Shown here one piece after another: positions 1-52,171 of a DNA stretch of 52,171 nt; the stretch's first letter is position 1, and every line of letters begins with the position of its first letter. The notes beneath the pieces are model-generated. The model made no database searches, was not told where the DNA came from, and saw only the letters and a program-made list of their open reading frames with translations. This stretch comes from Nitrospirota bacterium (lineage in GTDB: Bacteria; Nitrospirota; JACRHJ01), in assembly GCA_021784575.1 (NCBI GenBank), contig JAJYHX010000004.1:132350-184520 (forward strand), read 5' to 3'. The position numbers and the translations under genes were made by a program.

Positions 1-1392
1 GTCCTCGTGCCCCTTGCCGGCGATAAGCACCGTGTCTCCGCCCCGCGCCGCCCCGACGGCGAACGAAATAGCCTGCGCCCTGTCCGGGTATACGAAGTAG
101 CCTGAACCTTTAACCTTCGAGCCTTCCTCCGCGATGCCGGCTTCCGCGTCCTCAAGTATTTTTACCGGGTCTTCCGTGCGCGGGTTGTCGGATGTCAGGA
201 TAACCATGTCCGCGAGCTTCGCGGCGGCATGTCCCATCTTCGGTCTCTTCGTCCTGTCCCTGTCTCCGCCGCAGCCGAACACGACTATCAGCCGCCCGCC
301 TGAGAGCTCCCGCACCGCCGTCAGCGCCCTTGCCAGCGCGTCCTCCGTGTGCGCATAATCCACAAGCACGGTAAAGTTCTGGCCCCCTTCCACGCGCTCA
401 AGGCGTCCCGGCACGTCCTCCGCCCTTGCCAGCCCGTCGGATATTTCGCGCAGGCTCTTCCCAAGCGCCATGCCCGCGCCCGCGGCGGAGAGCATGTTAT
501 ACAGGTTATGCCTTCCCGCGAGGCGTGATTTTACTTTCGCTTCTCCGGCCGGCGTGAGGAGTGTAAAAGACGTCCCGGCATGGGATATTTCAACGCCTTT
601 CGCCGTCACGTCCGCCCTTGAGGAAACACCGTATGTGACGACTTCGCCGGAAGCGGAGCTTTTCAGTTCCCCGCCCTTCGGGTCGTCCATGTTTATTACG
701 TTAATCCCGGCAAAGTCTGTAAATAAGGCCTTCTTTGCCTGAAAATATTTCTCCATCGTCCCGTGGAAGTCCAGGTGGTCCTGCGTGAAGTTGGTGAATA
801 TCTTCACCTTGAAATCACAGCCCGCGATTCTCTTCAGCGCCACGGCATGAGACGATACCTCCATCACCGCGGACTTTGCCCCCCCGTTCGCCATTTCAAA
901 GAGCAGCGCCTGGAGGTCTACCGATTCCGGGGTGGTGTTCGGCGCCGGGAATTTCTTGCCGCCATACTCGTAGGATATTGTGCCTATAAGGCCGGGCTCC
1001 TGGCCTTTCGCCCGCAAAATCGAGCGGACGAGGTATGCGGTCGTCGTCTTTCCGTTCGTGCCCGTGATGCCGACAAGGTCGAGCCTTCCGGATGGCTTTC
1101 CATAAAAATTCGCCGCCGCAAGGGCCATGGCAAGCCTTGAATCCGGCGCCTTTACAAATGACGCGCCGCCGGGCATCGGGCCTTCGTAGTCCTCGAACAG
1201 GACTGCCGCGGCCCCCTTTTCGAGCGCGCTTTTTATATAGGACGCGCCGTCCGACTTAAGTCCCTTGACGGCGCAGAAAAGAGAGCCGAAAGAGACCTTG
1301 CGCGAATCGTACTGAACGGAGGAAATCTCGACGTCCATGTCCCCCCGAACCGTCTTCCCGCCGATTCCCGCCATAACCTCGTTTAACTTCAT
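1..1392 (-). CDS. murE: UDP-N-acetylmuramoyl-tripeptide synthetase MurE, 3' end cut by window
   Basis: Adds meso-diaminopimelate to UDP-MurNAc-L-Ala-D-Glu in the cytoplasm during peptidoglycan synthesis. The frame is open from ATG at 1392 to the left edge, giving 464 residues; the family is usually about 490-510, so only the last few dozen residues are missing. Visible motifs are the Mur-ligase P-loop GITGTNGKTTT, the central TNFTQDHLDFHG segment, and DNPRTEDP near the end, whose DNPR is the signature of meso-DAP specificity. The visible part ends in GKGHED, normal for the C-terminal domain. The ATG directly follows the ftsI stop (TAA-ATG, no gap), so it is translated as the next gene of the mraZ-rsmH-ftsL-ftsI operon. 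Confidence 0.96.
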   Translation of the reverse strand, partial: MKLNEVMAGIGGKTVRGDMDVEISSVQYDSRKVSFGSLFCAVKGLKSDGASYIKSALEKGAAAVLFEDYEGPMPGGASFVKAPDSRLAMALAAANFYGKPSGRLDLVGITGTNGKTTTAYLVRSILRAKGQEPGLIGTISYEYGGKKFPAPNTTPESVDLQALLFEMANGGAKSAVMEVSSHAVALKRIAGCDFKVKIFTNFTQDHLDFHGTMEKYFQAKKALFTDFAGINVINMDDPKGGELKSSASGEVVTYGVSSRADVTAKGVEISHAGTSFTLLTPAGEAKVKSRLAGRHNLYNMLSAAGAGMALGKSLREISDGLARAEDVPGRLERVEGGQNFTVLVDYAHTEDALARALTAVRELSGGRLIVVFGCGGDRDRTKRPKMGHAAAKLADMVILTSDNPRTEDPVKILEDAEAGIAEEGSKVKGSGYFVYPDRAQAISFAVGAARGGDTVLIAGKGHED

Positions 1393-3153
1393 TTATCTCA
1401 CCACTGTAATCGTCTGGCCCGGCAGGCGCGTAGGCACTTCCATGTATGTAAGCGCCTGCTCTACTATGCTCTTGAACGCCGGGGCCGCGACAACCCCGCC
1501 GTAATACGCCCCGCCGCGCGGCTCGTTTAAGACAACTATGGCTGAAATTTTCGGGTTGTCCGCCGGACAAAAACCCACGAACGAGCTGTAGTATTTCGTT
1601 TTGGAATATCTCCCAAGGGCGCGCTCGAACTTCTGGGCCGTGCCGGTCTTGCCCGCCACCTGGTAACCTTTTATGTTGGCCGCGACAGCCGTCCCGCCGT
1701 CCTCGACAACCGTCGTTAATATATTTCTGAGCGTTACCGCCGTCGCCGTGGATATGACCTGGCGCTCCCTTACCGGAGCCCCCTTCATAACGACAGAGCC
1801 GTCCGCCCCGGTTATCTCGGATACTATATACGGTTTCATGTAATATCCGCCGTTGGCGACGCAGTTCATGGCGCAGAGCATCTGTAGCGGCGTTACGCCG
1901 ACCTCCTGGCCTATGGCGACGGATGCGACGGAAAGCCCGGACCACTTCGAGATGTCTCTAAGCTCGCCCCCCGCCTCGCCGGGCATGTCCACCCCGGTCT
2001 TTGCGCCGAACCCGAACGCCCTGGCATAGTTGTACAGCCTCTTCGCGCCAAGCCTCAGCGCTACCTTGATTGTCCCTACGTTGTTGCTTTTCTGTATTAC
2101 CTCCTGAAACGTAAGCCGCCCGCCCTCGTTGTCCGCGCTGTGTATGACAGTCCCGTCTACGTCAAGCTCTCCCTTTCCGCAGTCGATTATGTCCGAGGGC
2201 CTTACGACCCCCTGTTCCAGCGCCGCCGAGGCGGTGACAATCTTGAACGTGGAGCCGGGTTCGTATAGGTCGGAGACCGCCCGGTTCCTCCATGACGAGG
2301 CCGGATAGCGAGACCATTCGTTGGGATTGAAGCCCGGCCTGCTGGCCATTGCGAGTATCTCCCCAGTATTCGGGTTCATAACGATGGCGCTGGCGGACAG
2401 AGGCCTGTATTTCTTCATTATCCTGTCGAGGGCCTTCTCCGCCATGTATTGCACCTTCTCGTTTATGGTAAGTATCATATCGCAGCCCGGCCTGGGCGAG
2501 TTTTTGCCCTCGTTTACCGTAAGGACTTCCCTGCCCCTGCCGTCCCGCTCTACAATAGCCTTTCCCGGAAGACCTCCCAAATATTTTTCATACTCCTGCT
2601 CAAGGCCGTCAAGCCCCTTTCCATCCGTTCCCGTAAACCCTATGACGCCCGCCGCCAGGTTTTTTTCGGGGTAATACCTGCGGCTGTCATAAAGCCACCC
2701 CAGCACGCCCTCCATGTCGCCGTCCGTCTTTATCTTCGGCTGGGCGTCCGGCGAAACCTGCCTCGCCAGCCACACGAACTTCCTGTCGCCCTCGAGTTTT
2801 TTCTCTATGGCCGCTCTGCTCCGGCCAAGGACGGGGGCGATGGCCGCCGCAACCTCGCGGGGGTCGCGCGCGTTCGCCGGGACGCCGTAGAGCGAGTCCG
2901 CCTCGACGCTTACCGCAAGCTCGGCCCCCGTGCTGTCGTATATCGTCCCGCGCCTTGGCGGAAGGTCCACAAGCTCCTGCTGCTGCCGAAGCGCCTTCCT
3001 GGCCAGGAAGCTCTTTTCTATGACCTGGAGGTAGAAAAGCTTTGCTATTACCCCCATATAGCCCGTAGCGATAAGGGCGACCGCCAGCATTACCCGTCTC
3101 TTCTGGCCGTGAGTCGTTTCCGCAGACCCGGCTGATTCCAGCCTGCCCTGCAT
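1393..3153 (-). CDS. ftsI: Peptidoglycan D,D-transpeptidase FtsI (PBP3-type)
   Basis: Septal transpeptidase of 586 residues that cross-links peptidoglycan at the division site. One N-terminal membrane anchor (about 21-45) is followed by the PBP-dimer region and the transpeptidase domain. The catalytic motifs are all present: STFK at 301-304 (Ser301 nucleophile), SNN at 356-358 and KTGT at 502-505. Its start overlaps the ftsL stop by one base (TGATG), indicating translational coupling. Order ftsL-ftsI-murE is the classical dcw order. There is no C-terminal PASTA domain, which fits FtsI rather than a SpoVD/PBP2x type. Confidence 0.97.
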   Translation of the reverse strand: MQGRLESAGSAETTHGQKRRVMLAVALIATGYMGVIAKLFYLQVIEKSFLARKALRQQQELVDLPPRRGTIYDSTGAELAVSVEADSLYGVPANARDPREVAAAIAPVLGRSRAAIEKKLEGDRKFVWLARQVSPDAQPKIKTDGDMEGVLGWLYDSRRYYPEKNLAAGVIGFTGTDGKGLDGLEQEYEKYLGGLPGKAIVERDGRGREVLTVNEGKNSPRPGCDMILTINEKVQYMAEKALDRIMKKYRPLSASAIVMNPNTGEILAMASRPGFNPNEWSRYPASSWRNRAVSDLYEPGSTFKIVTASAALEQGVVRPSDIIDCGKGELDVDGTVIHSADNEGGRLTFQEVIQKSNNVGTIKVALRLGAKRLYNYARAFGFGAKTGVDMPGEAGGELRDISKWSGLSVASVAIGQEVGVTPLQMLCAMNCVANGGYYMKPYIVSEITGADGSVVMKGAPVRERQVISTATAVTLRNILTTVVEDGGTAVAANIKGYQVAGKTGTAQKFERALGRYSKTKYYSSFVGFCPADNPKISAIVVLNEPRGGAYYGGVVAAPAFKSIVEQALTYMEVPTRLPGQTITVVR

Positions 3154-3560
3154 CAGGTCTTGCCCGGCGACGCCTTTTCACCGGCGGCGGAAGCCGCGCC
3201 GGACACGGGCGCTTTCACGCCGGCGGCGGGCCTTGACGCTTTCTCGACCAGCACAATCTGCCCGGTCTTCGGCACGTGCATCCCTATGTCGCTGTCCGCG
3301 AGGCTCTCTATCCTCGCGGGAGACGCAAGGGTCGAGCTTTCTATCTGGAGGTCCTTGTTCTCCCTCAAAAGCCCCGCCTTTTCCTTTCTCAGGGCCTCTA
3401 TCTGATAGCCCACCTTTATCACCTGCACCCTCTGCCACACGTAAACCATACAGAAGGCGGCGACAACGAAAACCGCGGCGAACACTCCGAGCCTTCTTGC
3501 GAGGCGCGCCTTCTTGATCCTCAGGCTCGACAGGCGGGACAGCGAGTGTTCCAGCATCAT
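3153..3560 (-). CDS. ftsL: Cell division protein FtsL
   Basis: Small bitopic divisome protein of 135 residues, identified by position and architecture more than by sequence, as usual for FtsL. A basic N-terminus (KKARLARR) precedes one membrane segment (LGVFAAVFVVAAFCMVYVW) and a leucine/heptad-rich coiled coil (about 55-95). The C-terminal tail is Ala/Lys/Pro rich. The start is one of two consecutive ATGs at 3560 and 3557; the rsmH stop TGA lies within them (ATGATG), so translation is coupled. A longer in-frame reading upstream exists but would run over rsmH and is not used. Confidence 0.85.
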   Translation of the reverse strand: MMLEHSLSRLSSLRIKKARLARRLGVFAAVFVVAAFCMVYVWQRVQVIKVGYQIEALRKEKAGLLRENKDLQIESSTLASPARIESLADSDIGMHVPKTGQIVLVEKASRPAAGVKAPVSGAASAAGEKASPGKT

Positions 3561-4555
3561 ATTCTCTCCGCCGCGCGAAGTTTGGCGCTCCTCGCGCTTG
3601 GGTTGGAGACTATCTCCGCCTCCGAAGGCAAAACGGGCTTCGGAGTGAGTATCTTGAGATACGGCTTCTTCCCGCATACGCACTCGGGAAAATCGGGAGG
3701 ACACGCGCACGGCCTCGCCCCGGCCCTGAACGTATCCTTCACGAGCCTGTCTTCCAGAGAGTGGTATGAGATGACGACCGCGCGGCCGCCGCTCTCAAGC
3801 ATCGAGACCATCTCCGGGAGGGCGGCCTTCAGCGCGTCGATCTCCCCGTTCACGGCAATCCGAAGCGCCTGGAACGTCCTCGTCGCCGGGTGTATCTTCG
3901 GCGGCCATGCCCCTCTGGGTATCGAATCCTCGACGGCGCGGGAAAGCTCGCGGGTCGTGTCTATTCTTTTTTCTTCCCGCCTCGCGGCGATTGTCCGCGC
4001 TATTCTCTTCGCCCAGCGCTCCTCGCCGTATTCAAAAATAATCCTTGAAAGCCCGCTCTCCGGGAGGCTGTTGACAAGGTCAGCGGCGCTCTCGCCCCGG
4101 CTCCTGTCCATGCGCATGTCGAGAGGCGCATCGGAGGAAAAACCGAAGCCCCGTTCGGGCGTTTTAAGCTGAAGCGTGGATACCCCGAGGTCCATGATAA
4201 AACCGTCCAGACGGTTATAGCCCTGACGCCTTATCAACTCTCCGGCCTCCCGAAAGTCCGCCTTGAAGGCGGCCAGCTTTTCCCCGTACGCTTCGAGCGC
4301 CTCTTTTGTCTTCAAGAGAGCCTCTTCATCCTTGTCTATCCCGATAAGCCTCCCGGCCTTTATTCTCTTTAATATCTCCCTTGCGTGTCCGCCAAGCCCA
4401 AGCGTCAGGTCCGCGTAGACCCCGTCCGGCCTGACGTTAAGAAAATCCATCGACTCCTCAAGCAGGACCGGGATATGCATTGCGCTACCGGCCGGGTTGT
4501 TCGGTCCGATGCGGCTCCGGCCGCCGGCCTGTCCGCCGCCGGTAGACCGGCTCAC
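3557..4555 (-). CDS. rsmH: 16S rRNA m4C1402 methyltransferase RsmH
   Basis: Methylates N4 of C1402 in 16S rRNA using S-adenosylmethionine. The family start MHIPVLLEESM is obvious, followed by the SAM-binding segment DLTLGLGGHAREIL and later the conserved YHSLEDRLVK. Two starts are possible. GTG at 4555 overlaps the mraZ stop (GTGA) and gives 332 residues with a Gly/Arg-rich 25-residue extension. ATG at 4480 gives the usual family start (307 residues) but has no clear ribosome site. The coupled GTG makes the extended form plausible. That extension is encoded by a GCCGGTCTACCGGC palindrome and adjacent GC-rich repeats (see 4538-4551). Confidence 0.95.
   Translation of the reverse strand: MSRSTGGGQAGGRSRIGPNNPAGSAMHIPVLLEESMDFLNVRPDGVYADLTLGLGGHAREILKRIKAGRLIGIDKDEEALLKTKEALEAYGEKLAAFKADFREAGELIRRQGYNRLDGFIMDLGVSTLQLKTPERGFGFSSDAPLDMRMDRSRGESAADLVNSLPESGLSRIIFEYGEERWAKRIARTIAARREEKRIDTTRELSRAVEDSIPRGAWPPKIHPATRTFQALRIAVNGEIDALKAALPEMVSMLESGGRAVVISYHSLEDRLVKDTFRAGARPCACPPDFPECVCGKKPYLKILTPKPVLPSEAEIVSNPSARSAKLRAAERI
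4538..4551. repeat. 14-bp palindrome GCCGGTAGACCGGC at the mraZ stop codon
   Basis: Perfect 6-bp inverted repeat with a 2-base centre, lying immediately after the mraZ stop and inside the N-terminal extension of rsmH. The same palindrome, allowing A/G and terminal variation, occurs in hflX (7094, 7241, 7259, 7277), dinG (18069) and at the ferritin-like stop codon (30735). It is seen directly; that it is a dispersed element is inference. Confidence 0.7.
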
Positions 4556-5007
4556 AACCCGTATGCGGCCATGGCGTCCCTGACCGCCGCGCCGTCACCT
4601 TCCGGGTTCTCCTTCTTCCAGGTCTCGGCGTCCCAGAACTCCATCCGGTTTGAAAGCCCGATTATTATCACCTCGCGGCCAAGCCCGGCGTAGGACTTCA
4701 GCGCGGGGGGCACAAGGACGCGGCCCTGACCGTCAAGCTCGCAGACCTTCGCGGACGAGTAATAGGTGCGCAGATACTTCATTACCATTGGGTCGCTCTG
4801 GGGCAGGGCACTTATTTTCTCGTCCATCTTCTGCCATTCTTCGACGGGATATGCGGCGATGCAGCGGTCGTAGTTCTTCATCAGGACGAGACGCTCGTCG
4901 TACCGCTCGGACAGAACCTCGCGGAAATCTGACGGTATGCTCACACGCCCCTTGTTGTCGAGGCTGTATGCGTGGTGCCCTATGAACCGGTCGATAAGCG
5001 CGGCCAC
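4552..5007 (-). CDS. mraZ: Transcriptional regulator MraZ
   Basis: First gene of the dcw cluster; MraZ is a ring-forming AbrB-like DNA-binding protein that represses its own operon. The 151 residues contain the two MraZ/AbrB halves: YSLDNKGRVSIPSDFR near residues 15-30 and CELDGQGRVLVPPALK near 90-105, each with the DxKGR/DxQGR signature. The start is GTG at 5007 with a strong AGGAGGGG site about 8 bases upstream. The last codons overlap the GTG of rsmH. Three MraZ boxes stand just downstream of its promoter (5154-5178), fitting autoregulation. Confidence 0.97.
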   Translation of the reverse strand: MAALIDRFIGHHAYSLDNKGRVSIPSDFREVLSERYDERLVLMKNYDRCIAAYPVEEWQKMDEKISALPQSDPMVMKYLRTYYSSAKVCELDGQGRVLVPPALKSYAGLGREVIIIGLSNRMEFWDAETWKKENPEGDGAAVRDAMAAYGL

Positions 5008-5038
5008 TTTGGCCCCCTCCTGAAATTGCCTTTCGTCA

Positions 5039-5082
5039 GGTCATTGGACTCGCTTCATGAGGATTCGTTCGCTCCAATGACC
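5039..5082 (-). promoter_or_regulatory. Hairpin in the mraZ mRNA leader
   Basis: A perfect 10-bp inverted repeat (GGTCATTGGA at 5039-5048, TCCAATGACC at 5073-5082) with a 24-base loop sits about 32 bases upstream of the mraZ start, inside the predicted 170-nt leader. There is no T tract, so it is not an ordinary terminator. Role unknown; it could affect mRNA stability or translation, or bind a protein. Confidence 0.5.
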
Positions 5083-5153
5083 TTCCATTACCGAGGGGGC
5101 GGGAAATCCACAGGTGAGTCAACAGGAAGAATCAAATTATTTTATGGTCTTTC

Positions 5154-5178
5154 CCCACTTTCCCCCACTTTTTCCCAC
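5154..5178 (-). promoter_or_regulatory. Three MraZ boxes (operator)
   Basis: On the minus strand GTGGG occurs three times at exact 10-bp spacing (plus-strand CCCAC at 5154-5158, 5164-5168 and 5174-5178), separated by A/G-rich pentamers. MraZ of other bacteria binds such GTGGG direct repeats with one helical turn spacing. They lie just downstream of the -10 box, where bound MraZ would block initiation. Confidence 0.9.
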
Positions 5179-5186
5179 ACAGCGTG

Positions 5187-5216
5187 AGTATACATGTCGA
5201 AATCAGGGATTGTCAA
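5187..5216 (-). promoter_or_regulatory. Sigma70-type promoter of the mraZ-dcw operon
   Basis: On the minus strand TTGACA (5216-5211), an 18-bp spacer and TATACT (5192-5187). Predicted start near 5180, immediately before or within the MraZ boxes. Confidence 0.8.
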
Positions 5217-5434
5217 GCGTAAAAATCCTCGCAAAACTCATTATTTTATATTGTCAAAGAGCGGATTTCGGGCGTTTCCGGGAGTGCAAAAAGCTGGATT
5301 TGGGAAAGTGGGATATGCGGCGCTTCCTGAACTTCTTGAGAAAACTCCTTTGGACATCCGGGGTTGGGACTGCTCTAAAGCGGAAATTTTATCAGCAAAC
5401 GCGCCCGAAGTCAAACAGGAATAAGTCTTAAGGC
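5217..5434. other. Intergenic stretch, no supported gene
   Basis: Between the mraZ promoter and the next plus-strand promoter. A 76-codon open frame on the plus strand (5194-5424) has no ribosome site and overlaps the mraZ promoter. Its second half reads like protein (segment ALPELLEKTPLDIRG), so a decayed gene remnant is possible but not supported. Confidence 0.35.
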
Positions 5435-5463
5435 TTGAAAAAACATGTAAATTGGAATATACT
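5435..5463 (+). promoter_or_regulatory. Sigma70-type promoter for the 5497 gene
   Basis: TTGAAA (5435-5440), 17-bp spacer, TATACT (5458-5463). Predicted start near 5470, which excludes the upstream in-frame TTG at 5452 as the translation start. Confidence 0.75.
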
Positions 5464-5496
5464 CGGTTAAATTTTCTTAACAAGACGAGGTATGGA

Positions 5497-5982
5497 TTGG
5501 AAGAAGACAGGAAAACCGGTAAAAAGTGCATATTCGACCACTACAATCTCAAGTTCGGAATGAAAAAAGAGGAAGTTTCCGCCTTGGTGGAGTTCTCCGG
5601 CGAAGGCATAGTTGGTGACGCCGGTCTTCTTGCCCTCGGCGCGGAGTTTGCCCAGCTTTTTTTCGACCACGAGGACAGGCTATGGCAGGTGAAGGCGAAT
5701 TACCACGTCGCAAGCGAATCGGAGGCCGAGGAGATACTTGATAGCATGTCGAAGGACTACCGGTTCCAGACGCCGTCCTCGCGCGTGGCGTTTGAACTCG
5801 GAGACCCGGAGAACGGCGTCGCAATCCTCTCCATACGCTACTCCGAGGCCAATATGAAGCGCATATACCTGCACCACATGATGGCCCTCGGCGCGGCGAA
5901 GCTCGCGGAGGAAGAGGGAAGGAAAAAAGCGGAAAACGAAGCGGACGACGAGTACATCCCGACCGGCCCGCTAATCTTTTAA
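5497..5982 (+). CDS. Hypothetical protein, TTG start
   Basis: Not recognised. About 161 residues, soluble, rich in Glu/Lys/Asp, with no signal peptide, membrane segment or obvious catalytic motif. It ends in a charged tail and EYIPTGPLIF. TTG at 5497 is chosen because a GAGG site lies 6-7 bases upstream and the promoter places the mRNA start near 5470; the frame stays open upstream to TTG 5452, which would lie in the promoter. The gene is convergent with hflX and the two frames overlap by 12 bp at their 3' ends. Sequence composition matches its neighbours, so it is probably resident rather than recently acquired. Confidence 0.7.
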   Translation: MEEDRKTGKKCIFDHYNLKFGMKKEEVSALVEFSGEGIVGDAGLLALGAEFAQLFFDHEDRLWQVKANYHVASESEAEEILDSMSKDYRFQTPSSRVAFELGDPENGVAILSIRYSEANMKRIYLHHMMALGAAKLAEEEGRKKAENEADDEYIPTGPLIF

Positions 5983-7719
5983 GCCGGGCCAGAGCCTTTT
6001 TTCGAGTTCCTTTAATAACCGCGGAAATGTCTTCCTGTCCAGCGCGGAAACGGCAATCGCGCCGTGAGAGCGCGCCTCCATATAAACAGTCTCTTTATCC
6101 ATCAAATCCGACTTGTTGAACACCGTCAGCCTTTCCTTCTCGGCAAGCCCCAGTTCCTTCAGTATTCTCTCCACGGACTCCATCTGCTCCTCGAAGCGCG
6201 GATTGGAGATGTCCACCACGTGCAGGAGGATGTCCGCGTCCTCGAGTTCCTCCAGCGTCGCCTTGAACGCGGCGAAAAGCGGCTTTGGCAGGTCTCTTAT
6301 AAAACCCACGGTGTCGGTGATTATGACGTCCCTCTCGCGCGGGAACCGAAGCCGCCTCGACGCTGTGTCGAGCGTTGCGAAGAGCCTGTTCTCCACTATG
6401 GTATCGCTATTCGTCAGCGCGTTTAAAAGCGTCGATTTCCCGGCGTTCGTATAGCCGACAATCGATATAATCGGCAGGCCCGTCCCGCTTCTCCTGGCCT
6501 TCCTCTGCCGCCTCGCGCGCGAGAGGTCCTTCAGCGTTTTCTCCAGATGGCTTATCCTGTCGCGGACGCGCCTTCTGTCCGTTTCGAGCTTCGACTCACC
6601 TGGACCGCGCCCTCCAATTCCGCCCATGAGCCGCGAGAGCGCCGTGCCCTTGCCCGTAAGCATCGGGAGCCGGTATTTGAGCTGCGCAAGCTCCACCTGC
6701 ACCTTGCCGTCCCTTGAGTGCGCGCGGGACGCGAATATGTCGAGTATGAGCTGCGAGCGGTCTATGACCTTTATCTCCGCAAGCTCGGAGATGGAGCGCA
6801 TCTGGGACGGCGTGAGCTCCTGGTCGAATATCAGTACGCTTGCGCCCTTCTGAAGGGCCGTGATTATTATTTCCTTGAGCTTGCCCTCGCCCATGAGGTA
6901 TTTCGGGTTTATCCTGTCCGGCCTCTGCATAACGGTATCGAGCACCGCCGCGTCCGCCGAGGCGGCAAGCTCGGCAAGCTCGTCCATCGCCTCTTTCTGC
7001 GCCCCGCGCGTGCCCTTCGACGCGACGCTTACAAGTATCGTCCGTTCCCGGCCACGACCTCCTTTGCCGGCCATAACCGGCTGGCCGCCCGAGGCCGGTC
7101 TACCGGTTGCAGCAAATCCGCCAACGCGGAGCATTTCCTCCTCGAGCGCGCCGATGAACGACGCGAAGTCCACGTCCAACTGGTGGAACCAAATCGGCGG
7201 CAGTTTCATCCAGGCCCGGCCCGCCGGGCGGCCGGCCTCAACCGGTGGACCGGCCTCAACCGGTAGACCGGCTTCAACCGGTAGACCGGCCTCCGGCGGC
7301 GGGAGCAGGTGGGCAAGGTGCATATGACCCGGCATACCGTCCGGCAGCACCCCTATGGCGGCCATCATGTCAAGCCGCAGGAGCGCCAGGTCGGTCATGT
7401 CGTCGGCCGTCAGGGGCTCGTCGTTCAAGTGGGTATGCACGAGCCTTAAGCCCCGGAGCCGTTTCGGCCCGAGCGAGAAACCGGAGAGGTCGGGTATTGT
7501 TACGGAGCGGCTGTCGCCGATTATTACGAACTGGACAACTCCGCGCCTGTCGATAATTACGCCGACCTGCCGCGCGATTTCACGGGAAATCGCGGCAAGA
7601 TACCGGCCAAGCTCCGCCGTGACAACCTCCGCGGGCGGGACCTTTCTCCTGTATATCCTCTCGAGGGAGCGTATCTCGCGCGCCTTAAGGCCGGTTATGT
7701 TTCCGTGCAGAGCCGCCAT
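5971..7719 (-). CDS. hflX: Ribosome-associated GTPase HflX with N-terminal extension and repeat insertions
   Basis: HflX binds the large ribosomal subunit and splits or rescues stalled ribosomes. In 582 residues, an extra N-terminal module (1-140) precedes the HflX glycine-rich signature GGIGGRGPGESKLE (367-380) and a GTPase domain: G1 GYTNAGKST (422-430), G3 DTVGF (469-473), G4 NKSD (535-538). Two odd insertions occur before the HflX domain: EAGLPV-type hexapeptides at 143-165 and ATGRPASGGQP near 204-214. Both are encoded by GCCGGTCTACCGGC-like palindromes. The start ATG lies exactly 7 bases after a GATAAT -10 box with no ribosome site, suggesting a leaderless mRNA. Confidence 0.94.
   Translation of the reverse strand: MAALHGNITGLKAREIRSLERIYRRKVPPAEVVTAELGRYLAAISREIARQVGVIIDRRGVVQFVIIGDSRSVTIPDLSGFSLGPKRLRGLRLVHTHLNDEPLTADDMTDLALLRLDMMAAIGVLPDGMPGHMHLAHLLPPPEAGLPVEAGLPVEAGPPVEAGRPAGRAWMKLPPIWFHQLDVDFASFIGALEEEMLRVGGFAATGRPASGGQPVMAGKGGRGRERTILVSVASKGTRGAQKEAMDELAELAASADAAVLDTVMQRPDRINPKYLMGEGKLKEIIITALQKGASVLIFDQELTPSQMRSISELAEIKVIDRSQLILDIFASRAHSRDGKVQVELAQLKYRLPMLTGKGTALSRLMGGIGGRGPGESKLETDRRRVRDRISHLEKTLKDLSRARRQRKARRSGTGLPIISIVGYTNAGKSTLLNALTNSDTIVENRLFATLDTASRRLRFPRERDVIITDTVGFIRDLPKPLFAAFKATLEELEDADILLHVVDISNPRFEEQMESVERILKELGLAEKERLTVFNKSDLMDKETVYMEARSHGAIAVSALDRKTFPRLLKELEKRLWPGLKD
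7094..7107. repeat. Palindromic repeat copy inside hflX
   Basis: GCCGGTCTACCGGT, in the orientation opposite to the tandem array at 7241-7290. On the hflX strand it encodes T-G-R-P-A, part of an insertion between the extra N-terminal module and the conserved HflX domain. Confidence 0.65.
7222..7293. repeat. Tandem 18-bp palindromic repeats inside hflX
   Basis: Three ACCGGTnGACCGGC palindromes start at 7241, 7259 and 7277, an exact 18-bp period, with a degenerate fourth unit at 7222-7240. On the hflX strand each unit encodes E-A-G-L/P-P-V, so the array adds in-frame hexapeptides (residues 143-165). The region can expand or contract without frameshift. Confidence 0.85.
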
Positions 7720-7725
7720 ACGTGA

Positions 7726-7753
7726 ATTATCCCGCCATTGCGGAACTTGTCAA
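7726..7753 (-). promoter_or_regulatory. Promoter of hflX, apparently leaderless
   Basis: Minus strand TTGACA (7753-7748), 16-bp spacer, GATAAT (7731-7726). The A of the hflX ATG (7719) is the seventh base after the -10 box, i.e. the expected transcription start. Confidence 0.75.
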
Positions 7754-8005
7754 GGCCAAAATCGGGCAACGAATGCAATATACTTATAACGTAACAAAAA
7801 CACCAACAGCAAACCTCATCGGTCGTCGAAACTCGCTATCAATAGCGATTCCGGATTACCCTTGGAACATGCCGATTATTAAAGCAAATGCAAATAAAAA
7901 TAGAGCGTTTACCATGGCCTCTGAAAGATTGCGAAAACGGCCTATGCGGGCGGGTTTCGTGGTAAAAAAGGGGGCCCCGGATATGCGGGTTTTTCCCATT
8001 TCCCG
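7754..8005. other. Intergenic stretch between divergent promoters
   Basis: About 250 bp between the hflX and permease promoters. No gene, repeat or terminator is supported; short open frames on the minus strand have no ribosome sites and run through the permease promoter. Confidence 0.5.
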
Positions 8006-8034
8006 TTGAAAGCGAGCGCCCTTTCTGATAGAAT
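8006..8034 (+). promoter_or_regulatory. Promoter of the permease gene, apparently leaderless
   Basis: TTGAAA (8006-8011), 17-bp spacer, TAGAAT (8029-8034). The A of the ATG at 8041 is the seventh base after the -10 box and no Shine-Dalgarno sequence precedes it. Confidence 0.75.
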
Positions 8035-8040
8035 CTACCA

Positions 8041-9012
8041 ATGCTTAGATACATTGCCCGCCGCCTTCTCATGATGGTGCCGCTCCTCATAGGCATCAGC
8101 ATAATTTCTTTTGTCGTCATACACTTAGCCCCCGGAAACCCGGTGGAGGTCGCAGCCCGGATGAACCCCCGGGTCTCCGCCGAGGCCCTTGCGAACCTCC
8201 GAAAGCTCTACGGCCTAAACAAGCCGCTTTATGTCCAGTATGCCAGTTGGGTCGAACGTCTGGCACGGTTCGATTTCGGAAAGTCCTTTACAGACGGCAG
8301 GCCGGTTATTGACAAGCTGCTTGAGCGCCTGCCGGTTACATTGACCATCAACGTCCTGGAGATCGCCGTCGCCTTTCTCATAGCCGTGCCGCTCGGAATA
8401 ATGTCGGCCATTAAGAGAAATACGTTGCCGGATAAGGTTACAACCGTGATTGTCTTTCTCGGTTTTTCCATGCCGGGTTTCTGGTTCGCCCTTTTGCTGA
8501 TGATACTGTTCGGCGTTCAGCTGGGGTGGCTGCCCATATCCGGCCTGAGGTCGCTCGACTCTGAAAGCTGGGGCTTTTTTGCGCGTCTTGCGGATTACCT
8601 GCGGCACATAGTCCTTATCGTATTCATTGGCGCGTTCGGAAGCCTCGCCGGATTTTCAAGGTATATGCGTTCCAGTATGCTCGAGGTAATCGGCCAGGAT
8701 TATATCCGGACGGCAAGGGCAAAGGGCCTGAAAGAGCGGGACGTCATCTACAGACATGCGCTCCGCAACGCCCTCATGTCCATAATTACCATAATTGGCC
8801 TTTCGGTTCCCGCCATCATAGGCGGGAGCGTTATCCTCGAGTCGATTTTTGCCATTCCCGGCATGGGCCAGCTCTTCTGGCAGGCCGTAATCGCACGCGA
8901 TTATCCCCTTATTATGGGCGATCTCATCTTCGTTTCCTTCCTTACCCTTTTGGGCAACATGCTGGCGGACATTGCCTACGCCCTGGCCGACCCCAGGGTA
9001 AGAGTAGGATAA
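8041..9012 (+). CDS. Dpp/Opp-type ABC transporter permease (DppB-like)
   Basis: Inner-membrane subunit of a peptide/nickel-type ABC importer, 323 residues. The N-terminus [20 protein letters not shown], six predicted membrane segments, and the ATPase-coupling EAA loop ([20 protein letters not shown], about 221-240) followed by HALRNAL are typical of DppB/OppB. The family member that forms the second pore half (DppC-like), the ATPases and the binding protein are not nearby, so this is an orphan whose partners are elsewhere or which has been separated from them. It stands alone between its own leaderless-type promoter and the promoter of the next operon. Substrate cannot be told. Confidence 0.9.
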
Positions 9013-9025
9013 CCCCTTTATTTTC

Positions 9026-9053
9026 TTGACTTTCGGCCCCTTGCCGGTATAAT
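9026..9053 (+). promoter_or_regulatory. Promoter of the lipoprotein-nadB-HEAT-HD-GYP-TPR operon
   Basis: TTGACT (9026-9031), 16-bp spacer, perfect TATAAT (9048-9053). Start near 9060, giving a 43-nt leader with GGAGG at 9092-9096. Confidence 0.85.
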
Positions 9054-9102
9054 CTCCTAAATCAGGATTACAGGCCCCAGGTTCATAATTCGGAGGCGTC
9101 TT

Positions 9103-9564
9103 TTGAAGAAATATGCAAAGATTTTCCTCGTTATTCTACCGGCGGTCCTTCTTGTGTCCGCCTGCGCCAAGAAGCAGGTGATAAAGCCGTCGGCGGAGTC
9201 CGTAAAGGCCAACCGCGCGCTTTCCGTGTTTGCCAAAATGGAAGCGGCCTACAAGGCCAGAAACCTCGACGGGACCATGGACGGCGTATCCCGCAACTTC
9301 AAGAAGAGCTATGCCGATTTCGCCAGCGTCCTCAGAAAGGACATGGACATCTACCCCAAGGTCAGGCTGGACGTGACAATGGACAGGGTGGTGGAAATCG
9401 GAAATCATGTAGAAGTCGTATTCCACTGGTCCGGGACGTGGACGGACAAAGAGGGCGGCTCCCACACGGCGGCCGGAAACTGCACATACGTTTTCCAGGA
9501 TACCGGAAGCTCGATGGTTCTTGTCGATTACATAGGCGACTCTCCCTTCGGGGTCGCAAGGTAG
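9103..9564 (+). CDS. Small lipoprotein with SnoaL/NTF2-like fold (inferred)
   Basis: 153 residues starting at TTG, 6 bases after GGAGG. The N-terminus is a lipoprotein signal with lipobox LVSAC (Cys about residue 21), so the mature protein is membrane-anchored outside the cytoplasm. The rest (about 40-150) has the pattern of one helix-rich segment with a small beta sheet (MEAAYKARNLDGTM ... VEVVFHWSGTW ... YVFQDTGSSMVLVDY) often seen in SnoaL/DUF4440-like domains, which is an inference. It is the first gene of the operon that continues with nadB 4 bases after its stop. Specific function unknown. Confidence 0.8.
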   Translation: MKKYAKIFLVILPAVLLVSACAKKQVIKPSAESVKANRALSVFAKMEAAYKARNLDGTMDGVSRNFKKSYADFASVLRKDMDIYPKVRLDVTMDRVVEIGNHVEVVFHWSGTWTDKEGGSHTAAGNCTYVFQDTGSSMVLVDYIGDSPFGVAR

Positions 9565-9568
9565 GGAC

Positions 9569-11131
9569 TTGGAAATAACATCCGGAACAATCTCCACCGA
9601 CTATATCGTCATCGGGTCGGGCGTTGCGGGGCTTCGCGCGGCGATAGAGCTCTCCAGGGCCGGGAAGGTGCTGGTAATAACCAAGGACAGGGCCACCGAG
9701 TCCTCGACGGAATACGCGCAGGGCGGAGTGGCTGTCGCGCTCTCGGACGAAGACGAGATAGGCTTTCATTTAAAGGACACCCTTGCCGCGGGCGACGGCC
9801 TGTGCAACGAGGAGAACGTCCGCATACTCGTGACGGAGGGGCCGGAGCGCATACGGGAGCTCATATCCTGGGGCGCGCAGTTCGACCGCGAGGGCGGCGG
9901 AATAAAACTTGCCTTCACGCGCGAGGCCGCGCACAGCAGGAGACGCATCCTGCACGCCAACGGCGACTCCACCGGCAGAGAGATAGAACGCGCCCTGCTT
10001 GCCAAGGTCAGGGCGGCGGCCAACATTAAAAAATACGACTACTCCATCACGATAGACCTTATCGTAAACGACGGGCGGGCCGAGGGCGCGCTTGTCTGGC
10101 GTGAGCGGGAGAAGAAGCTTACGGCGATCTACGCCAGGGCGGTAGTGCTCGCCACGGGCGGCCTGGGGCAGATATTCCAGCGCACGACGAACCCGGAAGT
10201 GGCCACGGGCGACGGCTTCGCCATTGCATACCGGGCCGGGGCGGCCCTCACGGACATGGAGTTCGTGCAGTTCCACCCGACATCGCTTTACGTGCCGCGC
10301 GCGCCGCAGTTCCTCCTGTCGGAGGCCATGCGCGGCGAAGGCGCGCTTTTGGTGAATGTCCGGGGCGAGCGTTTCATGCCCGGCTATCACCCCAGGGCGG
10401 AGCTTGCCCCAAGGGACGTCGTCTCCAGGGCCATAGTCTCCGAGATGCTGAAGACAAGGTCCGAGCACGTATATCTCGACCTCCGGCACCTGGACGCCGG
10501 TTTCGTGAGGAACAGATTCCCCCGGATATATTCCACCTGCCTGAAGTTCGACATCGATATAACCGAAGAGATGATACCCGTCTCGCCCGCGGCCCATTAC
10601 ATGATGGGCGGGGTATGGACGGACAGGGACGGCGGGACGGACATGCCGGGGCTGTATGCCGCCGGGGAGGTGGCCTGCACGGGCGTCCACGGGGCAAACC
10701 GCCTCGCGAGCAATTCGCTCCTCGAGGGCATCGTCTTCGGGGCGCGGGCCGGCATTGCCGCCGCGGCATACGGCCTCAGGAGACCGGCCCCCAGGAAAGA
10801 GGCCATAGCCTGCAAGGCTGCGGACGCGCCAAAGGACGACCTGCTGAAGGTAAGGAGCCAACTCCGAAGGCTCATGTGGGGAGACGTCGGCATTATCAGG
10901 AGCGGCGAGTCCCTCGGACGCGCAATCGACACTATCGACGGCTGGCGGGAATTCCGGGATTCCGGGCCGCTCTCGAGGCCCTGGCTTGAGATCAGGAACA
11001 TGCTGACCGTGGGAGAGCTTATATCGAAGGCGGCCCTCGCAAGGAAAGGGAGCGTCGGCGCGCATTACAGGACGGATTATAAAACGCGCGGGCGCGGCTG
11101 GGAGCGGCATATCCGTTTCAAGAGAGATTAG
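9569..11131 (+). CDS. nadB: L-aspartate oxidase
   Basis: Flavoenzyme that oxidises L-aspartate to iminoaspartate, first step of de novo NAD synthesis. 520 residues, near the family's usual 510-540. The FAD-binding motif IVIGSGVAGLRAAIEL is near residue 13-28. STEYAQGGVA, HANGDSTGREIERAL, EFVQFHPTSLY and the flavin-contact motif GVHGANRLASNSLLEGIVFG are all typical of NadB/succinate-dehydrogenase flavoproteins; HANGD and the lack of a covalent-FAD histidine motif favour NadB. Start is TTG at 9569, four bases after the lipoprotein stop. nadA and nadC are not adjacent. Confidence 0.95.
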   Translation: MEITSGTISTDYIVIGSGVAGLRAAIELSRAGKVLVITKDRATESSTEYAQGGVAVALSDEDEIGFHLKDTLAAGDGLCNEENVRILVTEGPERIRELISWGAQFDREGGGIKLAFTREAAHSRRRILHANGDSTGREIERALLAKVRAAANIKKYDYSITIDLIVNDGRAEGALVWREREKKLTAIYARAVVLATGGLGQIFQRTTNPEVATGDGFAIAYRAGAALTDMEFVQFHPTSLYVPRAPQFLLSEAMRGEGALLVNVRGERFMPGYHPRAELAPRDVVSRAIVSEMLKTRSEHVYLDLRHLDAGFVRNRFPRIYSTCLKFDIDITEEMIPVSPAAHYMMGGVWTDRDGGTDMPGLYAAGEVACTGVHGANRLASNSLLEGIVFGARAGIAAAAYGLRRPAPRKEAIACKAADAPKDDLLKVRSQLRRLMWGDVGIIRSGESLGRAIDTIDGWREFRDSGPLSRPWLEIRNMLTVGELISKAALARKGSVGAHYRTDYKTRGRGWERHIRFKRD

Positions 11132-11132
11132 C

Positions 11133-12908
11133 ATGGAAGAATACAAGGGGCCTGCGGCTTACCGGGAAGGCGGTGAAGAAGAACGGCGGAAACAGGAGCT
11201 GACAGCCAGGCTCACTCCGCTGGTCAAGGACATCGTAATGGTCATCGTCAAGACCGTGAAGGCCACAAGGCTCTACCTCCCCAACAACCCCATCTACCGG
11301 AAATTCCGGGACGAGCTGAAAGAGAAATTCGACAGGTTCTTCGAGGAAGAGGACATGCTGAGCCTCGCGGTGCGGCGCTTCGAGCTCCTCTTCCTCGACC
11401 AGCAGGTCTATAACAACCCGGACAAGGAAGACAACATCGCGCTGATGTTCTTCAAGGACGGCGTCCGGGAGTTCTGCTTCCACAAGGACATTACCCCGGA
11501 GGAGATAGACGGTTTCATAGAGATACTGAAGTTCGACATGAAGGAGCGGGAACTCGACGACGACCTGGTAACGCTGATGTGGGAAAAGGACTTCAGGGCC
11601 ATTACCTATACCGTTACGGAAGAGGCTACGGAGGAAGAGGCCTTTGAAGAAGAAAACCTGCTGAATTTCGGCGGCGAGCCGGAGGGCCTGAAGCAGCTCG
11701 AGGAACTCCGCGCGCGCGCCGCGGACTATGCGCGAAAACCTGTCGGCGCCGGTGCGGCGGAGGGTTTCCCGGAGATTTCTGGCCTGGCGGCCACGGGCGC
11801 GCGGGGGCATGGCCATGGCATCTCCGCGCCGGATTCCGACGAAGACGACTACGCCGCGATACGCGGCTCCTACAAGCCTCCGGACGACCTGAGCCTTTTA
11901 AACGAGCTTACGGACATACTCTACGAGATACTGATAACCGAGAAGAGCGACGAGAACTTTGGCGTCGTCGTGGAGAGCCTTTCACGCGCCCTTGAGATAT
12001 TCGTCATGAGAGGCGACCTGACGCTCGCCACAATCCTCGTGATGAAGGTGCAGGATCTCGTTGTAAACAGCGGAATGGCCGGCGACCGGGCGGCGGAGAT
12101 CGATTCGGTCGTGAACAGGGCGGCCTCCGGAAAACTTGTCGGCAGGGTGGGAGAGTTCATAGAACAGGGCGGGCAGGAGGCCCTCGAAGCGGCGGGAAGT
12201 TATCTCACGCAGCTCGATTCGCGGGCGATACCTCCGACTGTGAGGCTCCTCGAAACCATCCCGACCAGGCGGATCAGGAAGGCCGTCTGCGACATCGTGC
12301 AGTCGCAATGCGGCGGCAACGGGAAGCTTCTGCTCCCATTCCTTTCCGGAGAGCCGTGGTACGTGGTCAGGAACGTCGTGATGATACTCGGGAAGGTTGC
12401 CGACCCCGACACCGCGCAGGCTCTCGGCGGCTCGCTTGGGCACAACGACCCGCGCGTGAGGCGCGAGGCCGTAAACGCGCTCCTGGCGATAAAGGGGAAA
12501 AAGGCGGAGGAATTTATAGCCGGGGCGCTGGCGGACGCCGACAAGTCCGTCCGTGTCCTGTCCGCGCGTGTCCTGGCGGAGCTTTCCCCCGAGAAGGCGT
12601 ACGAGCGACTGATGCATCTGGCCTCCGAAAAAGGATTCGGCGAGCGCGAGTCAGGCGAGAAAAAGGAAATCTACGAGATAATCGGGAGGCTCGGAAAAGA
12701 GAAGGCATTTCCGTTTTTCGCCCGGCTGTTCGAGAAGAAGGGCTTCCTCGGCCTGCAAAAATTCGACAAGGAGCGCGCGCTTGCCGCCTACGGCCTTGCG
12801 GCGTGCGGCACCAGCGAGGCATACCAGGCGCTTCAGTCCGAAATCGACTCCAAATCCAGGCCGGTGCGCACGGCGTGCCTGGAAGGCTTAAGAAGGATGA
12901 AGAGATGA
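11133..12908 (+). CDS. HEAT-repeat domain protein
   Basis: 591 residues, soluble, acidic. Residues about 1-190 form an unrecognised helical N-terminal domain (MVIVKTVKATRLYLPNNPIY). An acidic linker follows (about 175-250). The C-terminal 200 residues contain HEAT/PBS-lyase-like repeats (for example NVVMILGKVADPDTAQALGG, VRREAVNALLAIKGKKAEEF, VRVLSARVLAELSPEKAY), normally a protein-binding scaffold. The start follows the nadB stop by one base and its stop overlaps the next start (ATGA), so it is translated with the HD-GYP gene. The shared 'hundred-residue N-domain' theme with that protein suggests that they work together; no enzymatic motif is seen. Confidence 0.85.
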   Translation: MEEYKGPAAYREGGEEERRKQELTARLTPLVKDIVMVIVKTVKATRLYLPNNPIYRKFRDELKEKFDRFFEEEDMLSLAVRRFELLFLDQQVYNNPDKEDNIALMFFKDGVREFCFHKDITPEEIDGFIEILKFDMKERELDDDLVTLMWEKDFRAITYTVTEEATEEEAFEEENLLNFGGEPEGLKQLEELRARAADYARKPVGAGAAEGFPEISGLAATGARGHGHGISAPDSDEDDYAAIRGSYKPPDDLSLLNELTDILYEILITEKSDENFGVVVESLSRALEIFVMRGDLTLATILVMKVQDLVVNSGMAGDRAAEIDSVVNRAASGKLVGRVGEFIEQGGQEALEAAGSYLTQLDSRAIPPTVRLLETIPTRRIRKAVCDIVQSQCGGNGKLLLPFLSGEPWYVVRNVVMILGKVADPDTAQALGGSLGHNDPRVRREAVNALLAIKGKKAEEFIAGALADADKSVRVLSARVLAELSPEKAYERLMHLASEKGFGERESGEKKEIYEIIGRLGKEKAFPFFARLFEKKGFLGLQKFDKERALAAYGLAACGTSEAYQALQSEIDSKSRPVRTACLEGLRRMKR

Positions 12909-14332
12909 GCGCGGAACCTGTGCGCCCGAAAGGCGCCTCGCTTGAAGACGAATTTCAGATAAAGGCCCTTACTTCCGGGCGGATTATGGTAAACCAGCTC
13001 GCCATACTCGTCAAGGTCGCCCAGATGCACGACCTCAGGAACGAGGCCGTGGTGAACGCCGCCCAGGCGCTTTCGAACACGGTCTCGTCCTTTTTCGAGG
13101 ATAAAAAATCCGTCTCGCTGAACCTCATCGGCGAATATCTCTTCATAGAAGACGTCCGTATAAAATACAACGTGGAGGACTTCGCCAACTTCGATTTCCT
13201 TGCGGGCGAGTTCAGGAAACGAAAGCTCGGCTCCCTCGTCTTTAACCCTCTCGCAGACGCAGACCAGCTCATACTCTTTGTCAGCATATTCCTCACCGCG
13301 CAGACCGACACGGACGACGCCCATCGCGACCTCGCCCTGCGCATAGGCGCGTCTGGCATATCCGGCATATCCACCGAGGAGTTGAAGCCTCCCAGGGCGG
13401 AGGACGAACCGGAGGAAACAATCGACGCGGCCGGCGCCGCCACGAGGGCCTATGTGCGGGTTGTGCTCCGGGTGAAAGAGCTTTTCGGCGGCATAGCCTC
13501 GGGCGAGCCGGCGGACATCAGGAAGCTCAAGCGCGCCGTGCAGTCTCTGATAGACTCGGCATACAAAAACGAGGACGTCTTGCTCAGGCTGTCCGCCATA
13601 AGGCGGAAGGAAGACCTTTTCCCCAGGCATTTCGCAAACGTCTGCGTCTTATCCCTTCTGATGGGCAAGCGGATAGGTCTCTCCAAATACCACATGGCGC
13701 GTCTCGGGATGGCCGCCCTGCTGCATGACATTGGCCGCGGCGGCAGGCCCTGCGAGCCGGGCGAGGAGAGTAACGAGACGCTTATCGGGCACCCGCGCGC
13801 GGGCGTGCAGACGATACTCAAGCTAAAAGGCTTGAATGAAGTCGCGGTATCGGCTATGATAGTATCTTACGAACATCACCGGAACGTGGACGGGACAGGG
13901 TATCCGAAGGCCGTGGAGACGAAAGAACTCTCCGTTTACTCCCGCATAGTCCGCATAGCCGACAACTACGACGCCGTTACGTCTTCGGGCATTTACGGCA
14001 GCGAGGCGGTCCCGCCGGAGAGGGCGCTTCGGCTAATGTCGGGCCGCGCCGGGAGCTATTACGACAAGGAGTTCCTCGAGAAGTTTATCCTTGCCATGGG
14101 GAACTACCCCGTGGGAAGTTTCGTGATGCTCTCCGATGGCAGGCCCGCGGTGGTCGTTTCGCCGGGGAAGGGAAAGAACAGGCCCTCAAGGCCGTTTGTT
14201 GCGGCGCTTGGCGGGGAAGGCGGCGCGGAATTTCTCGACCTCTCCGGGGACGGCGGCAACATATCCATTGCCGGGACTCTCGACCCGCAGACATATGGTA
14301 TAAACATCTACGGGTATTTATTCTTGAATTAA
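12905..14332 (+). CDS. HD-GYP domain protein (probable c-di-GMP phosphodiesterase or relative)
   Basis: 475 residues. The ATG at 12905 overlaps the HEAT gene stop (ATGA); the same frame is open far upstream but that is a shadow of the HEAT gene. The N-terminal 200 residues are unrecognised; the C-terminal half is an HD-GYP-like domain with H242, HD at 274-275 in LLHDIG, H296, HH at 324-325 and DGTGYP at 329-334. HD-GYP enzymes hydrolyse c-di-GMP using two or three metal ions. The usual HHE before the GYP segment reads HHR here, so metal binding may differ and activity is not certain. No membrane segment or receiver domain; input may come from the HEAT partner. Confidence 0.88.
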   Translation: MSAEPVRPKGASLEDEFQIKALTSGRIMVNQLAILVKVAQMHDLRNEAVVNAAQALSNTVSSFFEDKKSVSLNLIGEYLFIEDVRIKYNVEDFANFDFLAGEFRKRKLGSLVFNPLADADQLILFVSIFLTAQTDTDDAHRDLALRIGASGISGISTEELKPPRAEDEPEETIDAAGAATRAYVRVVLRVKELFGGIASGEPADIRKLKRAVQSLIDSAYKNEDVLLRLSAIRRKEDLFPRHFANVCVLSLLMGKRIGLSKYHMARLGMAALLHDIGRGGRPCEPGEESNETLIGHPRAGVQTILKLKGLNEVAVSAMIVSYEHHRNVDGTGYPKAVETKELSVYSRIVRIADNYDAVTSSGIYGSEAVPPERALRLMSGRAGSYYDKEFLEKFILAMGNYPVGSFVMLSDGRPAVVVSPGKGKNRPSRPFVAALGGEGGAEFLDLSGDGGNISIAGTLDPQTYGINIYGYLFLN

Positions 14333-14396
14333 CCGTCATTGCCCGACGCGGAAGGCCGCGCGGCAGCGACAACACTGAGGAGGAAATTGTTTTAAT

Positions 14397-15143
14397 ATGT
14401 ACAACTTGTTAATCTCCGTCTCGGCAAGCGTCTCGTCATTTATGATACTCTGGTTCTCGCTTGGGGGGACCGACTACAGGCCGGTCGCGTTCGTGGCCGC
14501 CCTGGGTCTTTTCTTCGGCCTGAACTACTTCCTCTCGAAGCGGATAATAAAGAAGATAGAGTCCCTGATGTCCCAGGTGGGCAAGGACATCCAGAACCAG
14601 CGTTTCGAGAAGGCCATAAAGAGCCTCAAGGCCGGGTTCCCGCTAAGCAGGTGGCAGTTCTTCGTGAAGTCCCAGTTGAACTCGCAGATAGGCAGCATAT
14701 ACTACCTAATGCGGGAGGACGAGAACGCCTTCAATTACCTGAAGGACGGCTTCTCGAAGCACTGGGTTGCAATGGGTATGCTCGCCGTTATATACATGAA
14801 ACGGAAGCAGAAGGATTCGATGATCGGCACACTCGAGAAGGCCGTCAAGGGATCCCCCAAGGAGAGTCTCGTCTGGAGCCTGTACGCCTACTGCCTCCTG
14901 AAGGAAGGCGAGCGGGACAAGGCGCTGGAGGTATTGTCCAGGGGCCTCAAGAAACTGCCCGACGACGAGAAGCTGAAGGCCAACATGACCGCCGTGTCGA
15001 ACAAGGAGCGCATGAAGATGAAGAACTACGGCGAGATGTGGACGCAGTTCTATCTGGAGAAGGTCCCGCCTGCCGCCGGACAGAAGATACCGCACTACCT
15101 CCAGGCCCTTGCCGGCGGAAGGAGAAGGATAATAAGGCGGTAG
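14397..15143 (+). CDS. TPR-repeat membrane protein
   Basis: 248 residues. Two N-terminal membrane segments (about 3-20 and 28-46) are followed by a cytoplasmic helical region with tetratricopeptide-like repeats (for example MGMLAVIYMKRKQKDSMIGT, WSLYAYCLLKEGERDKALEV), a protein-interaction scaffold. The purine-rich GAGGAGGAAA site is about 10-15 bases upstream of ATG, somewhat far. It is the last gene of the nadB-HEAT-HD-GYP run and is convergent with the REC-PilZ gene. No catalytic motif is seen; it could anchor the HEAT/HD-GYP pair at the membrane, which is inference. Confidence 0.8.
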   Translation: MYNLLISVSASVSSFMILWFSLGGTDYRPVAFVAALGLFFGLNYFLSKRIIKKIESLMSQVGKDIQNQRFEKAIKSLKAGFPLSRWQFFVKSQLNSQIGSIYYLMREDENAFNYLKDGFSKHWVAMGMLAVIYMKRKQKDSMIGTLEKAVKGSPKESLVWSLYAYCLLKEGERDKALEVLSRGLKKLPDDEKLKANMTAVSNKERMKMKNYGEMWTQFYLEKVPPAAGQKIPHYLQALAGGRRRIIRR

Positions 15144-15223
15144 GAAGGCGGCTCGGAACTATGCGGAACCATATGGAATGGAGCTGCATTTGGCGCTTGA
15201 GATACAACGGATAAAATAACTTC

Positions 15224-15961
15224 TTAAACCGAGGGATTGCATTCCTGCGCAACCGCCAGGCATTCTATGTCCTTCGATATGTATTTCAGGACAAAATCCC
15301 TTATCCTGGCCGCGGCGAATTCCTGGACATTGTCGAATACAACGGCCATGCCTGGCCGCAGGTCATCTGGGCTGGTCACATATATCACTGAACCCCGGAC
15401 GGTTACGTCTTCTCCGTCCAAGGGCAGGACAATCTCCATGCCGGTGCCCACGGCAAACGGGTGTTTGGTGCGCACAAACACCCCGCTTTCCGAAAGAGTC
15501 CTTGTATAAAACATATTGGAAGTCCCGCCCGTATTCAGGGTTATCCTGACGTCGAGGCTTATCCGCGCATGTCTTCTGCCGCGTTGCGGGAATATGTTCT
15601 TTTCCAGGGCGGAGCTCAAATCGGCCATGCCGGCAGGTTTTTGCAGGAATGCCGCGCAGCCGAGGTTTCTGCACTCTTCGATTGTTTCCGACTGCGATTC
15701 CCCGGATACCACGATTACGGGAATATTCTTGTAGCGCTCGTCCTCTTTAATCAGTTTTAGGGTTTCCAGGCCGCCAAGGATGGGCATGTTGAGGTCGAGC
15801 GTAATCGCGTCGGGCGAGAGAATCCGCAGAATCTGCATGACCTCGACGCCGTTCTCCGCGGGTATGGCATCGTAGCCAAGCCTCTCCAGGACGATGCACA
15901 GGCTCATCAGGAGGTTGCAGTCGTCTTCCGCGACAACAACGGTCTTGTTTCTGAAAAGCAT
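15224..15961 (-). CDS. Response regulator with PilZ output domain
   Basis: 245 residues. Receiver domain at 1-122: acidic pocket E12-D13-D14, phospho-acceptor D56 in LDLNMP, and K108. PilZ domain from about 128: RxxxR motif in RRHAR and the second motif in LSESGVFVR, where the usual D/N before S-x-x-G is Thr. PilZ binds c-di-GMP, so this protein could join phosphorylation and c-di-GMP signals. Its kinase is not adjacent. It lies 21 bases downstream of another PilZ gene on the same strand and both are probably co-transcribed. Confidence 0.9.
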   Translation of the reverse strand: MLFRNKTVVVAEDDCNLLMSLCIVLERLGYDAIPAENGVEVMQILRILSPDAITLDLNMPILGGLETLKLIKEDERYKNIPVIVVSGESQSETIEECRNLGCAAFLQKPAGMADLSSALEKNIFPQRGRRHARISLDVRITLNTGGTSNMFYTRTLSESGVFVRTKHPFAVGTGMEIVLPLDGEDVTVRGSVIYVTSPDDLRPGMAVVFDNVQEFAAARIRDFVLKYISKDIECLAVAQECNPSV

Positions 15962-15982
15962 CGCGCTTCGCTCGTCAGTTGT

Positions 15983-16321
15983 TTAAGCCGAACCTTGTAT
16001 CCACCTGTCTATCATGTCGGCGGATGCCGGGTCCAGGTCGAGGAATTTCAGGCCTTCCCGCACCGTGCCCGCCTGCCCCTGCGCCTGCCGCCAGACCATC
16101 CTGGAGCGGCATTTGATGTTCATGCCAAGGGCGGGCAGATCGAACACTATGCTCATTTCCTCGCCTATCCCGCAAAGGCCCGAAGTATGAACCATCATCC
16201 CGGAACGGCTGATGTTCCGGGCAAAGCCGAACATGTCACGGCGGCCGTCAAGTATCCTGACGCGCGTCGCCGGAATGTCCTTTCTCGGGTCCGCCCTTTC
16301 GGTGCGAAGTTCCTCAACCAT
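15983..16321 (-). CDS. Stand-alone PilZ domain protein
   Basis: 112 residues, a single PilZ domain for c-di-GMP binding. The N-terminal basic motif lies in RADPRKDIPATRVRI and the second motif is NISRSGMM, matching N-x-S-x-x-G. It precedes the REC-PilZ gene with a 21-base gap, so the two are probably co-transcribed and respond to the same second messenger. Target not visible from sequence. Confidence 0.88.
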   Translation of the reverse strand: MVEELRTERADPRKDIPATRVRILDGRRDMFGFARNISRSGMMVHTSGLCGIGEEMSIVFDLPALGMNIKCRSRMVWRQAQGQAGTVREGLKFLDLDPASADMIDRWIQGSA

Positions 16322-16575
16322 AACGCATCTCCTGGATTTTAATGAATCCCGGAATTTGACCGTGCCAAGTTCTTATAGCACGGCTTTATATGAGAATCAA
16401 TATTTTTTTGTAATCCGTAAAAAAAATCCAGGAGGGTTATTTGCACTTTGCGGCATGTTAAACCGGCTATGTATGTGAAATTATTGTAGTTGAACTCCCG
16501 CCGGGGTGCGGCGCGGCGCATCTCCCCTGATGGCGGTTTTTCCGGTTAACAGTAATTATCGCGGCTGCAGAGGGC
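16322..16575. other. Intergenic stretch, no gene
   Basis: About 250 bp upstream of the PilZ gene, locally AT-rich near 16390-16430 and probably carrying the promoter of the PilZ pair, but I see no clear -35/-10 pair. No supported coding frame. Confidence 0.4.
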
Positions 16576-16617
16576 TGAATATAAAACCCGGAAAGAAATT
16601 TCCGGGTTTTATATTCA
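16576..16617. terminator. Strong bidirectional intrinsic terminator
   Basis: Perfect 19-bp inverted repeat closed by a GAAA tetraloop (loop at 16595-16598), with A/T runs on both flanks. It stands 18 bp after the stop of the 16635-17216 gene on the minus strand, so it ends that transcript; it could also stop plus-strand transcripts. Confidence 0.9.
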
Positions 16618-16634
16618 TAATTATGCGGCTTGGT

Positions 16635-17216
16635 TCAGATGCACTTTATCATATACAGGCAGGCGTTTCCCTTTACCTTCTTGTCTATTTCCGCCTGGCT
16701 CATGCCGCAGCGGCTCGTGCCTTCGGTGGAATAGACGATCCTGTCGCCCGTGGCATTTATGCAGGCTATCTGGAATACCTGGACTTTTTTCTTGTCGATC
16801 CTGAAGTGGTCGCCTATCTGAGACCTTATCGTCTGGTGCACTATGCAGAACGGGTGCAGGATGCCTTCCTTTTTCTTGTAATAATATTTATACTTCTCGG
16901 TAACTTCGTCGAAATGCTCCGGGAACTTTCCTTCCGACTTGAAGGAATTGAGCAGCGACATCATTGGACATTTTTTGAGTTGCGCAAGACTGCCGTCAAG
17001 CCGCGATTCGCCCTCCAGGAGGTGGAACGGAGACCTGCCGTTTTTGTGTTCATCGAGAAAAACGTCAAGGTTTTCGTAATCCTTCATTTTAATCTCTTCC
17101 GCAATATCCTTTCCCATTTCCATCAGGTCGAAGAGTATGGCGGAAATCATTTTTCTGTCGGGGTGCAACACCTTGGTCGCCCAGTCTTTCGTAAGTCTTT
17201 CCTCAAGGAACGGCAT
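16635..17216 (-). CDS. Hypothetical cysteine-containing protein
   Basis: Not recognised. 193 residues, soluble, with a GGAGG ribosome site 6 bases before ATG and its own promoter (TAGACA, 16-bp spacer, TATACT on the minus strand near 17270-17290) and terminator. Five cysteines fall in the second half: KKCPM, PFCIVH, IACINA, SRCGM and NACLY plus a final IKCI. Together with nearby His and Tyr (YKYYYKK, HPFCIVHQ) this suggests metal, heme or Fe-S binding or redox sensing, but no known spacing pattern fits. The monocistronic setting does not indicate a pathway. Confidence 0.75.
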   Translation of the reverse strand: MPFLEERLTKDWATKVLHPDRKMISAILFDLMEMGKDIAEEIKMKDYENLDVFLDEHKNGRSPFHLLEGESRLDGSLAQLKKCPMMSLLNSFKSEGKFPEHFDEVTEKYKYYYKKKEGILHPFCIVHQTIRSQIGDHFRIDKKKVQVFQIACINATGDRIVYSTEGTSRCGMSQAEIDKKVKGNACLYMIKCI

Positions 17217-17337
17217 CTCTTTCCTCCGGTGGAAAAAATGGCGAAAAATACCTCTAAAGTAGTATATCGTCCTTTTTCCAACTGTCTAATAAATTTATTT
17301 AATAATGCTATTAGCCAATATGCGTCCTCCTTTTAGA

Positions 17338-17366
17338 TTGACCTCTAATCTCTTTTAAATTAAAAT
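17338..17366 (+). promoter_or_regulatory. Promoter of the dinG-like gene, apparently leaderless
   Basis: TTGACC (17338-17343), 17-bp spacer, TAAAAT (17361-17366). The A of ATG at 17373 is the seventh base after the -10 box; the bases between (GTTTCC) hold no ribosome site. Confidence 0.75.
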
Positions 17367-17372
17367 GTTTCC

Positions 17373-19982
17373 ATGCCCGAGTCCGTAAGATACATAACGT
17401 CGGAAGCGGCGGAATATATGCGCGCGGCTATTGCCGAGGCCGGCGGAAACGAGGTGTTTTTCCTCTGTTCCTGCAAGGAAGAGCGCAGGATAACCGACGC
17501 CAGGGTAATCGCGCGGGGGGACGAGGAGTGCGTCCCGGCGCTCGCTCAGGGCGCCGCGGTAGGGGATGTCGTAGTCCATAACCATCCCTCCGGGCTCCTG
17601 AAGCCTTCCAGGGCGGATATCGAGATAGCCGGGATGCTCGGATCGCGCGGGGTGGGTTTTTTTATCATAAACAACGAGGCGGACGAGGTATACGCCGTAG
17701 TCGAGCCTTTCGCCCGCGAGTCCATAAAGCCCCTCGACACAGACGCCGTCGAGGCGGCGCTGAAGGACGGCGGGGCGCTCTCGAAAGCCATGACGGGCTA
17801 CGAGGCGCGGCCGGGCCAGGTGATGATGGCCAGAGAGGCCGCGCGCGCGTTCAACGAGGACAGGGTCGCGGCCCTTGAGGGCGGGACGGGTGTCGGCAAG
17901 AGCATGGCATACCTCGTGCCCGCGCTTTTCTGGATAGCAAAGAACCACGAGCGGGTCGTGGTCTCGACGAACACCATAAACCTCCAGGAGCAGCTTATCG
18001 GCAAGGACATACCGCTCCTCGGCCGTTTACTTGGATCCGGACTGCGGCCCGATGCCGGTCTGTCCGAGGCCGGTCTGCCGGCGCAGGCGGCATTCAAGGC
18101 CGTGCTCGTGAAGGGACGCGGGAACTACCTCTGCCTCAGGAAGCTTGAGCTTGCCCGGACGGAGGGAGATTTCCTGCTTGAGGATACCGAAGGACAGGAC
18201 ATAGCCGCCATTGCCGAATGGGCGCTCACAACAAAGGAGGGGAGCCGTTCGGACCTCTCTTTTGCGCCCTCAGAGTCCCTGTGGGAAAAGCTCAATTCGG
18301 AGTCGGACTCCTGCACGCGGCTTAGGTGCGGGCACTTCCAGCGCTGCTTTTTCTTCAGGGCAAGGCGCGAGGCCGCATCGGCGGACCTGCTTGTCGTAAA
18401 CCACCACATCCTTCTGGCCGACATCGCAATACGGGCCGAAGGCGCCGATAACGCGATCCTCCCCGGCTACACACGACTCGTGATAGACGAGGGACACAAC
18501 CTGGAGGACGGCGCGACGTCCTACTTCGGAAGCAGGATTGCGAGGCTCGGGCTGCTCAAGATGCTGAGCCGGCTCCACCACAAGGCGGCTCGAGCCGCTT
18601 CGGGTCGACCGACAGCGGGTGGTCGAGCCGCTGCGGGCCGGGCCGTCAGACCGGCCGCGAAGGGCGCGCTTCCGCTTCTTGCGTCCAGGCTTGCCGGAAA
18701 AGGCGGCTCCCGCAAGGAAAAGGGAGAGGCATGGATAACGCTCATAAACGAGCGGATAATCCCGGCGAAGGAATCCGCCTTACTGCGTGTCAACGAGGCG
18801 TTTGACGAGCTTTTTTATTTCATGTCGCGCGAGAGCGAGAGTCCCGGCGGGGACATAAAAATACGCCTCACGGGCGAGACGAGGGGCATTACGGGCTGGG
18901 AGTCCGTCGATGCCGCCTTTGGCCGCCTCGGGACGGAGCTTGCGAATCTCACACGTTCGCTCGGCTCGCTCTGCAAGGAGATTAAGGCAGAGGAGCTTGG
19001 GGATAAGATAGACGAGCCGCTTATCGAGCTTAAGTCCATAACCGAGAGGCTTGAGGCCGCAAACGCGGAGACGGACAACCTGCTCCGGGGCGGCGGGGAC
19101 GGCCTGATACGATGGGCGGAGGCCCCTGCGCGGAAGACGGGAAGGGTCATCTCCCTGTGCGGCTCTCCGCTTAATGTCGCCGCAGAGATAAAGTCCCGGA
19201 TATACGACAGGCTGAAAACGGTAATAATCACGTCCGCGACGCTTACGGTAAAGAAGAAATTCGACTACCTGAACCGGCGCATAGGGCTCGGCCTAATCCC
19301 CGGAGACAGGCTTGTCGAGGGCGTGTTCCCGTCCCCGTTCGACTACAGAAACCAGGTGATAATCTGCATACCGCGGGACGTGCCGGATCCGGGCGCGAGG
19401 GAGTTCGGCGCCGCGCTTGGCGCGCTTCTTCGGGAATCGCTCGATATCTCGCAGGGCCGGGCGTTCGCGCTCTTTACGTCTTTTAGAATGCTGGAGGGCG
19501 CTTACCGGGAGCTTTTGCCTTTCATGCAGGACGCCGGCATCAGGGGCCTCAGGCAGGGGGATTCGCCCCGGCACAGGCTCCTCCAGGACTTCAGGACGCA
19601 CCCGAAAGCGGCGCTTTTCGGCACGGACAGCTTCTGGGAGGGCGTGGACGTAACCGGCGAGGCGCTCTCGAATGTTATAATTACAAAGTTACCCTTCTCC
19701 GTCCCGGACGACCCCGTCATCCAGGCCCGGCAGGAGGAGATTGAGGAAAGGGGCGGAAACCCCTTCATGGAATACATCGTCCCGCAGGCGGTGATAAAGT
19801 TCCGGCAGGGCTTCGGGCGGCTCATAAGGGCCAGGACGGACAGGGGTTCCATTATGGTCTTCGACAGGCGCATCGTGGAAAAGAATTACGGGCGCGAGTT
19901 CCTCGAATCGCTGCCGGACGGGCGGCTCGTAACAGGGCCATGCAGTATAGTATTCGAGAAGGCAAGGGAGTTCTTCGCATGA
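17373..19982 (+). CDS. dinG: DinG-family Fe-S helicase with N-terminal RadC/JAB-like domain
   Basis: 869 residues; DinG is usually about 700. Residues 1-120 are a RadC/JAB (MPN) type domain with the metal motif HNHPSG (69-74) and Asp82 in SRADIE; then a superfamily 2 XPD/DinG helicase: Walker A EGGTGVGKS (169-177), four Fe-S cysteines C254, C314, C319, C325, and DEGH (372-375). The C-terminal half carries SATLT, GTDSFWEGVD and the final arginine motif QGFGRLIR. DinG unwinds 5'-3' and resolves R-loops and forks. Two low-complexity insertions (about 226-240 and 405-428) are encoded by GCCGGT-type repeats. The start is leaderless-type; the stop overlaps cvpA. Confidence 0.92.
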   Translation: MPESVRYITSEAAEYMRAAIAEAGGNEVFFLCSCKEERRITDARVIARGDEECVPALAQGAAVGDVVVHNHPSGLLKPSRADIEIAGMLGSRGVGFFIINNEADEVYAVVEPFARESIKPLDTDAVEAALKDGGALSKAMTGYEARPGQVMMAREAARAFNEDRVAALEGGTGVGKSMAYLVPALFWIAKNHERVVVSTNTINLQEQLIGKDIPLLGRLLGSGLRPDAGLSEAGLPAQAAFKAVLVKGRGNYLCLRKLELARTEGDFLLEDTEGQDIAAIAEWALTTKEGSRSDLSFAPSESLWEKLNSESDSCTRLRCGHFQRCFFFRARREAASADLLVVNHHILLADIAIRAEGADNAILPGYTRLVIDEGHNLEDGATSYFGSRIARLGLLKMLSRLHHKAARAASGRPTAGGRAAAGRAVRPAAKGALPLLASRLAGKGGSRKEKGEAWITLINERIIPAKESALLRVNEAFDELFYFMSRESESPGGDIKIRLTGETRGITGWESVDAAFGRLGTELANLTRSLGSLCKEIKAEELGDKIDEPLIELKSITERLEAANAETDNLLRGGGDGLIRWAEAPARKTGRVISLCGSPLNVAAEIKSRIYDRLKTVIITSATLTVKKKFDYLNRRIGLGLIPGDRLVEGVFPSPFDYRNQVIICIPRDVPDPGAREFGAALGALLRESLDISQGRAFALFTSFRMLEGAYRELLPFMQDAGIRGLRQGDSPRHRLLQDFRTHPKAALFGTDSFWEGVDVTGEALSNVIITKLPFSVPDDPVIQARQEEIEERGGNPFMEYIVPQAVIKFRQGFGRLIRARTDRGSIMVFDRRIVEKNYGREFLESLPDGRLVTGPCSIVFEKAREFFA
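18048..18089. repeat. Palindromic repeat copies inside dinG
   Basis: A partial copy at 18054 and a full GCCGGTCTGCCGGC at 18069-18082, 15 bp apart, encode D-A-G-L-S-E-A-G-L-P-A. The E-A-G-L-P peptide is the same as that encoded by the array in hflX. Confidence 0.7.
18585..18656. repeat. GC-rich degenerate repeat insertion inside dinG
   Basis: Codes for Ala/Gly/Arg/Pro low-complexity sequence (A-S-G-R-P-T-A-G-G-R-A-A) between helicase segments. It resembles the other orientation of the hflX palindrome (T-G-R-P-A) but is degenerate, so the relation is weaker. Confidence 0.45.
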
Positions 19983-20554
19983 ATTCTTTAGACCTTGTTC
20001 TACTGTTAATCATCGGCATCTCGCTCCTCATCAGCACATTCCGTGGCGCCGTGCGGGAGATTTTCTCCCTGGGCGGCGTAATCGCAGGCTTTGTGCTGGC
20101 CTCGAGGTATTACGAAAAGACCTCGCTCGGCGTCCTTCGGCTCACGTCTTACCCGGAAATAAACAACATCATAAGCTTCCTCCTGATATTCATCTTCTCG
20201 GCCGCCATAATAAGCTTCATCGGCGGGCTGCTCTCCCACGCCGTAAACAAATCCGGCTACAAGGTATTAAATACGCTGTTGGGCGCCTTCGTAGGCGCGA
20301 TAAAAGGGGTGCTGATTGTCTCGCTCATCCTGTACGCCCTGCTGGTATTCTTCCCGACGGACAGCGCAATGTTCACAAAATCAAAGACTTTCCCGTATGC
20401 CGTGAAGCTCTCGAAACTCATCTCCCCCATAGGCCCGAAGTTCTTCCGCGATGAGCTGAACAAGAAACTCGAAGAAACAGGGAAACGCGGGCCCGCCGGG
20501 GGGAAAAAGCCGCCGAGCCCGAAACGCCCCCCAAAGGCTTCACAGAAAAAATAA
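19979..20554 (+). CDS. cvpA: CvpA family membrane protein
   Basis: 191 residues beginning at ATG 19979, which overlaps the dinG stop (ATGA). Four predicted membrane segments in the first 130 residues (starting NSLDLVLLLIIGISLLI) and the CvpA-type motif FRGAVREIFSLGG near 20-33. The C-terminus is a basic Pro/Lys tail. CvpA proteins are small inner-membrane proteins linked to colicin V production, envelope homeostasis and biofilm; the exact role is unclear. Translational coupling to dinG suggests co-expression, not necessarily a shared function. Confidence 0.88.
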   Translation: MNSLDLVLLLIIGISLLISTFRGAVREIFSLGGVIAGFVLASRYYEKTSLGVLRLTSYPEINNIISFLLIFIFSAAIISFIGGLLSHAVNKSGYKVLNTLLGAFVGAIKGVLIVSLILYALLVFFPTDSAMFTKSKTFPYAVKLSKLISPIGPKFFRDELNKKLEETGKRGPAGGKKPPSPKRPPKASQKK

Positions 20555-20561
20555 AAATTAA

Positions 20562-20590
20562 TTGCTTAAGTAATACGTTTGTGGTATATA
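20562..20590 (+). promoter_or_regulatory. Promoter for the thioredoxin-fold pair
   Basis: TTGCTT (20562-20567), 17-bp spacer, TATATA (20585-20590). Start near 20597, followed by GAGGGGG at 20611-20617. Confidence 0.65.
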
Positions 20591-20624
20591 AAGTAAAATC
20601 GTCGGCCTATGAGGGGGCCTTCCG

Positions 20625-20873
20625 ATGATTCTTACAATTTACGTGAATAACCCGATGGGCAAAAGATGCCGCATCAACCTCGAATCAGCAAAGGTTGTCG
20701 CAGCGGAGTATCCGATTGAGCTCAGGGTGGTTAAGCACGGCTCCGACGAATACGCAAGCGAGGACAACCCGCCCCCATGCCCATCCATAAAGCTCGACGA
20801 GAGAATCATAAAAGAATACGGCGTAATGACCTCGGAAGAGATCAAGGCTGAGCTTCTGCACTCGTTTTATTGA
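20625..20873 (+). CDS. Small thioredoxin-fold-like protein lacking CXXC
   Basis: 82 residues, ribosome site GAGGGGG 7 bases upstream. The beta-alpha-beta pattern with PPPCPSIKLDERII (cis-Pro-type segment) and a final helix TSEEIKAELLHSFY resembles small thioredoxin/glutaredoxin-like proteins. The N-terminal active-site CXXC is absent; only C15 and C52 remain (MGKRCRI and PPPCPS), so redox activity in the classical sense is doubtful. It precedes the TlpA-like lipoprotein by 11 bases, an operon that suggests a shared redox or metal-handling role. Confidence 0.7.
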   Translation: MILTIYVNNPMGKRCRINLESAKVVAAEYPIELRVVKHGSDEYASEDNPPPCPSIKLDERIIKEYGVMTSEEIKAELLHSFY

Positions 20874-20884
20874 GAGGTTTAAAA

Positions 20885-21403
20885 ATGAAAACTCGCTCTT
20901 CCGTAATAAGGGCAATCGTATTATTTGCCATCCCGGCCCTTCTTGCGGCCTGCGCGGCAATGCCGCCCAAGCCCGTCAAGGCAAGGAACTTCACCGTGCC
21001 GCTCCTCCAGGGCGGAAAGGTCTCGCTTTCGGACTACGCCGGGAAACCCCTTGTGCTGACCTTCGGCGCAAGCTGGTGCCCGCACTGCCAGCACGAGATG
21101 CCGATACTCAGGAAGGCCTTCGAGAAGCGGAAGGACGGCGTCCAGTTCCTGCCGATATTCGTAAAGAGCAACCGGAAAGACGCCCTCGCGCTTCTGAAAA
21201 AGAACGGCATGAACGGCAAGGTCGGCTGGGACCCGAAGGGCAGAATAGCCGATCTCTACGGCGTCACGGGGATGCCGGAGACGCTTTTCATCAACTCCAG
21301 AGGCCGGATAATCGACGACTATTTTGGCGCGATGGAGCCGTCAGACATCAATAACGGGATAAAGGAACTGCTGAAGTCGGACAAGGCAAAGGCCGGGAAG
21401 TAA
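20885..21403 (+). CDS. TlpA/ResA-type thioredoxin lipoprotein
   Basis: 172 residues from ATG 20885, with GAGAGG 6 bases upstream; an upstream in-frame TTG at 20870 lies in the previous gene. Lipoprotein signal with LLAACAA (Cys23), so the domain is outside the cytoplasm, anchored to a membrane. The thioredoxin domain has the reducing-type active site WCPHC (C65, C68) and the cis-Pro segment GVTGMPETLFI. TlpA/ResA proteins reduce apocytochrome c or other exported thiols. The CPHC centre is the DsbA-like variant. Confidence 0.92.
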   Translation: MKTRSSVIRAIVLFAIPALLAACAAMPPKPVKARNFTVPLLQGGKVSLSDYAGKPLVLTFGASWCPHCQHEMPILRKAFEKRKDGVQFLPIFVKSNRKDALALLKKNGMNGKVGWDPKGRIADLYGVTGMPETLFINSRGRIIDDYFGAMEPSDINNGIKELLKSDKAKAGK

Positions 21404-21511
21404 CAGCTGGCAGGTTAAATCCGGACCCCGGCTAAAACATCGGGGATGACGGGCGGTGCCAAAACAGTCTTTAGCGCAGTGGCGCAATTTATTGCGCCCG
21501 CTTAAACCATT

Positions 21512-21545
21512 AAAAAAGCCGGGGGAAATTTCCTCCGGCTTTTTT
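21512..21545. terminator. Bidirectional intrinsic terminator
   Basis: Inverted repeat with 17 paired positions (one G-T), A6 on the left and T6 on the right. It lies between the TlpA gene (plus) and the PEPCK gene (minus), which converge, and serves both. Confidence 0.9.
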
Positions 21546-21564
21546 ATTATACAGTCAGGGGTTA

Positions 21565-23253
21565 TCAACCATACAAATCCGGGTTCAGTATCTTGTCCAC
21601 GGTCGTCCTGGCCAGGACGAGCGGCGCGATGAAGGTATTGGCCATGTCCTTTTCGACATCGCGCTTGTTGGAGAGGAATGTTATCCTGTCCTGCATCCTG
21701 TCCCGGAGGAAGGTCAGGTAATCCACGTTCCTTTTGGGCTTGTATTTCTTCTCGTAGTCCTCGCCGAAGAGCTCCGCGCCGTTTGTCGGCACCTGGAGCC
21801 CGTGGAACGTCCGCCACTCGCGCCACTGGATGTCCCCGCGCACAAGCTCCGTGACGATTAAAAGCGAAAGCTCCTTGGGTATGTCCACGAGGCTCCCCGG
21901 AAGCCCGAAGGCGTGCGTGTTCATGATGTAGCACTCGCAGCCCATCTTGAAGAGTTTTCTGAACTGCTCGCAGTCCTCAAGGAGCGAATGGACGCGGAAG
22001 GGGTTCGCAAACGGCTCGATTACCAGTTTTTCGAGTTCCTTCGCGTCCACGTTCTCGACGCCCTTCGCCCGGAGCGTGGAGAGCGACGCGCCCATCGACA
22101 CGGCAAGAGACGAACCCTTCACCTTGCTTATCGGCGGGAGGCTCGTGTCCTTCTGGAGCCATATCACCATACTCGGCCTCTCGCAGGAGTCCGCGTGGTG
22201 GAACATATCCCGGCTCTTCAGGCACCTGCCGTTGTCGTTTCTTATATCCTCGTTGACCATCTTCCGGCAGAGCGTCTTGCCGCCGTCTTCCGAGTGGCAC
22301 GTGACGGCGACGTTCTGCGCGGAATAAAAATATTTCAGTATCGGGTCGTCGAACTTCGTCGCGTCCGTCTTGTCGAAGAGCGACGGCTCCAGCGCGACGG
22401 AGACGTCGTGCTCCAGGTCTATCAAGAACGCGTCGTCGTGTATGACCGTAACCTTCTCGTCCTTCCTGAGCGTCCCTTCGTGGTCGAGGCTGTTGGTTAT
22501 GGAGGACTTCCCGGAGCCGGAGAGGCCGAACACGGCGATGGGGCGGTTATTGCCGATTTTCTTGATGCCGCCGTGGCAGGCGACCATGTTGTGCCGCACG
22601 CCTATCGTCCAGGCCAGGGTGAGGGTGCCCTTCTTGCGCTCTCCGAAGTAGCGAAGCCCGAGTATCGCTATGCAGTTCTGCATCTCGTCGATTATCACGA
22701 GGCCGTTGGGGAAGTCCGGGTGAGACCAATCCGGGTCTGCGAAGGCTATGATGTCGGGCTCGTTAATCTTCCTTGACTTCGGGTAGCCGTCGCTCCAGGG
22801 CTTTATGAACGGGCAGAAGTTTATTCCCCAGTCCATCATGTTCTTGGCGTCCGTCTCCGGGCTTATGAGGTGCGCCTTGACCATGAAGTCCTGGTGAAGG
22901 CCCACTATGCCTTCCAGGTGCAGGCCGGGCCGGCGGTTGAACTGATACACGGCTTCCATGAGGATGGCGTGGATTCTGTCTTTCTTCGCCTTGTCGAAGT
23001 TCCGCACAAGGAGCCTCGCCCTCGCCGTCCTGCCCACGACGCCGCCGTCGTTGGACACCAGCACCTTCGCGTCGGAGGGAAGCCCGAACTGTGCCGGGTT
23101 GTACATCGGCTGGTCTGTGCGCATGACCTCCGGCTGTTTGATTGCCAGGCCATAAAGCTCCGCCATGTTTGTTCGCCGGACGGAATTCGCGTACATGGCG
23201 GATTCCATAATCGCCCTCCACGGCGAAGCGGGTATCGAGTTTAAAGTTGCCAT
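21565..23253 (-). CDS. pckA: Divergent ATP-type phosphoenolpyruvate carboxykinase
   Basis: 562 residues. PckA interconverts oxaloacetate and PEP with ATP. Recognisable are GERKKG at 204-209, matching the metal/substrate lysines K207-K208 of the family (GEMKKG), the kinase-1a P-loop GLSGSGKS at 243-250, and the kinase-2 acidic pair D273-D274 (HDDAFLID). Overall it is far from the E. coli type, and the region after the P-loop carries many family-atypical segments, so substrate and direction are not certain. Start ATG 23253 has GGGAGG 8 bases upstream; a TTGACA box is at 23328-23323. Monocistronic, with a shared terminator at 21512-21545. Confidence 0.75.
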   Translation of the reverse strand: MATLNSIPASPWRAIMESAMYANSVRRTNMAELYGLAIKQPEVMRTDQPMYNPAQFGLPSDAKVLVSNDGGVVGRTARARLLVRNFDKAKKDRIHAILMEAVYQFNRRPGLHLEGIVGLHQDFMVKAHLISPETDAKNMMDWGINFCPFIKPWSDGYPKSRKINEPDIIAFADPDWSHPDFPNGLVIIDEMQNCIAILGLRYFGERKKGTLTLAWTIGVRHNMVACHGGIKKIGNNRPIAVFGLSGSGKSSITNSLDHEGTLRKDEKVTVIHDDAFLIDLEHDVSVALEPSLFDKTDATKFDDPILKYFYSAQNVAVTCHSEDGGKTLCRKMVNEDIRNDNGRCLKSRDMFHHADSCERPSMVIWLQKDTSLPPISKVKGSSLAVSMGASLSTLRAKGVENVDAKELEKLVIEPFANPFRVHSLLEDCEQFRKLFKMGCECYIMNTHAFGLPGSLVDIPKELSLLIVTELVRGDIQWREWRTFHGLQVPTNGAELFGEDYEKKYKPKRNVDYLTFLRDRMQDRITFLSNKRDVEKDMANTFIAPLVLARTTVDKILNPDLYG

Positions 23254-23441
23254 GATTAACTGCCTCCCTGCCTTTCGGCATTAATGAATTAATGCGGCAA
23301 TTTTTGCACGGAATGACGGCATTGTCAAGCAGTAATTGCGGCTACATTAAAAATTTAATGAAATTTTTTGCATTGAGCGGTGTTTTATGACATAAAATCG
23401 CTATTTAGCGAACGGTAGTATTCTTTTGGAGGCCCGGATTT

Positions 23442-24131
23442 ATGTGTTGTAACCCCGTGCCTCCGGGTTTATTATTGCATATGTCAATGAACTGGCCGGC
23501 AGTTGTCGCTTTTTTGTCTTTTGCGTGCCTCCACAGCCTCACGGTATCGCGGGCGTTCAAGAAGCTTGTATCCCGGGTAATCGGCGAGAAAAACATGCGC
23601 GCGTATTACAGGCTTGGGTTTACGGTATTCTCGGCGCTGACAGCCGGCGCGGCCATTTATGTAATCGTCATCCAGCCGGACGAGGTATTGTGCAGCCTCC
23701 CGGCATACGTATCCATACAGGCGCGCCTTGTGCAGGCGGCCGGGGCGCTGATATTCCTGGCCGCGTTGAGGCCCGTTGACCTGCGCGCCTTCACGGGCAT
23801 ACGCCAGGCGATGGACTATTCCCGCACCGGCAGGACGACGGGCGACATCGAGGGCATCGAGTGCGCAGGGCTTGTCACCTCCGGCGTTTACGGCCTCGTG
23901 CGCCATCCGGAATACCTGGCCGGCATCCTGATATTTCTTTTCGAGCCGGTGATAACGGTAATCAGCCTTGAGCTTCGGATACTCGCCTGCGCGTATTTCG
24001 TCTTCGGGATGTTCATCGAGGAGCGCAGGTTCCTTGACGACTTCGGCGAGCCTTACCGGGCATACAGAAAGACCGTGCCGATGTTCAATATCATTGCCGG
24101 GATTGCAAGGAAAGACAGGACGAAGGAGTGA
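23442..24131 (+). CDS. Isoprenylcysteine/phospholipid methyltransferase-like membrane protein
   Basis: 229 residues with about five membrane segments. The C-terminal part GLVRHPEYLAGIL, then FIEERRFLDDFGEPYRAYRKTVP, is the conserved SAM-binding core of the ICMT/PEMT/NnrU group of integral-membrane methyltransferases (RHPxY and E-E-R-x-L). The substrate is unknown. ATG at 23442 follows GGAGG by 9 bases; a second ATG at 23481 or 23487 is possible, just before the first membrane segment. The last codons (RTKE, stop) overlap the left inverted repeat at 24121-24154. Confidence 0.82.
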   Translation: MCCNPVPPGLLLHMSMNWPAVVAFLSFACLHSLTVSRAFKKLVSRVIGEKNMRAYYRLGFTVFSALTAGAAIYVIVIQPDEVLCSLPAYVSIQARLVQAAGALIFLAALRPVDLRAFTGIRQAMDYSRTGRTTGDIEGIECAGLVTSGVYGLVRHPEYLAGILIFLFEPVITVISLELRILACAYFVFGMFIEERRFLDDFGEPYRAYRKTVPMFNIIAGIARKDRTKE

Positions 24132-24154
24132 TTAACCCGCTCCATGAGACTCGC
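24121..24154. repeat. 34-bp inverted repeat, left copy
   Basis: Matches the reverse complement of 26964-26997 at 31 of 34 positions. The pair brackets the two glycosyltransferase genes. The left copy also forms a large local hairpin: GGAGTGATTAA at 24125-24135 with TTAATCACTCC at 24179-24189. Confidence 0.85.
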
Positions 24155-24232
24155 ACGGGCACCTCGAATTACGCTCGTTTAATCACTCCCTTGCGCGCGA
24201 GGCGGCTTTGGAATCGCGCCATTTTTATGTTA

Positions 24233-24262
24233 TTGACATCGAACGCGCTTGATTGGTATAGT
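24233..24262 (+). promoter_or_regulatory. Promoter of the glycosyltransferase pair
   Basis: TTGACA (24233-24238), 18-bp spacer, TATAGT (24257-24262). Start near 24269, followed by GGGAG before the ATG at 24288. Confidence 0.85.
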
Positions 24263-24287
24263 ATTTCGTTGGTTTATCGGGAGAATT

Positions 24288-25952
24288 ATGGCAGCGTCCG
24301 GGAAATCCGCAAGAAACGCCGCATCGAAAAAGTCCGGCGGTAACCCCATAGCCAGAAACATCCTTGTCCTTGTCATCGGGATGCTCGGCGGCGGGGCGAT
24401 TTCCGTCCGGCTCGGCCAGTGCATCGATTACGACCTCTTAAACTATCACTACTACAACGCCTATTCGTTCCTTAACCACCGCCTGAACTTCGACTACGGG
24501 CTGGCCAATATCCAGGGATATTTCAACCCGCTTCCCGACCTCCCGCTATATTTCCTTATAACCCACGTGAAGCCCCTATGGGCCGGGTTTATCATGGGGG
24601 CCTTTCATGGCATAATCTTCTGGGTTGTCTTCGCCATCGCATATCACATCCTGTCCGAATTGAAGCCGACGCACCGGCTCGTATTGTCGGTTGCCGCCGC
24701 CGCGACAGGCTTCCTGGGGCCTGTCAACATCTCGGAGACCGGCGCCTGCATGAACGACAACACTGTGGGCATATTCGCTCTTTTGTCGGTCCTTTTCACC
24801 CTGAAATCCATCCCGCCCGAAGATGCGCCCGCGCCGCTCAAGAAGAACATGTTGATATACTCCGGCGTCTTCATGGGCGTTGCGGGAGGACTCAAGCTCA
24901 CGGCGCTCGTTTATGCCGTGGGGGCGTTCCTGGCCTTTATTGTGTTCTCGTTCGGCTGGAAAGAGAAAATAAAGGCCCTCGCGCTTTGGACGGCCGCCGC
25001 CGCGGCAGGGTTCATTCTTGTTGCCGGTTACTGGACGTTCGTCATATGGCGGAAGTTTCAAAATCCCTTTTTCCCGTATTTCAACAAGATATTCCATTCC
25101 CCCTATTGCAAGGCGTACAATTTCCGGGACCTCAGGTTTTTCCCGAAGGTCCTGTCGAAATGGCTTTTTCTTCCCTTTTATTTCCTCAATGGCGCCGCCG
25201 GGACCTCAGAGAGGTCTTTCAGGGATATGCGTCTTGCGCTCGTCTTTGTGTTCGGGGCGGCGGCCCTTGTCTTTTATGCTTACAGGATGTTCGCCGGCAA
25301 GCCCGGACGGATGAACGGCCCCGCGGCAATCGGCAACGACCGCAGATACCTGCTGGGCTTCTTCGTTTTCTCATACGTCGTCTGGGAGAAGATGTTCTGC
25401 ATCTACCGTTATGCCGTGCCTGTCGAGGTCATCTCTCCGGTAATCCTTACGATACTCGTCTTTTTCCTTTTCCGCCGCGAGAAAGTCCGGGTGTATTTGC
25501 TTTTGGCTCTGTTCGCGGCTGCGGTATTTTTCGCCCAGCCGCCAAACTGGGGGCGCGTCGCCTGGTCGGACTCCTTTTTCAATGTCAGGGTCCCGGAGAT
25601 AAAAAACCCGGACAATACGATTATCATAATGCCTTTTCAGCCGCGCGAGATACCGTCTTATCTGGCGCCTTTCTTCCCGAAGGGCGTGAGGTTCCTGAGG
25701 CTGGAGAGCTGGCTTACGAAACCGGGGGACGGCTCAAAGCTTCAGGAAGAGATGACGAAGATTTTAAACAATCATTCGGGCCCGGAATACCTCCTTACGC
25801 GAGACCCGGGAACAGACAACGAGCTGTTGAAAAGGTATTACGGGCGGGCCATATCCAACCCCAATGGGCGCCTTGTCATAGGGACCACAGGGGAATTCGG
25901 CCTCTTTGCGATTTCAAGGATAACCTCCGGCGCGGGGCAAAATGGAAAATAA
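24288..25952 (+). CDS. Multi-spanning membrane protein, GT-C glycosyltransferase-like
   Basis: 554 residues, about ten to twelve membrane segments after a basic N-terminus (GKSARNAASKKSGG). The first periplasmic loop has acidic and aromatic residues (GQCIDYDLLNYHYYNAYSFL), where GT-C enzymes place their catalytic Asp; this and the following GT2 gene suggest a polyprenyl-phosphate-sugar-dependent glycosyltransferase, but no specific family motif is decisive. The C-terminal 110 residues form a soluble domain. ATG at 24288 is chosen for the GGGAG site; an in-frame upstream start at 24249 would lie within the promoter. Overlaps the GT2 gene by 11 bp. Confidence 0.75.
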   Translation: MAASGKSARNAASKKSGGNPIARNILVLVIGMLGGGAISVRLGQCIDYDLLNYHYYNAYSFLNHRLNFDYGLANIQGYFNPLPDLPLYFLITHVKPLWAGFIMGAFHGIIFWVVFAIAYHILSELKPTHRLVLSVAAAATGFLGPVNISETGACMNDNTVGIFALLSVLFTLKSIPPEDAPAPLKKNMLIYSGVFMGVAGGLKLTALVYAVGAFLAFIVFSFGWKEKIKALALWTAAAAAGFILVAGYWTFVIWRKFQNPFFPYFNKIFHSPYCKAYNFRDLRFFPKVLSKWLFLPFYFLNGAAGTSERSFRDMRLALVFVFGAAALVFYAYRMFAGKPGRMNGPAAIGNDRRYLLGFFVFSYVVWEKMFCIYRYAVPVEVISPVILTILVFFLFRREKVRVYLLLALFAAAVFFAQPPNWGRVAWSDSFFNVRVPEIKNPDNTIIIMPFQPREIPSYLAPFFPKGVRFLRLESWLTKPGDGSKLQEEMTKILNNHSGPEYLLTRDPGTDNELLKRYYGRAISNPNGRLVIGTTGEFGLFAISRITSGAGQNGK

Positions 25953-26922
25953 AACCAGTTCAGGGCCGAGGGACTACAGAGGGGTCGTCGTGATGATCCC
26001 TTGCCTGAACGAAGAGAAGACGGTCGGCAAGGTCGTCTCGGATTTTAAGAGCGTCCTCCCCGGCGCCGGGATATACGTCTACGACAACAACTCCACGGAC
26101 AGGACCGCGCAGACAGCGAGGGAAAACGGCGCGGTCGTGGTGTCCGCGCCCATACGCGGCAAGGGCAATGTCGTAAGGCAGATGTTTTCCGAGCTTGACG
26201 GGGACGTGTTCCTTATGGTTGACGGAGACGACACTTACCCCGCCGCCGTCGCCCCAACTCTTATTGCCGAGCTTGAAAAGGGCGGGGCCGACATGATTGT
26301 CGGGGCAAGGATGTCCGAGCATGAGGCCAGGTCTTTCAGGGCGTTCCACAAGTTCGGCAACCATCTGGTGGCGGGGCTTATCTCCCTGATTTTTTCGAGG
26401 AAGGTAACGGACGTCATGTCCGGCTACAGGGTCTTCTCGTGGTCTTTCGTGAAGAGCATTATTTTAATGTCGGAGGGCTTCGAGATCGAGACGGAGATGA
26501 CGCTTCAGGCCCTCGCGAAGGATTTCCGCATACGGGAGGTGCCTATAAAATATGGCGAAAGGCCGTCGGGGAGCCTGTCGAAGCTCAATACCTACAAGGA
26601 CGGCCTCCTCGTCCTGAAAACGATATTCCTGATATTCAAGGACTACAAGCCCTTCGTCTTCTTTTCGCTTCTCTCCGTCCTGCTCGGCTGCCTGAGCCTC
26701 TTTACCGGCTACTGGCCCATCATGGATTACATCCGGTTCCGCTACGTCTATCACGTCCCCCTGGCCGTGCTCGCCTCCGGCATAGGCATACTCGCCGCGA
26801 TGTGTTTCGGCCTGGGCCTCATCATGGACACGCTGGCCAAATATCACAACGAAAACTTCATCTTAAGAAAGCGGCTCATCACAAGGCGCCAGGGCGGCGA
26901 GGATTCCGGCACCGTCCATTAA
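25942..26922 (+). CDS. GT2 glycosyltransferase (dolichyl/polyprenyl-phosphate sugar synthase type)
   Basis: 326 residues. GT2 catalytic domain at 10-235: VVVMIPCLNEEKTVGKVV, YVYDNNSTDRT and the metal-binding DGDD at 94-97 (VDGDDTYP), then SGYRVFSW and ERPSGSLSKLNTYKDG. Two C-terminal membrane segments (about 240-260 and 275-300) anchor it. This layout matches enzymes that charge polyprenyl phosphate with a sugar for use by GT-C enzymes across the membrane, consistent with the overlapping upstream gene. Sugar unknown. Confidence 0.9.
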   Translation: MENKTSSGPRDYRGVVVMIPCLNEEKTVGKVVSDFKSVLPGAGIYVYDNNSTDRTAQTARENGAVVVSAPIRGKGNVVRQMFSELDGDVFLMVDGDDTYPAAVAPTLIAELEKGGADMIVGARMSEHEARSFRAFHKFGNHLVAGLISLIFSRKVTDVMSGYRVFSWSFVKSIILMSEGFEIETEMTLQALAKDFRIREVPIKYGERPSGSLSKLNTYKDGLLVLKTIFLIFKDYKPFVFFSLLSVLLGCLSLFTGYWPIMDYIRFRYVYHVPLAVLASGIGILAAMCFGLGLIMDTLAKYHNENFILRKRLITRRQGGEDSGTVH

Positions 26923-26963
26923 TGTCTTCGTCCGGATTTGCGGTGAGCGTAAATAGTAGCTTA

Positions 26964-26997
26964 GCAAGTCTCATGGAGCGAGCTAATCACTCCTTCG
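26964..26997. repeat. 34-bp inverted repeat, right copy
   Basis: Partner of 24121-24154 (31 of 34 matches in opposite orientation). It lies between the end of the GT2 gene and the nth gene. A weaker shared block (TTACGCTC) follows outside the 34 bp with small gaps. Confidence 0.85.
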
Positions 26998-27041
26998 CAA
27001 AATGTGATCCAACGGAAGGATAATGCCGCCGCCATGCCAAG

Positions 27042-27707
27042 TTATATAGTGAACGCGGACGGGCAGACGCCGTTCAGGACGCACTCGGCGCATTTCGGAT
27101 GCCTTGCGACGCAGGTGTAGCGGCCAAGGATTATCAGGCGGTTGGAATATGCGATCCAGTCTTTCTTCGGGATAAGCCCGCAGAGGTCTTGCTCTATCTT
27201 TTCCGGGGCTTTGTTTTCCGTAAGCCCCAGGCGGCCCGAGACGCGTATCATGTGCGTGTCCACGACAATCCCCGGAACGCCGAAGCATATCGTAAGCACG
27301 AGGTTCGCGGTCTTGCGCCCGACGCCCGGAAGCTTCACAAGCTCCTCCATACTGCCGGGTATCTCTCCGCCGTGGTCCCTCAGGAGCGCGGCCCCAAGCG
27401 CGATAATGTTCCTCGTCTTGTTTCTGTAGAACCCGGCGGACTTTATCTCTGCCTCGAACTCCCCCTGTTTCGCCTGCGCGTAGTCCTTTGCCGACGTGTA
27501 TTTCCTGAAAAGCGTCTCCGTAATTGCGTTTATCCGGACTTCCGTGCACTGTGCGGAGAGTATCGCCGCGACGACAAGGTCGAGCGGGGTCTTGTAGTGA
27601 AGCTCCGTGCCGGGGTCGGAGGAATAGCGCTTCTTGAGGAGCTTTACAATCTCCCGCGCGCGCTTCTTTTTCTGCTCAGGCGTTTCGTTTTCGTAGTCGT
27701 AGGGCAT
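27042..27707 (-). CDS. nth: Endonuclease III (DNA glycosylase/AP lyase)
   Basis: 221 residues, normal length. Removes oxidised pyrimidines and cleaves AP sites. The helix-hairpin-helix segment LPGVGRKTANLVL carries the catalytic Lys132; catalytic Asp150 lies in VVDTHMIRV. The [4Fe-4S] loop has C199-x6-C206-x2-C209-x5-C215. All key residues are present. Monocistronic on the minus strand. Confidence 0.97.
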   Translation of the reverse strand: MPYDYENETPEQKKKRAREIVKLLKKRYSSDPGTELHYKTPLDLVVAAILSAQCTEVRINAITETLFRKYTSAKDYAQAKQGEFEAEIKSAGFYRNKTRNIIALGAALLRDHGGEIPGSMEELVKLPGVGRKTANLVLTICFGVPGIVVDTHMIRVSGRLGLTENKAPEKIEQDLCGLIPKKDWIAYSNRLIILGRYTCVARHPKCAECVLNGVCPSAFTI

Positions 27708-27768
27708 GAGAGAAGTATAGCAGGGAAAAAGGGCGAGGGCTGGTTTTATATAGCCCTCGCCATAAATA

Positions 27769-27885
27769 CTACGCCTTTACCCAAATTGCCCAAGCCTTGT
27801 GCCCGTACTGCCAAGCGTAAAGCTTACGTCCTTTAACAGTAATCGAAGCCACAAAAATGAGCTTATAGCCCGGTCGATCTGGCAT
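27769..27885 (-). CDS. Small protein, 38 residues, hypothetical
   Basis: Begins MPDRPGYKLIFVASIT and ends in KAWAIWVKA. ATG at 27885 has AAAGGGGG about 6 bases upstream. Basic (several Lys/Arg) with aromatic residues; two beta strands are likely. The pattern x-K-L-I-F-V-x-S-I-x-x-K-G-R-K-L-Y-A looks like small conserved ORFs I have seen in related genomes, but this is memory and not shown by the sequence. Divergent from the small RNA at 27954. Confidence 0.5.
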   Translation of the reverse strand: MPDRPGYKLIFVASITVKGRKLYAWQYGHKAWAIWVKA

Positions 27886-27918
27886 GAGGATCCCCCTTTC
27901 TAAGGACCTCTCTTTTCC

Positions 27919-27947
27919 TTGACATGCCAGAACGACTTGTTTACAAT
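27919..27947 (+). promoter_or_regulatory. Promoter of a small RNA
   Basis: TTGACA (27919-27924), 17-bp spacer, TACAAT (27942-27947), start near 27954. Confidence 0.8.
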
Positions 27948-27953
27948 TCACAT

Positions 27954-28055
27954 AGGACAAGCGACTCTGGCAATGTCAGGGTCCGCCCCTGGAGATCCTC
28001 CAATAGGGGCAAGATGCAGCCCCGCTAACTACCGCGAATAGTTAGCGGGGTTTTT
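27954..28055 (+). ncRNA. Probable small RNA of about 100 nt, unknown family
   Basis: A near-consensus promoter, then about 100 bases with no coding frame, ending in an intrinsic terminator (12-bp stem at 28020-28031/28039-28050 plus TTTTT). An internal stem-loop is clear: GCCCCT pairs with AGGGGC, enclosing GGAG-ATC-CTCC. The 5' GGAC can pair with GTCC. I checked for the SRP GGAAG apical motif and for common riboswitch cores and saw none. The next gene downstream is on the opposite strand, so this is a free-standing transcript and not a leader. Confidence 0.65.
28020..28055 (+). terminator. Intrinsic terminator of the small RNA
   Basis: CCCCGCTAACTA pairs perfectly with TAGTTAGCGGGG around a 7-base loop, followed by TTTTT. 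Confidence 0.92.
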
Positions 28056-28057
28056 CT

Positions 28058-28828
28058 TCAATCCTCTTCGTCTAAATCGAATTTTAATACGTCAATTTGA
28101 TGAAGGAGTTTATTTATATCCTTTTTTGTGAAGCCATCTGGGATAAATATCTGCGCATATTGACCGTTGCTAAATTTCAGTTTAAAATGCTGACCTTCTT
28201 CCTGAACAACTTCCCCCTTATAAATTCTCATTGTGGAAGTCGCATCTCTTTCTGGTAAATCCCCTTGAATATTTATCTTATCAATTTCTTTTACAACCTC
28301 GCCCGCCAACGTTTTAAGTTCTACGACAAGTCTGTTATCTTTATCTAACACCGCCGAATATTTTGCAGACTCAATAAAAATTGTTGCGGCATCATCTTTC
28401 GCATTTTCGGCAACATGGAAGTCAACATACAAGATATTTGCTAAGGTCGATGGAAGAATTACTTTATTATATTTTCCAATTATTTCTTGGTAAAGCGCTG
28501 GTAATTTAAATGCTTTTATCAAAGCGTTTGCTCGATCTATATCTGATGCGGGATAGATTATAGACTTCGCTAAAGTGGTAGCATGCACTCTTTTCTTATT
28601 AAATTCAATCAGGCCGAATTGTCTTGATGATGAAAATTTTTTTTCAAATACAGCGGAACGTTTCTGTACTCCCATTGCCTTTTGCAAAACGCCATAGTCG
28701 GCACTCTCACCGCATTTATTTATCATGTCTTCCACAAAAATAACACAAGCTCCAAGGTTTTCTCTTGGATAACTGCGACCTCGGCCCGGGTTCCTCAAAT
28801 TCAATTCGTCAGATTTATTTATATTCAT
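28058..28828 (-). CDS. Hypothetical AT-rich protein, two-part architecture
   Basis: 256 residues, clearly AT-richer than its neighbours, suggesting transfer. The N-terminal part (about 15-110) has a winged-helix-like pattern: SYPRENLGACVIFVEDMINKC, then FSSSRQFGLIEFNKKRVHAT and later YPASDIDRANALIKAFKLPAL. I recall hypothetical proteins of this type in bacteria and archaea, with no assigned function. The C-terminal part (about 200-256) is a small beta-rich region ending in an acidic tail. GAGGAGG stands 9 bases before the ATG and a good promoter lies at 28852-28880. Its 3' end nearly abuts the small RNA terminator. Confidence 0.75.
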   Translation of the reverse strand: MNINKSDELNLRNPGRGRSYPRENLGACVIFVEDMINKCGESADYGVLQKAMGVQKRSAVFEKKFSSSRQFGLIEFNKKRVHATTLAKSIIYPASDIDRANALIKAFKLPALYQEIIGKYNKVILPSTLANILYVDFHVAENAKDDAATIFIESAKYSAVLDKDNRLVVELKTLAGEVVKEIDKINIQGDLPERDATSTMRIYKGEVVQEEGQHFKLKFSNGQYAQIFIPDGFTKKDINKLLHQIDVLKFDLDEED

Positions 28829-28851
28829 GGTTTTCTCCTCCTCTTGAAGGA

Positions 28852-28880
28852 ATATTACGCGGTATATTCTAAAAAGTCAA
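28852..28880 (-). promoter_or_regulatory. Promoter of the AT-rich gene
   Basis: Minus strand TTGACT (28880-28875), 17-bp spacer, TAATAT (28857-28852). Confidence 0.75.
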
Positions 28881-28980
28881 GTAAAAAGCACATCCTCTCA
28901 TCTCTGTCGCATTTACGGGCTGTTTTTATGGCGGCAGGGGAGGGGTTTCAGGGCAAAATCACGGGGCGGGGAGGCCGGTT

Positions 28981-30717
28981 TTACGCCGCTTTTTTCGCCT
29001 TGCGGCTCTTGAAAAACTCCGAGATCTCATCCAGTGTCATGGCGTTTAAGACGTCGGCCTTCTCAAGCCAGCCTTTCCTTGCAATTCCAATACCATAGGC
29101 CATATCCTCGAAGCCTCCGAGGTTGTGCGCGTCCGGGCCGATGGCAATCTTAACCCCGCGATTTTTCGCGTATTTCATCTCCCGCCAGTCGATGTCGAGC
29201 CTCTGCGGGTGCGCGTTCAGTTCAATCGCCGCGCCAAGGGACGCCGCCGCATCGATTATCCTTTTCATATCAATGGGATAGCCGTCCCGGCCAAGCAGCA
29301 GCCTGCCTGTCGGATGCCCGAGGATCGTGAAATGCGGGTTCTCCATCGCCCTGATTATCCGGTTTGTCGCCTCTTCCTCGGTCATGTTGAACTTTGAATG
29401 AATGGAACATATTGTAAAATCAAGGTTTTTAAGTATCTCGTCCGGGTAGTCGAGCGTCCCGTCCGGCAGGATGTCCACCTCCGCGCCCTTGAAGACATGG
29501 ACGCCCGGAACCTGCGCGTTCACCCGGTCTATTTCCTCGGATTGTGCAAATAAATCAGATACTTTCATCCCGCCCGCATATGCCGCGACCTGGCTGTGGT
29601 CGGTAAGCCCGACGTATTTGTAGCCATGCCCTTTTGCGGCCTGGGCAATCTCGGATATCTCGTCCCTGCCGTCGGAATACCGGCTGTGGACGTGAAAAAG
29701 TCCAACAATATCGCGCTCTTCAAGCAGGTCCGGGAGCTTGCCGGCCAATGCCGCCTCCACCTCGCCCATGTCCTCCCGAAGCTCCGGCGGGACATATTCG
29801 AGGCCCAGTTCGCGGTATATGCCGGCCTCTTCGAGGCACTTCACGAACGAGTTGTCTTCTACGCGGAACAGGCCGTATTCATTGAGTTTTAAGCCCTTTT
29901 TACGGGCGATGCCCCGAAGCCTTACGTTATGCTCCTGGCCGCCCGTGAAGTATTGGAGGGCATACGGGAACTGCTCGTCCGCAACCACGCGCAAATCCAC
30001 GGCAATCCCGCTCGCCAGTGTAACGCTCGTCTTGGTCTCGCCCGATACTACGACGGTCTCCACGGCGGGCAGTTTCGTAAATAATTCCATGACTTCCGCA
30101 GGCTTGCCTGAGCTTGCGACGATGTCTATGTCCCGTATGACCTCTTTTTTCCGCCGTATGCTCCCGCCGATGGCTATCCGTATGGTTTTGTTTGATTTTT
30201 TTAGCGGCGCGAAAACACTCTGCGCCTCGGATAAAGCAAAAGAGTAGAGATGCATGTCCGCGTGTTTCTGGAAAAAGGCAATATTTTCAAGTATTTTTTC
30301 CTGCGTCCTTGCGCCCATGCCCGGCAGGCCTACGAGGCGGTTCTCGTTACAGGCGTATTGGAGCTCGTTTATCGAAGAAATGCCAAGCCGCTCATAGAGG
30401 ATTCTCGCTTTTTTCGGCCCCAGGCCCGGCACCCTAAGCATCTGTATAATCCCCGGCGGAAGGGATTTTCTTATTTCCTCGCAATATGCGCACCGCCCGG
30501 TCTCGTATATCTCCATTATTTTCTGCCTGATGGACTCTCCGATACCCCTTATTCCCTTTAAATCCGTGGACTTGATTATCTCGTCCATCTCTCCGGGCAC
30601 GGCAAGGAGCGCCTTCGCCGCCCTTGCATAGGCGAGCGAGCGGAAGGCGCTTTCGTCCTTCATTTCCAGGAGGGTTCCTATCTCCTCAAGCATCGCGGAT
30701 ACCGCTTTTTTATCCAC
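28981..30717 (-). CDS. polX: DNA polymerase X with C-terminal PHP domain
   Basis: 578 residues, the usual bacterial PolX size. An N-terminal 8-kDa helix-hairpin-helix part (LKGIRGIGESIRQKI, VPGLGPKKARIL, LPGMGARTQEK) precedes a polymerase-beta-type nucleotidyltransferase with GGS at 184-186, catalytic D196 and D198 (RDIDIV) and D241. The PHP phosphoesterase domain starts FHVHSRYSDGRD (H342, H344, D349) and continues with TDHS, GAEVDI, HPTGR and GPDAH. PolX fills gaps in base-excision repair and has 3'-end processing through PHP. GTG start at 30717 with GAAAGG upstream; probably co-transcribed with the ferritin-like gene. Confidence 0.95.
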   Translation of the reverse strand: MDKKAVSAMLEEIGTLLEMKDESAFRSLAYARAAKALLAVPGEMDEIIKSTDLKGIRGIGESIRQKIMEIYETGRCAYCEEIRKSLPPGIIQMLRVPGLGPKKARILYERLGISSINELQYACNENRLVGLPGMGARTQEKILENIAFFQKHADMHLYSFALSEAQSVFAPLKKSNKTIRIAIGGSIRRKKEVIRDIDIVASSGKPAEVMELFTKLPAVETVVVSGETKTSVTLASGIAVDLRVVADEQFPYALQYFTGGQEHNVRLRGIARKKGLKLNEYGLFRVEDNSFVKCLEEAGIYRELGLEYVPPELREDMGEVEAALAGKLPDLLEERDIVGLFHVHSRYSDGRDEISEIAQAAKGHGYKYVGLTDHSQVAAYAGGMKVSDLFAQSEEIDRVNAQVPGVHVFKGAEVDILPDGTLDYPDEILKNLDFTICSIHSKFNMTEEEATNRIIRAMENPHFTILGHPTGRLLLGRDGYPIDMKRIIDAAASLGAAIELNAHPQRLDIDWREMKYAKNRGVKIAIGPDAHNLGGFEDMAYGIGIARKGWLEKADVLNAMTLDEISEFFKSRKAKKAA

Positions 30718-30734
30718 AGATTACCTTTCCTGAA

Positions 30735-30748
30735 GCCGGTCTGCCGGC
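30735..30748. repeat. 14-bp palindrome at the ferritin-like stop codon
   Basis: GCCGGTCTGCCGGC, overlapping by one base the TAG stop of the ferritin-like gene and preceding the polX ribosome site. It has the same placement, directly after a stop codon, as the copy at 4538-4551. Confidence 0.7.
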
Positions 30749-31239
30749 TATTCCGCAATCCGCTCCTGGGCGAGGAGCCTCGATATTTCCTCCAGGTGCC
30801 TTCTCTCCTGCTTTGCAAGCTCCTTGAAAAGCACCTTGACGTATGAGTCCTGCATCCTCTTTGCCGCCTTTTCGTAAAACACCGACGCCTGGCCCTCCTG
30901 TTTGACCGCCGCCTTCAGGGCATCTTCGCGATCGAGGAACGCCACATCAAGCTCCTTCAATGCGTCCGCGAGAAGCCTGCCGCCTTCCATGAAAGGCCCC
31001 TTCGCGGCCTCCGACATCTCTTCCATTGATACGGGGCAGGCCTCGTTCTCCATGCCGCAATACAGAAGCCTTATCTCGGCCATATGGCCTTTTTCCACCT
31101 CGGCCATCGAAAGGAAAACCTCCTTGCTTTTCGGGTCCTCCATCTTCGACGCCGCAGTGATATAGAAATCGCAAGAGCCTTTCTCGAGCCCAAAAGCGAA
31201 AAGAAGCGCATCTACCAAGCTTTCGTCGCCTCGCAACAT
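30748..31239 (-). CDS. Rubrerythrin/ferritin-like diiron protein
   Basis: 163 residues, a four-helix bundle with repeated Glu and E-x-x-H iron ligands: LEKGSCDFY, AEVEKGHMAEI, KQEGQASVFYEK and AKQERRHLEEI. There is no C-terminal rubredoxin domain, so it is of the erythrin/ferritin-like type. Such proteins handle peroxide or iron. Its promoter has an extended -10 (TGGTATAAT, with TATAAT at 31310-31305) and GGGGAGGAG precedes the start. It is followed by polX in the same direction with a 30-base gap, linking oxidative-stress defence and repair. Confidence 0.85.
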   Translation of the reverse strand: MLRGDESLVDALLFAFGLEKGSCDFYITAASKMEDPKSKEVFLSMAEVEKGHMAEIRLLYCGMENEACPVSMEEMSEAAKGPFMEGGRLLADALKELDVAFLDREDALKAAVKQEGQASVFYEKAAKRMQDSYVKVLFKELAKQERRHLEEISRLLAQERIAE

Positions 31240-31367
31240 TTTTCTCCTCCCCGAAATTTTTTTAAGCCGCGCGCAACCTGCGGAGAAATCAAGACTTTCC
31301 TAAAATTATACCAGACACGGCGCTTCATAGACAGTATTTTTTTAGTAGCCGCTATTACGACTTGAGC

Positions 31368-31395
31368 TTGTCAGATAGATTTTATCTGGTATATT
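31368..31395 (+). promoter_or_regulatory. Promoter of the SDR pair with operator-like palindrome
   Basis: TTGTCA (31368-31373), 16-bp spacer, TATATT (31390-31395). The spacer holds a perfect inverted repeat CAGATA-N5-TATCTG (31372-31388), a likely regulator site. Confidence 0.7.
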
Positions 31396-31450
31396 CATAT
31401 GTAGTGTACATTGAATACAAATTGAAAAGCATTTCGGGGGAGGTGTGTGG

Positions 31451-32395
31451 ATGAAAATATTCGTGACAGGGGGTTCCGGCTTCATCGGCTCGGCAATCAC
31501 AAAGGAACTCGTTAGCCTGGGACACGAGGTAACGGGGCTTGTAAGGAGAAAATCGAAAGCGGACATAGTGGAACAGACGGGCGCGAGCGTTGTGGTGGGA
31601 GACCTGCTTGAGGCGGATTCGTGGACGATGGCCCTTCGGGACGCCGACCTTATAATCAGCGCGTCGCAGCCGGTAAGACACGGCGAGAAGGTCTCGCTTA
31701 GCGAGGCGAGGCGCAGGTCTTATTATCACGGCCAGATGACGGGCAATCTCTTCCTGGCCGCGGAAGGCTCGGGCGTCAAGGGCATAATCGTTACTTACGG
31801 CATAGAGGGTTTCGGGAACCGGGGCGAGCAGTGGGTGATGGAGACCGACGAGATAAACCCCTACGGCTACGAGCGCTCCGTCTCCGGGGCATACTGGCAC
31901 ATCGACAAGACCTCGCGCAAGACGAGAGTGCCGCTCGTAAACGTGTTTACCGGCTGGGTATACGGGCCGGGAAGCTGGTTTGAGTCTCTTGTCCGGGGCG
32001 TAAAAAACGGCACAATGCGCGTCGTAGGCGAGGGCAACAACTACATGAGCTTCGTCCACATAGAAGACCTGGCCCGCGCATACGGAAAAATGGCCGAGCT
32101 CCTGCCGTTCGGGGAGCGCTACTGCATCGTGGACGGGAAGCCCGCCACCCAGCGAGAGGCGGCGAACTTCATAGCAAAACTGACCGGCGGGCGGACCCCA
32201 AAGAGCGTCGAGACAGACGCATACGCCCGGCTTGCCGGAGACCTGGCCGCCGAATCGTTTTCCTGCTCCACGCGGTGCTCGGGCGAAAGGACGAGGAAGG
32301 CCATCCTTCCGGATCTTAAATATCCATCCTACCTCGAAGGTATGCCCGCCGTCGTGGAACAGCTGGGCATCCTCCGGGAGGAAAGAGCGGCGTAA
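31451..32395 (+). CDS. Atypical extended SDR-type NAD(P)-binding protein 1
   Basis: 314 residues from ATG 31451 (GGAGG 7 bases upstream; an in-frame GTG at 31445 is closer than allowed). Rossmann motif TGGSGFIG at 6-13, then DLLEAD and the C-terminal substrate part with GERYCIVDGKPATQREAANF. The usual catalytic YxxxK reads WxxxK: the sequence is AYWHIDK with Y148, W149 and K153, so Trp is at the Tyr position. This fits atypical SDRs that may bind rather than reduce. A paralogue follows 75 bases downstream. Substrate unknown. Confidence 0.88.
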   Translation: MKIFVTGGSGFIGSAITKELVSLGHEVTGLVRRKSKADIVEQTGASVVVGDLLEADSWTMALRDADLIISASQPVRHGEKVSLSEARRRSYYHGQMTGNLFLAAEGSGVKGIIVTYGIEGFGNRGEQWVMETDEINPYGYERSVSGAYWHIDKTSRKTRVPLVNVFTGWVYGPGSWFESLVRGVKNGTMRVVGEGNNYMSFVHIEDLARAYGKMAELLPFGERYCIVDGKPATQREAANFIAKLTGGRTPKSVETDAYARLAGDLAAESFSCSTRCSGERTRKAILPDLKYPSYLEGMPAVVEQLGILREERAA

Positions 32396-32470
32396 GGCCT
32401 TGCCTTTGCTTTTCCGTGCTATACTTTATTTTATACGTATAGCGGGATTTTTAAGGCAAGGAGGTGCGCC

Positions 32471-33436
32471 ATGAAGGTATTTCTTACGGGAGCCAGCGGG
32501 TTTGTCGGCTCTGCGATTCTGAAGAAACTGGTTTCCGCCGGTCACCAGGTAACCGGTCTTATACAGGACAAGGAATACAAGGAAAAGATAAAATCCGCAG
32601 GCGGGACGCCTGTAGTGGGAGACCTGCTCGTTCCGGGACCTTGGAAGGAGGCGGTGCCGGGCCACGATGCCGTCATCAGCGTCTCATCGCCCTATAAGAT
32701 TACGGACAAGCTCTCGAAGGACGAGGCGAAAAGACGCGCGAATACGCATACGGAGATGGTTAAGAACCTCTTAAACGCCGCGCGCGGCTCAAACGTGAAG
32801 GCGGTAATCCTGACCTACCACGTCACCGCGTTCGGAAGCCAGGGCGAAAGCTGGGTAAGCGAGGTCATGCCTGTGAAGCCCGTCGGGCTGGCCATCCCGA
32901 TTGCGGAAGGTTACTGGGACATGGAGAAAGCGGCCAGAAAGGCGAATGTGCCGACCATCGAGGTCTTTCCGGGCTGGACGTACGGGCCCGGGAGCTGGTT
33001 CTCCGAATACCTTGTCGCCGGGCTTACGAACGGGATGCCGGTGCTTGTCGGGCCGGGGCTGAACTACAAGAGCCTGATACATATCGACGACCTCGCGGAA
33101 GGCTACCGGCTCATCCTCGAGAAGATGCCCGTCGGGGAGCGGTATTGCCTCGTTGACTCCAATCCCGTGCGGCAGAAGGAGTTTGCGAACTTCGTAGCCA
33201 GGGAGCTTGGCAGGCCGGAGCCTCAGCCTGTGGATTATACGTTTTTCGCAAAGCAATACGGCGAGGTGCTGGCGGAGACGCTCGATTCGTCCTGCCGCGT
33301 GAGCAACAACAAGGCCAGACGCGAGCTCGGGTTCATGCCGCAGTGGGACAGCTTCCGCAACGGCATCCCGGACGTCCTCGGCAGGATGGGCATCCTGCCC
33401 GAGAAGAAAGAATTCCCGAAGGCCGCGGGGTTCTGA
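32471..33436 (+). CDS. Atypical extended SDR-type NAD(P)-binding protein 2
   Basis: 321 residues, GGAGG 7 bases upstream of ATG. Rossmann motif TGASGFVG at 6-13. It is clearly a paralogue of the preceding gene: equal length, GSWF, GERYC(I/L)VD and the same central GYWDMEK with Y148, W149 and K153, so here too Trp occupies the catalytic Tyr position. The two genes have probably arisen by tandem duplication and diverged. Followed at once by the terminator shared with rho. Confidence 0.88.
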   Translation: MKVFLTGASGFVGSAILKKLVSAGHQVTGLIQDKEYKEKIKSAGGTPVVGDLLVPGPWKEAVPGHDAVISVSSPYKITDKLSKDEAKRRANTHTEMVKNLLNAARGSNVKAVILTYHVTAFGSQGESWVSEVMPVKPVGLAIPIAEGYWDMEKAARKANVPTIEVFPGWTYGPGSWFSEYLVAGLTNGMPVLVGPGLNYKSLIHIDDLAEGYRLILEKMPVGERYCLVDSNPVRQKEFANFVARELGRPEPQPVDYTFFAKQYGEVLAETLDSSCRVSNNKARRELGFMPQWDSFRNGIPDVLGRMGILPEKKEFPKAAGF

Positions 33437-33447
33437 AAGTTTATCGG

Positions 33448-33483
33448 TAACAAAAAAGCCGCCTTTAGGCGGCTTTTTTGTTA
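33448..33483. terminator. Bidirectional intrinsic terminator overlapping the rho stop codon
   Basis: Perfect 16-bp stem around a TTTA loop with A6 and T6 runs. Its right end (33481-33483) is the TAA stop of rho read on the minus strand, and it also ends the SDR transcript. Confidence 0.95.
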
Positions 33484-34725
33484 TTTGTTCATGGACTCGA
33501 TGAAGTCCTTGTTCGTCTTGGTGGCGCGGAGCTTTTCGATTAAGAACTCCATCTGCTCGACTGTCGAGAGCGGGTTTAGAACCTTCCTTAACACCCACAT
33601 CTTGTTCAAGACATTCTGGTCCACCAGGAGTTCTTCCTTCCTGGTGCCGGAGCCGTTGATGTCGATGGCCGGGAAGACGCGCTTATCCACGAGTTTCCTG
33701 TCCAGGTGAAGCTCCATGTTGCCCGTGCCCTTGAACTCCTCGAAGATAACGTCGTCCATCCTGGAGCCGGTGTCGATAAGCGCGGTGGCCATAATCGTCA
33801 GGCTTCCGCCTTCCTCGATGTTCCTTGCCGCGCCGAAGAAGCGCTTCGGCCTCTGGAGGGCGTTTGCGTCTATGCCGCCGGAGAGAACCTTGCCGGACGG
33901 CGGGACGATTGTGTTGTATGCCCGCGCGAGACGGGTGATGGAATCGAGGAGGATAACCACGTCCTTCTTGTGTTCGACGAGTCTTTTCGCCTTCTCGATG
34001 ACCATCTCGGCCACCTGGACGTGCCTCTGCGGCGGCTCGTCGAAAGTGGAGGATACCACCTCCGCCTTCACCTGGCGCACCATGTCGGTCACTTCCTCCG
34101 GACGCTCGTCGATAAGCAGGACGATAAGTATTATTTCGGGATGGTTTTTCGTGATGGCCTTGGCAATGGACTGGAGGATCATCGTCTTGCCGGTGCGGGG
34201 CGGGGCGACAATCATGCCGCGCTGTCCCTTGCCGATGGGGGTTACGAGGTCCATGACACGGGTATTCATGTCGCCCGCCACTTCGAGATTAATCTTTTCC
34301 TCCGGGTAGAGCGGGGTGAGGTTGTCGAAGAGTATCTTGTCTCTTGTCTCCTCCGGGGATTCAAAGTTTACGTTTTCCACCTTCAGGAGGGCGAAGTAGC
34401 GCTCTCCCTCCTTGGGCGGGCGTATCTGCCCGGCGACCGTGTCGCCCGTGCGGAGGCTGAAGCGCCTTATCTGGGACGGGGAGACGTAAATGTCGTCGGG
34501 GCCGGGGAGGTAGTTGTAGTCCGGCGCCCTGAGGAAGCCGAAGCCGTCGGGCAGCGTCTCCAGGACTCCGGCGCCGTATATCTGGCCGTTTTTCTCCGTC
34601 TGGGCCTGGAGGATGGCGAATATAAGCTCCTGCTTCCTGAGGCCGCTTGCGTTTTCGAGTTTCAGGTCCTTGGCGATGCTGGTAAGCTCGCCGATGCTCT
34701 TTTCCTTCAGTTCAACAATGTTCAT
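33481..34725 (-). CDS. rho: Transcription termination factor Rho
   Basis: 414 residues, the compact form with no long N-terminal insertion. N-terminal helical domain [10 protein letters not shown], the RNA-binding OB-fold segment GFGFLR (61-66), P-loop APPRTGKT (174-181), Walker [17 protein letters not shown], the Q-loop region and [14 protein letters not shown] are all present. ATG at 34725 is preferred: it has AAGGAG 6 bases upstream and gives the usual start. An upstream in-frame ATG (34746) adds seven residues and has a weaker site. A long leader (about 390 nt from a TTGACA/TATGCT promoter) contains a tandem structured motif, consistent with autoregulation as known for rho elsewhere. Confidence 0.97.
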
Positions 34726-34994
34726 CGATGCTCCTTGCTCTTTCATATTTTTTCCTAACGAGGGGTGTTGATACCGGAATGGTTGTTTACAGGGATTGTT
34801 CCTTGGAAACTTGAGCTATTCCGCCGGGCGCGCCAAGGGCATAAAAAACCGGCATGGGTTAGATGTTTTATTCAATGGCGCCAATATTAAAAACGCATTG
34901 ACTCGCGATTGTTATGAGGCGGTATGGGAATTTTCCGAAAGTTCTTGCGGACGGCCCGGCATTCTCTGTTTCTTGCTCAGTCAAGATTCATGTA

Positions 34995-35030
34995 ACAGAC
35001 TATCTTCCTGCCCGGGCCCCTTGTGGGACC
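34995..35030 (-). repeat. Rho-leader motif, distal copy
   Basis: Similar in about 27 of 35 positions to 35069-35104. Shared core on the minus strand: CAAGGGG, then CCGG, CAGG, AGA and AG-CTGT blocks. Contains a short GC hairpin. Confidence 0.65.
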
Positions 35031-35068
35031 TTAAAACCGGCCGTCGTTCGAGTATTTCCACTTGTTCG

Positions 35069-35104
35069 ACAGCCTGTCTCCCTGCCGGTCCCCTTGCAGG
35101 GTTC
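35069..35104 (-). repeat. Rho-leader motif, proximal copy
   Basis: On the RNA strand CCCTGC pairs with GCAGGG around AAGGGGACCG. Starts 74 nt from the second copy, near the 5' end of the transcript. Confidence 0.65.
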
Positions 35105-35119
35105 ACGCTTCTGCCTATC

Positions 35120-35149
35120 AGCATACAATAGCATTGTTATTTTTGTCAA
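35120..35149 (-). promoter_or_regulatory. Promoter of rho
   Basis: Minus strand TTGACA (35149-35144), 18-bp spacer, TATGCT (35125-35120), start near 35113. Confidence 0.75.
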
Positions 35150-35180
35150 CATTAATTTTCCACAAGGTCTTTCTACCTGC

Positions 35181-35209
35181 TTGACTTTAACAATAATGTA
35201 GCTTAGAAT
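35181..35209 (+). promoter_or_regulatory. Promoter of the diguanylate cyclase
   Basis: TTGACT (35181-35186), 17-bp spacer, TAGAAT (35204-35209), start near 35216. Confidence 0.75.
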
Positions 35210-35254
35210 TCCGGAGATAGAGTATTATTGTCATATTGACCAGGTGTCCTTATT

Positions 35255-36547
35255 ATGCCCCGTAAAACAGAGATAAAATACGGAGTGGCCGGCGCAGTCA
35301 TAGGCGCGACCGCGCCGGTGTTTCATCTCCTGCTCAACTACTTCCTCTTCTACCGCGGCCTTCCAATAGCACAATACCTCAGGGGACATCTCTTCACGTT
35401 CGGCGGCGGCATGGTCACGAACATCTATATCGCCGGGGCTGTGTTCGTGATGGGCGGCGTGGGCCTGTTTGTCGGGAGACTACGAGAGAGAGACAACCGG
35501 CTCCAGGGCGAGATAGAAAAAAAGGATGCCGAGATACAGAGGAGCCGGGAGGAGTTCAAAAACCTCTCCCATAACCTCGAAGAAAAGGTTCAGGATGGGA
35601 AGGAGGAGCTCCTTGAGACCACCCGGAAGCTCAAGGAGGCCAACACAAACCTCCTACGGCAGATAGAGATTCAGCGCAAGATCGCCGGGAACGTGCCCTC
35701 GCTTCTCGCCCTTCTCGATTCGGACATGAACTACGTTGAGATGAACGAGTACGGCTCGCGCCACTTCATCAACAAACCCCTGGTGGACATCATCGGATAT
35801 AAATGCTACGAGGTGATGGGCGGAAAGGACCAGATTTGCCATGAAGACTGCGCGGCGCTGAAGGCATTCAAGACCGGGAAGGAGGCGTCCCATTCGCGCA
35901 CGGGCGAGCTTATGGGGAGGATTGTCACGACCGAGAACAAGAGCATCCCCATAAAGAACGACGAAGGCGTCGTCACGCACGTGCTGAAGATTGTCACGGA
36001 CACCACGGCGAAGAAAAAGGAAGAGGACGAACTGAAACGCCGGGCGAATATCGACGCCCTCACCGGGGTATACAACAAGCACTACCTCGACCTGTATCTC
36101 CAGAACGAAGAACACAAGAACAAAACGGACAAGAGAAAACGCGGCCCCTATACCGTAATATACGCAGACCTCGACAACTTAAAGGAAGCGAACGACGGCT
36201 ACGGGCACGAGGCGGGCGACATACTCCTGAAGAAGGCGGCCCAGGTATTCCAGGACAGCACCCGGCACGAGGACATTATCGCGCGCGTGGGCGGGGACGA
36301 GTTCGTCATCGTCCTCCCGCACAGCGGCCCGGAAGAGGGCGAGGTGCTGATCAACCGCTTCAGGCGCCAGAGCGAGGAGTGGTCTAAGATGAAGAACCTG
36401 GCGGACGGCCTGGCGGAGTTAAAGCTCTCCATCTCGTACGGTCTCGGCACCTCGGCCTACGGAATCGACCTCTACGACACCATCAGGAAGGCCGACCTCA
36501 CTATGTACCGGGACAAGCGCGGCAAGAAAGTAACGGCAAGCGAGTAA
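35255..36547 (+). CDS. Membrane diguanylate cyclase with PAS domain
   Basis: 430 residues. Two N-terminal membrane segments (about 10-32 and 50-73), a coiled coil (about 76-145), a PAS-like domain (145-255) containing three cysteines (C184, C195, C199) in KCYEVMGGKDQICHEDCA, then GGDEF at 346-350 in RVGGDEF. The inhibitory I-site RxxD (R337-x-x-D340) is five residues before GGDEF, as in active, product-inhibited enzymes. It makes c-di-GMP from two GTP; the Cys-containing PAS suggests redox or metal sensing (inference). Stands alone with its own promoter; faces the response regulator gene tail to tail. Confidence 0.93.
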   Translation: MPRKTEIKYGVAGAVIGATAPVFHLLLNYFLFYRGLPIAQYLRGHLFTFGGGMVTNIYIAGAVFVMGGVGLFVGRLRERDNRLQGEIEKKDAEIQRSREEFKNLSHNLEEKVQDGKEELLETTRKLKEANTNLLRQIEIQRKIAGNVPSLLALLDSDMNYVEMNEYGSRHFINKPLVDIIGYKCYEVMGGKDQICHEDCAALKAFKTGKEASHSRTGELMGRIVTTENKSIPIKNDEGVVTHVLKIVTDTTAKKKEEDELKRRANIDALTGVYNKHYLDLYLQNEEHKNKTDKRKRGPYTVIYADLDNLKEANDGYGHEAGDILLKKAAQVFQDSTRHEDIIARVGGDEFVIVLPHSGPEEGEVLINRFRRQSEEWSKMKNLADGLAELKLSISYGLGTSAYGIDLYDTIRKADLTMYRDKRGKKVTASE

Positions 36548-36549
36548 GG

Positions 36550-36613
36550 CAGGTGGCAGTCGTCAGCCGCCAGGGATCGGCAGGCTAAGGATTTTGAATC
36601 TTGCCGCCACCTG
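36550..36613. repeat. Imperfect inverted repeat between convergent genes
   Basis: CAGGTGGC at 36550-36557 and GCCACCTG at 36606-36613 flank about 48 bases that are themselves partly self-complementary (GCCGCC...GGC). No T tract. Possible weak terminator or RNA structure. Confidence 0.4.
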
Positions 36614-36624
36614 GTCCCCTGCAT

Positions 36625-36978
36625 TTATCCCAGCACCCTCTTTATCGTATCCTTCAGGTCTTTCAAGTCTCCGGACTTCACGACATAGGCCTCCGAGGCC
36701 CATACCCCGAAGTTATGCTTGTATTCCGGGTATGCCGTCACCATTATCATCGGCAGATCCCGCTTTTTTTCCTTCAATACCCTGAGCACCTCTATGCCGT
36801 CCATGCCCGGCATCCTGATGTCGAGCGTGACAAGGTCCGGCTGCGTTTCATCCACAAGGCGTATCGCCTCCGGGCCGTCCGCCGCAAGGATTACCTCGTA
36901 GCCCTCTTCCGTGAGCTCTTCCTTGAAAAGCTGGCGGACATGTTCTTCATCGTCAACCACAAGTATCTTCTTGGCCAT
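36625..36978 (-). CDS. Single-domain response regulator
   Basis: 117 residues, receiver only: acidic D9-D10-E11, phospho-acceptor D53 in LDIRMPG and Lys101. No output domain, so it works by protein contact or as a phosphorelay partner. It follows the GAF histidine kinase gene on the same strand and is its likely partner. A 9-bp hairpin (37028-37050) stands between them, and AAAGGGGG precedes the start. CheY-like proteins of this type are common downstream of soluble sensor kinases. Confidence 0.92.
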   Translation of the reverse strand: MAKKILVVDDEEHVRQLFKEELTEEGYEVILAADGPEAIRLVDETQPDLVTLDIRMPGMDGIEVLRVLKEKKRDLPMIMVTAYPEYKHNFGVWASEAYVVKSGDLKDLKDTIKRVLG

Positions 36979-37027
36979 GTATAAACCCCCTTTAAGTAAT
37001 TCACCGGAAGTAACGCCCCTTCTTATC

Positions 37028-37050
37028 CCCCCTCTTGAGATAAGAGGGGG
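37028..37050 (-). promoter_or_regulatory. Hairpin between histidine kinase and response regulator
   Basis: CCCCCTCTT and AAGAGGGGG around GAGAT, 9-bp perfect stem with no T tract. Could stabilise or separate the two parts of the transcript. Confidence 0.45.
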
Positions 37051-37101
37051 AAGGAGGAGTTATGAAACCTGTGATTGCAAAGCTCCTCTCGCATTGGCGG
37101 C

Positions 37102-39510
37102 TTACTCGCCCGCCGGGGATTCCTCCATGCAGGGAAGCTTTATGTATACCGTCAAACCGCTTCCCTCCCTGTTGTCCAGTTCCAGGTCTCCGCCGTGGTT
37201 CTTGACAATCTTGCTGGTTATCGCAAGCCCAAGCCCCGTCCCGGTAACCTTTGTCGTAAAGAACGGGTTGAAGATATTGTCCAGCACCTGCGCGGGCACG
37301 CCTCCGCCGGTATCGGCGATGGATATGGCAGCGCGGTTTGCGTCCCTGTCCATGAAGGTGCGGAACGTCATCTCCTTTATCCCCGTCTTCTCCATCGCCT
37401 GCATGGAATTGGAGACGATATTTATAATCGCCTGCTTGAGCTGCTGCGGGTCCATCATCACCATGCAAATCCCGCTCCCAAGCTCCGTCTTGCGCGCGAT
37501 GCCCTTTTCCCGGAACTCGTCCTCGTAGAACAGGAGCGTATCCTCGCATATCTGGTTTAGGCTGAAGGGCTGGAAGTTCGGCTTCATCTCCCTGGAGAAG
37601 TCCAGGACTTCGCCCAGTATCTTTTCGAGCCTCCTGGCCTCGTCGCGTATAATGCGGGCATAACGGGATTCCTCTCCCTCGCCCTGTTTCTTCACGAGCC
37701 TTGCCGCGAAGCCGCCGATTACCGTGAGAGGGTTCTTGATCTCGTGCGCTATGGAGGCCGCCATCTCGCCCAGGGCCGCCATCTTCTCGGACTGTATGAG
37801 CCGGTGCTGGGCCTCCTTCAGTTCCCTGTTCGCGTGTTCGAGGTTCGAGTAGGCTATGGCGGATTCTATAGCCAGACCGGCCTGGTTCGCGAACATCATA
37901 AGTATCCGGAGGTCTTCGTCCCGTATCGGTCTCCCGGTAAATTTGTTGTCCACCACTACGAGCGAGAGCGCCTTGTCCTTCGCAACGAGCGGCACCGCCG
38001 CAAACTCCCGCGCGCCGATTATCGCAAAGGTCTCCGGCCCGGCCATAGGGTCGGTCTCCGAGTCCATTATCGATATCGCCCGCTTCTCGCGTATTGCCGC
38101 CGCGAAGACGGTCCTGTCGCTCTCGTAGGAGATTCTCAGGCTCTTGACGGTGCGGTTAAACGCGGATTCCTTCTGGGACATTACATCGTCGTCCGAGATG
38201 TTCCAGTCCTTGAAGTTAACGGGTTTGTTCCCCAGGCGGGACCATATCTCCCCGGCCTCCCACGACGACGACGGGCCGACGCCGAGCATTCCCTGGAGCG
38301 TCCTGGTCTTGTCGTTTACAAGGAATAGCATCGCCCTGTTGAAACCCATCCCTCCGCCCATCGTCACGGCGGTGAGGATTATGTGCAGGAGCTTCTCGAG
38401 CCTCAGCGTGGTGCGCATCGCGCCCGCGATGTCGTAGAGGAACGCAAGCTCCCGCGCGCGTTTTTCGTTCTGAAGTGCCAGCTCCTCGGCCCGCTCGTAT
38501 ATGAAGGCGTTCTCGACCGCCATCGAGGCCTGCGAGGCGAGTGTCGTCAGGAGATGCAGGTCCACCTCCGTGAACTGCTGCTCTCCTATAACCGCAGGGC
38601 TTCCCTTGTCGTAGAGCGCGATTGTCCCGATTACCTTGTCCTTGGCGACAAGCGGCACGCAAATAAGCGACCGCGCGACCGCGCCGGTCACGTTCAGGAA
38701 TTCCGCGCTCTGCAATGCGTCGGAGATGAGAATGGGTTTCCCCTCCTCGACGACCCTCCCAGCGACGCCCTCGCCGATCTTCAGAAAAGTCCTGCGCCCC
38801 GTCTCCATCGGCAGTCCGAACGACGCCTTTATTTCAAGGAGGTTCGTCTCCGGGTTTATGAGCCTCAAGATGCAGCCCTTCGCCCCTATCACCTCCGCGC
38901 TTGAACGCGCAATCCTGTCGAGCAGTGTCTGGAGGTCGAGCGTGGAGATGAGCGCGCGGGACATCTCGTAGAGCGCCGAGAGCGCCTCCAGGTTCTGCTT
39001 CGCGTCCTGGTAGAGCTGGGCGGTGTTTATTATCCCGCCCACGTCGTTTGCAATCGTGTGGAGAAGCGTAATCTCGTCTATGGAATAGGCGTGCGGTTCT
39101 ATCGTCTGGACGGTCATGGCGCCTATGCAGTTCTCGTCGAACATTATGGGGACGGAGAGCATGGACTTGTATCTTTCCTCGCCCGTCTGCGGCACCAGCT
39201 TGAACCTCGGGTCCAGGGCCGCGACCTCAAGCGCGACGGGCTCCTTGTTCTGGACAACCCATCCCGACACGCCTTCGCCCATCCGGAGCAGGACGCGGTC
39301 GATGGACTGGGGGTTAAGCCCCACGGCGGCCTTGAGCACAAGGACATCCCTCTCATTGTCCCGAAGGACGATGTAGCAGACGTCGCGGGAGAGCTTCTCG
39401 GCAATCACGCGAACAATCTTGTCGAGCTTGACCGCAAAATCCTGGGTGGAATTGGCGATCTTCGATACTTCGGAGAGTATCTCCAGCTCCACCTTTTCCG
39501 ATATAATCAT
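37102..39510 (-). CDS. Soluble sensor histidine kinase with three GAF domains
   Basis: 802 residues with no membrane segment, so it is a cytoplasmic sensor. Three GAF-like domains at about 10-165, 180-335 and 355-550 bear the GAF pattern GEGVSGWVV, then KSMLSVPI or RSLICVPL. The kinase core has H589 in SIAHEIKNPL, N701 in IINIVSNSM, the G1 box DTGGGV (733), FNPFFTTK and G2 GTGLGL (757-762). Ligands of the GAF domains are unknown. The glycogen synthase gene ends three bases before its start, so the kinase is in the glgA operon, and the response regulator follows. Confidence 0.95.
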   Translation of the reverse strand: MIISEKVELEILSEVSKIANSTQDFAVKLDKIVRVIAEKLSRDVCYIVLRDNERDVLVLKAAVGLNPQSIDRVLLRMGEGVSGWVVQNKEPVALEVAALDPRFKLVPQTGEERYKSMLSVPIMFDENCIGAMTVQTIEPHAYSIDEITLLHTIANDVGGIINTAQLYQDAKQNLEALSALYEMSRALISTLDLQTLLDRIARSSAEVIGAKGCILRLINPETNLLEIKASFGLPMETGRRTFLKIGEGVAGRVVEEGKPILISDALQSAEFLNVTGAVARSLICVPLVAKDKVIGTIALYDKGSPAVIGEQQFTEVDLHLLTTLASQASMAVENAFIYERAEELALQNEKRARELAFLYDIAGAMRTTLRLEKLLHIILTAVTMGGGMGFNRAMLFLVNDKTRTLQGMLGVGPSSSWEAGEIWSRLGNKPVNFKDWNISDDDVMSQKESAFNRTVKSLRISYESDRTVFAAAIREKRAISIMDSETDPMAGPETFAIIGAREFAAVPLVAKDKALSLVVVDNKFTGRPIRDEDLRILMMFANQAGLAIESAIAYSNLEHANRELKEAQHRLIQSEKMAALGEMAASIAHEIKNPLTVIGGFAARLVKKQGEGEESRYARIIRDEARRLEKILGEVLDFSREMKPNFQPFSLNQICEDTLLFYEDEFREKGIARKTELGSGICMVMMDPQQLKQAIINIVSNSMQAMEKTGIKEMTFRTFMDRDANRAAISIADTGGGVPAQVLDNIFNPFFTTKVTGTGLGLAITSKIVKNHGGDLELDNREGSGLTVYIKLPCMEESPAGE

Positions 39511-39513
39511 AAA

Positions 39514-40992
39514 CTACGCCGCCTTCTCCTGCCTTTCCCTGGCGGCCTCGGCGGCCTTGCCGTAGAGTTTTACGTACTCCCTTGCGGATTTGCCCCAGGA
39601 GTTGTCCTCATTCATCGCCGCAAGGACGAGGCCTTTCCAGCCGGCCTTGTCGTCGTAGGCCGAAAGGGCCGCCTTCACGGCCTTGACAAACGCCTTCGGG
39701 CTGTAGTCCGCAAAGACGAACCCGTTCCCCCTGCCGGTCTTCGGACTGTAGTTCTTTACCGTGTCCGCCAGTCCCCCGGTCTTTCTTACCAGGGGAATCG
39801 TCCCGTAACGGAGGCTTATCAGCTGGCCAAGACCGCACGGCTCGTAGCGGGACGGCATCATGAAGACATCCGAGGCGGCATATATCCGGGCCGCGAGCCT
39901 TGCGTCGAAGGTGAGGTTCACGGAGATGTTCTTCGGGTATTTTTTGGCCACGGCGGTCAAAAGCTTGTGGTATTTCTCCTCTCCCGTCCCAAGCGCCACG
40001 ACCTGGAGGTTCAGGCTCGTCATCTCGTCTATAGCCCCGGCGATCAAGTCAAGGCCCTTCTGGTCGGCAAGCCTTGAGATTATCCCGAAGAGGGGTTTGT
40101 TTCCCGCCGCGAGCCCAAGCTCCTCCTTGAGCGCCTTCTTGTTCGCCTGCTTGCCTCTCAAGTCCTCCCGGCCGTAATTGCTATAGAGGTTTTTGTCCGT
40201 CTCCGGGTTCCATTCGTTATAGTCTATGCCGTTCACGATGCCGTAGAGGTCTCCCGCCCTTTTCCTGAGCACCCCTTCGAGGCCGTATCCGAACTCCGGG
40301 GTCTGTATTTCCTTGCCGTATGTCTTCGATACGGTATTTATGATGTCCGAGTATACAAGGCCGCCTTTAAGGCAGTTTATATCGCCGTAGAACTCCAGGC
40401 CCTCCGGGTTGAAATACTCAGGCCCCAGGCCGACAAGGTGCCAGTCGAGCGCCCAGAACTTTCCCTGGTATCCGAGGTTGTGCACGGTGAAGAGCGTCCC
40501 GGTGTCCCCGAAGAACGGGTCGTTCGCGTATAATGTCTTCAGGTACAGCGCCGTGAGGCCCGTCTGCCAGTCGTTTGCGTGTATCACGTCCGGCTGGAAG
40601 TCCATGGCCTTAAGGACTGCCGGGATTATCTTCGAGAAATACATGAACCTCTCCGCGTTGTCCGGCAGGTCTCCCTTCGGGGTGCCGTAGAGCACGTCCC
40701 GGTCGTAGTATTTCGGAACCTCGGCGAAAAACGCCCTTGCTCCGGCTCCGCCCGGAAGCGCCGCCTGCCAGATTGCCGCCTCCACGTCCCTGCCGTCCAT
40801 CTTCGCGGAAACGGTCTTGCCGGTCTTTTCAAGCCCCCATTTCGCGCGGTCGATGACTTTGTATAGCGGCATCACGACGCACGTCTCCACGCCCAGCCCG
40901 GAAAGGGCCTTTGGGAGCGCCCCGGCGACGTCGGCAAGCCCGCCGGTCTTGGCGAAGGGATAAACCTCCGAGGAGCATATGGCTATTTTCAT
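39514..40992 (-). CDS. glgA: Glycogen synthase (GT5)
   Basis: 492 residues. Elongates alpha-1,4-glucan from ADP-glucose (or UDP-glucose). The N-terminal donor-binding motif KTGGLADV (K15) and the C-terminal SRYEPCGLGQ followed by the second KTGGLADT are both present. Ribosome site GAGAGG 6 bases before ATG. First gene of a run with the GAF kinase and response regulator; co-transcription with sensors suggests that glucan storage is tied to a nutrient signal, which is inference. Branching enzyme and pyrophosphorylase are not adjacent. Confidence 0.95.
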   Translation of the reverse strand: MKIAICSSEVYPFAKTGGLADVAGALPKALSGLGVETCVVMPLYKVIDRAKWGLEKTGKTVSAKMDGRDVEAAIWQAALPGGAGARAFFAEVPKYYDRDVLYGTPKGDLPDNAERFMYFSKIIPAVLKAMDFQPDVIHANDWQTGLTALYLKTLYANDPFFGDTGTLFTVHNLGYQGKFWALDWHLVGLGPEYFNPEGLEFYGDINCLKGGLVYSDIINTVSKTYGKEIQTPEFGYGLEGVLRKRAGDLYGIVNGIDYNEWNPETDKNLYSNYGREDLRGKQANKKALKEELGLAAGNKPLFGIISRLADQKGLDLIAGAIDEMTSLNLQVVALGTGEEKYHKLLTAVAKKYPKNISVNLTFDARLAARIYAASDVFMMPSRYEPCGLGQLISLRYGTIPLVRKTGGLADTVKNYSPKTGRGNGFVFADYSPKAFVKAVKAALSAYDDKAGWKGLVLAAMNEDNSWGKSAREYVKLYGKAAEAARERQEKAA

Positions 40993-41147
40993 GGGAGCCT
41001 CTCAATTAAATTTGTAATCATGGGAGGGAATATTCTCTCCGAAAAGTTATTATTCACAACAATGCTTCGTCGGCTATATCTTTAATTCTACGGTCAAGAT
41101 AATTTTTCTACGAGAATAATCCCTCCACCTTTATCAACGCCGCCGGC

Positions 41148-42146
41148 TTATATCTTCGCCTCCCTCAGGAACTTCGCGGCCTCTTCCGGGGCGGTGGGGT
41201 TTATGTAGAAGCCGGAACCCCACTCGAAGCCCGCAACCTTCGTAAGTTTCGGTATAATCTCTATGTGCCAGTGGTAGTAGTCGTTGTCCGGCTCCCTGAA
41301 GGGCGAGGTATGGACGATGTAGTTATACGGCGGGCAGTTGAGTATCTTGTCTATGCGCCTTAAAGTGCCCTGGAGCATCTCCGCCAACGACTGGAACTCG
41401 TGCGACTTCATATCCTCGAAGCTTGAGTCGTGGTGCTTCGGCATCACCCATGTCTCGAAGGGAAAACGGGGCGTAAAAGGCTCTACTGCGACGAAGTCCC
41501 GGTTCTCGCTTACCACCCTTGTGCCGGAGTTCAGCTCCTGGCGGATGATGTCGCAGAAAACGCAGCGTTCCTTGTACTGGTAATACAGCTTCGCGCCGTC
41601 TATCTCCTCGCGCACGCGCTTCGGGACGATGGGGAGCGCTATGAGCTGTGAGTGCGAGTGCTCCAGGGAAGCTCCCGCCGCATCGCCTTCGTTCTTGAAT
41701 ATCAGGACGTACTGGAACCGGATGTCCTTTTTTAAGTCCACAAGCCGGTCGCGGTAGGACCAGAGCACGTTCTCGACGGCCTTCAGGGGCAGGGTTGAAA
41801 GCGTCGCGTCGTGCAGGGGCGTCTCTATTATGACCTCGTGCGCCCCGATGCCGTTCATTTTGTCGAAGACCCCTTCGCCCTGCTTGTTTAAGTCTCCCTC
41901 TATCTGGAGCGCGGGGAACTTGTTCGGCACGACCCGAAGCGTCCAGCCCGGGGTGTTCGGGGCCGTGCCGTTTTCGCGGTAGGCCAGCACCTCCGGCGGG
42001 GTGGTGTGCTCGTTTCCCAGGTCGAACGGGCAGAAACCGCCTTTCTTGCGCGGTGTTGATTCCTGGAAATCCGTCGGCCTTTTGCCCCTCTCCGAGGAGA
42101 TTATTACCCATCTGCCTATGATGGGGTCTTTCCTTAGTTCCGGCAT
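41148..42146 (-). CDS. galT: Galactose-1-phosphate uridylyltransferase family protein
   Basis: 332 residues from ATG 42146, chosen for GGGAGG 4 bases upstream and the family start MPELRKDPI; a longer frame begins at 42182. HIT-type nucleotidyl transfer: active-site motif HSHSQ at 163-167 (nucleophile His165) and HWHIEIIP near 300. The N-terminal zinc pair is usually CPFC; here it is CPFD at 39-42, so one ligand is Asp. The second pair C195-x-x-C198 is intact. It may be GalT or the related ADP-glucose/UDP-sugar phosphorylase type; next to glgA the latter is attractive but unproven. Confidence 0.88.
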   Translation of the reverse strand: MPELRKDPIIGRWVIISSERGKRPTDFQESTPRKKGGFCPFDLGNEHTTPPEVLAYRENGTAPNTPGWTLRVVPNKFPALQIEGDLNKQGEGVFDKMNGIGAHEVIIETPLHDATLSTLPLKAVENVLWSYRDRLVDLKKDIRFQYVLIFKNEGDAAGASLEHSHSQLIALPIVPKRVREEIDGAKLYYQYKERCVFCDIIRQELNSGTRVVSENRDFVAVEPFTPRFPFETWVMPKHHDSSFEDMKSHEFQSLAEMLQGTLRRIDKILNCPPYNYIVHTSPFREPDNDYYHWHIEIIPKLTKVAGFEWGSGFYINPTAPEEAAKFLREAKI

Positions 42147-42196
42147 AGTCCCTCCCGGGCGGCCTTGCATGCCGCCGCTCATGAAATATTTTATTG

Positions 42197-42225
42197 ATTA
42201 TAACACAATAAAATACTTGAAACAA
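42197..42225 (-). promoter_or_regulatory. Promoter of galT, overlapping the opposing GNAT promoter
   Basis: Minus strand TTGTTT (42225-42220), 17-bp spacer, perfect TATAAT (42202-42197). Its -35 box overlaps the -35 box TTGAAA (42217-42222) of the plus-strand promoter. Confidence 0.75.
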
Positions 42226-42246
42226 AGTCAATCATTAAGATATTAT
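42217..42246 (+). promoter_or_regulatory. Promoter of the GNAT gene
   Basis: TTGAAA (42217-42222), 18-bp spacer, TATTAT (42241-42246), start near 42253. This rules out the upstream ATG at 42245. Confidence 0.75.
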
Positions 42247-42286
42247 GAGGAAACACATAGGGAATATAAAAAAGAAAGGCGTATTA

Positions 42287-43402
42287 ATGGAACCGGCCAT
42301 ATTCGCCGCGGACGGCGGCAGGGAGCTTCAGGATTTCATAAAACTCCCTTTCAGGCTCTACAGAAACGACCCGCTCTGGGTTCCGCAGCTCATAATGGAC
42401 CTAAAGTCCATCCTCGACAAAAAAAAGAACCCTTTCTTCGCCCACGCCGAGGCCCAATACTTCGTCGCGTATAACGGCAGGGAGCCCGTCGGGCGCGTCG
42501 CCGCCATAATAGACCGCAACTACAACAGATACCACAACGTGAACGCCGGGTGGTTCGGGTTCTTCGAGTGCATCAACGACAAGGATACCGCCGCGGCGCT
42601 CCTGCGCTCCGCGCACGGCTGGCTGAAGGACAGGGAGATGAACGTCGTCTACGGCCCGGCGTCCCCGACGCTGAACGACGAGGCCGGTATGCTCCTTGAA
42701 GGCTACGATAAAAGCCCCTGCATAATGATGCCCTACAATCCGCCCTACTACCACGAGCTTGTAAAATCCGCCGGCATGGAAAAGGCCCGGGACCTCTACG
42801 CCTGGTACTTAAGCTCCTCCGTGGAGCCGCCGGAGCGAATATCCCGCATAGTCGAGCGCATAAAGAAACGGGACAACATAACTCTCCGGTCGCTCGACAT
42901 GAAGCAGTTCCGGCGCGACCTGGAGATTGTAAAGGCGATTTACAACTCCGCCTGGGAGAATAACTGGGACTTTGCAAGCATGACGGACGCCGAGCTCGAA
43001 TACACGGCTGGGAAGCTGAAACCCATAGTCATGCCGGAGATGGTGCAGTTTATAGAGATCGACGGGCGGGCCGTCGCCGTGGCGATTGTCATGCCGGACA
43101 TAAACAGGGTGCTGAAAAAAATGGGCGGGCATCTGTTCCCGTTCGGCCTGCTGAAATTTTTATATTACCGGAAAAAGATCACCGAGGTGCGGCTGATGAT
43201 ACTCGGAGTGCTGCCGGAGTATCGCGGGCGGGGCTACGACGCCGTGCTCTACCACGCGATGCTCATGACGGCCAAGAAGGTCGGCATCACGGGCGGCGAG
43301 CTCTCCTGGACGCTGGAGGACAACGACGCCATAAACAAGGGCATCGAGGCCATGGGCGGGGAGATCTACAAAAGATACAGGGTGTATAAAAAGGATTTGT
43401 GA
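42287..43402 (+). CDS. GNAT-like acyltransferase, two-domain
   Basis: 371 residues from ATG 42287 (GAAAGGCG upstream). An upstream ATG at 42245 falls inside the -10 box. The C-terminal part carries the GNAT acetyl-CoA motif LGVLPEYRGRGYDAVL (R/Q-x-x-G-x-G) and the N-terminal half has a second, degenerate GNAT fold (PLWVPQLIMDLKSIL, GRVAAIIDRNYN). Tandem GNAT proteins of this kind are widespread with no assigned substrate. Divergent from galT; convergent with pyrF 12 bases downstream. Confidence 0.82.
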   Translation: MEPAIFAADGGRELQDFIKLPFRLYRNDPLWVPQLIMDLKSILDKKKNPFFAHAEAQYFVAYNGREPVGRVAAIIDRNYNRYHNVNAGWFGFFECINDKDTAAALLRSAHGWLKDREMNVVYGPASPTLNDEAGMLLEGYDKSPCIMMPYNPPYYHELVKSAGMEKARDLYAWYLSSSVEPPERISRIVERIKKRDNITLRSLDMKQFRRDLEIVKAIYNSAWENNWDFASMTDAELEYTAGKLKPIVMPEMVQFIEIDGRAVAVAIVMPDINRVLKKMGGHLFPFGLLKFLYYRKKITEVRLMILGVLPEYRGRGYDAVLYHAMLMTAKKVGITGGELSWTLEDNDAINKGIEAMGGEIYKRYRVYKKDL

Positions 43403-43414
43403 AATAAAATTAAA

Positions 43415-44212
43415 CTACCTGTATTTGTTGATGGCTTCCTGTAGTTTTCTGGTTTCCTCCTTCGGGTTTTCCGAGAATATTATCCCGCGCGAGGAATTTA
43501 TTATCAGGCCTTTCTTTCTCGAATTAATTCCCGCCTTCACAACCGGCTCGATTTCCCCGCCCTGCGCTCCGATTCCCGGCACCAAAAGCGTCATATCACC
43601 GACGACTTCCCTGATTTTCGCTATTTCTTCCGGGTAGGTCGCACCTGCCACCAACATGCAGTTTCCGTTTCTATTCCATTCGTTTTTCGCTTTTTCCGCC
43701 ACGATTTGCCAGAGCGGCTTCCCGTCCGTCAGCAAGTTTTGCAGCTCTCCGGAACCCGGATTGGAGGTCTTGCATAAAACGATAATTCCCTTGTCCGCCC
43801 TCTCCAGAAACGGCGAGAGCGATTCCCCGCCCAGATACGGCGAGACGGTCATCGCGTCGAAACCCAGCCAGTCGAAGATGAAATCCGTATAGCCCCTGTT
43901 GGTATTCCCAATATCCCCGCGTTTCGCGTCGCAGATAAGAAAAATGTCCGGATGCCTTTCCCTCAGGTAATCCGCGGTCATTTTCAGCTCCCGGATTCCC
44001 CTGTCGCCCCGCGCCTCGTAAAACGCGATATTGGGTTTATACGCCGCCGCGTACGGACTGGTCTGCTCGATAATATATTTGTTGAACTCTAACTGCGGAG
44101 ACTCCGTGCGCCTGAATCTTTCCGGCAGTTTTTCATAATCGCTGTCCAGCCCCACGCAGACCAGGGAATTTACCTTATCCGCCCTCAGATCGTATTTATC
44201 AATTATCGGCAT
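43415..44212 (-). CDS. pyrF: Orotidine 5'-phosphate decarboxylase (type 2)
   Basis: 265 residues. Decarboxylates OMP to UMP, last step of de novo pyrimidine synthesis. The catalytic motif DAKRGDIGNT has the D-x-K-x-x-D lysine. The length and segments such as CVGLDSDYEKLPERF, YKPNIAFYEARG and LVPGIGAQGG are those of the longer type 2 enzyme. Promoter on the minus strand: TTGACA, 16-bp spacer, TAATAT near 44270-44300. The ribosome site is weak. Slightly AT-richer than the neighbours. Confidence 0.95.
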   Translation of the reverse strand: MPIIDKYDLRADKVNSLVCVGLDSDYEKLPERFRRTESPQLEFNKYIIEQTSPYAAAYKPNIAFYEARGDRGIRELKMTADYLRERHPDIFLICDAKRGDIGNTNRGYTDFIFDWLGFDAMTVSPYLGGESLSPFLERADKGIIVLCKTSNPGSGELQNLLTDGKPLWQIVAEKAKNEWNRNGNCMLVAGATYPEEIAKIREVVGDMTLLVPGIGAQGGEIEPVVKAGINSRKKGLIINSSRGIIFSENPKEETRKLQEAINKYR

Positions 44213-44325
44213 TTTGTCTTTTTAAGCCGGATTCTCTCTTTCGCGGCCAACCGCCGCATCAACGGAAATATTACCTGCGCCGAATATTTTGTCAAGAAAA
44301 TAAAAGTGGGCACAAAAAAGAGTTT

Positions 44326-45720
44326 CTACCCTTCCTGCTGGATTGTCACGTAGAACGGCCTGCCGTTTCTGATTACCTGCACGAGGATGTTCCGGCCCTG
44401 GCGGGCCTTTGAGTATTCGCGGTAGAAATCCGATACGGTATTGATCCTTACGCCCTCTATCTTCTGAATCACGTCCCCGAAACGAAGCCCGCCCTCGAAT
44501 GCCGGACAGCCCGGGACGACCTTCAGGACAAGGAGGCCCACGGCCTTTGTCATCCCGAACCGCTCCGCAATCGGCTCGGATATGGGTTCAAGCGTGATTC
44601 CGCACTGCATCGCCACCCGCTCCGTCGCAAGCGAGTGCGCCTCGAGCTCGCCGAGTATCACGGGCAGGTGAACCCGCCTTCCGTCCCGCATGACGAGCAA
44701 GTCCACCCTCTTGCCTGCCGGCGAGCTGTAAATTTTTTCCTGGAACGAGCGGTTGTTCTTTATCTCGTCTCCGCTCCACTCAAGCACTACATCCCTCGGT
44801 TTTATGCCATATTCTTTGGCCGGGCTTCCGTCCAGCACGTCGGACACGAGCGCCCCCCTGACCTTGCCAAGTCCGAGCCGCTGTGCCAGCCCCTTGGTTA
44901 GATCCTGCCCTATCAGCCCCAGGTATCCGCGCGAGATACTGCCGTATTTAACAAGCTCCGCCATTATCTCCTTTGCCCGGTTTACGGGAATGGCGAAGCC
45001 TATCATCGTGCCTGGGCCCAGGTATGCGTTGTTTATCCCCACCACCTGCCCCCGGTCGTTTATCATCGGCCCGCCCGAGTTCCCCGGCTGGATGTTCAAG
45101 TCCGCCTGTATGAAATCGAAGAAGCCGACGTAGTGCGGCCCCGGAGGCCCGAAACCGGAGACTATCCCCGCCGATGAGAAGAAGTTCAACCCAAGGGGGT
45201 TTCCGAGCGCTATAACCCACTGGCCGACCTTCAGCTTAGAGGAATCCCCCATCCGCACCGGGACGACGTTGAAATCGGGCTTGATTTTGATTACCGCAAT
45301 GTCGGAGAGAGGGTCCGCCCCGATGACCCTGGCCCTGTATGTATGCCTGTCCTTCGTTATGACCTTTAAAACCTGCGCGCCCTCTATGACATGGTAGTTC
45401 GTCAGTATCAGGCCTTTCTTGTCCACGAAAAAGCCCGTCCCCTCCTTTGTCTCGGCTATCTCTATGTCGCCCTTGCCGGGCCGGGCGCCGCCTTGTCCGC
45501 CGCCGAGCATGAAGTCCGGGTGCGCAGCCAGGCCCTCGTTCTCTATCTTGACGAGCGAAGGCATGACCTTCTGTATCACCCCGGAGAAATCCGGCATGAC
45601 GGCACTTGCGCCCGTGCCGCAATGGCGGCCGGTGTCGCTGTCCTTCTGGAAGAGGGCGAAGGCGCCCAACGCTATTGCGGCGGCAAAAACCGCCAGGAAT
45701 AATACGGGTTTTTTGTTCAT
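44326..45720 (-). CDS. HtrA/DegP-type serine protease with two PDZ domains
   Basis: 464 residues. N-terminal membrane anchor or signal (LFLAVFAAAIALGAFAL), then a trypsin-like domain with triad H110 (NYHVIEG), D140 (SDIAVIKI) and S215 (GNSGGPM), then two PDZ domains (about 255-350 and 370-460; SRGYLGLIGQD, VVPGCPAFEGGLRFGD). Periplasmic quality control is the usual role. AAAGGGG lies 5 bases before ATG. The promoter region contains iterated CGTGTTCGTGA sites (45743-45837) rather than a clear sigma70 pair. Confidence 0.93.
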   Translation of the reverse strand: MNKKPVLFLAVFAAAIALGAFALFQKDSDTGRHCGTGASAVMPDFSGVIQKVMPSLVKIENEGLAAHPDFMLGGGQGGARPGKGDIEIAETKEGTGFFVDKKGLILTNYHVIEGAQVLKVITKDRHTYRARVIGADPLSDIAVIKIKPDFNVVPVRMGDSSKLKVGQWVIALGNPLGLNFFSSAGIVSGFGPPGPHYVGFFDFIQADLNIQPGNSGGPMINDRGQVVGINNAYLGPGTMIGFAIPVNRAKEIMAELVKYGSISRGYLGLIGQDLTKGLAQRLGLGKVRGALVSDVLDGSPAKEYGIKPRDVVLEWSGDEIKNNRSFQEKIYSSPAGKRVDLLVMRDGRRVHLPVILGELEAHSLATERVAMQCGITLEPISEPIAERFGMTKAVGLLVLKVVPGCPAFEGGLRFGDVIQKIEGVRINTVSDFYREYSKARQGRNILVQVIRNGRPFYVTIQQEG

Positions 45721-45742
45721 ATGGCCCCTTTTGAAGAAAATA

Positions 45743-45837
45743 CGTGTTCGTGAAGATAAAACCCGTGTTCGTGATTCGTTGCCCGTTTTCGTGGCGGAAT
45801 TTAAGAATTTAGGTTTTCACGAACATGAAACACGAAT
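45743..45837. promoter_or_regulatory. Iterated CGTGTTCGTGA sites between degP and tldD
   Basis: CGTGTTCGTGA at 45743-45753 and 45764-45774 (21 bp apart), a variant CGTTTTCGTGG at 45784-45794 (20 bp on), and inverted versions TCACGAACATG (45817-45827) and AACACGAAT (45829-45837). Spacing of about two helical turns suggests a regulator binding on one face. Regulator unknown. Confidence 0.6.
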
Positions 45838-45874
45838 TACGGCCCTGTTTAATTATATCACCCCGACGCGCCTC

Positions 45875-45904
45875 TTGACAAAGCCGCCCGGCGCATGTTA
45901 CACA
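45875..45904 (+). promoter_or_regulatory. Promoter of tldD, nearly leaderless
   Basis: TTGACA (45875-45880), 18-bp spacer, TACACA (45899-45904). Start predicted at about 45911, three bases before the ATG at 45914. Confidence 0.6.
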
Positions 45905-45913
45905 TACAGGCCT

Positions 45914-47299
45914 ATGGACATAAAAGATTTGAAACCGCTTATGTCGGAGATTGTCTCCGACATGGAAAATACCGTCCCCTACGCCTGCGGGCTTGTCATG
46001 GAAACGCTGGGCGAGCGCGTGGTCGTTATGACGAAGGAATCCCGCGTCGAGCCGCTCGACCCCTCGAGGGGCGCCGTCCTGACGGTATTTACGGGGAGCG
46101 CGTTCATCGAGCGCTCCACCTCCGACCTCTCCCCGGACGGGCTTAAGAAAGCCGCGGGCGAGCTTGTCAAGTCCGCGGAGCTTGCCGGGGCGGGCGGGAA
46201 TATCCGCATAGACCCCGGCGAGAGGCTTGAGAAGGACTTCGACATAAAGGAATCCGTCCCGAACGCCTCCGTGCCCCTGGAGGACAAGGTAGGGCGCTGC
46301 TCGGAATACATGGAGAAGCTCCGTGGCATGGACGGGCGCATCGTGAACGCCGTCTCCGTATACGCATATACCAGGAACCGCGAGCTTTATGTAAACAGGA
46401 GCAAAACTCTCTTCCAGGACATAAAAAGGGGGCAGGCGGTCATACAGGCCGTCATGAAGGACGGGGAAAACACCGCGCAGCTCCATGAAGGCGACTCCCG
46501 GCAGGGCGGCTACGAGAACTCCGTCATACCGGAGGAGAGGTTCGACTCCCTCGTCCGGGACTGCGGACGCATACTGAAGGCCCCGCGGCTTGCCCCCGGC
46601 TTTTACGACTGCATATTCTCGCCTGAATTCGCCGGCATCACGGCGCACGAGTGCTTCGGACACGGCACCGAGACGGACATGTTCTTGAAAGGCCGCTCAC
46701 GCGCGCAGGAATACATGAACAAGCCCGTAGGCTCCAGCCTTGTCAACATGTTCGACTCGCCGGCCGAGCCGGGCGCGGCGGCAAGCTTCTTCTTCGACCA
46801 CGAGGGCCAGCTTTCTTCGCGCACGCAGATTATAAAGGACGGCGTCCTCGTCTCCGGCATTACGGACTTAAACTCCGCCACGCGCCTGGGCGTGAAGAGG
46901 ACCGCAAACGGGCGGCGCGAATCCTACGAGCGCAAGGCCTACGCGCGAATGACGAACACGTTCTTCGGCCCCGGGAGCGACACGTTCGAGGATATGCTGA
47001 AGAGTATAGATTTCGGCTATTACCTCACCCACCCCAGCAACGGCATGGAAGACCCGAAGGGCTGGGGCATACAGCTCGAAGGCTACCTTGCGGAAGAGAT
47101 TCGCGGCGGGAAGCTCACAGGCAACGTCTACACCCCGGTAATCGTCACGGGGTATCTGCCGGACATGCTTGGCTCCATAAGCATGGTGGGCGATAAATCG
47201 ACCCTCTTCGGCCTCGGCTACTGCGGCAAGGGCCACAAGGAGTGGGTGAAGGTTACCGACGGCGGCCCATATCTAAAGCTCAAGGCGAGACTGGCGTAA
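45914..47299 (+). CDS. tldD: Metalloprotease TldD
   Basis: 461 residues from ATG 45914; an in-frame open stretch upstream belongs to non-coding and antisense sequence. TldD has the zinc motif HECFGH (H245, E246, H250; HExxxH) followed by GTETDMFLK, and later segments FGPGSDTFEDM and MLGSISMVGDKSTLFGLGYCGKG. TldD normally pairs with TldE (PmbA) to trim peptides such as microcin precursors or CcdA; tldE is not in view. The start is near-leaderless, as in hflX and dinG. Confidence 0.93.
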   Translation: MDIKDLKPLMSEIVSDMENTVPYACGLVMETLGERVVVMTKESRVEPLDPSRGAVLTVFTGSAFIERSTSDLSPDGLKKAAGELVKSAELAGAGGNIRIDPGERLEKDFDIKESVPNASVPLEDKVGRCSEYMEKLRGMDGRIVNAVSVYAYTRNRELYVNRSKTLFQDIKRGQAVIQAVMKDGENTAQLHEGDSRQGGYENSVIPEERFDSLVRDCGRILKAPRLAPGFYDCIFSPEFAGITAHECFGHGTETDMFLKGRSRAQEYMNKPVGSSLVNMFDSPAEPGAAASFFFDHEGQLSSRTQIIKDGVLVSGITDLNSATRLGVKRTANGRRESYERKAYARMTNTFFGPGSDTFEDMLKSIDFGYYLTHPSNGMEDPKGWGIQLEGYLAEEIRGGKLTGNVYTPVIVTGYLPDMLGSISMVGDKSTLFGLGYCGKGHKEWVKVTDGGPYLKLKARLA

Positions 47300-47346
47300 C
47301 CGTGCAAATTTCCCCTTTGCGCAGGTTCGCGCCGGATGCCGCGATA

Positions 47347-47481
47347 CCTGCATCGTGAGCCCACCGAACAGCAACGAAGGAAAAACTTATTACCAGGACA
47401 ACCTTGACCATATGTTCATTGCCCCTGCATCGGGAACCCGTCGAACAGCAAGAAAGGAAAAGCTTTTTTACCTTGACAAGG
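47347..47481. repeat. Direct repeat of about 55 bp upstream of tRNA-Ala
   Basis: CCTGCATCG...CGAACAGCAA...GAAGGAAAA...ACCTTGAC occurs at 47347-47409 and again at 47424-47481 with about 80% identity; the first copy has a roughly 10-bp insertion before TTGAC. The second copy includes the -35 box of the tRNA promoter. Confidence 0.8.
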
Positions 47482-47502
47482 AAGCGCCCGGGGTGCTAAC
47501 AT
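47473..47502 (+). promoter_or_regulatory. Promoter of tRNA-Ala
   Basis: TTGACA (47473-47478), 18-bp spacer, TAACAT (47497-47502), start near 47509. Confidence 0.8.
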
Positions 47503-48680
47503 CACCTCCCTGAACCGAACGCGGGGCTGTGGCGCAGCTGGGAGCGCGCTTGACTGGCAGTCAAGAGGTCAGGGGTTCGATCCCCCTCAGCTCCACCAAA
47601 AAAATCAAGGGGTTGGGCATCACGCTCAGCCCCTTCGTTTTTACAGGTGTCCGTATAGGTGTCCCCGCCGTCCAGCCTTCTAATCGCTTCATGCTCAAAA
47701 TCCTCAGGCGTTACCACGTAATATTTCAGCGTCGTTTCTATCTTCTTATGCCCCATCCACTTCTGGAGCATCTTCGGCGGTATCCCCATCAGGACGCAGT
47801 TTGTCCCGAATGTCCGACGAAGGTCATGGAATCTGACATCAGAAAGCCCGGCCCTTTCAATAGCCGCACGGAAAGACTTTTTAATATCCTTAATCCGCCG
47901 ACCATACCTGTCATGGAATACATAAAAACCCTTTTGGCGGTTTAGAAGGTGCGTGAGTTCAGCCTTAGCGGTTTCGTTCAAAGGAACAATCCTCGCATAG
48001 CCCCCTTTGCCGTCTTCAACTTCAAGGACGCCCCTGTCAAGGTATATATGCGACCACTTAATGGATAACAGTTCTTCCTTCCGAAGGCCGGTATGAAGCC
48101 CTACAATTACCAGGGGCTTTAGATAAGTTACTCCCGCGCCGTTACAGGCTTCAATTAATTTTTCGGCCTCCCAATGGCGCAGGAAACGCTGTCTTGCCTT
48201 TTCCCTTTCAAGCTTGAAGCCCTTTACCGGGTTGACCTTTAAGAAGCCCCACTCTATAGCCTTGGTTAATATACCCTTTAAAATTACCGTCTCACGGTTG
48301 ACCATACAGACGCCGACTTCCTGGGAACGCTTTGCATAAAAAGTTTCTATATGATAGCGGTTGATCTCCGTAAGGAGGAAATCACCAAAGAAGCTGATAA
48401 GCTGTTTGACAAGATAAGTATAAGTCTGATACGACCTCTTTTTAGAGGCATGTTTTTGAAGGTATTCGGGGACAAAATCCTTGAACTTTACTTGGGGAAG
48501 GAATTTTTCGGGGAATAATTTTCTTTCGGATATCTCGGTTCTAAGCTTGGCCTCGTATTCCTGAGCCATCCGTTTAGAGGTCAGGCCGGTAGCAAAATAT
48601 TTCTTTTTGCCGTGCTCATCAGCAATTCGCACAGCCCATTCAGTTCTATTGTTTGTTATATTCCATTTTGGTATTAACAT
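47502..48680 (-). CDS. Tyrosine recombinase (phage-type integrase)
   Basis: 392 residues with N-terminal SAM-like core-binding domain (about 60-160) and catalytic domain: R200 in TGLRKEEL, H285 and R288 in HDLRR, H311 in GHKKIETTLKYY, and Tyr320/321. The reading frame ends at 47502 after passing antisense through the whole tRNA-Ala; residues 361-386 are tRNA-encoded (AEGDRTPDL). The natural C-terminus is therefore probably nearer residue 345-360, and this C-terminus is a product of integration. Ribosome site AAGGGG upstream of ATG. Adjacent to the excisionase-like gene. Confidence 0.93.
   Translation of the reverse strand: MLIPKWNITNNRTEWAVRIADEHGKKKYFATGLTSKRMAQEYEAKLRTEISERKLFPEKFLPQVKFKDFVPEYLQKHASKKRSYQTYTYLVKQLISFFGDFLLTEINRYHIETFYAKRSQEVGVCMVNRETVILKGILTKAIEWGFLKVNPVKGFKLEREKARQRFLRHWEAEKLIEACNGAGVTYLKPLVIVGLHTGLRKEELLSIKWSHIYLDRGVLEVEDGKGGYARIVPLNETAKAELTHLLNRQKGFYVFHDRYGRRIKDIKKSFRAAIERAGLSDVRFHDLRRTFGTNCVLMGIPPKMLQKWMGHKKIETTLKYYVVTPEDFEHEAIRRLDGGDTYTDTCKNEGAERDAQPLDFFGGAEGDRTPDLLTASQARSQLRHSPAFGSGR
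47523..47598 (+). tRNA. tRNA-Ala (anticodon GGC)
   Basis: 76 nt with encoded CCA. The acceptor stem GGGGCTG pairs with CAGCTCC (one G-T), the D arm is GCGC-GCGC, the anticodon stem CTTGA/TCAAG encloses loop CTGGCAG (anticodon GGC, reading GCC/GCT), and the T arm is AGGGG-TTCGATC-CCCCT. Its 3' half is the likely integration site of the element downstream. Confidence 0.97.
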
Positions 48681-48849
48681 TGGGAAGCCCCTTAGCCTCT
48701 ACAGACTCGACATATGATTCCTTGAATCTCACAGAACGCCCCAATTTTATCGGAACCAACGCACCCTTCATTACCCATTGACGAAGGGTATTAACCGCAA
48801 TTTGCCAACGCTCCGAAAGGTCATCGTATGTTAGAAGCCTACCGGTCAT
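48646..48849 (-). CDS. Excisionase/AlpA-like HTH protein
   Basis: 67 residues with a MerR-type helix-turn-helix: LLTYDDLSERWQIAVNTLRQWVMKG. Such small proteins next to integrases act as directionality factors (Xis/AlpA). The frame overlaps the integrase start by 35 bp and the two are probably co-transcribed. AAAGG lies upstream of the start. Recognised by context and HTH pattern, not by a unique motif. Confidence 0.8.
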   Translation of the reverse strand: MTGRLLTYDDLSERWQIAVNTLRQWVMKGALVPIKLGRSVRFKESYVESVEAKGLPNVNTKMEYNKQ

Positions 48850-48852
48850 AAA

Positions 48853-49167
48853 TTAAACCTTTGGTTTGGGGGGCCTACCGACTTTCCTTTTGACCTTATC
48901 GATAGCCTCAGTAACCGTTGCATCTACGGCCAACAGCTTTTTTACAGATGGCGCCTCTCTGAATCTCTTCCTAAAATCCCTTCCGCCCGGCGTGCTATTT
49001 ATTAACATGTCGAACTCTTCCTGAGTTAACTCCCTGCCCTTCTTAAACTCTGCAATGTAATATTTGAGCATCCAGGAGGCGACCTCTGATACTGACACCC
49101 TTCTCGGAAGGTCTTGCAGTTCGTCATAAACATCAGAATCGATTGTCAATGTAATTTGTTTTCTCAT
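48853..49167 (-). CDS. Ribbon-helix-helix protein with AT-hook-like tail
   Basis: 104 residues. The N-terminal 50 residues have the RHH pattern: beta strand KQITLTIDS, then helices DVYDELQDLPRR and SVSEVASWMLKYYI. The C-terminus ends KRKVGRPPKPKV, an AT-hook-like GRP motif. Likely DNA-binding regulator of the element. It stands upstream of the excisionase-like gene, three bases apart. The promoter is TTGACA, 17-bp spacer, TAAATT on the minus strand at 49273-49245. Confidence 0.75.
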   Translation of the reverse strand: MRKQITLTIDSDVYDELQDLPRRVSVSEVASWMLKYYIAEFKKGRELTQEEFDMLINSTPGGRDFRKRFREAPSVKKLLAVDATVTEAIDKVKRKVGRPPKPKV

Positions 49168-49244
49168 AGGGTCTCATGTCCCTTTCGTTAAAATACGGGG
49201 AATCCGTCCCCGGGCTTATAGCCCCGCCATTCTTAGGCAATTGA
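49168..49244. other. Leader of the RHH gene with small inverted repeats
   Basis: Contains GGGG-AATCCGT-CCCC and GGGCTTATAGCCCC-type inverted repeats between the promoter and the RHH start. Possible autoregulatory site; no gene. Confidence 0.4.
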
Positions 49245-49273
49245 AATTTAGCACCGATTAAAATACTTGTCAA
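49245..49273 (-). promoter_or_regulatory. Promoter of the RHH-excisionase-integrase run
   Basis: Minus strand TTGACA (49273-49268), 17-bp spacer, TAAATT (49250-49245). Confidence 0.7.
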
Positions 49274-49377
49274 GTAGAATTTAAAAATGTTCTAATTATA
49301 CACTTGTTGCAGTTATAGGCATTATATATCAAGTTATCAGGGCGGCTCAGTGGGCGCGAGGCTGCATGTAACGGGGG

Positions 49378-49406
49378 TTGACATTAACCGCTAAATAAGA
49401 TATTAT
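49378..49406 (+). promoter_or_regulatory. Promoter of the 49484 gene
   Basis: TTGACA (49378-49383), 17-bp spacer, TATTAT (49401-49406), start near 49413. Confidence 0.75.
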
Positions 49407-49483
49407 GATCGACATTATTCAATCTTATTGGCTAAATAGAATCGTTTTCTGGAACAAAAGCAACAGCTATATTATGGGGTTGC

Positions 49484-49918
49484 ATGGCGATACCCACTAA
49501 CCCATGGATGACAGCAGCTACAAGATTAAGAGGGCAGCATGCGCAAAATCCGGACGGAATATTTCATGCGCTTGATTTTCTGATAACTCATGCCCTTGGT
49601 TATGACAACAGGATTAGACTGGACGACCTTGTCGAACATGTAAATAATCAAGGATTTAATTTGGGAAGGGAAGAGTTTCAACAAAATGTCTTAATTCAAT
49701 TGAAACAAGCTGGAACAATTGCTACGCTGGTTTATCCGGGAAGAAATGGCGGAGTTTTTATTCCACGTTCGCAACATGACCTAGAACATGCAGTCAGCCA
49801 AGTATTTGATAGAGTCGAGGCTGAATTAGAAAATATTGCCGGCTCTTCACAAGGTGCAACTTTTCATCAGACTATTATTGATATTCGAAGGCACGTCCAC
49901 AGTCATCGACCAGTATAA
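49484..49918 (+). CDS. Small protein, probably winged-helix-like, associated with the R-M genes
   Basis: 144 residues, not recognised. The segment RIRLDDLVEHVNNQGFNLGR, EEFQQNVLIQLKQAGTIATL and YPGRNGGVFIP has the spacing of a winged helix with a wing, so it may bind DNA. It converges on the restriction gene (6-bp gap) and has its own promoter. It could be a controller of the pair, an accessory nuclease subunit or unrelated cargo; nothing in the sequence decides. Confidence 0.6.
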   Translation: MAIPTNPWMTAATRLRGQHAQNPDGIFHALDFLITHALGYDNRIRLDDLVEHVNNQGFNLGREEFQQNVLIQLKQAGTIATLVYPGRNGGVFIPRSQHDLEHAVSQVFDRVEAELENIAGSSQGATFHQTIIDIRRHVHSHRPV

Positions 49919-49924
49919 CGAATT

Positions 49925-50587
49925 TTACACTTTTCCGCTGGCAATAATTAAAGGCTCAGAATACAATCGAAGGTTATCTGAATTGAACTCATATTTGACA
50001 TCAACTAAAAGATTTTCTATTGCCAATAACTTCCACTCCCTACACTTATAAATATTGTTTTTCTCCTCCCGGCCATCTACGTAAATCTCGTAAGATAAAA
50101 CAAAATGATGCGCATCTTTTGTTACTTTAAAATTTTCGGAAGGCGACAAATAAAAGGAGCGCTGGGTAGTTGCTATGTTTTCTTTATTGAATGTTTTACA
50201 CTCTAAATAATTTGTCCTACCAAATTCGTCGATAAAATATATATCTGGATAACCCGTCGTCTTCATATTCCCATTACAACATACCGGAGTGCCCGCATGA
50301 TAGCGAGAAGTGTTCAATGCATCCCTTACAAAAGGTTCAATATCATTTCCAACTTCATTTGGTCTTGGTCTACGAATACCCGATACGTTCACCCTTGAGG
50401 CGGCCATATTTGCAACCCGAATTAATACTGATCGAATTTTCGCATCCTTTTCATCATCAGGGTTGAATGGAATTATTTTACATCCGCATAAAGATTCAAT
50501 AACAAGATTCAAGGGTATATTCTTTATAGGCGTCAGCATTTGTTTTATGACGTCCTCTAAATTTTTTACATATCGCTCATCTTTCAT
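49925..50587 (-). CDS. Type II restriction endonuclease (PD-(D/E)XK fold)
   Basis: 220 residues. The catalytic core is G-Y-P-D-I-Y-F-I-D with D115, then E129-x-K131 (YLECKTF), the PD...ExK pattern of type II enzymes. Overlaps the methyltransferase gene by 4 bp (ATGA), so the pair is translated together with the methylase first. Recognition site not deducible. Low GC like the rest of the element. Confidence 0.85.
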   Translation of the reverse strand: MKDERYVKNLEDVIKQMLTPIKNIPLNLVIESLCGCKIIPFNPDDEKDAKIRSVLIRVANMAASRVNVSGIRRPRPNEVGNDIEPFVRDALNTSRYHAGTPVCCNGNMKTTGYPDIYFIDEFGRTNYLECKTFNKENIATTQRSFYLSPSENFKVTKDAHHFVLSYEIYVDGREEKNNIYKCREWKLLAIENLLVDVKYEFNSDNLRLYSEPLIIASGKV

Positions 50588-51840
50588 TCTCGATTTTTCT
50601 CCCTTCTAAATAAAACTATGCGATTTGAATTTGTTCCAATTGAATTATTTTTTATTCCCCAAATATTAGATGTCTTTGTAAAATTTTGCGTATTAATCAT
50701 CACTGCTTCGCAGGAAAATCCAGCTTCAACTCCCAAAGGTATTACATACTCATCGAGGTTTAAAGAACTGTTTCTGACCTCGCCGACCTCAAAGGCAACC
50801 CACCCGCCTTGTTTGGTAATTCTATAAAGTTCTTTAAAAACTTCTCTCATAACTGATGACCAATCATCAATCTTTTTGGACATTGTTATTTCCTTGGAAA
50901 TTTCTTCCGAATCTACTGAATTAAACCAGCACCTTAGCCAGTTGTCCTTGGCATATTGAACGATGTCTAAAAAAGGCGGGGAAGTAACGGTTAATTGAAC
51001 AGATTCTTTTTTTATTTTTCTTGTTTTCCGAGCATCTCCAATCAAAAAAAGAGCATCTCTGCTAGCCCTTTTTAAATTTTTCTTCTCATCGGCAGTTACA
51101 CCCGATAAAAGACTTTTTGTTTTTTTAATAATAATTTCTTTTGTATTTCTGTAAGATGGCACCTGTTTAAGCTTCTCATTTATTTTTATTTGGCTTTCGC
51201 GCGAAGTAGCTTGATTCGGAGGGAGGGTATAAACAGAAAAGAAACCACTTGAATGACCTGTAAGCCTATTAGTTGAAACCATCCTTATCCATCTATCGAT
51301 GCTATCTTCAAGCCCGCTTTCCCTCCTGCTCTTTAAATAATTTTTAAGCGATACTATTTCGCTTTCCGTATCGGGATGAAAAAACATCGATAAGTCGATT
51401 TCAGCCTTTACCGCATATTCAAATTTTATTTCATCAAGGCGCTTCTTTATTTCAATCCAGTCCGGAACTTCTAACCGCGGACGAGTAAGGATTTCACTCA
51501 ATGGATTTATATCGTTCGATATAACATTTCGACCCAATAGAGCAGCCTCGATCACGGTGGTTCCTCTACCTCCAAATGGGTCGTATACTATATCGTTTTC
51601 TGTAGTGAGTGATTTGATGAAAAAGGCCGGTAATTGTGGCTTAAAACAAGCACGATACGCTATCTCATGGATAGAAGAAGCCTGTCTTTGTTTGGCAGTC
51701 CAAAACTCGCCCATAATTCGAGGTATGTTACGTTCACCACATACAAAAAAACTTTTATCAATCTTCGGTTTTACCGCCTCTGTGAACAAGTCACGCTCAA
51801 AGTCGACAGACTCCATCAGACCTACAATTTCAATATTCAT
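50584..51840 (-). CDS. Site-specific DNA methyltransferase (amino-methylating)
   Basis: 418 residues from ATG 51840, which has AAGGAG 5-6 bases upstream; the frame is open further upstream to 51891 without such a site. Motif I/X region DPFGGRGTT (residues 104-112 of the longer frame) is followed by NDINPLSEILTRPRL, and motif IV TSPPF (303-307) is later. The order I then IV, and the S-P-P-F, point to an N4-cytosine or N6-adenine enzyme with a non-beta arrangement. The partner nuclease follows. The protein would protect host DNA at the same site. Confidence 0.88.
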   Translation of the reverse strand: MNIEIVGLMESVDFERDLFTEAVKPKIDKSFFVCGERNIPRIMGEFWTAKQRQASSIHEIAYRACFKPQLPAFFIKSLTTENDIVYDPFGGRGTTVIEAALLGRNVISNDINPLSEILTRPRLEVPDWIEIKKRLDEIKFEYAVKAEIDLSMFFHPDTESEIVSLKNYLKSRRESGLEDSIDRWIRMVSTNRLTGHSSGFFSVYTLPPNQATSRESQIKINEKLKQVPSYRNTKEIIIKKTKSLLSGVTADEKKNLKRASRDALFLIGDARKTRKIKKESVQLTVTSPPFLDIVQYAKDNWLRCWFNSVDSEEISKEITMSKKIDDWSSVMREVFKELYRITKQGGWVAFEVGEVRNSSLNLDEYVIPLGVEAGFSCEAVMINTQNFTKTSNIWGIKNNSIGTNSNRIVLFRREKNRE

Positions 51841-52074
51841 AACTCTCCTTAAATTTTGAGGCATTTTATATTCCGGCGAACAAGTTGTCAAGAACAGGAA
51901 TTAAACAATATTATCCTTCATACTATTTTAACATTCATGCAAAGGTTTTAACAGTCTAATTCTGGCCACTTCGCAGGCCGCCGGTCTAAGCGGATGCAAA
52001 CCGTCAAGCCCAATCCGCCACGACCGGCAATCAGGCCGCTCAGGGGCAGAGGTTGAAGCCAATTCGCCTTCGGC
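51841..52074. other. Intergenic stretch with a GC-rich inverted repeat
   Basis: The left half is AT-rich methylase upstream region. 51989-52034 is GC-rich: GCGGAT pairs with ATCCGC, and CGGTC with GACCG outside it, giving a long stem. It resembles neither a CRISPR repeat nor an integron attC core. No gene. Confidence 0.4.
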
Positions 52075-52171
52075 TCATGGGCTATTTTTAGATGCCAATA
52101 ACGCCTTGTGCCACGGCCTTAATCTTTTATCGCCTTCGCTTATTAACTGATCAAAAACTCCTAAATCGCCC
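52075..52171 (-). CDS. 3' end of a gene running off the window
   Basis: An open frame from the right edge, about 31 residues (GDLGVFDQLISEGDKRLR then PWHKALLASKNSP), ending at TGA 52077-52075. The composition looks coding. Family unknown. Confidence 0.4.
   Translation of the reverse strand, partial: GDLGVFDQLISEGDKRLRPWHKALLASKNSP

Follow-up and report, generated by a model that had tools for sequence, protein, structure and literature searches.

A candidate divergent antisense RNA gene in a mobile small-protein module of a Nitrospirota bacterium

The structured unit between polX and nth of this Nitrospirota bacterium is best explained as the gene of a small RNA that belongs to a mobile small-protein module and is divergent, and putatively antisense, to a gene of 38 codons. 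We reached this reading from the whole stretch of 52,171 nucleotides that was analysed (the window) and from homologous loci in other genomes, plasmids and phages. It replaces the proposal of the first-pass annotation that the RNA is free-standing, because the RNA gene repeats beside one small-protein family, opposite the leader of the small gene, and in the window it lies within an acquired island. Judging from the sequence, it is very probable that an evolved RNA gene exists at 27919-28057. We somewhat favour, from the sequence and by analogy with known systems, repression of the 38-aa gene as the role of this RNA.

The unit starts with a sigma-70-type promoter on the plus strand (27919-27947), TTGACA at 27919-27924 and TACAAT at 27942-27947 with a 17-nt spacer, exactly as first annotated. 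It matches 11 of the 12 consensus positions, its score was equalled in none of 300 dinucleotide shuffles of the same 220 nt, and its placement relative to the small gene repeats in homologous loci. With the 5' end put about 6 nt past the -10 element, the predicted RNA is about 104 nt long (27954-28057, plus strand) and is predicted to form three hairpins, in keeping with the earlier description of about 100 nt of structured RNA with an internal hairpin. Its folding energy is -51.1 kcal/mol against a mean of -32.4 (sd 3.4) for dinucleotide shuffles, none of 200 being as good, and the terminator itself contributes part of the resulting z of -5.5. Hairpin 1, GACUCUGGC/GUCAGGGUC (27963-27983, plus), doubles in sequence as the complement of the start-codon region of the 38-aa gene. 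Hairpin 2 is a GCCCC-loop-GGGGC structure (27985-28010, plus), and a similar hairpin is present in the RNAs of two homologous loci (L006 and L064). The unit ends with an intrinsic terminator (28018-28057, plus), whose stem at 28018-28052 has the 12 perfect pairs announced, or 14 counting G-U, and is followed by a T run. The sequence and the layout repeated in homologous loci both give good support to a small RNA equipped with a promoter and terminator of its own. The Rfam check proposed at the outset returned no known family for the RNA: at the gathering threshold, applied to the window and 18 loci, the small RNA matched none, in agreement with the earlier exclusion of SRP RNA, tmRNA and riboswitches and likewise for 6S and other housekeeping RNAs. 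The sole threshold match in the whole window is a tRNA at 47523-47595. At E <= 10, the best match of the RNA locus was CopA antisense RNA (RF00042), with 20.6 bits against a threshold of 60 (E = 0.28).

Head-to-head with the RNA lies an unannotated gene of 38 aa, MPDRPGYKLIFVASITVKGRKLYAWQYGHKAWAIWVKA (27769-27885, minus strand), which starts 34 nt from the -35 element of the RNA promoter. It has a strong Shine-Dalgarno sequence, AAAGGGGG (27892-27899, minus), and a probable terminator, GGCGAGGGCT...AGCCCTCGCC with a minus-strand T run (27726-27761). The earlier description of the RNA as located between convergent or divergent small genes is correct only once this gene at its left is counted; the statement that no gene follows the RNA on the plus strand stands, both flanking neighbours being on the minus strand. 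The 38-codon frame is not an accident, because homologues exist in another Nitrospirota genome, a Geobacter plasmid, a Microcystis phage and numerous viral contigs. An HMM applied to all fetched loci gave about 31 distinct members, which share the core motif xIT-K-NGKRLYA--YG-KAF/W-I-V, and the family is present in 11 of 396 genomes of the phylum Nitrospirota. Viral scans with the subfamily alignments A4 and A5 yielded no further members. The family has no covering model in Pfam, NCBIfam or PADLOC, and in PHROGs three families of unknown function each matched 1 of 24 members (E 0.002-0.008). Literature searches found no description of the protein family or of any RNA linked to it, and on these comparisons the family is undescribed.

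According to an AlphaFold2 prediction, the 38-aa protein is a small antiparallel beta sheet (mean pLDDT 87). A fold search with this model gave no match in the PDB and none to a known RNA-binding protein, and its best viral fold matches are uncharacterised phage proteins (E ~0.03). The net charge is +6 for the window protein and +9 for the member of a viral contig (L036). The hydrophobicity typical of membrane-type toxins was not found in these two, the maximum 17-residue hydropathy being 0.88 and -0.29, respectively. Downstream of the small gene, the Geobacter plasmid (L004, 1355-1707) and the Microcystis phage (L019, 2700-2880) carry another conserved small gene ('NPPxGDxHRxG...FKGVRKEK'), which is followed on the plasmid by a DUF3606 gene. 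These three genes, all tiny and uncharacterised, seem to travel together. In L036, the gene downstream of the small gene (2188-2736) resembles the Panacea/DUF4065 (SocA-like) antitoxin family, by resemblance only.

The acquired island (27729-28962) consists of an accessory gene, the small RNA and the 38-aa gene. It is absent from a genome of the same genus (G003), in which polX and nth are about 64 bp apart as against 1.23 kb in the window, and its GC content is 41%, compared with 55-58% in the flanking genes. The accessory gene (28058-28828, minus strand) is AT-rich (36% GC), ends at the small-RNA terminator and has a candidate promoter from the promoter scan, TTGACT-17-TAATAT, at 28852-28880 (minus). 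Its 256-aa product has no Pfam family above the cut-off and is a distant relative of partner proteins beside the small gene in L010/L060 and L011/L061. The partner gene of L060/L061 is oriented the other way, and a sense promoter lies just past the RNA terminator.

In the Nitrospirota loci, the genes upstream of the small gene are winged-helix-like, often with an IS1-like transposase, and a transposase of this type, assigned by resemblance, comes after the module in L009, L055, L006, L061 and L067; a search of the window for one found none. In the phage and plasmid loci L004, L022, L023, L036, L039, L043 and L049, the small gene is directly preceded by genes for an Xre-like regulator and an ImmA/IrrE peptidase. 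The peptidase was confirmed with Pfam in L036, L043, L022, L049 and L039, was just below the cut-off in L004 and weak in L023; the Xre assignment was tested for the L036 gene and made by resemblance for the remaining ones. Members without the RNA are also without these upstream genes. Several further features were observed around the IS-linked copies. A tRNA-Ser (GCT) gene is located between the partner and the small gene, on the strand of the latter, in two different Nitrospirota genomes (L006 1300-1374 and L067 1724-1797), and it may be cargo of the IS-linked module. In L055 and L061, the IS1-like transposases are accompanied by what appear to be passenger genes, which encode wHTH-type or small 'LGRLGGKKGG' proteins, and L003/L005/L055 has matching ends, GTAGTGGGTCAGTTTGAAT / ATTCAAACTGACCCACTAC.

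The divergent layout recurs far more often than in controls. With a promoter of at least 9/12 consensus positions plus a terminator as the definition, it was found in 11 of 31 distinct family members, which are not 11 independent cases because related pairs (L056/L009) are included, as compared with 3 of the 312 gene starts from these loci that served as controls. In the shared arrangement, a sigma-70-like promoter faces away from the small gene at 27-60 nt from its start codon, and a terminator follows within 220 nt. All 'KAWxIWV'-type members that were examined first have hairpins and a sigma-70-like promoter with the -35 element at 29-38 nt, that of the Geobacter copy being weak, and a terminator is 110-225 nt away in nearly all of them. 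The promoter of L036 is perfect (12/12), and a later search added, beyond the 11, L064 with TTGATA-16-TATAAT plus a terminator. The members with this layout include proteins that are less than 50% identical and whose RNA sequences are unrelated; indeed, RNA sequences differ almost completely between loci of separate lineages. In the close pairs that were compared, the promoter is the best conserved part, and compensatory changes were seen in the terminator of L060/L061 and in the repeat arms of L056/L009. Thus, of the conservation that the first-pass annotation suggested checking, the architecture is kept in homologues, whereas the RNA sequence is not. About half of the family, members that stand alone in phage contigs, are without the RNA.

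An imperfect inverted repeat is placed over the promoter, its left arm spanning the -35 element and the spacer (27917-27940) and its right arm at the 5' end of the small RNA (27957-27981); none of 40 shuffles was as good. Most loci with promoter and terminator likewise have an imperfect inverted repeat between the promoter region and the 5' part of the RNA that scores above shuffles, and repeats better than shuffles (p <= 0.05) are nearly confined to loci with the divergent promoter. The G-U asymmetry of the arms (32 against 36) does not indicate the strand of action. A separate 14-nt inverted repeat (93%) connects the start of the 38-aa gene (27873-27886) with the spacer of the RNA promoter (27923-27936), and its sequence would allow pairing between leader and start codon in the mRNA.

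The 5' half of the window RNA is complementary to the ribosome-binding site and start codon of the 38-aa gene. The segment at 27962-27987 (plus) covers mRNA positions -11 to +10 with single-base interruptions. Against local segments, this pairing has p = 0.006 by alignment and 0.021 by energy; by raw energy the 38-aa start ranks 6th among the 132 translation starts of the window, 5 of the 131 others scoring better. Over 15 loci, the RNAs prefer their own start regions (permutation p = 0.0007). With local-segment controls, the combined pairing p is about 0.015-0.02, a signal that comes from the window, L036, L067 and, less strongly, L064, and pairing at the start region as a universal feature was not upheld. 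The anti-Shine-Dalgarno stretch of the RNA differs between L006 and L064 in step with its target (GGUCACUC to GGCCACUC). Constrained folding revealed no consistent switch of the ribosome site upon RNA binding across loci.

The mechanism that we propose starts from the RNA gene (27919-28057, plus), which is divergent from the 38-aa gene (27885-27769, minus) and lies opposite the leader of the latter. A scan for a minus-strand sigma-70-type promoter of the 38-aa gene inside the window RNA region found none. In the window, sense transcription of the leader would come from the upstream accessory gene, which ends at the RNA terminator, and in L060/L061 it would start from the promoter just past that terminator; either route makes it plausible that a sense transcript crosses the RNA region. 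Given such a transcript, the RNA would pair perfectly with the far leader and imperfectly with the Shine-Dalgarno sequence and start codon, and the pairing would keep synthesis of the small protein low, like the antitoxin RNAs of divergent type I toxin-antitoxin pairs. We infer from the sequence transcription, base-pairing in the cell and repression, as well as any toxicity of the protein.

Other explanations should be weighed against this one. The -35/-10 region lies in the repeat arms, which would fold within the leader on the minus strand, and Xre/ImmA pairs, which commonly act on nearby operators, adjoin several members; both would suit an element that acts on the other strand or as DNA, namely a hairpin in the leader of the small-gene mRNA or an operator for the neighbouring Xre or winged-helix regulator, with the plus-strand RNA as a by-product or as transcriptional interference only. 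We regard this as unlikely, since the divergent promoter and well-placed terminator occur far above the control rate, the promoter hexamers and terminator are the best conserved part between close pairs, and arms of 20-40 bp are wholly different between loci, unlike an operator. The RNA and the protein might instead act as a ribonucleoprotein, the basic three- to four-stranded protein binding the structured RNA, which would act on other targets or titrate the protein. The strong basicity and predicted beta sheet of the protein agree with this idea, as do the co-occurrence of the RNA and protein genes and the mimic of part of the mRNA leader that the RNA carries because of the inverted repeat. 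However, about half of the protein family is without such an RNA, the RNA sequence and hairpins are hardly kept between loci whose proteins are conserved, and the fold search gave no known RNA-binding protein, all of which makes the ribonucleoprotein quite improbable.

As many bacterial small RNAs are intergenic and the unit is complete from promoter to terminator, a trans-acting small RNA of the host, there by chance and unrelated to the small gene, was also considered. It is very improbable, because the island is missing from the close relative G003, a DNA search for the small RNA in 40-41 related genomes found only its own copy, and the layout accompanies the small-protein gene in other genomes, in plasmids and in phages. 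Consensus promoter matches are common in this DNA (11 found in 8 kb against 5.7 expected), which would allow functionless, promoter-like and terminator-like matches by chance. The combination of promoter, repeat, hairpins and terminator, together with the excess over control gene starts (11/31 homologues vs 3/312), leaves hardly any room for that.

Regarding known systems, the gene order of the putative antisense module is like that of zorO-orzO, tisB-istR, shoB-ohsC and dinQ-agrB, divergent type I pairs of E. coli in which a gene of less than 60 codons faces a divergent RNA of about 100 nt with a stretch complementary to the 5' region of the mRNA (PMC3919570; PMC4147584). For zorO-orzO, 15-18 nt at the 5' end of the RNA suffice (PMC3919570), and the complementarity of the window RNA to the start region would fit repression of translation. 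Unlike in these pairs, the 38-aa protein is non-hydrophobic and of another family, the complementary stretch is interrupted and extends to the start codon, and the module moves together with Xre-ImmA or IS-linked genes. Not all type I toxins are hydrophobic, known exceptions being SymE and RalR (PMC4147584). SymE, which is non-hydrophobic like our protein and has beta-rich relatives, is controlled by an antisense RNA covering the ribosome-binding site (PMC1891008; PMC4147584), but it has 113 aa, is related to AbrB/MazE and has no detected sequence relation to the 38-aa protein, and SymR overlaps the coding sequence, unlike the window RNA. The CopA/CopT system of plasmid R1 also has an antisense RNA gene with hairpins and a terminator in the leader of a small reading frame, whereas the window RNA is far below the CopA threshold and no replication gene is downstream of the module. 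In R1, tap precedes the leader. Comparable to tap is a leader peptide that precedes the leader in L060/L061: a conserved sequence of 31 aa, M-K/E-RR-L-PAGHW...KAL-L-SLVR, seen at 1790-1890 of L010 (minus strand) and at the corresponding place in L011. It has a TTGACA-17-CAAAAT/CAGAAT promoter of its own and overlaps the antisense RNA terminator. The pair of Xre and COG2856 (ImmA/IrrE), which immediately precedes the small gene in several family members from phages and plasmids, has been listed as a candidate toxin-antitoxin pair, in passages that make no mention of a third, RNA-linked small-protein gene (PMC2701414); the accessory gene of the window differs and is not Xre-ImmA. By analogy, the module would work like a type I pair, of which it is not a proven member, and toxicity is putative.

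Finally, the loci together may represent, as a tentative and still doubtful proposal, an undescribed and widely mobile module of three parts, in which an antisense RNA gene lies between the gene of a conserved, basic beta-sheet protein of 38-50 residues and either an Xre-ImmA/IrrE pair or a winged-helix gene accompanied by an IS1-like transposase. This could amount to a new class of small effectors silenced by an RNA, perhaps type I toxins of a non-membrane kind, and each lineage would have rebuilt the RNA but retained its position and promoter. Literature searches combining Xre-ImmA, antisense RNA and small gene, DUF3606 and small RNA, or IS1 passenger genes and antisense RNA found no description of it. 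Annotation overlooks most small proteins of less than 50 codons, as well as the RNAs that regulate them. In the present case, a candidate orphan RNA has led to a protein family without an entry in Pfam, NCBIfam or PADLOC, which occurs in several mobile contexts and has a testable partner RNA. If the pairing is true, Xre-ImmA modules in phages and plasmids, as well as IS-borne cargo, would gain an RNA-controlled component.
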